Part shown: piece by piece, positions 1 to 64,000 of the stretch | Numbering within the stretch: position 1 is the first letter of the stretch | Layout of the letters: every line of letters starts with the position of its first letter | The notes under the pieces: model-generated | The model's database searches: none | The model's input: only the letters and a program-made list of their open reading frames with translations | What the model was told of the DNA's origin: nothing | Program-made: the position numbers and the translations under genes | Assembly (NCBI RefSeq): GCF_026151205.1 | Contig: NC_087072.1 | Coordinates: 18,646,103 to 18,710,102, forward strand | DNA: 64,000 nt | Direction of reading: 5' to 3' | Source of the DNA: Bolinopsis microptera | Taxonomy: Eukaryota > Ctenophora > Tentaculata > Lobata > Bolinopsidae

Positions 1-1511
1 CACTTGAAGTCGGTGGCCTGTACAGATCAAAACTTTGAATATAATATGTATTATAAGTTCAGGTTGGTTCAGAAGAATAGTGAAATTTCTGTCCACACAT
101 TCGGGATTTCTGTGCGGATACGAAGTCTGCGGATACGAACTATTTCGGGAAGCCTACTATTTGAAAATAAAACTACCTTATGAAGTCTGCAAGCATCTGA
201 TTTTGCGACAGTCTCATTCGTTGTAGAATCTTCGTCTCGATCACCCTGATTAATATAAACATGATAAAGATTCATAAGCAGATAGGAAACTTTTGGGGGT
301 TAAGCAAGCGTTCACAATTCTGACAAGAATTCTCATATTTTAACGATAGGTTAGTTCGTATTTGGTACCTTTAATAAGGCTGCGATGAATCTTTGGAATT
401 CTCCAAGCAGATTCTCAGTCAAGACCTCGCTCAAACTCCGCCTTTCCGCTGCAGTGATACTTATTACAGTAACAAAAGAAAATCTAAGAACGGAAAGTCG
501 TGGAAAATTTCTTTAGTCACAACAAATGCGTATAGTAAGGTTTTGGCTGTGAACAGCCAAAGTTCTAATAAAATGTTCGTTTAATTCTGAAGTTTGTTAC
601 ATGTTGATATGGGAAATTCTTTGACGATATCTCTGACTTGTTTGGTCGAAGAACACAGAAGAACCATAAGTATCTGGTCCACTGTTGAGTGATCATTTTC
701 CTGATAATGAAATTTCTATTAGTATTAGGGTGCTAAAATGTAATCAAGCTGCGGTTAACAATGTCCTTTTATAGTCTTCCGTCTTCTGACAAAAGTGCTT
801 AAAGACCACTCAAAATCCGAGGTTTTCAAGCACTTTTAACACATTTGACATTTATGACAACTTGTGGCATTTTAAGCAGTTTCAAAAGTGATTTCTGGCC
901 TCTGGGGCTAGCGATTGGTTCTAATGGTTTCCAATGGCTGGGATAGTTATTGACCCTAAAAATAAATTTGGGTTACTGAATTTAGAATTCCAAAAATGGT
1001 CTTTAAGCACATTTTTCAGAAAACGGCAGTACATAAAGACAACAAGAATTGCGCCCGTTGTTTCGTTTTGGCGGACGCTAGATTTCCGTTCACTATTGTA
1101 ACTAAAATGAATTTAAGCTCCAATCAGCTCGCTTCATAATAATAATATTGATACACATCAGTACACTATACTACGCATGCCCCGTACAAATTGGGCTTAT
1201 AACCCAATACTATATATTGCATAGTATACATTAAAATACACTCGCGCCGCGCATTCATTGACAGGCTAGCTATATACATCACATCTCCGCAAGCAATACT
1301 CGCGCGCTGCACTGCGCTCTAGTTGTCATGGTAACTAACGGAAGGAAAGAATGACATCATATTTTAACCCACCTACTGCTATCTCCAAAATCCACGTTTT
1401 TCTGCAAAAACGTCCATTCGTAACCTTTCACTATTGCCTTTTTACAAAAGGGTGAACGGAAAAAATAATCTCTCAAGAAATAAATGAAATCAAAATGGAA
1501 AGCATTTATTA
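1..1511. other. Intergenic, no gene recognised
   Basis: AT-rich sequence with only short open frames lacking domain-like composition. Positions 1041-1087 carry a motif (AACAAGAATTGCGCC ... GCGGACGCTAGATTTCC) that recurs at 9915-9951 inside an intron of the TSP1 gene, so part of this stretch is a dispersed repeat. A GC-richer patch lies at about 1240-1320. Confidence 0.5.
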
Positions 1512-4500
1512 CTAAAACTGTTTACTAACGGTGATAGCCTCATTCAAAAGCAAAGCAGATGCTTTTAGATATCTTAAAAGAAGATACTGTGCAGCTTTGA
1601 AAGCATCCTCTGGTAACTTTTCTTGGAGCGACTTTAACAAATCCTGGCAATAGGTGTCTGAATAATGGTGTACGATGTCGTGGTGCCCATGAGACACGAC
1701 ATCCACCAAAGCAAGGCTGATATTCTCAACATTGGGCGTGATTTCAGAGAGGACATCGTACAAGATTTTCAAATGATCTGAAAATGATATTACAAATATT
1801 ATCATTGTGATAACATTAAAACATGAATTGGAATAATACTACTCTCCCTCTTTTTCACTATTGTCTTCATAAAATGAGAACGCTTTAAGCTAAGAACTCA
1901 AACTTTTTTGCACACATTTGGCTTGATAATTGAAAACTTTTCCAAAAGTTTCAAGTTCATTGGTTAAAATATGGCTGAGTTATGACCATTTAAAAATCCA
2001 TCGGATATGTGATCCGAGCACTCAGTCAGTGATATTTGCACTCAATTAGTGATCTCGTCACCCAATCTGATCAAGAGTAAGGCGTTAGCGTGTATTAATG
2101 AGGTTCATTAGGCTTTGATTGGATACCGATGATGACTTTGCTAGAAAGGAAAACACAAATTTTTAGGATAAATCAATAAATGAAATCAACCTCAAAGTAG
2201 GGATCCACATTCTGCTTCGACAGGAATGTGTTGGCGAAATCTATCCTCGATTGGAAATCACGGTCCAAAAGTTTGTGTTTCTTTGTGATTCGGTAGGCCC
2301 GGTTAGAAAGGTCTTGCTTTAGGATTCGCTGAAGGGTTGTTCTGCTGATGTCTAAGGCAGGAGCTCGTTTCCGGGTGCCAATCTTAGGTGTGTCCATCAC
2401 GTCACCAACAACCATCGTGATGTTTTCTACAGTCCTTGAAGTTCGTCTTCTGCCGACTCTTCGCCGATCGTGTGCAGAAAACGTAAACTTGATCTTGTGA
2501 TGAATGTCAAAGCAGCTTTTCCGGCAAGGGGGTGGTCGGTTGAATTTCATCTGAAATTGTCGTTTAATCTGAGGGTAGAACACCCCATTTTCAGTCTTCA
2601 GGTAGACGAACAATCGTTGTTCTGCAGTAAAGGGAGGATAGTGAACCATTTTCGATGATTCAATGGATGGTTCATTCCTTTTTATTGATTGTAAGGAACC
2701 TGTGACTAGCAGGGCTAACAAGCCCTGAAATGGTGACACCACCATAAATTCGTGTGATAGCGTTTTAGGTGCTGTCAGCTGTATAGGCCGGCCCATAAGC
2801 AGGCTGCAACCAATCAAGCGGTGCATGTGAGCCAAACAGGCCATTAACCAAGTGACGAGATCACTGACTGAGTGCTCGGATCACGTATCCGATGAGTTTT
2901 GAAATGGTCATAACTTAGCCATATTTTAACCAATGAACTTGAAACTTTGGGAAAAGTTTTCAATTATCAAGCCAAATGTGTGCAAAAAAGTTTGAGTTCT
3001 TAGCTTAAAGCGTTCTCATTTTATGAAGACAATAGTGAAAAAGAGGGAGTGTCACGCCACGCCCACTGTAATTGGGCGTGGCTTACGAAACTTTCAGGAA
3101 ATCTAAGTTTGACCCATATCTATAATCTCTGAAATTTTGGTGCAATTTGGAGACGAATTACGTGAGTTATTAAGAGGTTGCGTGTGGGTAGTCACTTATG
3201 GGCCACCCTGTATGTCAGATAATTCAAGTATTCAGCGCATCACAAATTCAACTAAGCATGTATATCATGGTTTGGATTTCATGCAATGAAACGAACCTTC
3301 AAAAGATATCACCATCTTTGAGTTTGTGGCAGTGCTCTGCATCTCCTCTGGGAGCTGCTCGATTTCCTTGACCTCCTGTAGTTCCGCGACCTCCTCAAAT
3401 TCTGCGACCTCTTCATGCTCCACCACTTGCTCACATTCCGCAACCTCATCAAAATCTTCTATGACATCAGAGTTAGAGGGTTTACAGTTGATAACGTCTA
3501 CCGTAACATTGGCTGTTGGTACCTCCGTTAGCTTGTTCTCGGCAACAAGTACAGGAGTAAGATGAACTAATGGATCGTGCGCTGGAAGAGAATTTGGAGG
3601 AGGGGCAGGAGTGACGAGAGGACTTGGTTCAGAAATGGGGCCTGAACTCGAATCTAGAGCCAAGGAGTGTTCGGGAGGAGAATCTTCTAGAACTAGAGCT
3701 TTGGGTGATTCATCACTTTCGAAGGAAACATCATTTGTAGGAACTTCTACTGCTCCTGAAAAGAAGATTATATCGGCGAATGACAATAAGTATGAAGTAT
3801 GTCAGTCGTTGAATCGTTAAATTCCTTGTCTTATCCGACCAGGGTTATGTCGATTGTCGATAATATTCAAATCTAGATAAGATATCATTGGTTATAAAGC
3901 GATCACTTCAAAAACAAATTGTGTTTACCGTTTTCTGTGGCAGTGGTTGAGGAATTATCGAGGATAACTTCTGATTGCACAATCTCCAATTCGTAATTAT
4001 GAGAGCAATTGTCGCTTGGCTGAAATAAAGTTAATGTTGTAGGAGATTTTAAAGTGGTTACAACATAATATGACGAGCGATAAAAAGAATAACCTAAAGT
4101 TAATTAGTGCGGTCCTCCGAGGACCGTCTAGTCTGGTGACGAACTGTCTAAAACTAATTACAATCCCTCGACATTCTACTTCATTTTAATTTCAGGTCAC
4201 AAATTCGGTCGTTCAAACGAGCTGATGTGGAAGGTAAAAGTAGTACACTAAAAAACTAATAAATACAAGCCGGCTTACCCTCTTGACAGGTGACAGGTCT
4301 AGGAGTTGTAAGTGAGGGTAGGACTCAGAGAAGTGGTCCCACAGAGATTCTGAGAACTTGGTTTTGTAGTTGTAAGCTATCTCCCCCAAATCTACCTATC
4401 GAAAAGTTTACTTCATTGAATATCAATTTAAACATGTTGATCATAGTCAACTTAATTCAGCATGATCTGAAGTTAACCAATAAATGTAATGTGATTGACC

Positions 4501-5031
4501 AAGACTGAGAAGGGAAGACAACTTTGTGCTAATTAGTTAGCAGATTCCAATCAGATTAGTACATTGCTGTCTGTAGTCACGCTTATGTGCAATCTTCTAA
4601 ACATTGGAGGTTTTGAGGTAAACGTGAAAATGGTACAAAAAAGAAAGGCTATAATGAATATCGTCATGTGTGATGTTTGGCAACAGTCACATGGTAATCT
4701 GAGATAGACTCACCTCTCTCCTCATCAGAATGATGTAGAGCATATCAGAAACATCACTATCTGATAGGTGATCATGAAGGCGAGTGGCAAAATACACTGC
4801 TGGGTGAGCAATTTCTACTTCTGAAATGGACGTAACCTTATTTTTGGGTTTTCGATTAAAAGAGATTATTTATATTCTAATTTAACATGGTTAGCACTTA
4901 GCCTCAAATCTCAGTAAATATTTGTTTAAAATTTTAAGAATTCACACCTAAAACAAAAGAAAGGTTACAGTTGAAATTTGAGATCCGAACCAAACAAATT
5001 GCTAACCTCTATCGTCGCTTAATCTAACCAT
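1512..5031 (-). CDS. Orphan acidic protein, six coding exons
   Basis: Minus-strand gene read from splice sites. Coding exons in order: 5031-5007, 4820-4714, 4356-4279, 4019-3929, 3755-3297 and 1777-1512. Each internal junction has AG/GT and the phases run 1,0,0,1,1. The total is 1026 nt, giving 341 aa with no internal stop, which is strong support for the model. The first 70 or so residues look folded and helical (motif HPAVYFATRLHDHL). The middle is acidic and Pro/Ser-rich, with a degenerate EVAE/EVVE pentapeptide run at its end. The last exon is again helical (motif KAAQYLLLRYLKASALL). I do not recognise the family. The acceptor of exon 3 is weak; a stronger AG seven bases downstream would break the frame. 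A mariner remnant sits in the last intron. The transcription start is unknown; the 5' UTR probably has an intron ending at a TTTCAG near 5050. Confidence 0.62.
1844..3050. repeat. Inverted repeat arms (~200 bp) around mariner remnant
   Basis: Sequence 1844-2050 reappears as its reverse complement at about 2853-3050. The outer ends read CTCCCTCTTTTTCAC on each arm and only scattered mismatches separate them. The arms enclose the broken transposase frame. The right arm lies inside what looks like the 5' UTR of the mariner element, so the left arm is best read as an inverted duplication of that UTR rather than a normal short mariner TIR. Confidence 0.75.
2173..2649 (-). pseudogene. Mariner-type transposase, DNA-binding half only
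   Basis: Open frame of 159 aa from ATG at 2649 (start MVHYPPFTAEQR). It shows the paired helix-turn-helix layout of mariner/IS630 transposases: an N-terminal HTH, then DRRR-GRRRTSRTVENI and a second HTH (ISRTTLQRILKQDL). It ends at QNVDPYF, just before the place where the first catalytic Asp of the DDE/D triad is expected, so no catalytic core remains. An in-frame extension to 2844 exists but the family start is at 2649. Likely a dead element in the last intron of the acidic orphan gene. Confidence 0.75.
3196..3213 (-). mobile_element. Candidate right terminus of the mariner element
   Basis: Read on the minus strand this is TACAGGGTGGCCCATAAG, a terminus typical of mariner-like elements. It is oriented correctly for the transposase at 2649-2173. 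No matching left terminus was found near 1800-2170, in keeping with loss of the 3' half. Confidence 0.55.
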
Positions 5032-8000
5032 TTGTGGTCGGTCCGGGACACAGCACTGAAATTGGCAGGTTTAGGAGTGTGAACTGTGAAGTGCAATTTA
5101 ATTAGCATGCGGGTTGTGAATTGCTGAATTGTGATGCGCTTACATGTTGCATTTTACTTTAATTTCATATGGTTAAAAATCCTAACGTAATTACTACAAT
5201 CCAACGCCAATGACCAACCGTGTGTCCCATACACAATTAATTTGGCTTTCTGCCGACCCGTGATTGAAACTAGTTTATTCAATTACTAATTATCAGTCTA
5301 GCGTAAGAAATAGATCACCTGACACCTAGTTTACGTCATCCTTGATACAATCTGCTGGATATTGTAAAGATTTATACATCGTTTCTATGGAAACTAGGGC
5401 CACAATTCACAAAACTTAACCAATTACATTATTACCCCATTAAGGTAGTAAACGCGCGTACCTTCTGTACGCACAGATTGTACGCGCAAGGCTTTCTGTT
5501 ATAGTGGCTGCCTATAAAGTTACATCAACTTAACACACAAACCGCTACTTCGCGCGTTCCATAATAAAAACTCTCGATTTTACACTATTCACAAAAATCA
5601 TGGTGCAATCATCGACCGTCATATACGAGACGAGACTATGATATTAAAGATATTGATATTTCTTGTCTTAGACCAACAAATGATAAGCTGAACCGAAAAT
5701 TATTTCTTAAAATTGAAATTAAAATTAAAATCGTCACGACTTGGGGGCCGCACCATGACGCTACACGCTAGCACAGACTTGTCGTACTAATACATCAACT
5801 GGTCCAGGACCTGTCCCCCGCCTTTTAAATTACTCCAACCTGTCTAGTGTCTAAAACACCTGCATTATGTCTAGTGTCTAAAACACCTGCATTATGTCTA
5901 GTGTCTAAAACACCTGCATTATGTCCAGAACTTATCCGAAACTTGTTGAGAACGACCATTTAAATAGAAGATCTTAGATCGCATCTGTCAAGATATCGTT
6001 GCAATTAAGTAGTAACTGTCAAAGAGACTTTAATATAAAAATAATTCTTAACATGGACTGTAATATACGACACATCAAGCTTGCGGGATAATTCCGTATT
6101 TCAACCACAAAACTCAATAGCTGTTGTAGTAGTTGTGGAATACTAGTATTAGGCGGGATGGTTTCGTAGACTCTTTGATCTTTTGAACACCAATGTGGTT
6201 ATTGTGGGGGTGTTGCTAAATGTGGGGCGATTATAGTTACCCGGATAGATCCAATAAAAAGTCGAAAAACCTGAACATGACGTCTCATTTGAAACACAGG
6301 AGAATTGGTATCGTATGGTTGGTATGGTTATGAAGTTAGTGTCTAGTGACGATATAAGTAAGAGTATTTGAGTTAGAGAGGAACATGGTGTACTTGAACC
6401 CAAATAATTTGCTTCCATAAATTATTGATTGAGACATAAATGGTCAGTCTCGTTGCAGTTATACACCGACGATGCAATTTAAAATGTAGCCATCGCCACT
6501 GAAGTACTTTCAAGTCAACTATTAGCTGTCAACCCATACTTATTAAATACTAACCTCGTAATAATGACATATTGCATTTAGTATTGCACGAAAATTGCTT
6601 AGCCGTTCTACCTGTTCCGAACGATACACCATTGCAGTTTTTGAAAAGAAACGAATAAACCGCAAATAACACAGGGACAGAAAACATCATCAGAGAATTA
6701 TTGAGTAAGAAATAGCCAGAAGCGAAAAGTACATATTTAGAAAGAATCAGGGATATTGATTCGTTATAAAGACATACCCACAGCGAATATTTTAATGGAA
6801 GGTAGAGAGTAGACACTGTCCTTATCTACACATCAGAACAGTGTAACTTCAACCCACCTGCTCCGTATTAGGTAATTTCCATACAATTTCAGTTAGCGAA
6901 TTTATTGAGGTTCTCATAATAACTTATTGAAATTTGTGGGGTATGTTGTATCCACAGCAGCCTCCCTGAACATGACATGATTCTATCCTTGTATTGGATG
7001 CACATAGTGCACTACAAACGTGGATTGTGGTTGAACCAAGCTGTTGTTAATGTTTGTGGGCTTCCCATACTTTGTGAATGATATCAAGCAATCATAGCTT
7101 TAATAGAATCATGTCTACTCCCTACGAAGGATCTCTCCTCGGTCTCTTTCCTTTTTCAGAGCGTTAGCAGCCTCATGCGACTAATCCCTCACGTAGCTCA
7201 TATACATAAACCAGCTCACGGCCTCACGCACAGACTATCGAAACTTCCCCACATCCAGTAAGTCTTTTTGTTGTTTGAAAATCGATCGTGCAATACAATT
7301 TCACATTAAAAGCGCTGACCTTTGGCAGGCGATAACTTCGGCTTGCCTTGGAACAATATTTTTCTATATGAGCAAAAGCAACTGTATGGTAGATATCACT
7401 CCTCTCTATCAGAAACAAGACCCCCCTCCTCCCCCTTCTTAAAGCGAGCCATACAGTTAATTAAATAATTCGGTAAGATCAGTATATCATGATATATCAT
7501 GTTTAACTTATCACAATAGATCTCTGATCTGATAGTGACAGAGCTAACGAGACAATATGATTTTACCATGAGCCTATTAATGACAGATTTACTCATTACA
7601 GGCTTACTCATTACGATCCAGCCGCAGTCTTACTTTTCCTGGTAGCAAGATTTTACAATTCCAGACTCTTACAGGAAGTCATCTGGTGACTGTCTATTGT
7701 CAATTGTCATTGACAATTAAAAAGACAATCTATCAAACCCTGATCGATGTTTATTCATCAAATGAAACAATGGGTACGACAGGCTCAATGAACCTGATCA
7801 ACATTAACCTTTTGTCACGAAATTTCCCTAATTAGTTAATTTCTGGCAACTACCGAGCGGTATAAGCCCTAAATTAGCATTAAAGTTAGTTCAGTTTAGA
7901 GAGTGTCTTTAGGAGTTCATAGCGCTGCTGTCGATCCTAGTGCATCGTTTCCTCTGACGTTGCTCTTCAACCTTCATCTCGTTAAATATGACGTGTTGTA

Positions 8001-9467
8001 GTCCACCAGTTTTGGCAGATCGAGCTGGAGGTTGATTTAAAGAGGGTTACCAACTAGTCAGACAAACCCAGCTAAATCCGTCCAATGAAATAATAGCCCG
8101 TTCAATATGCTCCGACCTGACGAATTAGGTCCTGACAAGTAGTATTAATGTCAGGAGGATCTAGTCTTTAAAAGGCAAGATTGGAATGCGACGTGAATAT
8201 GGAGATATGTGTGTGACGTATGACCATTAGGCCGGCATGTTATCGTGACCCGAAACCCATCTTGTGATAATATGTACCTTCTTACCAACATTTAATGCAT
8301 TGTGACGCGTGTTTCCATTAGGAGTGATAACATGCTAGCGCTAGCAGAACTAGTGGCTATTGTGACTTCTGCCCACGTAGGTATGTGTATTGTGTAATAT
8401 AAATATAGGAAAATCATAGCATAGGACGGGGAACTGACGAAGTCTCCTTCTTGAACCCACCTTTTGTTTTATCAGACTAAATCATAAACCCTGAGCTACA
8501 GAACCTTGGTTCACGGAGGTGATCAGGGCAGGCCCTGGGGACCGGGGATTCACATTTTTAAGGACACAAGAATAATTTTATCCACAGTGTCTAATCTTGA
8601 GTCAAAAATTTTAGATAAACCGGGCAACTCTTTTGTGCAATACTGGAGTATATTCCGGAAAGTTTAAGGTCACCGAATAAGTTAAATTATACAACAGCGC
8701 ATCTGTTTATTCAGTACCATGGATAACTTTTCAACTTTCCAACAGGATTTGGACTTAATAGGTTGTAGGACGATAAACTGAATACTATCTGAGCCATGTC
8801 ATCTATTAAATTTTAGTTTACTAATAATCGTGACACGTTGCTACCAGGGCTAATGCTATTATTATCTTGAACCCCTAGTAAGCGATCCAAAAATAGAACG
8901 TCTAGGCAAGGCTAGAGATGAGGGGAGGGCCCAAACAATAACATTAGCAAGTAGCAACCTTTAGGAGGTAGGGAAACGGGATCCTTAGCTTTTCTCAGTA
9001 CACCGACCTTACTTTATTATTTTGTTGAGAAGTAGAGCTCTTGCCTTCCTTTAACTCTTTAAGGTTTTAAAACGAGTTTTTAAGTTGAAAAGCCCAAGAT
9101 TATGGGTTTTTGTATTGACGTGCATACTGCGTTTAAAAAATAACGGTCTTAATAGCGAGAGTTTCACTTAATATATTGTCGTCAGGTTTAATATACCACC
9201 AAAGTGTTCTATAAATGATTTATAAGATCAAGTTGGTTCTGTACTGGAACATATTCATTTTGATTTGTGCTTTAAACGAAATGGTTACAAGTACAACCTT
9301 CAAACTGAAACAAAATCAAATCCATTGCACAACTATTCAATTATTTTTTCCTGAATTAGATTAATTGAACTATATGGTACTGATATGATAGTTGTGAAAA
9401 CGAAATAAAACTGAAATGTTATCCCCATTTAGCGTTCTTGACAACGATTTTTGTTGAAGGATTATAG
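5032..9467. other. Intergenic region, no gene recognised
   Basis: About 4.4 kb between the divergent orphan gene and the TSP1 gene. Open frames at 6149-6418 and 6550-6816 (minus) have no domain-like pattern and no supporting splice sites. One short tandem repeat lies at 5841-5921. The promoters of both flanking genes should lie here but no specific site is recognisable. Confidence 0.5.
5841..5921 (+). repeat. 27-bp tandem repeat, 3 identical copies
   Basis: The unit begins TGTCTAGTGTCTAAAACACC and occurs at 5841, 5868 and 5895 without a mismatch. Copy identity implies recent expansion. Each unit contains the short palindrome GTGTCTAAAACAC. Confidence 0.95.
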
Positions 9468-9534
9468 ATGTTTCTGTTCTTGCTGGTTTCAATCTTTAGC
9501 AGTGGTCAGGTGACATCTGACGAGCTTCCACCAG
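9468..9534 (+). CDS. Exon 1: signal peptide
   Basis: ATG at 9468 starts a hydrophobic leader ([12 protein letters not shown]) followed by [10 protein letters not shown]. The exon ends at a GT donor in phase 1, matching the next exon. No earlier in-frame ATG is better placed. Confidence 0.8.
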
Positions 9535-12500
9535 GTGATTTTCATTATTTCTTCCCGAGCGTTAAAATGAATAGATCATATTGTATTCTGGCAGGGGATA
9601 GCACGCTAAAACTAGATTGAAACTTATTTGAGTGATATAACTTAATTTCGTGTAATAAGGTAGTCGGAACTTCAAGGTTGTTTTAAGAAATGGTATATTG
9701 TCACCTACGGTAATCTGTTATCTGTAATGATTAATTATGATTGAGTTCGAGTAATGCACTATTTTATGATTCTATTTCAGATTACACGAATTCAGAAATA
9801 GGGAAATGCACAAACGTCGGCTATAACTTACCAGGAACACACACCCACAAAGATAGCCTGAGCGGTATCAAGGTTTAAGAGCTTTATCATAGTATCATTC
9901 TTAAAAGTCATCTTAACAAGAATTGCGCCGGTTAGCGGACGCTAGATTTCCATCGCCACGTAATTAATTACAATTAACAATTGTTTCATATTGGTTAAAT
10001 TACCAAATTTCTTTGGGGCGTTACAGAGAACAAAATGGAGGGATTGCCGTTGTCAATTATTTGAATCGAAAGTTAAACGACCGGACACCGTAGCGCAGCC
10101 TGTGCGGTGATATGCATGATGCAGTTAAAAGGACATCTGTCCGACAGCGACTCTTGTCCGACTCAATATGTTACCAGAAAAAAAGACATCTGTCCGAAAT
10201 TGTGATCTAATTGCAATAAGACACATTTCCATTTTCCAATTAGAGACATGATCTGAACTGAGATATGACCTGAGCTGAACTCTACCATAGTTTATTTTCA
10301 TTTGCTGTCAAAAATTGGACAATAGTTTAAATGTTATATAAATAACTGATCTCCATACCGCTCTCCTGTGTGTAATGTAGGCTGTGATGTGATTGGCAGC
10401 TTGTTACACTGTTACAGCTTGTTAGTGTACGGCTAGCATGATCCTGTCCTCAAATAGTCAATCACGTATCGATGGATCAGATCTCAATGGATCAAATCAG
10501 CATTATATTAGGACTGTGGGAGCAACGTCACAAGATTACACGTGAGCTTGTGAAATACGAACGTGATCTGAAATTGCGAATGTGATCCGAAAGTTGGACA
10601 GATGTCGCCAAAAACGACTCCTATCTGACAGCGACTCTTGTCCGAAACCGGTAATTCGACTGTCGGACAGATGTCACCCAATCAAATCTGTGGTAGTTAA
10701 TACAATGTGAATCATAATAAAATGTATCGTTCATTTCGTCTAAATATAATGAATCAATCTATGGGCAATCATGTTCAACATGATAGTCATAACATCATAA
10801 TTTATACAACAACATAACGGATTACTAATATCGGGTTGCACCAAGCACCCACAACAAAATGAGAAGTTTGTATCGAATTGACAGCTGAAAAACTAATAAA
10901 ATAACCCTCTCAGGGTTGTGTGGACGAATGTGTAAGTATGGGTGCTCAGACCTGCGCTGGGGTGAACTGGAAAAACAATGTTGTCAGATGCTTCCTTAAG
11001 AATCCTGGTTTCGGAGATAAGGTAGCGAAGGAAGGTGTAAACTCTGTGGATTTAAGCTGTCTCGAGAATAATCGTAAAGGTCAGTTGAAAATACCCTACG
11101 CTTTAGATTTTTTTAAAGTTATCGAACAAATTTATCTTTATCATTATTTCGGAGCTTGGTCGTGCGTTATTCTGGGCTAAAAGGTATACTGATTTGTTTA
11201 GGAATGTTGTTCCAAGCCGAATATAACACTGTTACGTATTTTAGTTGATGGTGGATGGAGTGACTATGGAGAGTGGTCAGACTGTTCTAAGGAATGTGGA
11301 ACAGGATCCCAGTCAAGAACCAGAACCTGCAAAAATCCTGCTCCTGCTCACGGTGGAACTGAATGTGTAGGAGAAAACACTGAGACTCAAGATTGCAACA
11401 CACAAAGCTGCCCTGTTGATGGCGGATGGAGTGACTATGAAGAGTGGTCAGACTGTTCTAAGGAATGTGGAACAGGATCCCAGTCAAGAACCAGAACCTG
11501 CACAAATCCTGCTCCTGCTCACGGTGGAACTGAATGTGTAGGAGAAAACACTGAGACTCAAGATTGCAACACACAAAGCTGCCCTGTTGATGGCGGATGG
11601 AGTGACTATGAAGAGTGGTCAGACTGTTCTAAGGAATGTGGAACAGGATCCCAGTCAAGAACCAGAACCTGCACAAATCCTGCTCCTGCTCACGGTGGAA
11701 CTGAATGTGTAGGAGAAAACACTGAGACTCAATATTGCAACACAGAAAGCTGCCCTGTTGATGGCGGATGGAGTGACTATGGAGAGTGGTCAGACTGTTC
11801 TAAGGAATGTGGAACAGGATCCCAGTCAAGAACCAGAACCTGCACAAATCCTGCTCCTGCTCACGGTGGAACTGAATGTGTAGGAGAAAACACTGAGACT
11901 CAAGATTGCAACACACAAAGCTGCCCTGTTGATGGCGGATGGAGTGACTATGAAGAGTGGTCAGACTGTTCTAAGGAATGTGGAACAGGATCCCAGTCAA
12001 GAACCAGAACCTGCACAAATCCTGCTCCTGCTCACGGTGGAACCGAATGTGTAGGAGAAAGCTCAGAGGCTCAGGAATGCAACACACGTGACTGTACAGG
12101 TAAATATACAACCAACCTATTGTATATTTTATATCATCCTCAGCCCGTCCCAGTTTCCCAGTTTCTCTTATAAAAACGTGCAATACCCGGCGCAGCATGA
12201 GCAGCTATACCGATTATCCCCAGCGATCCCGATCCTTTTATACAATACTCAACGAAGATATCGAAATAAATTTAAGTATCAATCACCACAATATAGATCT
12301 AGTTTACATCCGTGATATATACTAATTACTAACCACCAACTAAAGGTGACACAAATTGCAACTGGGCATCTTTAGTGGTTTTAAAACTTACGTGTTCAAT
12401 CACTATTCATATCAAAATTTGTAACACATAGATATAATTAAAATTAAACAAACCTTGATGAGGTTCAGGACCTCTTTCTCCGTTTCAAATTTCGTGTAAT

Positions 12501-15297
12501 AAGGTGGTCAGAACTTCAAAGTTGTTTTAAGAAATGGTATATTTTCACCTAATCTGTTATCTGTAATGATTAATTATGATTGAGTTCGTGTAATTTGCAC
12601 TATTTTATGATTCTATTTCAGATTACACGAATTCAGAAATAGGGAGATGCACAAACGTCGGCCAAAACTTACCAGGAACGCACACCTACGAAGATGGTCT
12701 GAGCGGCATCAAGGTTTAAGAGCTTTATCATTCTTAAAAGTCATTCTTAAAAATTGACCATGAAATACCTATAATTTCAAATTCCTTAGAATGAGTATCA
12801 TTATTATTTTTACTGTTTTCAGTGCGGACTGCGGGATAAATTGTCTCCATCGATATCATAAACTGAGTTTTATCTCAGAGGCGAGGTTGAGCACTGAAAT
12901 CAGTTTGAACAACTTTATCTGGAGGAACAATTAACTACCTAGCGTATGTAGCCAGTAACTGGTATCAGGTAATTGACAGCTGAAAAATTAATATAATAAC
13001 CCTCTCAGGGTTGTGTGAACAAATGTGTTAGTATGGGTGCTCAGACCTGCGCAGGGGTTAACTGGAAAAACAGTGTTGTCAGATGCTTCCTGAAGAATCC
13101 TGGTTTCGGAGATAAGGTAGCGAAGGAAGGTGTAAACTCTGTGGATTTAAGCTGCCTCGAGAATAATCGTAAAGGTCAGTTGAAAAAATACCCTACGCTT
13201 TAGCTTTTTTTTAAAGTTATCGAACAAATTTATCTTTATCATTATTCCGGAGCTTGGTCGTGCATTATTCTGGACTACCAAGTATACTGATTTGTTTAGA
13301 AATGTTGTTCTAAGCCGAGTTTATCACACTGTTACGTATTTCAGTTGATGGTGGATGGAGTGACTATGGAGAGTGGTCAGACTGTTCTAAGGAATGTGGA
13401 ACAGGATCCCAGTCAAGAACCAGAACCTGCACAAATCCTGCTCCTGCTCACGGTGGAACTGAATGTGTAGGAGAAAACACTGAGACTCAAGATTGCAACA
13501 CACAAAGCTGCCCTGTTGATGGCGGATGGAGTGACTATGGAGAGTGGTCAGACTGTTCTAAGGAATGTGGAACAGGATCCCAGTCAAGAACCAGAACCTG
13601 CACAAATCCTGCTCCTGCTCACGGTGGAACTGAATGTGTAGGAGAAAACACTGAGACTCAAGATTGCAACACACAAAGCTGCCCTGTTGATGGCGGATGG
13701 AGTGACTATGGAGAGTGGTCAGACTGTTCTAAGGAATGTGGAACAGGATCCCGGTCAAGAACCAGAACCTGCACAAATCCTGCCCCAGCTCACGGTGGAA
13801 CTGAATGTGATGGAGAAAGCTCAGAGGCTCAGGAATGCAACACACGTGACTGTACAGGTAAATATACAACCAACCTATTGTATATTTTATATCATCCTCA
13901 GCCCGTCCCAGTTTCCCAGTTTCTCTTGTAAAAACTTGCAATACCCGGCGCGGCATGAGCAGCTATACCGATTATCCCCAGTGATCCCGATCCTTTTATA
14001 CAATACTCAACGAAGATATCGAAATAAATTTAAGTATCAATCACCACAATATAGATCTAGTTTACATCCGTGATATATACTAACCACCAACTAAAGGTGA
14101 CACAAATTCCAACTGGGCATCTTTAGTGATTTTAAAACTTACGTGTTCAATCACTATTCATATCAGAATTTGTAACACATGCATATAATTAAAATTAAAC
14201 AAACCTTGATGAGGTTCAGGACCTCTTTCTCCGTTTCAAATTTCATGTAATAAGGTAGTCGGAACTTGCAATATGTCCGACGTTATCAACTTCAAAGTTG
14301 TTTTAAGAAATGGTATATTTTCACCTAATCTGTTATCTGTAATGATTAATTATGATTGAGTTCGTGTAATTTGCACTATTTTATGATTCTATTTCAGATT
14401 ACACGAATTCAGAAATAGGGAGATGCACAAACGTCGGCCAAAACTTACCAGGAACGCACACCTACGAAGATGGTCTGAGCGGCATCAAGGTTTAAGAGCT
14501 TTATCATTCTTAAAAGTCATTCTTAAAAATTGACCATGAAATACCTATAATTTCAAATTCCTTAGAATGAGTATCATTATTATTTTTACTGTTTTTGGTG
14601 CGGACTGCGGGATAAATTGTCTCCATCGATATCATAAACTGAGTTTTATCTCAGAGGCGAGGTACAGGTTGAGCACTGAAATCAGTTTGAACAAATTTAT
14701 CTGGAGAAACAATTAACTACCTAGCGTATGTAGCCAGTAACTGGTATCAGGTAATTGACAGCTGAAAAACTAATAAAATAAACCTCTCAGGGTTGTGTGG
14801 ACGAATGTGTTAGTATGGGTGCTCAGACCTGCGCAGGGGTTAACTGGAAAAACAGTGTTGTCAGATGCTTCCTGAAGAATCCTGGTTTCGGAGATAAGGT
14901 AGCGAAGGAAGGTGTAAACTCTGTGGATTTAAGCTGCCTCGAGAATGATCGTAAAGGTCAGTTGAACAAATACCTTACGCTTTAGCTTTTTTTTAAAGTT
15001 ATCGAACAAATTTATCTTTATCATTATTCCGGAGCTTGGTCGTGCATTATTCTGGACTACCAAGTATACTGATTTGTTTAGAAATGTTGTCCTAAGCCGA
15101 GTTTATCACACTGTTACGTATTTCAGTTGATGGCGGATGGAGCAGCTATGGAGGGTGGTCAGAGTGTTCTAAAACTTGTGGAGGAGGATCCCAGTCAAGA
15201 ACCAGAACCTGCACAAATCCTGCTCCTGCTCACGGTGGAACTGAATGTGATGGAGAAAGCTCAGAGGCTCAGGAATGCAACACACGTGACTGTACAG
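9468..15297 (+). CDS. Secreted modular PAN/apple-like + thrombospondin type-1 repeat protein
   Basis: Ten exons with clean AG/GT borders and cyclic phases: 9468-9534, 9781-9872, 10914-11079, 11245-12099, 12622-12713, 13009-13174, 13345-13857, 14398-14489, 14791-14956 and 15127-15297. Exon 1 encodes a signal peptide ([15 protein letters not shown]). Three tandem modules follow, each with two exons forming a six-cysteine PAN/apple-like domain and one exon of TSP1 repeats (5, 3 and 1 units of exactly 171 bp). The phases (1-0, 0-1, 1-1) let modules be added without a frame change. The real TSP1 frame contains no Met, so ATG-based ORF calling misses it. Introns are nearly identical between modules, so duplication is recent. 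Secreted or matrix adhesion is inferred from the domains. The last coding exon is not established: reading through the donor stops at about 15370, and an acceptor near 15670 could give a short tail. Confidence 0.85.
9781..12099 (+). CDS. Module 1: PAN-like domain + 5 TSP1 repeats
   Basis: Exons 9781-9872, 10914-11079 and 11245-12099. The PAN-like part carries CTNVG, CVDEC, CAGVNW, CFLKN and CLEN. The TSP1 exon holds five 57-residue units starting at 11245, 11416, 11587, 11758 and 11929. Each unit has [10 protein letters not shown], the SQSRTRTC strand and a terminal CNTQSCP or CNTRDCT. The intron between the two PAN exons is 1041 bp against 295 bp in module 2, because a repeat-rich insertion replaced part of it. 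Confidence 0.85.
10132..10675. mobile_element. Non-autonomous inverted-repeat element (MITE-like) in an intron
   Basis: Both ends carry GACATCTGTCCGACAG in inverted orientation, and the related CGACTCTTGTCCGA block occurs near each end. No coding frame lies inside. The homologous introns of modules 2 and 3 lack it, so it inserted after the modules duplicated or was lost from the others. Confidence 0.65.
12622..13857 (+). CDS. Module 2: PAN-like domain + 3 TSP1 repeats
   Basis: Exons 12622-12713, 13009-13174 and 13345-13857 have the same lengths as module 1 except for the TSP1 exon, which is 513 bp (3 x 171). Substitutions relative to module 1 are few, for example CVNKC for CVDEC. The last repeat ends CNTRDCT, as in every module, so repeat number changed inside the exon while both exon edges stayed fixed. 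Confidence 0.85.
14398..15297 (+). CDS. Module 3: PAN-like domain + 1 TSP1 repeat
   Basis: Exons 14398-14489, 14791-14956 and 15127-15297. The single 171-bp TSP1 repeat is the most divergent copy ([18 protein letters not shown]). Unlike the others it fits the POFUT2 O-fucosylation consensus at CSKTCGGG. It ends on a phase-1 donor identical to those of modules 1 and 2, so either another exon follows or the transcript reads through to a stop near 15370. Confidence 0.82.
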
Positions 15298-15874
15298 GTA
15301 AATATACAACCAACCTATTGTATATTTTATATCATCCTCAGCCCCTCCCAGTTTCCCAGTTTCTCTCATAAAAACTTGCAATACCCGGCGTGGCATGAGC
15401 AGCTATACCGATTATCCCCAGCGATCCCGATCCTTTTATACAATACTCAACGAAGATATCGAAATAAATTTAAGTATCAATCACCACAATATAGATCTAG
15501 TTTACATCCGTGATATATACTAATTACTAACCACCAACTAAAGGTGACACAAATTGCAACTCAGAATTTGTAACACATGCATATAATTAAAATTAAACAA
15601 ACCTTGATGAGGTTCAGGACGTCTTTCTCCGTTTCAAATTTCGAGTCTAGCGTTCGGACGATCTCTGAAACAGAAGAAGTAGGTAAAAGACAAGAGAATC
15701 ATTCTAAATCCTTTTTAATTTAACTTTTCCTACTTTAACTACTGCTGTTTGTACTTAAATTTCCTCCTAGTGAATATCAATCGTTTCCCTGGCTAGAAAA
15801 ATATTAAATTGTTCAATGCAATGTTCTGCAACAGGTTATTAATATGCGATAACAGAGATAAGCTCTAACCCTGC

Positions 15875-16197
15875 AGTTCCACGGCTCAGTTTTGCAACCA
15901 GATTTGCTCACATTTTTTCTCACATTTTTGCGACCGGAAATGAAATTCAAAAATATTTCTCCGCACGGAGAAATATTTTTGATATGACCCAAAACTCCGT
16001 GAAAGTAGTTTTAACCTGGGCGCTCGCGTGGGTTAAATTTCATTATAATGCGCCCACGTGCGCGCACAAATCTGCGTGCAAATACTAACCGTGGGAACGT
16101 ACATTGTAAACAAAACTGCCTTCGCGGAGTTACCCTTTCAAAACTCTTTTCGCGGACTTTTGTGTCAAATTTGGTCGCAAAACTGAGCCGTGGAACT
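15875..16197. mobile_element. MITE with ~33-bp terminal inverted repeats
   Basis: The left end AGTTCCACGGCTCAGTTTTG reappears inverted at the right end, followed on both sides by a related CAACCAGATTTG/CGACCAAATTTG block. The interior is GC-rich around 16020-16070 and has a perfect 16-bp-stem hairpin at 15948-15981. No open frame. No clear target-site duplication. Confidence 0.8.
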
Positions 16198-17891
16198 GGG
16201 CTGTAAGTAACTAATGGAAGTGGAAATAAAAAAGATGTGATTTTCTAATCTGAAGTAAGATTTTTTTCAATTTGTGCAATGTGTTAAGTTTAATTAAAGG
16301 CAGACTCTTCCACTTCCAGCATTAAAGATATCGACTGTGATCAGTACCAATCTTTTTCAGACATCTCGGCGAATTTTCTTAATACTAATAGGTTAAATAT
16401 GAATTATGAAGCGTCCAGCTTAAAAATGTAGTCTGATAAGATAAATCCCAAGATTACTGCTCTCTTAAATGTTATTATATGTATATGAAACTTAATTAAT
16501 CAGTTTCTAATTTTTATGCTATTTATCCATTTGGCGCCATTTGCGGACCCTCACTCTGCATGATTTTATTCGGAACGTTTTGTAACTTTATTTCTGAGTT
16601 TCAAGGTTTTATACATAATCTACTTATCGAGATTACATATTTTAACCGCTTAGTTAGTAAACTTTCTGTCTGCCCGGAGTTGACCAGACAAATCAATTTA
16701 CCAGATTAAAATAGCTAATTAGTTTTTTACTTTATTGTACCGCTTAACTGTGATAGTTTTGGGGCTTAACTGTAACTATATATTATGTATAATATGGTAA
16801 AAAAGCGAATTAACTAGAAGACATCCTCAACATTGCTGCTTCCCTAATTCCACAACATTCATTCGTAAAACTAAAAGTTAAACACCTTGCCACGCGTTTT
16901 ATTAAGTCTTAAGATGTAATGTCGTGTTTGTTGTCTGGGCAAAATTTAACAAATATAATATGTCTCAACTCCACTGTCCCATAGGCCATAAGTTAATTAA
17001 TTACTCAGCTACTTAAATACCTAAGGTGTATACTGTATAGTCAACCTTCACCTTCATCAATAATAACCACCACCCATTTGCCATCCCCATGCCATCTTGA
17101 GTTATTGACCACTGCATCTTGGTCAACCTCTATAATTTGAACTTAAAGACATCAAACGGTTACCTTGCGTAGTAAGCCACCATGCCATGAAATTGCAGGG
17201 AAGCAGTGATAGTATTCTGCACAGTAACACAACAAGAGATGGAGAAGAGAGCTCGCCTTTATAATTAATCAGTGAACTGCGGCCACCATTTTTACAGCCA
17301 GGCAAGATGTATAATATGTAGTCAGTGCTTTTGGCGCACAAATTTTCAACTCAATTACACTATTTCATGGAGCGATGAATTGGAACATGTGCTGTTCCAA
17401 TAATATCATATAATATGTTCCAATGAATATATGTTTTCGATATATTGCCCTTTTTAGTGCAACAGAATATATGTGGTCTTGGCTCAGTATTCTCAATATT
17501 GTACAAAAGAGACGAGGTAGTGCAGCAAAGTAATCAGTAAATGTATGAACCCCAGCATAGAGTATTAATCTTCATGATACCTGCAAGCACTATACACTTA
17601 ATATTGTGTAAGGGATTTATTCGCTGCTAATGTAGCACGTGACTGTGATGTATCTGCAGCATAATCTACATTTACCCAGCTTAGTAATAAGGAGTGTTGT
17701 TGAAGAAAACATGGTTGCTTAAAAGTACTGCATAAGATTATTATATAAGACATAAGCTTAATAAAGTGGTCAAGTGGTGTGTATTTCATTGATTTCGTAT
17801 ATAGTTACGATGGGATAATTTGTCAAATTTGTAATTTAATTTTTAATTTTAAAACTCTGTGGCCAGAATCTGGACAGCCTCATATTATTGA

Positions 17892-18011
17892 GATGCACAA
17901 TGCACAATGCACAATGCACAATGCACATTGTAGACGTAAACAATCCCGGCTATATTAGAATCAACATTGCTTTATAAAGCTTTATAAAGCTTTATAAAGC
18001 AATTGCTTTAT
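17892..18011. repeat. Short tandem repeats (ATGCACA)n and (TTTATAAAGC)n
   Basis: Five copies of a 7-bp ATGCACA unit occupy 17892-17928. About three copies of the 10-bp unit TTTATAAAGC follow from 17971 and then a fourth, inverted-looking copy. TTTATAAAGC units form overlapping GCTTTATAAAGC palindromes. Confidence 0.85.
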
Positions 18012-18097
18012 AAAGCAATATGTAAATATAAAGTCCACCACGTACTCACAGCGTAGTACAGCTGCTACAGAAAATACTGTTAATATTGGAGTTATAC

Positions 18098-22311
<4,214 letters not shown>

Positions 22312-22518
22312 CTGACATTAATAGTTTTTGAAAAAGTAGCCTTAACACAATTAATGAAATTCATTTATAATCCTTTCAATATTATTACAATTTTAATTCC
22401 CTCTGGACACTGTCATGTTTAAAAACTCGTCAATAGTTTCTATGCTGAGCGGCTGATTTAAATAATAAATATCAATTTAAAAAACAAGTTCAACAAAAAC
22501 AGAATTGTCTCAGACGCT

Positions 22519-22833
22519 TCAATTCTCAAAGTTCAGTGACATTGTCTGCTTCCTGTTTGAAATCGATTTTAAAACCTCGCTTAACTCAACCGAGCAAGGA
22601 TGGAGCTGGTCGAGTGGTTTCAATTCGGATGTTTCCGTGGTATTATACTGTCCATCACGTGACCCATCTCCACCACACTCTTCCTTTTTGACAGATACCG
22701 CGGATTTAGAAAGAACCAAACATTTAATTCTTTCTAGAATACTTGATGCGTTGTTGGTTCCTGAACTGCTCTTTCGACGCATCAACCTCTTCTTGAGTTT
22801 CCATAATCTCTTCTTAGGTCTTTCCGAGCTCAT
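22519..22833 (-). CDS. Small basic open frame, possible exon of the RGS-like gene
   Basis: 104 codons beginning MSSERPKKRLWKLKKRL, with a strongly basic N-terminus, Ser-rich middle and an acidic end. The composition is more protein-like than neighbouring random frames, and it lies just upstream of the 22311 exon on the same strand. A GT near SVELSE could be its donor, but the phase to the 22311 acceptor does not match, so membership is unproven. It could be a separate small gene or chance. Confidence 0.25.
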   Translation of the reverse strand: MSSERPKKRLWKLKKRLMRRKSSSGTNNASSILERIKCLVLSKSAVSVKKEECGGDGSRDGQYNTTETSELKPLDQLHPCSVELSEVLKSISNRKQTMSLNFEN

Positions 22834-22894
22834 CCAATTACCAATCTGGGAAGGAGATGATGATAGGTTAGATCGAAATTAAAATCGGGCCCAT

Positions 22895-25800
22895 TCAATT
22901 TTGGTTCATGTATTTGTTTTGTGGCTGTGAATTTGGACCATGCCAACACATTTGAATATGATCAGAAATAACTTTAAAATAATAAAAAGCTGCTCCAAAA
23001 GCGACAAGAATGATAAAAGATATCACTTCAAGAAAAGTCACCTTTCTTTTCTTTTCCCGCCCAGGTCTCTCTTCTTTCTCAATGGACTCTTCAACTTGTT
23101 GTGTTATTGGTGTAAGAAGTTCTCTCAAATTGGGCACAGTGAAGTGTCCTATCACGTTACCTGACACAATATAGAGTTGCTCAATCAACAGAGAGACGAT
23201 GGAATAGCAAATTGCATAACTCTGTAACATACATCTTTAACGTAATCGAGTTGCTTGTAGTATTATTGCCTTGCAGTAGTATCGACATAAATCCAATTTG
23301 ATGCTCTAATGCAGCAATGATTTGATTTCTGCAACGATAATGCACAAAGCTTCTGACATGCAGTACATACCGACACTGTCGTAGCTTCTGGTAAGTTCCT
23401 CATCAGTACGGATCCTAGGAGAAACTCCAAACTTTCTCTCGAACTCCTTAGGAGTAAGAAATGGAGGGCCACATCCCGGCTGTACCACTCTTACTTTAGA
23501 TCCTCTCGGAATTACTCCCTTGCCGCTGTACTGATACGAGAGAAGGATTTTGGAATGATTCTCCTATGTTTATTCTTGTCCATTAATTTTAAAACTATAT
23601 TATTCATTATATTATTCATGTTATTGTTACAATACTTTCGTCAAACTAATAAAAAACACAGTGGACCATGTCGACAAACCGGAATTTGGTTTCGTTTGAA
23701 GATCTCTCTGTACAAGGGGCTAAATCTGTGATCGTCCATATGCCTCAAAACTTTACTTGCTACCTTTTCTATGTAGTCTTCTACGATCTAAGAACGAGAA
23801 ACCAGGTTAACACTTAACAGAAAATTCTTTCAAATTTAGACATGCTTATTTGAATAAACAGCAAAAAGGTATTATACTAGCAAATCGGACGTTTAATTTA
23901 GAAGTTGCAGTGCAGTGGTAATCCATCAATTTTTGCAAGTATAAACTCACGGGTTGAGTTCGAGGGTGCCAGTATTGTGTAACAACAATCTCAGCCAGCA
24001 GATCCAAACAGTCAACAAAGTTTTGTATTGAGAAGAACTTCATATGCTTCCCCATAAAATAGATCTTGCAAAACAAATGACCTGAAGACGGAACGATTTG
24101 TATTTCTATTCATTCCGACTTAAGATTTCTTTAGTTTTAAGAATACAAATTACAATACACTTACGTAAGGTCGGATCAGTCCTTGGGATGATGTTGATTC
24201 TCATTGCTGTTATAAAAAGGGTTTGTTTAGCTAAGCCCCTCTCAAATATGCGACGCTCCTTCTTGAACCACAGCTGAAAACTACGCCTCATTTCTAAAGC
24301 AATCCGAACAGCCATCTCGTCTAGTGGGTACCTCCCATGACACGTCGATCTAACCAACCACGGACTGTAATGAACTTTAGTTATTACTGCAGACATCTAG
24401 AAATATAAATTGCCTTAACTATATAAACATTAAATTAAAGACCCAGGTCAAGTCTACTTTTGTAGTGTTTAGTGGGGAGCATCACAGTTCTCGAGAGACA
24501 GCTGTCTGTTGACAGCCGTGATGCTCCTACTGTTTAAAAACTCACGCTCGGCTTTACGAGGTCTAAGTCTACTTTGTACACCTCTCAAGATATTTTGGAG
24601 TAAAATTGTTGATGCACTTACTTGAATGATACAAAGGCAGTAAGTATCACAGGTACTCACAACTCATCATATACAATGCAACTTAACTAAAAGATTAATA
24701 CAATAACAGTTAATACATTATACATACCAAACTGGAGGACCTGGCGAAAAGTTTCTGGCGGCCTGAATTTCCTGTTCAGTGAAGTTTGCGTTAATCTTCA
24801 GTGGTAACGGATGTGGTTTTACCCACGCTCTAACACCATCTGTTTCCCATCCTCTGAAACGAATACAATTATATAAAATGTCGACGTGAAACATTTCCAT
24901 AACCCAGTTTACAGTGCCCTGATCTACTGACGCGAAGTTTCTAAGAGCCCCAATAAGGGCAAGTTTTATTTACACGTATTTAATTTTAAACGTTTAAACA
25001 GGGTGGCAACAACCCAATTTCACCAATGACCAACCTGTGTTTAGCAAGAGAAGGATGATAAGCAACCTCATGGATCTGGAGAAAACGGTCATTTTTAGGA
25101 ACCATCTCGATCGATCTTCTTTGATAAACGTTCTGAGACATCGTTTGTCTTCTTTGAGATGAAGTACGTCTCTTGCTCGGTACAGTAATCTCAGTTTTAG
25201 AGTCATCCTTTTCACTGCTCTCCGATTCACTCGAACTACTATCTGTTTTTTGTGCCTTAGATGCAGACTTGGTGCCCATGATTTCTGCTTTGCTACTGTC
25301 TTTAACGTCACCAAAGAAATCAGTTTGTTTCCTCTTTCTTTTGCATCTTCCTGTCCAAATACATCATATTAATCATAGGACTAAGATTTAAGAAACTTGG
25401 TCCTATTCAGTTCATTAAAAAGCTGGGAAGGCATCGTAACCAAAACGGTTAGTCAAAATAGACGCATTTTAAAACATTCTCAGCTGCATGATTACTGAAT
25501 CAGCATTACCGATTAAGTATGTACTACTAACCAGCATTAGAATTATCATTCTCCTTGCGACCCTGCACTTCATCATTAGCACCAACTTCTAGAGTAGCTT
25601 CCTCGACTTTATCCGCTGGAATCCTGAAATGAGTGGGAAATTAAGCGTAAAATCAATATCTTCTTAATCACACCGTGACTATCAATTGTTAATAAATTCT
25701 TTAGAGTAATAGTATGTAAACGAACTTTTCAGTTGAAGGAGTATTCCCCAGACTGTCAAAGTCCTTGTCTGAATGTATTGCAGGTGTGGAAGAAGCCGTG

Positions 25801-28087
25801 AGATCGGTTGTATTCTCACTGTTAGGGAGTGGTGTTGTTTCTAAACTGTCAAAGTCTAATTTTGATTGGGTATTCTCCGATACTGGTGTCTTCATTCTCG
25901 CCGATTTGCGGAGCTGTTGAGGCGTTGCAAAATCTCTCTTTCTACCGAAAATGTAAGAAATATTAAGACAAAATACCAGTTTATGAGTACAGCCTCTCAT
26001 CAGAATACTATGACTCTAGGCTAAATTCTTAAATACAGACTACAGTTCAGCAGTAATTTCGTAATTACAAATATGTACTTTTTATTTTTTGTTCCATCAG
26101 TTCGACTTGACTTTTCGTCGTACTGCAGGGTAGCATCAAATTCGCCACAATCTACGGTATCCGTTGTCTTTACTGGCACAGGAGTCTTAAATCGTGCAGA
26201 CTTTCTTTTTTTTGTGGATGCCTTGAAATCTGCTTGTTTGCTGCAAATTCAAACTCGTTAATGGTTAGACAATAGACATTAGACAACGTCTGTATTCTGT
26301 ACAAAACTAACATAAAACTACACAAATGTTATTGTTTGATAGCTAGACTCTAGAGGCTAAGTAATCTAATTAATCTAAGTAAATCTAAGTAATCTACGTT
26401 TCAGTACAGGTTCCAACGTTAAGTTAATCATGGTGAGAAGTAATGAGTGTAAATATGTGATCAGTGTGATTGTTATTGAACGTTAGTGAGCTCTTTTGAG
26501 AACTTGTTTTTTATCAAACTGTGAAAAGTTGAGAAAATGTGCAACAAAGGTTACTGTGAGGATTAAAGGAGTGAACTGACATGGTCCTCTTGTTAGATTT
26601 CGTCACTGACTCTGAAAATTTGTAATATAATAGGTTGTCAGTTGCAGTCATTAGACAATAAAGACATGATATGATGATATGATAATTGATCAAATTTACA
26701 ACATCATTTCAAATCTTCATTCACTACAATTAATTCTATTGAAACTATTATTGCCAATATAATATTGATGGTAACGAGCTGATCAATTATTTCAATGTTT
26801 CCGTTTGGTGTTTACTCACTTTAAACTACTTGTTTAAGGTTAGCTTTAACATTTTAACCTTTACTACTTAAACAGTTCAAAACATCTTTTGGTGTAACAA
26901 TAGAAATCAATCATCACCCATCACCCATCACCCATCACCCATCACCCATCACCCATCACCCATCGCCCATCACCCATCACCCATCACCCATCACCCATCA
27001 CCCATCAACCATCAATCAGATGAGCTCTCGCTATAATATGTTATCATGTTATTTGATTCAATTTAAGTGGCCAAGAAAGTCTTGAAGGTAATAACTAACC
27101 ATTTGCATTAAATTTAAGTTTAAGTGGACAAGAAAGTTTTGAAGGTAATAACTAACCATTTGAATTGGACGGGGTATTCTCCTTTTCGTCAGTAGCAGGT
27201 GTACACGGGGTTTTGGACAAACTCTCAAAATCGTCTTCCTGTTTTCTGGGAGACAAGGAATCGTCTTGAACTAAGATTGAATTTGACACAGTAAATGTAA
27301 ATCTCTGGTTCTCGATAACAATAAAATGTACAAATAGAAAATACAAATCATCAATACGTAGCTGCATTATCATAACTAGCAGGAACCCGTCAAACCTTTA
27401 AGACTGGTGTCAAGGCTCTTTGGTGGCCGGATCAGTTCCCTACCCTAAAGTCTCCCAGTAAAAATAATTATTACCTATTTAATTCGCGTTTTTGACACCA
27501 CTTGGGAGTCCAAATTTTGGGTACTAAAATTCTTATTCCTTGGCCGATTTTCGATTTCTTCATGCTGATTTGAAGGCCATTAAAGCATTTGAATCAGTTA
27601 AAAAAGTTTCAGTTTTATATCTTGTACGGTTTTTGCGGAAACCCGTGTTAAAGTTGATGCCGTGGTGTCAGTAAAATGGTGCGGATAAATAAATATATAT
27701 ATATATATCGTCTCGCTTTATATATAGTAAGATAATGCACAATATTTTAATTCTCCATATCATTTGAATACTTATATTACTATTTCTCTGTTACTTATAT
27801 TATAAATTACAACACCATGTAATTGGGGTAATTTGATGATCAATGTTACAAGAGTAACACAGTAAGAGAAGTAATTTGTCTTTGAATCCAGTCACTTTTT
27901 AGCAACAAGGGCAACAAGCCGTTTGAAATAAACACCTTAACGATTTATATAAGCATTAGGACAACATGATGTTTTTTGTCTACATTCAAAGGTAACTTTA
28001 TCAGAACACTGATTCTACTCACCCATCTTTGAAGGGTGCTTTGAAGGGTGCCTGAAAACTTCTCTTGGCTGGTCTTGAAACCGGCAT
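22895..28087 (-). CDS. Orphan protein with Ser/Thr-Pro repeats and one C-terminal membrane segment
   Basis: Minus-strand gene assembled from splice sites. One in-phase chain is 26240-26079, 25941-25726, 25623-25532, 25350-25035 and 24940-24728. A second is 24396-24165, 24081-23951, 23787-23680, 23530-23371 and 23160-22895 (stop). The two chains do not join in phase; a small exon near 24590-24550 (VYKVDLDLVKPS) probably links them. Likely 5' exons are 28087-28023 (start MPVSRPAKRSFQAPFK) and 27270-27157, but their links are unresolved. The N-terminal third repeats RKSAR-KTPV and DFDSL/DFESL-TP motifs, which look like CDK-type phosphosites in disordered sequence. A Ser-rich acidic stretch follows, then a conserved-looking folded region (WPxx-free, rich in Trp/Tyr). 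The end has a basic cluster (REKKRKV), one ~20-residue hydrophobic helix (VISFIILVAFGAAFYYF) and a 28-residue tail. Family not recognised; a nuclear-envelope role would be speculation. Confidence 0.6.
26241..27156. other. Intron with no recognised exon apart from satellite
   Basis: Lies between two exons of the membrane-anchored orphan gene. Phase mismatch between those exons implies a missed small exon here or an error in one border. A (CCCATCA)n array occupies about 26911-27010. Confidence 0.45.
26911..27010. repeat. (CCCATCA)n 7-bp tandem array
   Basis: About 13 near-perfect copies with two variants (CGCCCAT and CAACCAT). It sits inside an intron. It has no spacers, so it is not CRISPR-like. 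Confidence 0.95.
27475..27735. repeat. Dispersed repeat, copy 1 (second copy at 48295-48475)
   Basis: Shares ordered blocks with 48295-48475, including TTTTGACAC(C/T)ACTTG, GTCCAAATTTTGGG, GGCCAT(T/A)AAAGCATT and GTCTCGCTTT. It ends in an AT run. Non-coding, probably an old transposable-element relic. Confidence 0.7.
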
Positions 28088-28465
28088 ATGTTCAAACCTA
28101 TTAGGTAACAGTAGCTTAATTAATACAATGTGGAGTGTAACAATAAAGCAGTGTTTTCTTAGTGGATTCCAAGATTTAAAAATAGGTTTCAATAATAAAA
28201 TGTAAATTAAAAGAAATTTTATCAACAGCAAATTTATACAATTGATACTTAACTATGTACATTGTACATGACTGACTGGAGTAAATGCAATTTGATCAAG
28301 TTGAGGTTTCATCCGATTTTACACAGTCTAAACCCATGGGGAAAAATCAACCAAACATTTATCTTTTTGTTACTCAGCCTCAAAGGATAAGAGGTACTCA
28401 GGTGATTATTTGTTACTACAAGAGGACAGTTCAGCACTGACAGGGGGATATGTTATCACATGATA

Positions 28466-29278
28466 CACAGTGGGCCACCAGGCTATATTAGGCTCAAAAT
28501 TGAGTTTGTCAGTTTAAGATGTATTTAAAATGATCTGATAGGAAAAATGTTTTCCTTTCAGATCATTTTTCGCTAACTCATTTTTTTGCTTTTTGGCAGT
28601 GAAAAATAGCTCTTACTCTATGTCTGTTCCTTATTTATAAGATGATATAAAGTAAATTGACTCCTTTCATAACTCCAAACAACTCTCACACCTTAATTTA
28701 TTGGAAAAAACCTTAATAGGCTATCTAATTTTGCTGATTTTTGACATGAGCCTGAGTTTTTGTCTCATTTTTAGGGCAAATTTTAGGCCAAAAATAGTTG
28801 TGTTGCCGGCCTTTGCCGCCCTATTCCATAATTCTATCTGAAAGCCTAGAGGATTCCCTACAAGATTTTAAAAAATCATCATAAGCATTAAGGGGCATTT
28901 TTTTTAAAATGCCGATTTTTTACCAATTTATTGGCTAAAACTATGTTATCTGGGGCTTGTGCCCAAATATGGGCATACATATTTTTGTTATAACTCGGCC
29001 ATCTTTTGTTCAATCTTAATGAAAATTTAAATAAAAGTCCTGGAAGTGTTCAGCTACAAGTAAAGCACCTCAAGACTGGCTTATGTGGCATTTTGGGGCT
29101 GAAAATTCAAGGAGCATCAAATTCAAAAATCCCCAATTTTCTCAGTTTTTGTGTATAGTAGGGTCGTTTTGTGTATGGTTTGGATCGTTTTTTGGGCCAA
29201 AGCAGTCTATAGAACACCTTTCAGACATATTTGGATGGTACTAACATTCTAATATAGCCCCTATTCTGGCCCACTGTG
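28466..29278. mobile_element. ~0.8-kb non-autonomous DNA transposon
   Basis: The left end CACAGTGGGCCACCAGGCTA and right end (inverted) CACAGTGGGCCAGAATAGGG share about 12 perfect terminal bases and a further GCTATATTA block. The interior is AT-rich, has no long frame and contains a short AATGATCTGA/TCAGATCATT hairpin at 28530-28568. No target-site duplication can be called confidently. Confidence 0.7.
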
Positions 29279-29471
29279 TGACAAGGGGACCTGTTGTTAC
29301 TAAGGGGATTGTTTGTTACTTTGAAGACTTAATTCAGAGCTAAGATTAAAGACTATAAGCTGAAATGTGATAATTTGTCCTAGTTGAATGAGGAAGGACA
29401 ATGCCAATAGATTCAATGTCATTATATGGTCCAAATAATTATAATGAGACCCTGAAATATAATTCATTGTC

Positions 29472-29544
29472 GCCTTCGTGGCCTAATGGCTAAGGCATCG
29501 GCCTTCTAAGCCGGGGATTGCGGGTTCGAGCCCCGCCGGGGGTT
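29472..29544 (+). tRNA. tRNA-Arg (anticodon TCT)
   Basis: 73-nt cloverleaf. D-arm region GCCTAATGGCTAAGGC, anticodon stem TCGGC/GCCGG around loop CTTCTAA (anticodon TCT), T stem GCGGG/CCCGC around TTCGAGC. The acceptor stem GCCTTCG/CGGGGGT pairs throughout but uses three G-U pairs. Internal A and B boxes are both present and a T-run follows. It sits just upstream of the membrane-anchored orphan gene in the opposite orientation. It could also be the tRNA head of a SINE, but the intact cloverleaf and terminator favour a gene. Confidence 0.85.
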
Positions 29545-29546
29545 AC

Positions 29547-29551
29547 TTTTT
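29547..29551 (+). terminator. RNA polymerase III T-run terminator
   Basis: Five consecutive T residues two bases after the tRNA discriminator region, the standard pol III stop signal. Confidence 0.8.
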
Positions 29552-29994
29552 CAGCTGTTTTGTTTTAGTTCAGGATTTGATAGTTTGTCATCAAAAGGCT
29601 ACAACTTCGAATCCCACCTGTACCACCCATCTCAGGTTTGATTTTAAGAGGTTATTAGGTGTCATCTTTCAGTCAACTGAAGTACTAAGAGTGCAGAGTG
29701 TGTGTTTGTTATTCGGAGTATCATTTTATGGAGATGGGATCATTTGTACCTTTATTTGATTGAATCGCTTGATATGACGACAATAACAGTTGCAAATAAA
29801 TTGTTTCACAGTCAGTGGATCGTCAGCGAACATGTGACATGGCAAAAAGTGACATTTTTTTTGTCAAACAGTATATATACAATAAAGTAATTCAAGTGTT
29901 GCAATTGGCAGAGCACAATACAGAGGTAACGGAAATTGTCCACTGCTACCAATATTATATAATATTAAATATCAACAATCAGATATATACACAT

Positions 29995-30228
29995 CTACTC
30001 CATCATAGGGGCAGGGATGAGGTTATATGAGACTTCTGATAGTGGTGTCTCATATTTGCTGTCCATTTTTTTCCCTCTGTATCCTCGAAGAGCTATGAGT
30101 GTGGTTCTTAACATAGCGAATCTTATTCTTGTCCTTACATGTCTTACCACATCGCAATACCTCTCTTTTCTTTTTCTGGCGATGAGGTCTGCCACTCTAT
30201 TTAGAAACCGCTTACATTCTTTGGACAT
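29995..30228 (-). pseudogene. Repeat-associated ORF fragment
   Basis: 77 codons of very basic sequence (KRFLNRVADLIARKRKER, HVRTRIRFAMLRTTLIALRG). This composition and the LLR-S/T-x-x-x-x-LRG pattern resemble the C-terminal part of hypothetical ORFs linked to mobile elements in invertebrates and fishes. No intact neighbour domain is present. The assignment rests on pattern memory only. Confidence 0.35.
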
Positions 30229-30710
30229 GGCAAAAAGTTAGAAAAATCTATTATTATTGTGATATCGACTGTTTATATATATATTATATATTTAAGTATG
30301 TTGATGTATATTGAGGTATTATATTAATTTGTCAATAGGGATGGGACTCTGGTTGATTCTTGATGATAAAACATAATTCTTTTGAGTGTGAGACGGTAAA
30401 TCCTTCTTTCTTAAAGAAATTTAAACCAAATAAATTATACATGATTTCACCTGTATTTTAAAAGACGCTTAACAATCGAAACCTATCCCAAATGAAAACA
30501 ACTTTGACTTGGTTACCAAAAGTTGTGCATTATTATGGGAGTGAAATTTTTGCGCTGATTACAAATTATGTATATCATTATATAATTTTTCAAAAAATGG
30601 TTTGAAAAGTATTGCCAAAAAATTTTACCAAGGACAGTTTTTGAACAAATTATATTAAAAAGTCTACTATAAATGGCTTTTCAGGTGACTTTGGTTTTTA
30701 TGGTTTTTTT

Positions 30711-30815
30711 AACGGGTGATACTCGTCAAATATCTGTTCCAGATATTATTATTCCAGGACCGTCGACGAATCCAACTCGGCGCGCGTCCTGCAGTAGGTT
30801 GTAAAACTACAATGG
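30711..30815 (+). repeat. GC-rich 'GTGATACTCGT' repeat family, copy 1
   Basis: Starts AACGGGTGATACTCGTCAAA, continues with ATCTGTTCCA and CCAACTCGGCGCGCGTCCTG and ends in a GTAGGTTGTAAAACTAC hairpin. Related copies lie at 42859-43070 (minus) and 43134-43227 (plus), so copies flank the whole LINE nest. Confidence 0.8.
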
Positions 30816-30844
30816 TTTTGCAGCCGTATAAAACGGTTTTACAT

Positions 30845-31035
30845 AAACCTAATCCCAACCCTAACCTTCACATAGCCATGTTCTACGCGTACTACGTGAC
30901 GCTCTTGTTTCACAAGCCTTCGGCGGTCGCGCGCTAAGGAAAGCGAGAAGGCTCTGGTTAGAGCAAACCCTAACCCCAACCATAACCCCAAAGCTATCCA
31001 TAACCCTTATCACAACCCTAACCCTATTAGGGTTA
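30845..31035 (+). repeat. Interstitial degenerate CCCTAA/CCCAAC repeats
   Basis: Clusters of AACCCTAACCC-type hexamers at 30850-30875 and 30965-31025, ending with CCCTATTAGGGTTAG directly before copy A of the LINE. They resemble the animal telomere repeat but are too degenerate to be a terminal array. Confidence 0.7.
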
Positions 31036-32595
31036 GCGGAAACAAATGAAGGTCCTGAATCCAGCAGTTTGTATCAATTAACTGGATACAACAGTTTCTA
31101 CCAAAACACAATACCAGATAAAAAAAAGGGCACTGGAGTGGCTCTCTATGTTTGTGACACTCTTAGTGCCAGAGTAAACGGCAATGTATCCCATATCACT
31201 GAACATTTAGAAACTCTTTTTGTGGCCGTAAGTAGTACAACTTCCCCAGTAACAGTTGGTGTAATGTACCGTCCTCCAAGTGGTAATGTCAATGTTGCAC
31301 TATCTGAACTCTCTGACATCCTTGACAGTCTCCCCAAGTGTAGTTACCTAGCGGGTGATTTTAACATTGATTTACACGATAAGAATAGCACAATCGTACA
31401 ACGCTATGAAGAAATACTATTAAGTAAAGGATTTTTCCCCCTAATTTCGTTAGCAACACATGAGAAACCAGGCTGCAAAGCATCCTGTATTGATAACATA
31501 ATAACTAACGACGTAGAGAGTATAGTAGCTTCTGGAATACTGACTGACCGTATATCACACCACTCACCCATCTTCCAAATCTTTGATAGAAACTTGGACT
31601 CTAGCAGAATTGACCTGAAATACAAACAGTATTATGATTACAACAAACCGAATGTAAAAGCTTTTTTACAGACTCTGGAACATGATCTCAATAATAATGT
31701 TATCGACAATTTTACAACATTTCACGACATATTTAAGGACTGTATAGATAGAACTTGTAAGTTAGAAACCCCTAAATGCTCTAAAAGAACAGCACTGAAC
31801 AACCCATGGATTACACCAGACCTTGGCCTTGTGGGCAAAATTTCATATCAGCACGAACTTTACGATAAATGGGTAAAGGTCAGAAAAGTTAAATGTAAAT
31901 TTGGGGAAATTGAAAATAAAGGGGGGACATGCCAATGCCCAATATGTTGCTCAAAACGTGACAAGTATAAAAAATACAGTGACTGCAGGCGGAAGGTCAA
32001 AAAAGATCGCCGCAATGCTCAATCTAAGTTCTATGGTGGAAAATTTGCAGAGTTGCACGGAAACAGTAAAAAGACGTGGGAATTAATTAACCAAATACGG
32101 GGTAAACGAAAACGACAAACCAAACCTCTATTTACTATCAATAATGAAAAAATTACTAATCGTAGGGTAATAGCTAATGAGTTTAATAAGTACTTTGTCT
32201 CCCTAGCTTCTAATCTTAACGAGGCATACAATGAAATCGGCGAACTATTAATTAATGGCATCCCCAGTATCTATGACTACCTACCAAAATCCAACACGAC
32301 CAGTATTTACATGCATGATTGTACAATCGATGAAGTATGTAAAATAATATCAGAATTGAAAAATGGCAAATCGTCTGATATCCCAATACATGTTGTAAAA
32401 GCGTCATCCAGAATTATCGCCCCCCTATTATCTGTACTATACAATGAATGTTTGAAGGAGGGAATATTCCCGGACGATTTAAAGATTGGCAGGATCAGTC
32501 CCATATACAAGAAAGAAAATGAAGAATTACTTGAAAACTATAGACCAGTCTCTACCTTAGCCGTATTTGGTAAGTTATTCGAGAAAATTATATAT
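31036..32595 (+). mobile_element. CR1-like LINE copy A, 5' fragment
   Basis: Homology to copy B ORF2 begins at about 31036 (ETNEGPESSSLYQ), so the element is 5'-truncated inside the endonuclease. It runs to 32595, where copy B is inserted inside the RT at EKIIY|SRLYS. The remainder resumes at 40028. Both halves are open in frame, so copy A was probably still intact in this region when it was hit. Confidence 0.88.
31039..32595 (+). pseudogene. LINE copy A ORF2: endonuclease C-terminal part, linker, RT start
   Basis: The frame is open to a stop at 32625. It shows APE endonuclease motifs YRPPSG, AGDFNID, CIDNIITND and SHHSPIF. A Cys-rich linker follows (CQCPICCSKR), then the RT entry segment (GKSSDIPIHVVK, ISPIYKK, LENYRPVSTLAVFGKLFEK). 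The final ~10 codons belong to the inserted element. The N-terminal catalytic Asn of the endonuclease is missing with the 5' truncation, while the Glu of ETN is at the very edge. Confidence 0.88.
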
Positions 32596-32648
32596 GTGGA
32601 CAGTATTGGCATGCGAACTGCGTAGGCCTTAATGGACTAAATAGTAAG

Positions 32649-34556
32649 ATGCTCAATGATCTCACACAATGGCCCTGTCCCTTTTGTTTTGTATCACCTA
32701 TTGCTACTATATCCACCCAAGTTGACGTCTGTCACGTCTGCAGAAACACTTTATCACTACAGCAGTCAAACCTGGAAGCAGAAACAGCACTCATTTCATC
32801 ACAACTAGAACCCTTAGCCAATTGTTGCAAGCTCATTAAGGATATTGACTTTGTTCAATTCAGTAACAGAATTGACACACTTGGCCAATTTGACCAACGC
32901 CTTCAGCACCTCCTCCTAAAAGACCAGCCCTGGAAATCCTTAGACTCAGATATAAAGCTCCTTTCAGACCAGTTGGCCACTACCCTAGATAAATCACCCA
33001 CACCACCACTCAACACCACAATTGAAAACCTCACAACTGCCTTACAAACTCATGACAAGACTTTCCACTCACTCACCAACCAACTAAATGAACTCAAACA
33101 GCAAGTCACATCCCTATCATCAGACATGACCACCTCACCAACATCAGATCAATCTGAAAAGCTCCTTGAACGGGTGTCACAAGAGCTCAGAGAGGTATGC
33201 AAGCAGGAGCTGAAGCAATCAACAGCAAATCTGCAGCATTCCTCAGAGCATCCACTGACCCTCCCTGGATTACAAGAGCTCAACACCCAGGTTGTAACCC
33301 AGCTGCCCCCACACAGTCGCCCGCCTGTCTCTAAACACACTCTCGATTTTATTGATGAAGAGACAGAGAAGGATCTCATAGAAATGCTTGATTCTCGCAC
33401 ATCTGAGTTCAAGAATGAGAATGGACGATCTGTTCTGGCTTTTGGAGAAAGATATCACTACACTGGCACAAAATCATCACCCTCATCCGACCAACTCCCA
33501 GACCAACTCCAATCACTCATAACACAACTGAACAATGATCATCCAAACTCTCCACCTGTCAACAGCATTCTCATCAATCGGTATGATGGTCACTCAAGCT
33601 TCCTTCCACAACACTCAGACAACGAACCCCTCATTCACCCTGACTCATCAGTACACACACTTTCACTAGGTCACCATTGCACAGTCACTTTCAGCAAGAC
33701 TGGCACCACAGAACCCTATCACAACCAGTCTTGTCCACCACGATCACTATACACTATGACCAGGGCAAGTCAGGATTTGTACGAACACAGAATTGAATCA
33801 GGATCTGTCGACTCCGGTGTTCGATACTCTGTGACCCTCAGATCTGTTAGTGCTCTAAACCGTGCTTCTACATGCATCATGGGAGATTCGAACACTGGTG
33901 GACTTAAATTTGGACTTGATCCTAAGAGATCCTTTGGAAAGTTCCTTCCTGGAAAACAAGTCTTCGCACCTACTGTAGACCACATTGACCCATACGAATC
34001 CTGCGGCTACAAAAACACTGTCATTCTCTGCGGACTCAATGATATTAGGCAGGATAATGTCAAAACTCCATCTGACATCAAACAAGTGTTCAATAAATTT
34101 ACTAGTAAAATTGCTGAAATTCAAGCTGTCAATAAAAAAACTAATGTTTATATATGTCCGCTGCTGCCAACTAAATGTATTGATTTAAATAGAAGAGTCA
34201 ATTTCTTTAACTATCTGATACAAACCCAGCTTCTCCCTTTCAACTTTGGTGTGAGACTGGTAGAAGGGTTTCCAAGCTTTGCTGATGAGAACGGGCTATT
34301 AAGCCAACACTTGTCAAAAAGGTTGACGAAGTTCCAGAAACCTGATTACTTACACCTCAATTGGAGGGGGGTTGCAAAATTAGCAGCAATCATTAAAAAT
34401 ACTATTCTTCTTAGAGTTAATGGTGGTCGAGACAGACGCAGAGCTGGACGAGGGGGGAATCAGGTGGACTCCACATCATTTCGTGACATAACTGCACGCT
34501 CTCTTCCTGCTGATAAACGAGTATCTGGTGCTCCTGACGGCTACCAACCGTCATGA
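32649..34556 (+). CDS. LINE copy B ORF1p: zinc-finger-like / coiled coil / AlkB dioxygenase / SGNH esterase
   Basis: 635 aa. Residues 10-31 hold two CxxC pairs (CPFC, CHVC). Residues 60-190 are helical and Gln/Leu-rich, probably a multimerising coiled coil. Residues ~230-400 match AlkB-type 2OG-Fe(II) dioxygenases: NSILINRY, iron ligands H322 and D324 (HSDNE), distal H380 (LYEHRIE) and the 2OG-binding Arg motif VRYSVTLR (R392, R398). Residues 408-580 match SGNH/GDSL esterases: block I GDSN (S414), block III CGLND (N464), block V DYLHLN (D566, H569). The C-terminus is basic (GGRDRRRAGRGG). Known: esterase and PHD domains occur in CR1-like LINEs, and AlkB domains act on alkylated nucleic acid. 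Inferred: ORF1p binds and may repair or demethylate its own RNA or cDNA. The ATG at 32649 is the first in the element after a short leader. Confidence 0.9.
   Translation: MLNDLTQWPCPFCFVSPIATISTQVDVCHVCRNTLSLQQSNLEAETALISSQLEPLANCCKLIKDIDFVQFSNRIDTLGQFDQRLQHLLLKDQPWKSLDSDIKLLSDQLATTLDKSPTPPLNTTIENLTTALQTHDKTFHSLTNQLNELKQQVTSLSSDMTTSPTSDQSEKLLERVSQELREVCKQELKQSTANLQHSSEHPLTLPGLQELNTQVVTQLPPHSRPPVSKHTLDFIDEETEKDLIEMLDSRTSEFKNENGRSVLAFGERYHYTGTKSSPSSDQLPDQLQSLITQLNNDHPNSPPVNSILINRYDGHSSFLPQHSDNEPLIHPDSSVHTLSLGHHCTVTFSKTGTTEPYHNQSCPPRSLYTMTRASQDLYEHRIESGSVDSGVRYSVTLRSVSALNRASTCIMGDSNTGGLKFGLDPKRSFGKFLPGKQVFAPTVDHIDPYESCGYKNTVILCGLNDIRQDNVKTPSDIKQVFNKFTSKIAEIQAVNKKTNVYICPLLPTKCIDLNRRVNFFNYLIQTQLLPFNFGVRLVEGFPSFADENGLLSQHLSKRLTKFQKPDYLHLNWRGVAKLAAIIKNTILLRVNGGRDRRRAGRGGNQVDSTSFRDITARSLPADKRVSGAPDGYQPS
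34553..34556 (+). promoter_or_regulatory. ATGA stop-start overlap between ORF1 and ORF2
   Basis: ORF2's ATG (34553-34555) overlaps ORF1's TGA (34554-34556) in the +2 frame. This is the classical arrangement for coupled termination-reinitiation of a downstream ORF. No other Met occurs early in ORF2 before the PHD cysteines, so this start is required to keep the PHD finger. Confidence 0.8.
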
Positions 34557-36376
34557 CTACTCTAACTAAAGAGGTATGTAAACACTGCTGCAAGGGTATC
34601 TATGTGGGCCAAGCCATAGTCGAGTGTTCCGAATGTAACCATGCAACTCATCATAAATGCTACAATATTGTCAATACCGATTTATGCGGTAACTTTCTCT
34701 GCAATACATGTGTAAATCTTGCTGTAAAACGATACAACCCGTTCAAATATGATATTTCCGACGAAGAAATCGATCTAGACGATACGATAACTAAGCTCTC
34801 GCAAATTTTAAACAGTTGTTCTCAGCTTAACAGAAGTCAAATTAATCAAACTCTAGAAACTTTAACCGAAGGTCAAATGTCAATGATGTTTCAAAACATA
34901 GACGGTAACAAAAGTAACTTTGATACTATGTGTATAGATCTTCGCCGATATAACAAAAAGTTTTCCATAATTGCACTTGCTGAAACAAATGTAGGACCTG
35001 AATTAAGTAGTTTGTATCAATTAACCGAATACAATAGTTTTTACCAAGCAACCTTTCGAGAGAAAAAGAAGGGCACCGGAGTTGCAATTTATATCCACCA
35101 GTCACTAAATGCAACAATCGATAATACCCTCTCCTATGTGAGTGAAAACCTAGAAATCCTATTTTTAAGATTCAACAGTGGTAACTCAAGCACCTTTGTT
35201 GGAGTTTTATACCGCCCTCCGAGTGGCAATTTTGACTTAGCGCTAAGTGAACTAGCCGACACTCTGGACAAAGTCCCCAGACACTCGTATATAGCTGGTG
35301 ACTTTAACATCAATCTTCACGGCGACAGCAACAAGGTTGCTAAATATGAACACGTTCTTTACAGTCGAGGCTTCTATCCTCTCATATCTGTAATGACCCA
35401 TGAAAAACCCGGCTGTATTCCTTCATGCATCGATAACATCATTACCAATGATTTAGACAACATTATAACATCTGGCACATTCAAAGACAAAATCACACAT
35501 CATCACCCCATATTCTTAGCACTCAACACACACCTTGACCAGAACGATTGCAAGATTAAGTATGAACAGTTTTATGACTACTGTAACTCTAACGTAGATA
35601 AGTTCACCGACAAACTATCCAATAGTCTTGATAACACTGTAATAAATTGTTTTGATACCTTTGCTGACACATTTAACGTTGCTTTTGACGAATGTTTCAA
35701 GTTAGAAACCCCGAAATGTACAAAACGCACTATGCAAAACAATCCATGGATTACACCAGCAATTATAACATCAATAAATCACTGTCACGAACTATACGAA
35801 AACTGGGTCAAAGCTCGCAAAGTCAAGTGCAATCTAGGAGATACTGACACAAAAGGTGGCTTCTGTCACTGCGCAGTATGTAACAAAAAGCGCAGTGAGT
35901 ACTTAACTTATAAATATTATAGAAAAGAACTCAAAGTTATACGTGAAAAGGCTCAAACTTCGTACAATATGGGTAAATTTAATGAAGTTCAAGGTGACAG
36001 TAAGAAAACATGGCAACTAATCAATAAGATACGCGGCAAAGGGAAACGAGAAATTAAACCCCCGTTTGTTATTAATAATGAGAAAATAATGAACCGTAGA
36101 ATTATAGCTAACGAATTTAATAATTACTTTGTATCTCTTGCCCCTAAGTTGAATGAATCATACAGTACAACCGGTCAAATTAGACTAAGTCCAATTCAAT
36201 GCTTTACGGACTACTTACCAAGGCCAAATACCTCAAGTATATTTCTCAGCGATTGTACACCAGAAGAAATAGAGAAAATCATTAGCGAACTCAAGAATGG
36301 AAAAGCTAGTGACATCCCTATTCACGTCATCAAACGAACAGTCTGTCTATTGTGTCATCAATTTTACCTAAGTTAA
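34553..36376 (+). pseudogene. LINE copy B ORF2, N-terminal part: PHD finger + APE endonuclease + linker
   Basis: Starts MTTLTKEVCKHC. Residues 9-53 form a complete C4HC3 PHD finger (C9, C12, C25, C28, H33, C36, C50, C53). The APE-type endonuclease follows: FQNIDG, AETN, GTGVAIY, YRPPSG, AGDFNIN, CIDNIITND and THHHPIF, with Asn, Glu, Asp and His catalytic positions all present. A Cys/His-rich linker (CHCAVCNKKR) and the RT entry (GKASDIPIHVIK) come next. Reading is lost at 36336 where LINE C is inserted, and the last ~13 codons to the stop at 36376 are foreign. The protein continues at about 36985. Confidence 0.88.
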
Positions 36377-36984
36377 GTCAGAATTCACACACCTTATGTA
36401 CCTCAAATAGCCCACTGGCAAAATCATTTTTCTACAGAACTCATATACTGTGGAATGGACTCCCTTTACAGGTAAGACAGATTGTGTCTACTAGTGTTTT
36501 CAAAGCTGAGGTCACTAAGCATCTATGGAAATGTTTATTGGATAGTGAAACAACAGCCTAGCCTAGTCTCTTTTCTCCCCATATTATTATTATTTTTGTT
36601 TTATTAATTTTTTATCTACCTTCCTATACTTTCAACATCATATCACACTTCACCCGCACACCTCACACATTAATGACCATATCAGACCTGTATCTAATGT
36701 ATCTGGAATTTGACGTATTGAAATACCAATTTTGACTATATATCCACAGTTATTCACCATGGATTTGTTTGTTATTAAATAGTTTTTCATAAATTTTTGG
36801 ATTTAGATTAATTCGATGTAATGGGTCCAAGTTACTGCGGACATAGTTCACTATGTGTTTACCGTGTTTGGGTGCCCATCATATTTTACAGATGGGGGCG
36901 ATATTTTGAACGATTCTATTTTATATTAATCTATTGCTGTACTCTGTAAAATTTGAAAAGTATTTAATAAAAAATAAGCCCACT
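36336..36984 (+). mobile_element. LINE C: 5'-truncated 3' tail of another LINE
   Basis: Inserted in the RT of copy B. It carries the last ~70 codons of a LINE ORF2 (FFYRTHILWNGLPLQV, stop at 36561), then ~420 bp of 3' UTR ending in an A-rich tail (AATAAAAAATAA). Comparison with copy A suggests about 20 bp of target (codons ASSRIIA) were deleted on insertion. Confidence 0.78.
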
Positions 36985-38527
36985 CCTGTCAGTATTATTT
37001 AATGAACACATGAGAAATGGAACTTTTCCAGACCGACTGAAAATTGGTAAAATTAGCCCTATATACAAAAAAGACGGTACAGAATATCTCGAAAACTATA
37101 GGCCAGTATCTACCCTAGCTGTGTTCGGAAAGTTATTTGAGAAAGTAATCTACTCCCGTTTGTACAGTTTTCTTGTGTCGCAGAACGTTTTGTTTGAGAA
37201 CCAGTTTGGTTTTAGGAAGAGTCACTCAACTAACCACGCCCTTAATTACTCAGTTGACTATGTAAACTCCCATATAAAGGAAAAGCAACATGTATTAGGT
37301 ATCTTTATTGACTTATCAAAGGCATTTGACACTATCAGTCACGATAAACTTCTCATAAAACTTGACAAATATGGTATAAGAGGTAACGCAAACGAGCTTA
37401 TTGGATGTTACCTATCTAACAGACAGCAGTACGTTTCAGTTTTAGGTGAGGAATCTGATAAACTCCCTGTTATTTGTGGAGTACCACAAGGTAGTGTTTT
37501 AGGACCGCTACTGTTTATAATTTACATAAACGATATCTATAACTCATCAGACCTAGGAAAATTTATACTTTTCGCTGATGACACCAATATATTTGTAGTC
37601 GACAAATCTGTCCAGAATCTCTACCAAAAAGCTAATACTATAATGAATTCTGTTTACAATTATATGAAATGCAATCTTCTCCACATTAACATCAAGAAAT
37701 GCTGTTACATTCACTTTACACCAGGAAAGAAGGATGTAACTAGTAGTAGTAGTAATAGTAATGATCTTATTTTAACGTTGAATAACACAGTCATTAAACG
37801 TGTTGATGAAACTAAATTCCTCGGCGTTATTATAGATAAAAACCTTAACTGGAAACCTCATACTGCATATCTTAGTTCTAAATTAAAGTGTGAAGTCGGT
37901 AAACTCTGCCGTATGAGAAGATTTATACCTAAAGAGCTGTATAATGACCTCTACCACACCCTCTTCGAATCTCATCTAGGATATGGGATCTCAGTGTGGG
38001 GAGGCATATCGAACAATAGGCTTGAACCAATATTTAAAATTCAAAAAAAGTGCACTCGTATTCTATTTGGTGATCAAGAGGCATACAGTAATAAGTTCAA
38101 AACATGTGCTAGAACCCGCCCAATTGGATCTCAAAAACTTGGAGCCGACTTCTATAAACGAGAATCAAGTAAACCCCTTCTCAGCAGAAACAAAATACTC
38201 TGCGTGCATAATTTGTATAAGTACCACTGTCTACTTGAAATGTTTAAAATAATCAAACTTCACACTCCAATACCGATGTACAATTTATTTCAAAAGTCAC
38301 CCCGACGTGATAACTACTTTATTAACCCCGCTGCAACCAATTTGTTTGTATATAAAACCTCGAATATGTGGAATAAATTCCTTAAACCTTCTAGTAAGAT
38401 TGACTTCTCGTCCCCAATTGCACTTGTTAAAGGTCGCATTAAAACTATGCTACTCAATGCTCAAAAAGCTGGAAACACTGATGAATGGTCAGAACTCAAC
38501 TTTGATGGAAATGACATGTGCCTATAA
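36985..38527 (+). pseudogene. LINE copy B ORF2, reverse transcriptase and C-terminal part
   Basis: Resumes at PLLSVLFNEH. All RT motifs are present: ISPIYKK, ENYRPVSTL, FGFRKSHST, motif A LSKAFDTI, motif B GVPQGSVLGPLLF, motif C FADDTNIF and the thumb region KFLGVIID. It ends ELNFDGNDMCL at the stop. No frameshift or in-frame stop occurs, so loss of function is due only to LINE C. Confidence 0.88.
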
Positions 38528-40027
38528 TAAGAACATACAAACTAGTCCATATAGATTTCATACTACACACACAAAATAACACACACAATACACACCACAG
38601 TCAAACATAGAAACTATATATTCACACATATAACACAGAACACTGATCAGCTCACCCGCTTTACACTAGTGTCTGGACTTGTCTGGAGTGTACGTCTGGA
38701 ACGTGGGACGGACTCACAAATATATTGTGTAAACGTACGGCGCGAAACTTAAATATTGTATAACTCTATCATTTCATTACCCAGCGTGATTTACCGCGCC
38801 AGATTAATGAAATGACGCCGCGCTATATCCGTGAACCTACCGTCACTTATATCTTATATTTTATATTTCGTATCTCTTACTACGTAACGCGAAATTAAGT
38901 TGTATCACACTCCCGGTTTTGGACCCCAATGTTAACCTTGCAGCAACTGTGTCAGCCCAATATACTCTAGAAGTATGATCACACTTATTTTAATGAACAA
39001 AAGACCCATAATTAATATAATCAGATACTCGTCAACAGCAGCAGTTTCCGTCCGTGTGATGTGTTGTCCTCCTCCTTTCTGTGTCCCCGTCGTTTTGTTT
39101 TGTGAAATGTATTGTAGTAGTGTTTTAATATTTAAATCGAACGCAACTCAATAGTTAATAATAACAAACACAAATACTATTTCAAATAATTGATTAATAT
39201 CGATTTATACGAACCAAACATTAATTATTTTTTAATAACCTTTTATATATGTGTTAAACGATCCAGGGCATATCTAAAATTCGATAATGAACTTCATATA
39301 TTATTAGTGCCGCGTGCTGATAAATATTCTGGGAATCAATCCACCCAATCGTGGCGATAACATATTTTTGTGCTTGGCCGGTTTTAGGTTTGAGTTTGTG
39401 CTCCAAAAGTGGTAAATCGGGTGCTAGTAAAGCTCTTGCAGGCAACTGGCTCCTTTTGCCAACTGCTTTTGGTTTAAGCGCGGACTCACATTTGGAACTG
39501 GCACTGGTATAATTGTAATATCCTACGAAGTCAGCATGCTATATTATTTTGCAAAAATCGTTTAATATCTTGACAATATTTAAAGTTTATGGATTTAGGT
39601 TTAGGCGCGGCGCACTGCTTATATGTTATAGCTCATTCAGCTTCTGTTTTCAGCGATGTGTTGCTACACACTGTATAGCATGTGGAACAAGCGCGGTGCC
39701 GCGCCTAAGCAGCAAAAGAGTTATTTATTTTAAAATTTATTTTTGTATCTCAAAAATGATGTAAAGTTTTTAATATGACGTAGAATTAAAGCTATTTCCG
39801 TACAGCCTAAGTGCTAAGCATGCTCGTTAGATAAACTATAAACAAGGAACATAACATGCTAGCTTTCTTTATTTCTTTATTTTTGTAAGTCGTGTCGGCT
39901 GACATCTTGGGTTGTACTGGATGTAACAAGTTTATTATCGGATGTCTACTTATATTTATTATGATATCATTATTCATTGTAATGGCAATAAAATTTAAAT
40001 TTTGTTTTACTTAAATTTTGTTTTACT
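38528..40027 (+). other. 3' UTR of LINE copy B
   Basis: Non-coding and pyrimidine-rich in parts, with a CA-rich start (38560-38640). A ~110-bp foldback lies at 39601-39709. The end is a duplicated TTAAATTTTGTTTTAC unit abutting copy A. Part of this interval may be later insertions. Confidence 0.65.
39601..39709. repeat. Small GC-ended foldback element
   Basis: TTAGGCGCGGCGCACTGCTT at the left is mirrored by an inverted GCTTAGGCGCGGCACCGC at the right, with about 70 bp between. No open frame. Confidence 0.6.
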
Positions 40028-41399
40028 TAGTAGGCTATACAGCTTTTTCCAGTCACAAAATATGATCTATGAAAATCAGTATGGATTCCGTAAAAATCAC
40101 TCTACTAGTCATGCCCTGAATTTCTCAGTGAATTATATAGAATCATGCCTTAATAAAAAGCAGCACGTGCTCGGAATATTCATTGATCTAAGCAAAGCAT
40201 TCGATACCATCTCAGCTGACAAATTACTGAGTAAGCTAGATAATTACGGAATTCGAGGCAATGCCAACAAACTCATTGCTAGTTATCTCTCTAATAGATA
40301 TCAATACGTCTCGGTCCTAGGAGAAGATTCTGACAAGCTTCCAGTTCTCTTTGGAGTACCCCAGGGATCTTGTCTTGGTCCGTTACTATTTATTATTTAT
40401 ATCAACGACCTATATAGGGCAACTGAACTAGGCAAGTTCATTCTATTTGCTGACGATACAAATATATTTGTCGCGGATGAATGTAAGATAAAGTTATATG
40501 AACGAGCAAACCAAATTCTCAAACTGGTACAACTGTATATGAAATGTAATCTCCTGCATATTAACATTAAGAAATGCTGTTACATTCACTTTAAACCAAC
40601 GAATAGAAAAAGCAAGGTAGAACATAATGAAGAAGAACACGTACTTACTCTAAACAATGTAGTAATAAAGCAAGTCAAAAAGGTGAAGTTTCTTGGTGTT
40701 ATTATTGATGATCAGCTTAAATGGGATGCTCATATACGGTCGCTCAACACAAAGCTGAAATGTGAAAGTGGGAAAATTTGTAGAATACGGCACATTATTC
40801 CAGAAAAACTCTACAAAGAACTGTACTACACACTATTTGAATCACACTTGCGATTTGGGATATCAGTATGGGGTGGCCTTAGTAACAACAGGCTTGAACC
40901 AATATTTATCACTCAGAAGAAATGTGTTAGAATACTATTTGGTAACCGAGAGGCGTACTTAGAAAAGTTTAGAACTTGTGCTAGAACACGAAGTAAAGAC
41001 AAGCAAAAATTAGGAAGCGACTTCTATGAAAAACAGCACACAAAACCGCTATTTAAGAAAAATGGTTTACTAACCATACACAGTTTGTTCAAACACACAT
41101 GTTTATTGGAAATGTTCAAAATCAATAAATTAGAATCCCCAGTCCCACTCCTAAATCTATTTAACAGATCATCAAGACGTGCTGATCGATTCATCACTCC
41201 AACCCCATCCACCTCCTTCATATATCAATCGACAAAAATGTGGAACGATTGTAGAAACACTGCTAGCAATATCAACTTCTCTACATCAACGAACCTTGTG
41301 AAATCCACAATAAAAAAGGAGTTACTCGGCATGCAGTACAGGTACGACGAAATAGATTGGTGTGAACTGAACTTCGATTCCAACGAACTGAAATTCTAA
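40028..41399 (+). pseudogene. LINE copy A ORF2, reverse transcriptase and C-terminal part
   Basis: Continues copy A in frame: SRLYSFFQSQN, YGFRKNHSTSHA, motif A LSKAFDTI, motif B GVPQGSCLGPLLF, motif C FADDTNIF, KFLGVIIDDQ and the end NFDSNELKF. It is collinear with copy B 37157-38527 throughout but clearly diverged, so the two are relatives and not recent sisters. Joining 31036-32595 to this segment restores an uninterrupted RT. Confidence 0.9.
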
Positions 41400-42850
41400 T
41401 GTCTACTCAATGAAGATATGCTGAGCGCTAAAGCCGATTGAAATGTTAATGTCTAAAGTATAAAATTTCGGCGGTCACGCCGCGCATTTTGCGCGCTGTG
41501 CCGCTATTTTTGGCCCATCTTATCAGATATTATTTACAATGTACTCGCACAGTACATGCAGGGCATGCCTCAAGATCATATTAGTGTAGGAATCATTATG
41601 TTTTCAACAATTCATTATATGTCGAATTCAGCAGTGGGTCCTCTCTTCGTCCGGTTTGTGTGTTTGTCGCCTGTCTGGACTCTCGTAGTCATGTAATTTT
41701 TAATTTTTAATTTCTAATTTGTTATTTTAATTTTAATTTTAATTTTTCAATTTTCTAAATGTGTGTTCTGCTCCGGGACTCGATTACCGTATCGGCTTTC
41801 TTGAGACTGTAAATTTGGAAAGCCAACTATGCGGGGCGCCTGCCCACCGGCACTGAAGAGTGATCAAAGAATTAACTAAAATTTCCTAATATAACGATTG
41901 AATATAGAGTTGTTTAACCGGCGCGGCCATGGGTGTGTGGCCTAGCTTTGGCTGCACACCTATGACTGCGCTGTTGCTGGTGGACAGGCGCAGTTTTTGT
42001 TGTGCAGTAGTGTTGCAAGAGAATAAAACCAACTTATTATGTACTAAATGGAATCAAGAATATTATTGACTATATTTGATAACGATGAATTGTAAATTTC
42101 GATCAATTTATATTTTTCGGTCTCCAATTATTGAACTGCGGAAGCTGGTTGCCTCAACAATATTGACTATGCATGGTATGACTGAATTGTAAAAACGTGA
42201 TAATTGAACGAAAAATAAATGATGAACATGATTCAAAAACTGTAAACCACCAAATGAATTATCGCTTAAATTTAAATAAGTATTTAAACAAAAACCACCA
42301 TGTGCCGTTAAGCAGCAGGGCGCGGCTCATCTGGGCCACAGCAAATCGGCGAAAATGGGTTCGAAAAAGCCACTATTGGCACTCGAGTCCTTGATCTTTC
42401 CGATGGTTCACTGGGGCTTTTGAGCTGCCGTCCTTCAGCTTCTGTAAACTGAAATTACTACCAATCCAAGTTGAAGCAATCAGCCGACGCGCGGCTTTTA
42501 TGGTTATATATGATATGTTTAATCTGTAATAAAGATCAAAATTCAAATTTGTTTCTCCAAAAAAAAATTTGTTTCTCCTAACCTGAGTCTTAAACAATCG
42601 GATTCAGACCATGTTTATCAGCCTGTCGCGTGACCAAAACGGTTTTTTGCCCATAACTTTTCAGGGAAGCATTTTTACCCACATCATGGGGGTGTTTCGG
42701 AATCAGCGTCCAAAATACATCGGTTTAGGTCAATTTAATACCCAAAGGGCCTTTTCACAAAAATTTTCTTAAAATTTGGGCGAGCGATTTAGTTGGAGCG
42801 CACAGTACTCTTCACAGGTAAGAAGCTCGAAAAGAGCGCCGTGCACGGGG
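41400..42850 (+). other. 3' UTR of LINE copy A and flanking DNA
   Basis: Non-coding, with a T/A-rich run (TTTTAATTTTTAATTT) at 41697-41750 and no recognised coding frame. The true 3' end of copy A is not certain; A-rich candidates lie near 42020-42060. Frames at 42197-42597 look like chance. Confidence 0.5.
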
Positions 42851-42858
42851 ATATAATT

Positions 42859-43070
42859 GTAGGTTTATAACCTACCAGGACGCGCGCCGAGTTTGACTCA
42901 ATACTTGTAGCGCGATGCACTACTGGGTCGCGCGCGCATCAAATAATGCTTCTCGCAACCTTCGGTAGATCGGCGAGATGCACCACTGTGCCTCACCGAG
43001 CTGCGAAGGATTGACATCGTGAATCAAACTCAATACATGGAACAGATATTTTACAAGTATCACCCGTTAA
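42859..43070 (-). repeat. GC-rich 'GTGATACTCGT' repeat family, copy 2 (inverted, with insertion)
   Basis: On the minus strand it runs from AACGGGTGATACTTGTAAAA (43070) to GTAGGTTATAAACCTACAA (42859), like copies 1 and 3. It is interrupted by about 123 bp flanked by the direct repeat ACTCAATAC at 42896-42904 and 43028-43036, a probable 9-bp target-site duplication. Confidence 0.75.
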
Positions 43071-43133
43071 GGATATAAGCGCGTTTGGTAACAACATTCA
43101 GAGCTTAATTTTTAAAGTAGCTACGACATTATT

Positions 43134-43227
43134 AACGAGTGATACTCGTAAAATATCTGTTCCAAATATTAAAACAGTCGCGACGAGTCCAACTCGGCGC
43201 GCGTCCTGGTAGGTTATAAACCTACAA
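43134..43227 (+). repeat. GC-rich 'GTGATACTCGT' repeat family, copy 3
   Basis: AACGAGTGATACTCGTAAAA to GTAGGTTATAAACCTACAA without the insertion seen in copy 2. Copies 2 and 3 form a head-to-head inverted pair about 65 bp apart. Confidence 0.75.
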
Positions 43228-43399
43228 CAGGATCCCTCTTCAAAACCCAATAATTTCTGTATTATTCGGCTGAATTGACCGCAGGGCGCAGGAGATACGA
43301 TCGCACGAAAGTTTTTAGTTAAATAGAGCTTATTCAGGGTAAAAACATAAATAGACAACAAGTTCTTGCTTGTCCATTGTTAATGGCCTTGCCCGGCGT

Positions 43400-43532
43400 T
43401 TGACGGATGTTACTCGTCTAAATTTCTTTGAAGTAGCGCGCGCCGGGCCAGACAATAAACAATGGTCAAGCCCGGCGCGCGCTACTCCGTAGAAATTTAT
43501 ACGAGCAACGGAGTAACATCTGCATCCGTCAA
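43400..43532. repeat. GC-rich foldback element, ~60-bp arms
   Basis: TTGACGGATG...TTACTCGT..AAATTTCT..GTAGCGCGCGCCGGGC on the left is mirrored in inverted order on the right, around a short loop containing AATAAACAATGG. It shares TTACTCGT and GCGCGCG motifs with the family above. Non-coding. Confidence 0.75.
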
Positions 43533-43902
43533 GTTCTTGCAAGCAACCACATAACAATTCAATAAAGCACTAAACCCGCCCAGTTAGCCCTTTTTCTATT
43601 TTTATGAAGGAATCGAATCATTATTTTTTGTTTATGGAAAAGGACAGGTATGTAATTGGGCATACGTGGGCCTGAATCGGCTGAATGCTTTTGCACATAC
43701 CAAAACACTAATCCAGAAAAATTGAGTTAATAAAACTTTACTGGGCGGCGCTCAGCCTGTCATTCCGCCGAATCTTTTTCCGGTTATGTTTATGAACATA
43801 ATAGCCTGGGGTCCCCAGGTAAAATAAACTATGATGATTATATATTATTTTTACTTGATAGAGCTACAGTAAATTGGTTATGAAACATTACAGTGAACAG
43901 CT

Positions 43903-44349
43903 TTGGCAATCTTCCATAAACAGCCAGTATCAGTTGGAAGGTTATATTATACAGAGGCCTCTACAGTGAGCACCACAAAGCTTAAGTTTCCGCCCAAAAC
44001 AACTAGGCAACTTGAAACCCTATTCCTAAGTCTGTTCTACCCCAACAACATCATGAATGAATTTCTTCACCGGTTCAACAGCAGTAAATTTGATTCTCCA
44101 CTGTGTGAATGTGGACGAGGGGAGCAAAACTCACTTCACCTGCTTATCTTCTGTCATGATATAAAACCAAATAAAAGGAACAGCATGAGTGAGCTTCTCA
44201 AAAGACACCCATTCCACAACATCTTTAACCAGGGCTATGGTGGAAACTCAATGTTAATATCATGGAGCAGACTTCGTGAGTTCTTTGATTTAGCGGTTGA
44301 AATAACAAGGGATGCAGAAGAATTCCTTCGAACAGAGATAAAACTGTAA
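43903..44349 (+). pseudogene. C-terminal fragment of another LINE ORF2
   Basis: 148 codons containing FLHRFNSSKFDSPLC followed by CGRGEQNSLHLLIFC. This C-x-C-G...HLLxxC knuckle typically ends jockey/I/R1-type LINE proteins. Upstream RT and RNase H regions are absent, so it is 5'-truncated. The 3' UTR holds two GTGAGCCGGGTT...AGACCGGACGA units at 44392-44466. Confidence 0.65.
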
Positions 44350-44391
44350 ACAGTGTGTCATATTCCAACTACTACACCATCCCTATGATTA

Positions 44392-44466
44392 GTGAGCCGG
44401 GTTCAATGTTAGACCGGACGAAGCATATGTATCGTGAGCCGGGTTAATCAAGACCGGACGAAAAAA
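44392..44466 (+). repeat. Direct repeat GTGAGCCGGGTT...GACCGGACGA, 2 copies
   Basis: Each copy combines GTGAGCCGGGTT with AGACCGGACGA a few bases later, separated by GCATATGTATC. Lies in the 3' UTR of the LINE fragment and could form a CCGG-based stem. Confidence 0.75.
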
Positions 44467-46120
44467 TGGTTACATCTCAACAATGGATAATACTACAGAG
44501 GTGCCATTACAGTTAAATTCTGTTACCTGAACTCTGATAAACAGTTTTAATATTATAGCATATACTATAATATTATGAAAGATATTTTACGACAAATAGA
44601 GGTTGTTTACTCATTTATACACCAAAGGTTGGTGTGATTTTAACTAATTTATTATTGTCAATAAAGTTTATATATTGAGAATTTTATACAGTAGTCTATA
44701 GACCAATTAAATTATTTTACTGGTCACGTGTATGGTTAAGAGTTTTATGACATTGAATGAATCTATTTATTACGAGTATTAAGGACTGCTAGTATATTTT
44801 ATTTATTTGTTTTCACTTCTGCACGCTTAGGCAGTTGCTCTTGTGACCAGAGTTTTAGAGTTATATATATATATATATAATGGATGTAAAGGTACTTCAA
44901 CCGAATTAACAATCCAACCGTGTGTATGACGTGTCCCAGTAGCCAATCATAATATATATATATACTTGATAGAGTGCTTATCTTAAAGTTAAATGTTTTT
45001 ACAGGCTCTAATGATGTAGTTTTACGAAGATTTCAAGCCTTATGATGTGTGTTTCCATTCGTGTCCAAAAGCATTATAATCCAGAAATATAGTTGTATAG
45101 AATGATTTTGTAATGTATTTGTTTCGTATTATACAGGACGAAGATGTTTGAGACTTTTGGTTAAGGCTGCAGTTAGAGTAGACAAATGACCTGCACACTT
45201 AAAAGGCTGAGTTATTTATTGATAATGGGCAATTATTATGCGTTATTATTTTAAAGGAATATTTACCAAGTCAATTTGCTCAGTTTGCGGTAATTCTAAA
45301 TACTCACACATGAATATTCGCAACTTTTACAGTATATTTCTACGTTATTAATTTTGAAATCTTATTAGCATATACAGAATTAAAATTTTATTTCTAATAC
45401 AAGAAAACAACAAGTTTAATGGATATGAGCGACCCTCACATCTAACCACATGATGGGTCAGCAAATCTGGTCGACTAGGAAATTCAGTTTGCAAACTGTG
45501 GGGGTCAAGGGAACAGCCATATCACGTTTCATTTACAAACTTTTATTTGTAATTCATATTTATCAAGAATGTTTTATCGATTATTTGAGTTTAAAGACTT
45601 GTAAAACAGACTTGTAAAACAATTATGATTTTGGAATTTATTGCTCATGAGCAGTTAAATGGTCAGTTTTGTCACCATTGCATTGCTGTAGCCAACTTAT
45701 AGCATAGCAAGGCGAGTGGCGACTATAATTATCATACATCTCTTACACGCACAGTCCACAAATAATTGTTATCGGTTTTCGCCCTTTATTAATGCATCTT
45801 TACTGACAGATTTTGGTCCGTTTTGATTTCAATGGAGTGTCGTACTTGACTGCAGGACTGCTGCATGCTGGCTCCCTCAATTATAAAATAGTTACTGAAG
45901 GAGCAAGAAACCCCCAACTCTTACCCAGCAAGAAAAAATTACCATCTGCCAACTTTTTACAGGAGTCAGGAAATCTTGCTGAGATGCAATGGAAACAGTC
46001 AAACATCTTCTTTCAACCACCCAAGTACACTTCATAGAGGCAGACTTGGTTTCGGCTCGACAATATCTCAGGAACGCAAAGTATATATTATATTGCATAA
46101 TAACTTTTTTGCCAATTTTT
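44467..46120. other. Non-coding AT-rich interval
   Basis: Short frames only. A (TA)n stretch at about 44860-44880 and another near 44950. No gene recognised. Confidence 0.5.
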
Positions 46121-46139
46121 AATCCCCCTCGCCCCTCCA

Positions 46140-46412
46140 AACCGCCTGCGTTGGTTTGGCCATGTCACCAGAATGCCAGACACTAGGCTTCCTAAGTATC
46201 TGCTTAACTGGACCCCTGCGCATGGGAGAAGATCTAGGGGTCGTCCAAGAAAGATCTGGATGAAATGTTTGCTGGAAGATGCTGCATCGTTTACAGGAAA
46301 CACTGACATAGACCTAGAAGGAGCGAGCGAGATGGCTAGTGACCGCAAACTTTGGAGGGAGATGATACGTCACAAACAGGAGTTCATTGGTGCAGGCCAC
46401 TCGAATGATTGA
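46140..46412 (+). pseudogene. RTE-type LINE C-terminal fragment, plus strand
   Basis: Frame [36 protein letters not shown] ... then a stop at 46412. This is the conserved tail found after the RT in RTE/BovB-like LINEs and closely resembles the fragment at 46977-47600. Upstream RT is missing. Confidence 0.75.
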
Positions 46413-46976
46413 GGAGACCTAATCAAGTACATGTAAGTTCGCCCCTCCATGATCAAGATTATCAATTATACATAACTACTGTGTTAAAATTACACTAGCG
46501 TAATCATTTAGAAACCCGCTCCCCCTCAGTGATTACATAAGATGTAACATGAACGACCCTTAAACTGAAAATGCTGAAAGTTAAAACTTTCCCTGAAAAT
46601 AATAACCCGACTCTCTCAGAGTTTAAAATGTACATTATTGTCAGTATTTTCAGTTCATAAAGTAACCCTCGGACCCTGACCCTGTTCATGTTGATGACTC
46701 TTATTATAACTGTCAACGATGGATATTTTGGAAACGATATTAATGATCCTCATAGAATAAATGTCGAATTGTACTACATAATTGTACTACATAACAATAT
46801 TAACAGCTTAAATTTAAAGATCCCTTATCAATCTGTAACTAAGAAAATCGTTTAAATGAAAGATTAGATAAACCTGCAAATCTACCTAGTGATAACAATT
46901 TCTTTCATTGTGGGAGGACCAAATTTAAAGAGTTACATACATACATGTTACATGGCGAGATCTCCATCCAAAAGGA

Positions 46977-47600
46977 TTAGTCTGCGTCGACTGCGTCATT
47001 ACTTTGTATTATACAACTTCGGCGGGTAACATTTCTCCATCCCTTTCGGTCTGCAGCTAATCTTCTCATACAATCAATCGTGAGTCCATTACGATCCAAT
47101 CTCTGCTCAGCATCCTCAATGAATACATCATTTAAGCTCTTCCTAGGCCTGCCTCTTGATCTCTTCCCATGCTTGGGTTTCCATTCAAGTAAATAGTTGG
47201 GCAACCGATCTTCAGGCATTCTACTGACATGTCCAAACCAACGCAGCCGTTTTGTTGTTATTATGTCAGCAAGGGCAGTTATTGATGCCCTTCTTAAAAC
47301 ATCCTCATTACTTACTCGATGGAACCACCTCACTCTCAGGATTCTTCTTAAGCAGTACTGATGGAAAGACTCCAATCTTCTTGTCTGCACTTGAGTCGTG
47401 TTCCATATCTCACATCCATAGGTCAGAATGGTAAGAACAGCTGCGATGTAGATTCGCACTTTGTTGTTAATGCTTATGTTCTTATTCTTCCAAATGTTGT
47501 TGAGTTGGTTAAAAGCTCCGGTTGCTTTTCCAATCCTGACACTTATTTCTTTATCAATCTTGCCATCTGATGTAATTTTGGCACCCAAAGAGTTAAGTTA
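46977..47600 (-). pseudogene. RTE-type LINE RT C-terminal fragment, minus strand
   Basis: About 205 codons: LGAKITSDGKIDKEI (post-RT thumb), [52 protein letters not shown] and [10 protein letters not shown], ending NDAVDAD. The catalytic RT palm is absent, so the copy is 5'-truncated. It lies head-on to the related fragment at 46140-46412. Confidence 0.85.
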
Positions 47601-48294
47601 CTCTTATGTGAGATGTGAGGAATTCCAGATCTCGCCCTTGATGTCAACACGAATCAATATCGAATGACACGAAATATGAGGATCACGAATCATACCAAGT
47701 AATGATTTGCTCGACGAACAAGGCACCCCTCACCGGTTTAGTATCATGCAATAATATCCAGTGCTAAACTTGAGTACTCGACAATCTCATTTCGGCGGTG
47801 TACTGATTGCTTTTAGTCAGAATATTGTTTGTTGAACTTGTGAAGGATTTGCCTTCGATCGTACAAGTGTAATGTCGAGTCAGGCTGAACGAGATACTAT
47901 CAAAAAGATAAAGCGGCTGGTCAGAACAAAGGTATTGTTTTAAAATGATTCTTTGAGACACTCAATTGAGGATCCTATTCTGATTATTATTGACAGTGTT
48001 TGAGTGCATGCCAGTTTGTGTTATCCGCCAAAATGATTAATCAATGAGATAGTGCAGTGATGTATTTGATAGTGATTTGTTATTATACGTACGCACAATA
48101 TTACGAATCTTAATTTAAGATATTGCATGCTTTAAGGTATGTTCGACGATAATATTATGTTTAAAGCTATAAATGCATGTAACGTATTGAACCCATTTTT
48201 GTTATAAAGCATTGTGATTGATGTTGATTTTGATTTATTTACGCCTTCGGAATACTATCAGGAACTCGTCTAAACCTAGAGACAACAAGAGACA

Positions 48295-48475
48295 ACAATA
48301 TTTGTTTATTTTGCGATTTTGACACTACTTGTTGGTCCAAATTTTGGGACCTAAAGTTTTTATTCCTCAACCAATTTTGTATTTCTTCATACTAGTCAAA
48401 AGGCCATAAAAGCATTCCACACAGCCAAAAAAGTTTCTACGGTCTCGCTTTGTATAGTAAGATAGTAAGATTATA
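48295..48475. repeat. Dispersed repeat, copy 2
   Basis: Collinear with 27475-27735 over several blocks (GTCCAAATTTTGGG, TATTTCTTCATACT, GGCCATAAAAGCATT, GTCTCGCTTTGTATAG). Confidence 0.7.
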
Positions 48476-48751
48476 ATCATTGAATAAATTTTAACAATCG
48501 ACATGTTTTTCTTCTGATTCAAATTGTATCACACTGATTAAATGTATTGATTCGAATCTATATTTGCACGTCTTAATTCATGATTGTACGGGTACTCGGG
48601 TAGCTTCTTGATCCTATTGATCTTGTCAGCAAAACATGATTCTGTTGAATAATCTATGGCAACCTTTGTATCGATAATTTTCGCTGAGTTTCGCAAATTT
48701 CTAATTCCAATGTGGAACATTTAATTTAAAGTTTGTTACATCAAATATTTC

Positions 48752-48753
48752 AG
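48752..48753 (+). promoter_or_regulatory. Splice acceptor of a 5' UTR intron of the kinesin gene
   Basis: TATTTCAG ends at 48753, four bases before the family-consistent ATG (48757). An upstream in-frame TTG extension to 48733 would cross this acceptor and is not used as the start. Confidence 0.6.
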
Positions 48754-48756
48754 AGG

Positions 48757-51684
48757 ATGGCCGAGACAATCAAGGTAGCAGTGAGGGTTCGGCCCTTCAA
48801 CATGCGAGAACAGGAGAGAGGAGCTAAGCTGGTGATCGACATGCAGGGCAGCCAGACAATCATCAACCACCCTAAAGGGAACGTGGAGCCGAAGAAGTTC
48901 CATTTTGATTATAGTTATTGGTCACACGATGGGTATAAAGAGGACGCTGAGGGCTACATGCACCCGGATGATGACCGGTACTGTGATCAAGCGAGGGTCT
49001 TCAAAGATTTGGGCGAGGGGGTCCTCTTTAATGCTTGGGCTGGCTATAACTGTTCCTTGTTCGCTTACGGGCAGACGGGTTCTGGTAAGTCCTACTCGAT
49101 TGTGGGGTACGGAGCTAATAAAGGTGTTATTCCAGTTGTTTGTCAGAGACTGTTCTCTAAAATTGAGGAGAAAGTTGCGGCAAAACCACAGGATGAATAT
49201 GAAGTTAATCTTGCTATGATTGAAATTTACAACGAACAAGTGAGAGACTTGTTAAATCCTGCTTCATTAAAGCTCAAAGGTGGACTTAAGATTCGGGAAC
49301 ATCCAAAGAAGGGTTTCTATGTAGACAAGCTAACCACACACGCTGTCGGAAGTTACGAAAATATCGAAATGAAAATGGACAACGGGACAAAAAACAGGAC
49401 AGTCGCTGCGACAGCTATGAATGCAACGAGTAGCAGAGCCCATACAATCGTTGCTTTAACATTTGTCCAGAAGACCAAAGAGGAAGGCCAACAGGCTATG
49501 ACAAAAACATCAGTAATAAACTTAGTAGATTTAGCTGGCAGTGAGAGGGCAGCTTCTACAGCGGCAACTGGTGACCGGTTAAAAGAAGGGGCTGCTATCA
49601 ACCAATCGCTCTCTACGCTCGGTAACGTAATAGCTGCTCTTGCTGATGTAGCCGCTGAAGGCAAGGCTCCTGGTAAATCAAAGGTAATTGTCCCTTTCAG
49701 AGACTCTTCCCTGACTAAACTCCTCAAGAACGCTCTCGGAGGAAACAGTAAAACAGTTATGATGGCAGCCGTATCTCCAGCTGACATCAATTATGATGAG
49801 AGCTTGTCGACGCTTAAATTTGCTGACAGAGTCAAAAGAATTAAAACTGTTGCTGAGGTCAATGAGTCTCCGACAGAGAAGTTAATCAGGGAGCTAAGAG
49901 AAGAAAACGCGAAATTGATGCATATGTTAGGTGGATCAGGGATACCTGATGTAGCCATGATAGCTGAGGCGAGTACTGAGGTATCTGAAGAAGAGAAGGA
50001 GAAGATGAGAAAAGAAATAGAAGACGAGTTACGAGCACAAATGATGCAGAATCATATGGAACTAGAAGACTCGGAAAAAAGTGCTTCGCAGAAATTACAA
50101 GAGATGGAAAAAGCCATGGAGGAAGAACGAAAGAAGAAACAGTCTGACACAGAGAAGAGACACAAAAAACCTTACCTTTGGAATTTAAACGAAGATCCAG
50201 CTCTCTCGGGTGTTGTGTGCCATCTCATTGAGCGAACCAAAGTTCTAATTGGTAAAGGAGAAAAGTGTCAAGTAAGACTACAGGGTCTCAGTATTATGGA
50301 CGAGCATGCTTTGATTGAAGTTGATAAACAGCTTATCTATATTACTGTTCGCGAGAACGCCAAAGTGACTTTGAACGGTGATCCGTTAACGACGCGAACT
50401 GAGTTACACCACAATGACAGGATCCTGTTTAGTGCGGGTCACGTGTATGTGGTTCATCATCCCTACCAGTTCAAGAAGGCTAACAAGGCAGGGAAAACTT
50501 TCGAACCGGTTACTTGGGATGTGGTTCAGACTGAGATCGCGGAGAAATCTGGCTTCGATGTTGATAGAAAAGGAAAATCACCAGAGGAGCTCCTGCTCCA
50601 AGAGGATCTTATCTCGTTGATGCCGATGGTTAACGAAGCAAATGCAATAAGCGTAGAGCTCGACAAGAAGAAGCTGTTCGAGATAGTTCTTGTCGCCCCT
50701 CAGGCCAGAGGTCTTAGTAAGGGAAGAACCGAAGTCATGGTGAAGATTTCTGATTTGATTCATAACAATTCTTGGCTCTGGGATCGTAACAAGTTTATTA
50801 ACCGAAAGTACAAAATGTTGGAAATGTATCAGGGCTATGTCGACGAAGATGCTGATTGGGATCTTCCACAGGATATTGATCCGTTTTATGAAACAGTTGC
50901 TAGTCATGTTTTGATAGGACAAGCTCAAATTCATCTCAAGTGTTTGACTTACCTGATTGGATTTGAAGAAAGTGTGATAATAACTGATTACCAGGCCCAA
51001 GAGAGGGGTTATCTTCAAGTCAATATCGTTCCTCTTAAACAGGATGAAACCCCAATTGAAGATGACGATGACGATTATTTCGTAGAAGAGCCCAATGAAT
51101 TGATCGGTAAAAACATGAAATATAAATTTATCATTGTTGGGGCTAAAGGTCTTCCTCAGAAAATATCCAACGATGTTTACTGTGAGTTCAAACTCTATCT
51201 AGAGGACTCCCCAAACGAAACTGACCATATTAATTCTAAGAATCCTGATTGGAACTGGTCAAAAGTATTTTCTCATTCGCCTGTTACGGAGCAACTGCTG
51301 GAATACCTCAACGAAGAGGTGCTCATCGTAAAAGTTTGGGGGAAACAACGTCTTGAAGATGATTCTAAGGTAAACAAGCTTACTACAAAGGAATTGAAAT
51401 CACTGAACGAGAAAGAAAAGCTCACCTCATACATGAAAAAAATGGAAGGTGCTGGCGGAGGTTTCGATATGGCCACAACAGTCCGGAAAATAGAGCTCAT
51501 GCACCAAATGGTTACTGAAATTAAAAAAGTTACCGACGACGCGAAAAAGGATGGGAAAACGACAGTAGATGTGGCAGCAATCGATGCTATTCTGACGCCA
51601 GAAAGAATGAAACTGAACGATGTTAGCCAAATGATCCAAGACGAAAAGAAAAATCCCAACAGTCAACTTTGTTGCATTTCTTGA
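48757..51684 (+). CDS. Kinesin-3 motor protein, KIF28/KLP-6-like, single coding exon
   Basis: 975 aa from MAETIKVAVRVRPF. Motor domain residues ~4-365: P-loop GQTGSGKS (105-112), switch I NATSSRAHT (Ala where most kinesins have Ser), switch II DLAGSE (258-263), family motif SLTKLLKNALGGNSKT and neck SPTEKLIRELREENAKL. A short charged coiled coil follows (~420-475), then an FHA domain (~485-580, GKGEKCQVRLQG, HNDRILFSAGHVYVVHHP) and a kinesin-3 C2-like/DUF3694 region (~770-880). Length is close to KIF28/KLP-6 proteins, which transport cargo in neurons or cilia. The end CCIS fits a CaaX prenylation box. The whole CDS is intronless although neighbours are heavily split; an acceptor just upstream implies a 5' UTR intron. 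The downstream neighbour is CFAP95, on the same strand 0.9 kb away. Confidence 0.9.
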   Translation: MAETIKVAVRVRPFNMREQERGAKLVIDMQGSQTIINHPKGNVEPKKFHFDYSYWSHDGYKEDAEGYMHPDDDRYCDQARVFKDLGEGVLFNAWAGYNCSLFAYGQTGSGKSYSIVGYGANKGVIPVVCQRLFSKIEEKVAAKPQDEYEVNLAMIEIYNEQVRDLLNPASLKLKGGLKIREHPKKGFYVDKLTTHAVGSYENIEMKMDNGTKNRTVAATAMNATSSRAHTIVALTFVQKTKEEGQQAMTKTSVINLVDLAGSERAASTAATGDRLKEGAAINQSLSTLGNVIAALADVAAEGKAPGKSKVIVPFRDSSLTKLLKNALGGNSKTVMMAAVSPADINYDESLSTLKFADRVKRIKTVAEVNESPTEKLIRELREENAKLMHMLGGSGIPDVAMIAEASTEVSEEEKEKMRKEIEDELRAQMMQNHMELEDSEKSASQKLQEMEKAMEEERKKKQSDTEKRHKKPYLWNLNEDPALSGVVCHLIERTKVLIGKGEKCQVRLQGLSIMDEHALIEVDKQLIYITVRENAKVTLNGDPLTTRTELHHNDRILFSAGHVYVVHHPYQFKKANKAGKTFEPVTWDVVQTEIAEKSGFDVDRKGKSPEELLLQEDLISLMPMVNEANAISVELDKKKLFEIVLVAPQARGLSKGRTEVMVKISDLIHNNSWLWDRNKFINRKYKMLEMYQGYVDEDADWDLPQDIDPFYETVASHVLIGQAQIHLKCLTYLIGFEESVIITDYQAQERGYLQVNIVPLKQDETPIEDDDDDYFVEEPNELIGKNMKYKFIIVGAKGLPQKISNDVYCEFKLYLEDSPNETDHINSKNPDWNWSKVFSHSPVTEQLLEYLNEEVLIVKVWGKQRLEDDSKVNKLTTKELKSLNEKEKLTSYMKKMEGAGGGFDMATTVRKIELMHQMVTEIKKVTDDAKKDGKTTVDVAAIDAILTPERMKLNDVSQMIQDEKKNPNSQLCCIS

Positions 51685-52544
51685 TTTTTTAAACCACAGA
51701 AAATGGTTTCTCAGGTCATGTTCAAAACACTCTATTTCTGATATTGGGAACAGATGCCATTTCTATAAAATTCCTTGTTTGGCGAGTTATATCGCAATAT
51801 GTTTATCGTGTATCATATTTCATATTGTTATACCTAAACTGAAAAATTTGGCAGAGTCTTCGCATGTATCAAAAATAGTGTGTTGTCCTGACAACAACAT
51901 ATATCTATGTAATGTCACATGTGTTCCAGTGTCTATGTGACATGCTTAATGTTCGACTAAGTAATTTGTACGTTGATGTTCATAATTTCATAATCGTTCA
52001 TGTAATTGATGCTGTTTTAAGCGTAAGACAGATGACAAGTAAAGATTATGTAGTACATAAATAAGCTGGACTTAAAATGGTGATTGATATTTCATTCTCT
52101 AAAATATTTTCCTTGATGACAGATTGTTATTATACTATTAATCTTGTTTATTGACAGATTTACATTATCTAACTCAACGATTCTTACTTGGTTAAGACTT
52201 TTTGTAGAATATTCCGAAAAGTTTTTCAGTTAAAATTTGCTTGAGCTAACAATTCCTGATTGATGTTGACTGTTGAGTAACACTGCATAATAGTCTAATT
52301 TATACCACATAGTCTGCTACGCTCACCGCTCGTTTTAAGTGTCCTAAAAAATAAAGGCTGCGGTTTTGAGAAGTAAATAACGTACTGACAAATACAGATC
52401 TGATGATTAGTCGTCCTCGTTTGTCATGCTTTAATTCATTATTTTCTAAAATGCCGCCAAACTATATATGAAAAAAAATTCATTAAGTGGCGATCTTTAG
52501 TCTATGAGAAGCAGCGATTCTAATTTTTAATAATTGAATGTAGG
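51685..52544 (+). other. Kinesin 3' UTR and spacer to the CFAP95 gene
   Basis: AT-rich non-coding DNA. No clear coding frame; CFAP95 exon 1 starts at 52545. Confidence 0.55.
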
Positions 52545-54156
52545 ATGTTAGCTATGGAGTATGGGGTGCCCCAATACGCTGAACGCAAGGGATCACTGCT
52601 CCTCCGATCCAACCATTGCTCCTTTAGAAAAGGGGTCCGTAACACAAACTGGTAATAACTTAAATATCATTACATTTCAGATTGTGTTTCTATAGCTCTT
52701 ACATTTTGTTATCAACTTTAAACGGCCAGTAAGTGACTTCTTTACTTTACTTAAACCCTTGACAGAAAGTTGTACTATTTTACTTGCACTTAAAACTTTG
52801 GTTTAGTTTTGCCACTTTAATTTCATTCTTCAGGCACCAAATGAGAGAATCCGAACCAAAAGACTACGACATAACCAATCCCAATAATTACAATCTTCAC
52901 AAGTCAACGTATTGCAACGGAGTCGGGCAATACGTATTTGTAAGAGCTTATTATAATAACTTTAACTACATTACTTAGGCACTTAAAAGGAATAAAGAGC
53001 ACTCTCAGTTGCCTAGGAAACTCATTGATTTTACTAGCAGATGCATTTTAGGAAATAATTTGTTTTCTTAATGTAAGAGCAAGTGTATTATGTATTACTT
53101 CTATAACTCGGGTCTAGAAATAAGATCTGACACATTTGAGGGGTTGCCCCCCTCTCCTTCTATTTGATAACACAACTCCTTGCAGGAGAAACCTCCAATA
53201 AGCGAAATGAAAGAGCGAATGTCGGACTTGCACAAGAAGTCAGATTTCCAAAGAAAGGAAGTTCACAAGTTTATGCTCGATCAGGACGCTTTCAAACAAG
53301 TCGACTGGAAAAAGTACGTTTCTTTACTATTTTATGATTTAAGCTACATTTCCAGTACTCTTTGTTCGCTGCTCCAAATTAAACGCTTGAGAATCTGTTT
53401 GTTTCTGGAGTGCTGTGAGATAAGTAATATTATTTAGGGTTCAGGAGGGGGGTATAATCAGACACACATCAAATCACAATGTGATGTTTCTGGGTACAAC
53501 CAACAGAGAGGACTACAAACCACCATTTGAGTACAAACCTTATGCCATTGTGAGTACAAATATTTGTTTAGACTGTTCGGATTATTTATTCTGTCCAAAT
53601 ATATTTATTTCTTGCCAACATCTCTTTGCTTGCTTATTTAATAACTACTCACTTTTGCTAGAAAAACGTGAGTATAAAGCCGGAAATGAAATGGCGGAAG
53701 ACTCACAGCGAGCTTTACGATACGTGTGACCACCGGAGACGGGGAGTCAACACTTGGCAGGACGAATACAGGGTCTCCAAGACTGGAGGTGGTCCTAGTA
53801 CTGTCATCAGGGTAAATATTGTAAACATTCCACAGTTTATATATTTATAATTTATATGTTATAGTTGCTGGTAAAAGTAAAGCAGAATCTTTAAGTGAAA
53901 GTGGACGATGGTCAAGTGTAACAGGTTGCCAGATTACTATGCTTAAGTGGTCCTGTATTCGACAATTTCCTGTGCCTACAGTAGGTATATGATCAAACCA
54001 TAATCAGAAGCAACCAAAGAGGCACATTATTGGTAATTTAATGAGACTCTGGACGAGTGATGAGATCTTACTATTTATATTAAATATTTACAGGGTAAAC
54101 CGATTGAGATGCCGAGAAGTTCAGTTTTCTCAAGATACACAAGATTGACAAGATAA
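52545..54156 (+). CDS. CFAP95: CFAP95 homologue (cilia- and flagella-associated protein 95)
   Basis: Six exons, all GT-AG and in phase: 52545-52651, 52834-52939, 53186-53313, 53438-53549, 53662-53811 and 54094-54156 (stop). The total of 666 nt gives 221 aa, close to the ~229 aa of vertebrate CFAP95 (C9orf135). Matching family blocks in order: ERKGSLLLRSNH, WH...KDYDIT, SSGII-like VQEGGIIR, TTNREDYKPPFEYKP and RRRGVNTWQDEY. CFAP95 is an axonemal (doublet microtubule-associated) protein. A second in-frame ATG at 52554 could also be the start. Finding it beside a ciliary-type kinesin fits a ciliated animal. Confidence 0.9.
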
Positions 54157-56340
54157 ATAACGTCAACTATTTAGAGACTGCAAAAGAGATTTGCAAAGAT
54201 CAGGAATTCTACGATTTTAGTAGGAACAAAGAGTTTGATTTGACGCATTAGACGATGAATGATTTCTATATTTAATTGAAGATTTGAGTAATGATCGGTG
54301 AAGTGTACATTTAGGGTAGGATTATTATAGATCTTGCCAGATTATTATTGTTCCCATTTGTGAAATTTATAAAGTGATTTATACAGTTTAAGTCTTCTTG
54401 TCACTAAGCGAAATTTCCTTTTATAATTCTCTCTTAGCAAAGAGATTGTTGTATTACGTTGCCTTGGTAACGGTTAGAGAGATACCTTACATTCAGTGAC
54501 CCTGTGAGCCGCAAAGGGCATTAATAGTATGTATGTAACGCGCGAACACCGAACTGATAGTTTGTGTTTAAATAAGCAATTAAATCATCCACCATAACAT
54601 GACATTCAGCGCGCGCACTAAATAATATTAGGAATTAATTCTGAGCACATGTCCACACATGAGCGTGTGTAGTAAAAAATGTGATTAGACCTGGCAGATT
54701 TTTCCAAATCCTTTCTTCAAACCGTTCAAAGACACAACTTCTGAAATCTGAGAAAGATCGACCAAGTTGCATTTCACCTGTCTGTGACCACTGCAAAATT
54801 GTCCCAAACTTTAGTAATAGTATTGACTCTAAGTTCATGGAATCTTTAGGAATACTTCGACCAGTAACAGGAGTGCCCACATAAGGGATGGTCGGTGGTC
54901 CATATTATAATCCAGTATCCACCGTTAGCTTCCCGTTTTAGACAGTAGACTCAAGGGCCGGGTGCATGTGGAGGATTGTTTTTTGCTGTACAAAAAACTC
55001 ACAATCGATCATAGTTATATTCGGTATAGAAATTAATTAGTATACCATTACTTATTTGTAATTAGCAACTTTTAGAAATTCCAGATCAATGAAGAAAGCC
55101 GGGTAATTCATAGTAGATTCAGTATTGTTCAAGTCTTTGCCAACATCAAACATGTATTCTTGGTTACATTTATGATTTATAAATACAGAAATATGGACTC
55201 CAACGGTGAATACGATACCCGATTCCCTGCAGGCCACTGAAATACAGTGTGTAATATCAGACAATTATTTGGCAGGGTCAGCTGCTGTGGAGATTGCATA
55301 GGATAATATTTTTGACTGCAAGTGTTTATTTAAGGTTAAACTACATGTTTGTTGCGTATCATTTTAGTAATGCAGACAAATAAAACACGTTGATTTCAGT
55401 TAAGAAAATGGTTAAGAGCAAATTTCACTGAAATAATTGCCTGGACAATTGAAATCTATCCAAGAACTCCATAACTGTTTACATATTATGCATTATGTAG
55501 TACACATATTATATATTAGTGCTTTGTTTATTTTTACCCCGCGATATTTAACTCAGGAAGATCTTCATTTATCGTCCACTGAATACCGTAATATCATTAC
55601 ACCTTGAGATGAATCATATCTTGTGTACATATTACATAGTAACCCATTATCGTTTAATACAAATCAGGGCGGGGTAGGAGTCTGACGCGATAACTAAGGT
55701 AATAAAGATCCTAGATTTTTATAGTGATCAAATCTTCTGACCAACTTCGCGACATTCTACTACATTGAAAGCCTTGGAAATTAAAAGACAGTAGTCTATC
55801 AGACATCACACTTCAATGAAATATTTACAATTCGAGCACTCCTAACGCGAATGGAGAAATTGTTCACAGTTCATTTAGACATTTCTTGGCAAGCTGGGAT
55901 CTAAATTCTAAACAGGTTGTGGAGAAATAATTCAGAAGCATTAGCCACAACAATAATGTACAAGCGAGTCAGGAGGTCAAACAATCTGATAAATTTATTC
56001 ACATTTCATGGTCAGCTGTATCTGTATTCCTAATTCAGGATTTGTAATGGTCGTTTACATATTACGCTATCATAAATGATAATGCTAGTGTAATTTGAAT
56101 ACAATCGCTATGTTTAAAACTGATTGCGGATGGGTTGGCAATTGGCCAAACGTGATGGCGTAATATGTTAACGACCCCTTATATTATGTCAGCGGTGCGG
56201 TGCGGTGGAGCAGAGATATTTAAACGGGATCGCAAACCATCAAATAAATCCAAAGCAAAATTCAATTCAATATATTATCTCGAAATATTATTACCCTTTC
56301 AATAAATTAAGAAATCGGAGAAACATAATTTATGAAGGTC
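54157..56340. other. Intergenic, no gene recognised
   Basis: 3' UTR of CFAP95 followed by AT-rich sequence. Frames at 54635-54884 and 55052-55264 are short, with no domain pattern and no paired splice sites. Confidence 0.55.
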
Positions 56341-57363
56341 TCAGCTTCCCCCTTTTGATGGCAGTCCCAAAAAACCTCTACTTAAATTTTCATAAGGGTC
56401 CCTTTCATACTCATGATCATGTCTAAACCACTCTGTTTGTCTGTATAAATGATAGGGTCCCATCAGTTTCTTAACCATTTCTACTTTTTCTGGATCAGTG
56501 ACTTGAACTGGTTTCCCTTTCAATGGTTGATACCTGAAGAAGGAAACCATAGTTAATACCTGGAAGTTAACCTTCTAATTAAACAGTATTCTTATTCTAC
56601 TTACTTTGTTACTTTGTAGGGTTTCATAGAATCCTCTATCGGGCCATCGAAAAAGTCGACCCCCCGGACAGTGTAGAAACTGTTTTATCACCACTCCAAT
56701 CAAGCAAGGAGTTTCCATTCCGACGGCTGTATCCTGGAGCTGGAGGCTCGTCCGGAAATGACTTCACAAAGTTCGTTAAAGCCGCTTTGAATTGCATAGG
56801 ATCCTTCTAAAGTAAAACTGAAGGTCAGTCTAGCACATAGAATGAAGTGACCAATTTAACGTCTTACCTCCCATATCGAAAGTATCCTGCATCATCTCTG
56901 GGCCAGTGCCAAATTGTATCATCCTCTTTCCACCAGAATCTCTGACAGGCCTCTTTGTTGGGTCTCATCAATCGTATTCTGAGAGTGTAATTAATAAATA
57001 TGGAAATGTTTGTCGATGAACATTGAACAAGGTGTCAAGGAAAATGTATGCACTAAAACATTGTCAAAGAAATAATCCAACATTAAGCTACGTACTCAGC
57101 CCGCTTCCGTTTTGGCATGATTGGAGCACCATCCATCATCTTGTATCTCCATTTCGTGCAGAGAGCAGCTGTAGTATGCAAGCACTTTGTACCTGTGTTA
57201 AAAGGTCATGATATGTGAACGCTGAACATAATTACATTTCTATTTTCAGTGCGTCAATCTGAAGATTGGATTCTTGGCAACACGAGGAAAGTGAAATTAA
57301 CTGTGAATTATCCGAACCTTTCAACACAGAGGAAGAAGTACATCCAAGTGCCGCCACAGACAT
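56341..57363 (-). CDS. Probable nuclear-encoded mitochondrial protein, five exons, frame broken in exon 4
   Basis: Minus strand: 57363-57318 (ATG), 57192-57096, 56978-56868, 56806-56605 and 56533-56341 (stop). Exons 1-3 join in phase and give MSVAALGCTSSSVLKG, a classic mitochondrial presequence, then PIMPKRKRAEIRLMRPNK, CQRFWWKEDDTIWHWP. Exon 4 reads well as DPMQFKAALTNFVKSFPDEP to DWSGDK, then needs a +1 change at an A4 run (56692-56695) to continue SFYTVRGVDFFDGPIED, which is in phase with exon 5 (YQPLKGKPVQVTDPEKV, ending LGLPSKGGS). The exon 3/4 junction is also one base out of phase for that reading. A recent pseudogene or assembly errors in homopolymers are both possible. Family not recognised; a ribosomal or respiratory-chain subunit would be a guess. 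Confidence 0.6.
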
Positions 57364-58889
57364 CCTGCTAAATAAATGTCAATTCCTATCTCTGTATTGA
57401 CAAGAACTCGCGCTCGTCGCGTGAGCTTTAAGTTGCACAGAATGCTGCACATAACGTTGTTTGTAAGCAAAACGTGACAATTTATTACTAGTACTTTAGA
57501 TCTCTTTGCCATTATGTCCCGGCCCGGGAGAAATCCGTTGCGCGCACCTCAGCCCCGCCACTTTCGAACACAGACGTCCACAAAACCTCATCAACCATTC
57601 AAATTCAATGCACTTTTAACATGCATATTATACACGCACGTCACAGTTCTCGTACAATCACCTCAAATGATTTCTTTTGTTACCATGGCAATAACACGAC
57701 GTTTTAACAAGAATACAACAGACAATACAATGCCAGGAATTTTATCAGTATAGCGTGCAGAGTGAGTGTATCATATTCCTTCACATGGTAAGGAATTCGA
57801 ACTTCCTTTTAATATTTGTGCCTCATTATCAGCTGTTGGAAAGGAAAACCTAAACGATAAAGTTGTCATGTGCTTACGTGATACGGACATATTTTCTGTT
57901 AGGATTACGTGAAATCTAATTGTGAAATCTAATTGTTCGCAACGATGCTATACACATTCAATTTCCCTATTTTGCAACTGCATTACCCAATTGATGATTA
58001 ACTACTTCGTACATATATTTTATCCGGTAAAATATAACACCTTGTAAAGCACACTTAGCTCGGCAAATTAACCGTTCTATAATTAGCGCCAATTACTGAT
58101 GTCAGGCATTTCCTGGGTAATTACATTCACAAGCTACCCAGATTGCAGACACATTTAATGTAAGCATACAATTAGACATGTTATTGGCCAGAAACAACAG
58201 AATAGTAATAATATGCCGGGATTACACTTACTACAAAGGAATGTTATACATTTACTTAAACAATTGTCTAGCATGAAGGGTATTTTACTTACGAATTCTA
58301 GAATGAAATAATATGATTTTAATAAACAGTAAACGGAGACCTGGCACCCTCATTCAAGATGAAGTCATGTGGAACCAGAGGTCAGGAGTCCCGAGAGTAA
58401 TTTGGCAAGGTCAGTCCTTATCATCGAACAAAATATCATATATCCGGTACCAGTATAATGTGGTCACAATACAGTTAATCTCAACGGTATGTACGTACGT
58501 GTTTTAAATATAAGGAATTTCACGAAGAGACTATGAGATCATATAAATTTAACATAAAGCAATTGAGATTTTAAAATAATGTAGCAAGGATATGACACAT
58601 AATTTCATCCTGGAATGATATAATTTGTAAAATTAAATTCAAATATCAAATTTACGATCTGATCGCCGATTGAAATCGGAGCAAAACACTTACTTCTTGA
58701 AAAATCACAACGTTAGTAATATAAAGCAAGTTTGTATATTATTATCAATAAATTTGTCAGTAAAATTGAAAATTAGTATAGTAATAAATAAGTATATGCT
58801 GAGCACCAATTAATCGCACAAAATATGTAAAAATCAAGTATTTCATGTCAATGACGATCTGAAAAATGCGATCATTATTCCCGCTAAAT
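57364..58889. other. Intergenic, no gene recognised
   Basis: Contains the 5' flank of the mitochondrial-type gene (a GC-richer patch at 57515-57570 could be its promoter) and the 3' flank of the KDM2-like exon. No convincing frames. Confidence 0.5.
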
Positions 58890-60191
58890 CTAATTAATAT
58901 AAACGTCGACTGTGGGCGGATGTATTAACTTATCCTCAGTGATAATCAACTCTTTTTTAAAAGAGTGAGCAAATCTGACACAAGCACCGCGAGTAATCTC
59001 TCTACATGATCTGAAGTCTAACCAAGTCAAATCATAACACTTCTTCATCATGAGCAAAGACTTGTCTGTCACATGAGGACAGCCACTAAAGTCTATCCTA
59101 GTTAACGAATATATCAGATCTGATCCACAGATTGCCTCCACAACCCTATCATTCATGTTGTTGTTATAACTGAGATCTAAATGTTTCAGATTGGGACAGT
59201 ATCTGATGATATTGTTGATAACCTCGTCTGTTAATATACATCCTGACAGCAACAGACCTTGGAGATCTCGGAATCTGGGTCTTTGTTCCCGACCGGAGGG
59301 AACACTCAACAAGTCTCTGAGTCCCCAGTCGTTCAAATCATCAACCCATCTCAAGTCGATGTGTCGCAGATTTGCAACCATAGGTCCGTTCAAACTACCG
59401 ATTATATTCATGGGAAGACCTGAGAGTCTGATAGTTTTCAAGTTGGGTAATCTGGGAAGTAGCCAATCACATTGTTTTCTGGTTATGGTACAGTAGGATA
59501 AATCTACTTCAACGGGTTGTCGTAGGACTACTGATTTTAAAGTATCAGGGAAAATAGGACCGTAACGGGAGAGGTTGATAGATGGCCAGAAGATAGGATC
59601 AGATATCCACTCTAACCATACCTTGCAACATTTCATGCACTGCACCAAGTTACCTGGCGGAAGATAAGAGAATATCCTCCTCCATATCTCCCGAGTCAGT
59701 ACGTGTTTCGAGCCGTCCGTCAGAGTTACATACTCCTGGACTATCACTGATTTTGGTACTTCCAGACCGAAACGTGTGCGATCTTCCTCTGCTGGGGGTG
59801 GAGTGCTGGGTTGGTCAGGCTCCTCTGGATCTGGTGTTGGGGTGTCGAGTAGCGCCATCTTAGGGGTCTCCAGCAGTGCTAATTTAGGTTTGTCAAGGAG
59901 TGGCTGTTTGGGCGGTTTCTCTTTATTGCCAGGGGAATATGGTTCATCTTTTTCTAAATTCGTCACTTTTTTCTTCTTTATCTTAAGTGTTTTTGGGATT
60001 TCCTTTTTAAATTCCTCTTTTACGGGCGATAGTACCACTGGTTTTACTTCGTCCATAGACTCGGAGTCAGTGCGCTTCTTCTTGGGTATTTTAAAGCTGG
60101 GTTCTAGTTTCCTCTTCTTGTCCCCTTCAAGGAGGAGGTCTAACGGCGGACCTTGCTCAGCAGGTTCCATTTTAATATATCCCTGTATCAC
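58890..60191 (-). CDS. KDM2-type F-box/leucine-rich repeat protein, terminal exon
   Basis: Open from an acceptor (GTCTAG, 60193-60192) to the stop at 58890, 434 codons; an internal ATG at 60170 could start translation. The N-terminal ~150 residues are basic and disordered with NLS-like clusters (KKRK, IPKKKR, KIKKKK) and a degenerate repeat LLDKPKLALLETPKMALLDTP. The F-box is at ~164-205 (LTREIWRRIFSYLPPGNLVQC, EWISDPIFWPSINLS), followed by 6-7 LRRs to the end (VEVDLSYCTI, LKHLDLSYNNNM, LTRIDFSGCPHV, LTWLDFRSCREI). This is the C-terminal architecture of KDM2A/KDM2B (FBXL11/10), where the F-box recruits SKP1-CUL1. JmjC, CXXC and PHD exons are not visible in the 3.8 kb upstream, so they lie outside the window or this is a short form. 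Confidence 0.82.
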   Translation of the reverse strand: MIQGYIKMEPAEQGPPLDLLLEGDKKRKLEPSFKIPKKKRTDSESMDEVKPVVLSPVKEEFKKEIPKTLKIKKKKVTNLEKDEPYSPGNKEKPPKQPLLDKPKLALLETPKMALLDTPTPDPEEPDQPSTPPPAEEDRTRFGLEVPKSVIVQEYVTLTDGSKHVLTREIWRRIFSYLPPGNLVQCMKCCKVWLEWISDPIFWPSINLSRYGPIFPDTLKSVVLRQPVEVDLSYCTITRKQCDWLLPRLPNLKTIRLSGLPMNIIGSLNGPMVANLRHIDLRWVDDLNDWGLRDLLSVPSGREQRPRFRDLQGLLLSGCILTDEVINNIIRYCPNLKHLDLSYNNNMNDRVVEAICGSDLIYSLTRIDFSGCPHVTDKSLLMMKKCYDLTWLDFRSCREITRGACVRFAHSFKKELIITEDKLIHPPTVDVYIN

Positions 60192-60193
60192 CT

Positions 60194-63100
60194 AGACAAT
60201 AATGGTCATGATAAAAATAAACAATTTTCAGTAAAATAGAAACAGTTACATGATGAATAGCATGGTAGAGTTAATTTTAATTTTAATTTTGATCAATTGT
60301 TCATCCCAACCAAGTAAGATAAATAAGACTTTCATCATGCATGAGTCTTAACGCCAGATCTTTAATTTTAACAAGTTAAATCACAGACTCGTGCTCAACT
60401 TGATTAATGTGGATACGATTTGCTTATTTTGCCGAACGACTAGTTGAAAGTATGGTTAAAACTTAAAAGCTGCATCGGATTAGGTCTCCATAAATAATGT
60501 AGTTAAGGCGTTTCTCATGCTTGACATGTTATAATGAAGAATACTAATCGAAACAGCCGATGGGGCCGGGGGAGCTGATGCACATTGCACAGCTTACGTA
60601 AGTGATTGCTTATTCTTCAGGACCAATCAACTTTTAAAATTTCGACCTTACTGTCGACCAGTGCAGCATGGAGCACGTTAATGGGTTAAGTCAGAAACTG
60701 CCATATGTATTAGTAGCAAGTGTCATGGAGCACTTAACATGGTGATCTCTACCAGTCTACCATATCATAGCGATGTGTACACTGTTATTATACTGTAACT
60801 CCGTAAAAGCTTATCTAACAAATCACTAGACACTGCGGTGTACTACTACTAATGCTACTAATACTACTGGGTCGGTGTACCTATGTTTACTGGTATCATG
60901 TGTCAGGTTGTTCCTGACACTGCACCTGTCTATATGCCAGTATGTGTGCCAGTAGATTTAATATGTATATTTTAATCGTGTGAAATACACTGTATTTGAA
61001 CACACCACCATTACACATTACAACGGATACAGTTTTACGTACACACAACAATTATTGTGAGAGCCCATTATCAAATATAAACCTTTTTCCGGGATAATCG
61101 TTAGCCGGACTGCAACTGGTCAGGATATAATATAGTAGGGGTTGTCATGGCGCTGTGTGTTCTATACTACCGGATTACAGGTCGAGTTTAACCACTAATT
61201 ACGAGTCTACTGGTCTGATTGAAAGCATTAGCAAGACATTATCCCTGGAGTAAATATCAGAGCCTACATGTAGAGTCTAGCACAGACCTTATAATACGTC
61301 ACGACACAAGCAGAGAGTTAGGTAGAGAGCTTGATAAAGTGGTCTCTTAACAGTGAGTAACAGTTACTCTCCTTCTCGCTTAGCTCATTTTCAGAGTCTA
61401 GCCACACGACAAATACATTGGCTCACTTTGTAGCTGAGCATGGCACATTAACGTATTATAAATACCACGTGTTTCCCCCTTACAGGCTACTACTGACTCT
61501 GATGCGTCCTCTCTGTACTACACAGTACACACGCTGTTCTGACGAATATAGATAGCTCCTGTAAATAACATCGTGACATTCAAATTCCGGGACATCATCA
61601 CGAGGCCGAATATTTTACTTATTGTCACGCATCTTACGGATAAGACATATTCCAAGAACAGTCAGTTCTGTGCTACAGAATCTGCGATACGAGATAAGAG
61701 ACAGTCGGATTGGTAGTGTTTAAGTGTGCGTGTGTCTGTGTGAGAAAAATAAGCTAATCACAAGAATGTTATCATGCAGGAATACTACATGGACTGTTCC
61801 TATTGGACACTTTGCACGTTACGTTTACAATACAGTTAGAATCGTTAACTACAGAGAGACTATTAAATATGCTCTTAGTTAGTGCATCACACCTGCTCCA
61901 TTATTTGCGGAATTGTATTTTTACCCTTTTTATAACTTCGTAAAGTATACAGTAAAGAAGCAGTATACAGTAAAGAGAGTTGAGCTGCGAGTAAATGGTT
62001 AAATTGTCTAGCCGATACCTCGGAGCTCTATATACGGGGCTGTTTTACTGATAGCTTTGTTTTACTGAGTGGTGGTTATTCAAAATATGAGATTTTAATT
62101 TTGGTACCTTAAAGCGCTAAAAACAGAACAATGAACTATTTACTCAGAGAAGAGAAGCAAGAGGGTGCTCCAAAATTCTTTAAATTATACACATTATCTG
62201 GAAGAGATGTATCAGTAATTGCATAACTTAACATGTATGATCATTAGCAGCGTTTAAATACGTTCTGTCTAGATATTACAATTCCTAGATTGAAGAAAAG
62301 AATTACTCATTTTAAACATGTACGATGTTTATTTTTGTTTTCAAAACATTTAAATTTATTCTGAAATCTGACTGGATCGGCACTTGCATGTCAATTTCGA
62401 AGTGCGGTCTCATACGTCAGTTGACGTCAAAGCAAGTAGCCTACATATTTTAAAATTGCCTTATTTGACAATATAGTATGGAATCTTAATGGCGTCAAAT
62501 ATTGGTAACGTTGAAGATAATGTGAATGACGAAGGCGTTTGGTAGTTCCGATTTGACATCAGTTCAGCCTTTTAGCACGTTTAGTACAAGTTACAGCCTG
62601 CCGGGAATTATTCTGAGATCTAGCAGGAATTTCGGCGGCTCCACATTTCTATCACAAGTACATAGTACATCTGTCATCTAGAGGCAATATAATATGTGCT
62701 TTGGATATTAATCGTGAAATGTTGGCTAAATTCGTGAATTTTACGATTTTACTCTTCGAAGACCGTCAGTACTTTTCAAAGTAAGACAACACACGTTGCT
62801 CTAGTGCACAGTAAGCTTGATTAATAGTACGTGTAATGAATGGCTTGAGTCACACGCAGTAATGTAATTTATAAAATGAAGAGAAATTCAGTAAACCAGT
62901 AAAACACGTTAATGATCACAAAATATTTCATTAGACGAACAATGCGTTAGAAACAGAACAGTACTGTTTTCTAATATATCTAGTTCATTTCTTATTCTTA
63001 TTCTTCTTAAACTCAGCCACTGCCAAGATGCATCTCTCTAAGTATTACCCAATAGCTTATAACATTATGAGTATAGAATGAATATAGTATGGGAAGTTCA

Positions 63101-64000
63101 TATTTAACAAGACCTTTCATAGTTTCATCAAATATTAACAACTTAATTTCAGATCATCAAACTACACATAAACTGCAACTGAATGGTTTCATCATTAAAT
63201 CAGCTACTGGGAACGATGAAGTATTTTCAAACCCTGAAAGCCCTGTTTCGAATACTAGCGATATTTTAAAATTAAAATAAACTTGTTCACATGTGGGAAA
63301 GCAGTTTTGACTAGGTAATCATATCATCACAGAGTACAAAACTATTTAGTTCAACTAGTTAATATAAATTATAACCGATCGATTACAGTAACAGCTTGTA
63401 TCATTATTATTGTTTATAAAGCAAAAATTGGCCCAAATGGGTAACCCAAAAACCAACGAATCAATAACAGCATTCCATTATTTACTCTCAATATCTCATC
63501 ATCTGTGTTAATAAATATTCCAACTTTCACGGACTAGTCTGGTGCACACAGAATGGATGTACAGCTGGAATGTCGGTTTTTGTAACTCTGCATTGCACCC
63601 ATGGTAACACCGGAATGTTTTTACAAAGTTTACTACATGTGCTCAACTGGCCAGCCTTATTCATAATTTAAAATTTTGACCCGAACGCTTTTAACAAGAT
63701 AAGCTTAGCATGAGCGGGAATGTGCTCGTATCTTAGAGACATTTCGAGGAGGTCACCCCAAACGCTAGAACGCAAAACTTTAAACTCTATCAGCTATGAT
63801 CTAGAACTTGAACGTTTAAGAGCAACTGTATGAAACATTCTGCACTTATTCAGATCAAAAATGGTTGATGTAATTGTAGATGGAAAGTTAATGTGAACAT
63901 CTCAAACGTCTTGACATATTTTTACTTAAGTTCACTCCAGTGAGCAAACCGACTAGTTCCTTTTACTCCGAACTGTACGTTTTTTGTATCATTGCAGCGA
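60194..64000. other. No gene recognised
   Basis: AT-rich sequence upstream of the KDM2-like exon. No JmjC, CXXC or PHD exon could be read on the minus strand, and the frame at 63089-63280 has no domain pattern. It may be a long intron or intergenic DNA. Confidence 0.5.

Follow-up and report, generated by a model that had tools for sequence, protein, structure and literature searches.

The younger of two LINE copies in a 64,000-nucleotide stretch of Bolinopsis microptera DNA (contig NC_087072.1; hereafter the window, with coordinates counted from its first letter) carries an ORF1 that encodes a fusion of a PHD finger, cut short here by 5' truncation, a helical region, an AlkB-type 2OG-Fe(II) dioxygenase and an SGNH esterase. 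Sequence comparison and a structural model support this architecture, the predicted folds of both enzymes, the conservation of their active sites and the linkage to an endonuclease–reverse transcriptase (EN-RT) ORF2; the fuller reading, in which such a protein also takes the nucleic-acid roles proposed below, we judge to be evenly poised. The frame at 32649–34556 (+) is uninterrupted over 635 codons, as the first-pass annotation had stated, and residues are numbered on its protein (P0001), with the Met at 32649 as residue 1.

That Met is not the start for which it had been taken. The ORF1 frame is open from the 5' truncation point to the stop (32595–34556, +), with 32595–32690 reading CGQYWHANCVGLNGLNSKMLNDLTQWPCPFCF, and its translation from 32595, CGQYWHANCVGLNGLNSK-M, aligns with the stretch of relative P0004 that precedes 'MLNDLTQW'; this match of the upstream frame to relatives such as P0004 marks the window copy as 5'-truncated and makes the ATG at 32649 an internal one. 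The relatives extend further upstream, and full-length ones have about 110 more N-terminal residues, which complete the PHD finger. The window retains the C-terminal half of this finger (32595–32687, +), the remainder having been lost with the 5' truncation; a full C4HC3-like pattern is found in 39 of 55 aligned sequences, the other 16 being truncated P0001, P0028 and a group of 14 (P0041–P0044, P0046–P0049, P0051–P0056). Pfam recognizes a PHD at E ≤ 0.01 in 17 of the 55, and a family profile of this region matches histone-reader PHDs in the PDB, DIDO1 (4l7x) at E 5.4e-7 and others that include BPTF, PHF8 and PHF2. Directly past the finger lies an extra CxxC (C28, C31; 32730–32741, +), with Cys at each position in 41 of the 53 sequences that have a residue there. 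The CxxC/CxxC N-terminus first described is better understood as what truncation has left of a PHD finger, followed by a single additional CxxC. Residues 32–197 (32742–33239, +) form helices in the AlphaFold2 model (32–64, 68–88, 92–113, 121–158 and 166–197; pLDDT low to moderate), and the region is taken as a putative coiled coil.

The AlkB domain, which separates the long helices from the esterase, spans residues 221–402 (33309–33854, +). The profile search that had been suggested for a 2OG-Fe(II) match is significant, with Pfam PF13532 (2OG-FeII_Oxy_2) covering residues 266–398 at E 7e-14 and detected in 54 of the 55 aligned members, and the motifs read from the sequence at first pass are all there (H322-S-D324, distal H380 and R392/R398). 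In ungapped rows, HxD is kept in 55/55, the distal His in 54/54, R392 in 54/54 and R398 in 53/53; the last residue of this RxxxxxR motif is described as AlkB-specific (PMC544882). E326 is Glu in 55/55, as in the HRDDE of ALKBH2 by profile alignment, and residue 325, beside the metal-binding Asp, is not fixed (N in 30, D in 14, R in 10 and K in 1 of the 55), so that substrate contacts may differ among families. The H-x-D-x-E signature fits an enzyme of the ALKBH2/3 kind and is non-specific, since H-S-D-N-E is shared by many of the non-LINE AlkB matches listed and the motif is therefore not special to ALKBH2/3.

Block pLDDT values of the AlphaFold2 model are 90–98 across residues 221–590, except for 271–280 (73), and Foldseek and VIA-align matches to this predicted model support an AlkB fold for the region of residues 221–402. 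Among the best 50 matches listed by each method, ALKBH2 and ALKBH3 tie as the nearest solved structures by VIA-align Z-score (16–22% identity), while Foldseek ranks ALKBH6 first and also returns viral replicase polyproteins, with Little cherry virus 2 and GLRaV-1 among their sources. A phmmer search of the PDB with P0001 finds ALKBH8 and ALKBH6 (E 2e-6 to 3e-6); the family profile gives ALKBH2 at 4.6e-13, ALKBH3 at 1.9e-12, ALKBH8 at 5.6e-9, a DNA N6-methyladenine demethylase at 5.3e-6, ALKBH6 at 1e-4, E. coli AlkB at 0.009 and ALKBH5 at 0.013. ALKBH8, top in the single-sequence search, was thus rejected as nearest relative, since ALKBH2/3 move ahead of it once the family profile is used. ALKBH2 is a DNA repair enzyme and ALKBH8 a tRNA enzyme. 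ALKBH3 is reported to be active on RNA too (PMC544882).

The SGNH esterase domain follows at residues 403–590 (33855–34418, +), and the GDSN (412–415), GLND (462–465) and DxxH (DYLH, 566–569) elements attributed to it at first pass are all in place. Pfam is weak here for P0001 (PF13472, GDSL lipase, E 0.05, below its cut-off) and recognizes a GDSL lipase at E ≤ 0.01 in 20/55 aligned sequences; the identity is clear from structural matches of the model and from the family profile against the PDB. Ungapped rows keep S414 and N464 in 53/53, H569 in 52/52, D566 in 49/51 and G462 in 49/53 (Ala in four), which, together with the HxD of the AlkB domain, upholds the earlier statement that both active sites are conserved. 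The H191/S228 pair of the zebrafish ZfL2-1 esterase, mapped through the profile alignment and catalytic-Ser numbering, corresponds to L460/C503 in the window copy and occurs as a pair in six of the 53 members. Where a row extends more than 60 residues beyond the window Met on the N-terminal side, the S228 column has Cys (37/37 with a residue), and some of the other rows keep the His/Ser pair at the columns of residues 460/503. The protein ends in a basic, low-confidence tail (residues 591–635; 34419–34553, +; pLDDT block means 34–67).

ORF1 stop and ORF2 start overlap in an ATGA (34553–34556, +). The first part of ORF2 (34553–36376, +) consists of a Cys-rich finger, an APE-type endonuclease (Pfam Exo_endo_phos, E 6.5e-7) and the linker to the reverse transcriptase, its frame being broken at about 36340; the second part (36974–38527, +) contains the reverse transcriptase with its FADD motif (Pfam RVT_1, E 2.2e-36) and a C-terminal region. 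Between them lies an insertion of about 630 bp, approximately bounded at 36341–36973 (+) by an alignment break and its sequence, which by eye resembles the end of the coding region and the 3' UTR of a further LINE family. In the relative P0045, a Mnemiopsis gene model, AlkB and SGNH are continuous into EN and RT, and the window ORF2 matches it at 49% identity over the EN part and 68% over the RT part; with the ATGA overlap, this bears out the assignment as a LINE ORF1. A host gene is ruled out on the same grounds, the frame lying inside a LINE and a relative being joined to EN and RT in one gene model. The combination of PHD and esterase suggests that the element is CR1/L2-like (Jockey superfamily), and the APE-type endonuclease and reverse transcriptase of its ORF2 are features of that group. 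The Cys/His-rich finger at the ORF2 start (34577–34700) was rejected as a PHD of the ORF1 type, the match of the ORF1 PHD profile being not significant (domain E 0.067, one target).

The younger element closes with a 3' UTR (38528–40028, +) that has two 16-bp tandem units, AAATTTTGTTTTACTT, at its end. It is inserted into an older, different LINE copy, whose 5' half (EN to RT; 31030–32595, +; 55% identity to the younger EN) and 3' half (RT; 40029–41399, +; 62% identity to the younger RT) are back in register past the insertion: the older frame reads ...FEKIIY as far as 32595 and picks up at 40029 with SRLYSF..., and no gain or loss of bases is visible. No target-site duplication of the younger element is seen at the 32595 and 40029 junctions; with CR1-like 3' tails, such duplications are short or absent. 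Judged by its sequence, the window copy of the younger LINE is dead, being 5'-truncated with an interrupted ORF2, and non-autonomous. In P0072, a reverse transcriptase frame (...FGKIFEKIIYSRL) continues into an AlkB ORF1 at a point some three codons away from the window entry point (...FEKIIY/SRL); for these two similar junctions, two cases only, site preference, coincidence and chimera are all possible.

Elsewhere in the window, imperfect telomere-like (CCCTAA-type) repeats lie immediately 5' of the older LINE copy (30840–31030), and a satellite-like array occupies 10876–15561, part of which seems, from the offsets in a self-comparison, to repeat every 171 bp or so. A KIF28-like kinesin is encoded at 48733–51684 by one unbroken frame of 983 codons; it has ENA, 'lgn' and JGI relatives at 64–87% and a EukProt match, 'sb/3462902' (73% over 64% of the query), whose 'sb' prefix we take to denote Pleurobrachia bachei, and reaches at most 56% to matches named as other animals among the best 120 of 7852. 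Taken with the Mnemiopsis relatives of ORF1, these matches make a ctenophore the probable host. Ctenophora is among the deepest branches of the animal tree.

When 5.8 billion proteins were searched and the 7984 candidates sharing most words scored, those candidates yielded at least 57 relatives of P0001, from a family diverged to about 30% identity. Query coverage is at least 94% in 29 of the first 30 matches, 34 of the 57 are 700–800 residues long, and 55 of the 57 contain the HxD core, P0057 and P0058 being N-terminal fragments that end before it; the only named relatives are P0034, P0035 and P0045, all from Mnemiopsis leidyi. The alignment used throughout (A2) has 55 rows, namely P0001 and 54 of the 57 relatives, without P0045, which runs into ORF2, and the two fragments. 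The AlkB–esterase fusion proposed at first pass is borne out in this alignment. Over residues 223–590, 27 of 368 columns show one and the same residue in all ungapped rows (45 or more of the 55 aligned), in a database sample biased against broken copies, which have a lower chance of being listed as proteins; these columns include the iron-ligand His pair and Asp, both Arg, D413-S414-N415, N464 and H569, and exclude S323, G412, G462 and D566. As read from this alignment, conservation of the AlkB and SGNH residues exceeds chance, and its extent across families suggests selection on both enzyme cores. A chance frame is ruled out by the catalytic residues conserved across the aligned family.

In a tree of 100 AlkB domains, one 33-row group holds all 23 LINE AlkBs given (SH-aLRT 99), together with 10 further matches, six of which show GDSN after AlkB; the domains derive from 178 proteins, of which 46 were removed by a motif and length filter, P0045 and P0178 by name, and 30 LINE ORF1s were unselected. 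Since the trees are quick searches, midpoint-rooted and supported by SH-aLRT only, 'clade' here means one side of a branch, and in this sense the tree shows the sampled LINE AlkB domains as one clade. In a tree built on the C-terminal half only (101 columns), the 37 GDSN-fused rows given all fall, with six other rows, into a single group (SH-aLRT 95); this tree also contains a second AlkB group (P0095, P0101, P0102, P0104, P0142 and P0143; SH-aLRT 83). Several members of the latter have, by eye only, a different SGNH-like stretch after AlkB (TDSIH, SCGVND). The AlkB–SGNH fusion may have had one origin or two.

Identity along ORF1 is uneven. In 60-residue windows, P0001 and P0004 are 72–95% identical where the windows start at residues 1–161 and 28–43% where they start at 201–348; P0004 and P0007 agree at 88–100% in the PHD region and then diverge, at which point P0007 turns 80–98% like P0009. 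By these profiles, N-terminal and C-terminal halves of ORF1 have been exchanged between families, which agrees with the reticulate history of CR1/L2 ORF1s set out in a survey of 448 elements (PMC4120745). No comparable break occurs at the AlkB/SGNH boundary in the five pairs examined, and the rise in P0001–P0004 identity there, from 43% to roughly 60%, is in keeping with SGNH being the better conserved part in general. No DNA relative was confirmed in viral contigs and no tblastn match found in phages; in bacterial and archaeal genomes, four loci match in or around the AlkB part at 27–32% identity.

In the mechanism that we propose, ORF1p would multimerise through its helical region on the element RNA, and the AlkB domain would act as a direct-reversal demethylase that removes m1A/m3C-type base methyl lesions inside the ribonucleoprotein (RNP), from the RNA template or from nascent cDNA. 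Methylation of the m1A/m3C type blocks reverse transcription. The esterase may tether or release the RNP at membranes, as proposed for ZfL2-1, a role carried over with caution given that the transposon-specific His/Ser pair is absent in most members, and the PHD finger may read a histone mark and thereby bias the integration site of the RNP. The element would then be a LINE with its own template-cleaning enzyme, AlkB stripping RT-blocking methylation from the element RNA (or cDNA) before and during target-primed reverse transcription, and a single RNP would unite an eraser, a PHD chromatin reader, a membrane esterase and a polymerase; we offer this as a tentative possibility.

Other roles for the AlkB domain have to be set against template cleaning. 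As an m6A eraser, it would free the element RNA from control that the host exerts through m6A, a role proposed for orchid Gypsy elements; this is unlikely with a family profile far nearer to ALKBH2/3 (~1e-12) than to ALKBH5 (0.013), a ranking that favours an ALKBH2/3-kind substrate (m1A/m3C) over m6A. Counted against the ALKBH2/3-kind reading are the DNA 6mA demethylase, which scores between ALKBH3 and ALKBH5, and the first rank of ALKBH6 in Foldseek. The target could also be DNA, host tRNA or protein, and we regard as decidedly improbable the reading in which the substrate of AlkB is not element RNA but DNA, in ALKBH2-like repair of target site or cDNA, or else a host factor, for example tRNA. 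ALKBH2 as top PDB profile match, ALKBH8 as third among the AlkB homologues and the chromatin contact suggested by the PHD finger speak for it; against it, ALKBH3, reportedly RNA-active too (PMC544882), is nearly equal by profile and tied for best by structure, and sequence does not separate ALKBH2 from ALKBH3.

Quite unlikely, too, is that AlkB serves mainly as a nucleic-acid-binding module, with catalysis secondary. Such a module would supply the RNA/DNA-binding domain that esterase ORF1ps otherwise lack, there being no structured one for RNA in any esterase ORF1p of Repbase according to Schneider et al., who ask how these proteins hold RNA (PMC3905857); yet the iron ligands and both Arg, unneeded for binding alone, are invariant in every ungapped row. 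The truncated window copy with its interrupted ORF2 might by itself suggest that a decayed LINE frame merely runs across a piece of host AlkB that has no function for the element. With 57 relatives, the AlkB core in 55 of them and invariant catalytic residues in those aligned, a relic or chance origin of this kind is refuted at the family level and hardly credible.

The function of esterase ORF1s is unsettled, and a structured RNA-binding domain is not known for them (PMC3905857). A conserved AlkB within such a protein would give a LINE ORF1 a defined, assayable chemistry, and would allow a test of whether retrotransposition in animals is limited by methylation of RNA or cDNA. AlkB in an LTR element (PMC9289625) and LINE ORF1s with esterase or PHD (PMC4120745, PMC3905857) are each known separately; no description of AlkB in a LINE was found in the open-licence literature searched, where one may have gone unnoticed.

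The protein resembles the type IV (esterase) ORF1 of CR1/L2 LINEs, exemplified by zebrafish ZfL2-1, in its C-terminal SGNH esterase with preceding helices, in the EN-RT ORF2 that comes next and in an SGNH profile match to 4c1b at 3.8e-4. It differs from this type by the AlkB domain between helices and esterase, by the PHD finger in the lead and, in the window copy, by L/C in place of H191/S228, residues described as transposon-specific in the ZfL2-1 report, which also records lipid binding and weak hydrolysis for that esterase (PMC3905857). An N-terminal PHD likewise occurs in the ORF1s of many, though not all, CR1/L2 subgroups; in the 448-element survey, no row of Table 1 combines PHD and esterase, and 'AlkB' and 'dioxygenase' have 0 occurrences in the main text (PMC4120745). 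An AlkB-like 2OG dioxygenase encoded by a transposon is known from Gypsy LTR retrotransposons of Phalaenopsis orchids, which differ by their LTR type, by AlkB in a separate ORF2, by an acquisition called recent and by m6A activity (PMC9289625), whereas the family described here has AlkB in a LINE ORF1, fused to an esterase and diverged to about 30% identity. The Pfam matches of the window ORF2 parts include an endonuclease and RVT_1 instead of integrase or protease, neither of which is among them, and a Gypsy-type pol was not found. ALKBH2 and ALKBH3, although nearest among solved structures, are host repair enzymes at 16–22% identity. Replicases of Flexiviridae and other RNA viruses also place AlkB on an RNA-copying element, with viral RNA protection as its proposed role (PMC544882), but there the domain is part of a polyprotein. 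The presence of AlkB in a LINE parallels its capture by RNA viruses of plants (PMC544882) and by Gypsy elements of orchids (PMC9289625), a hint that base methylation may be a common pressure on elements that copy RNA.
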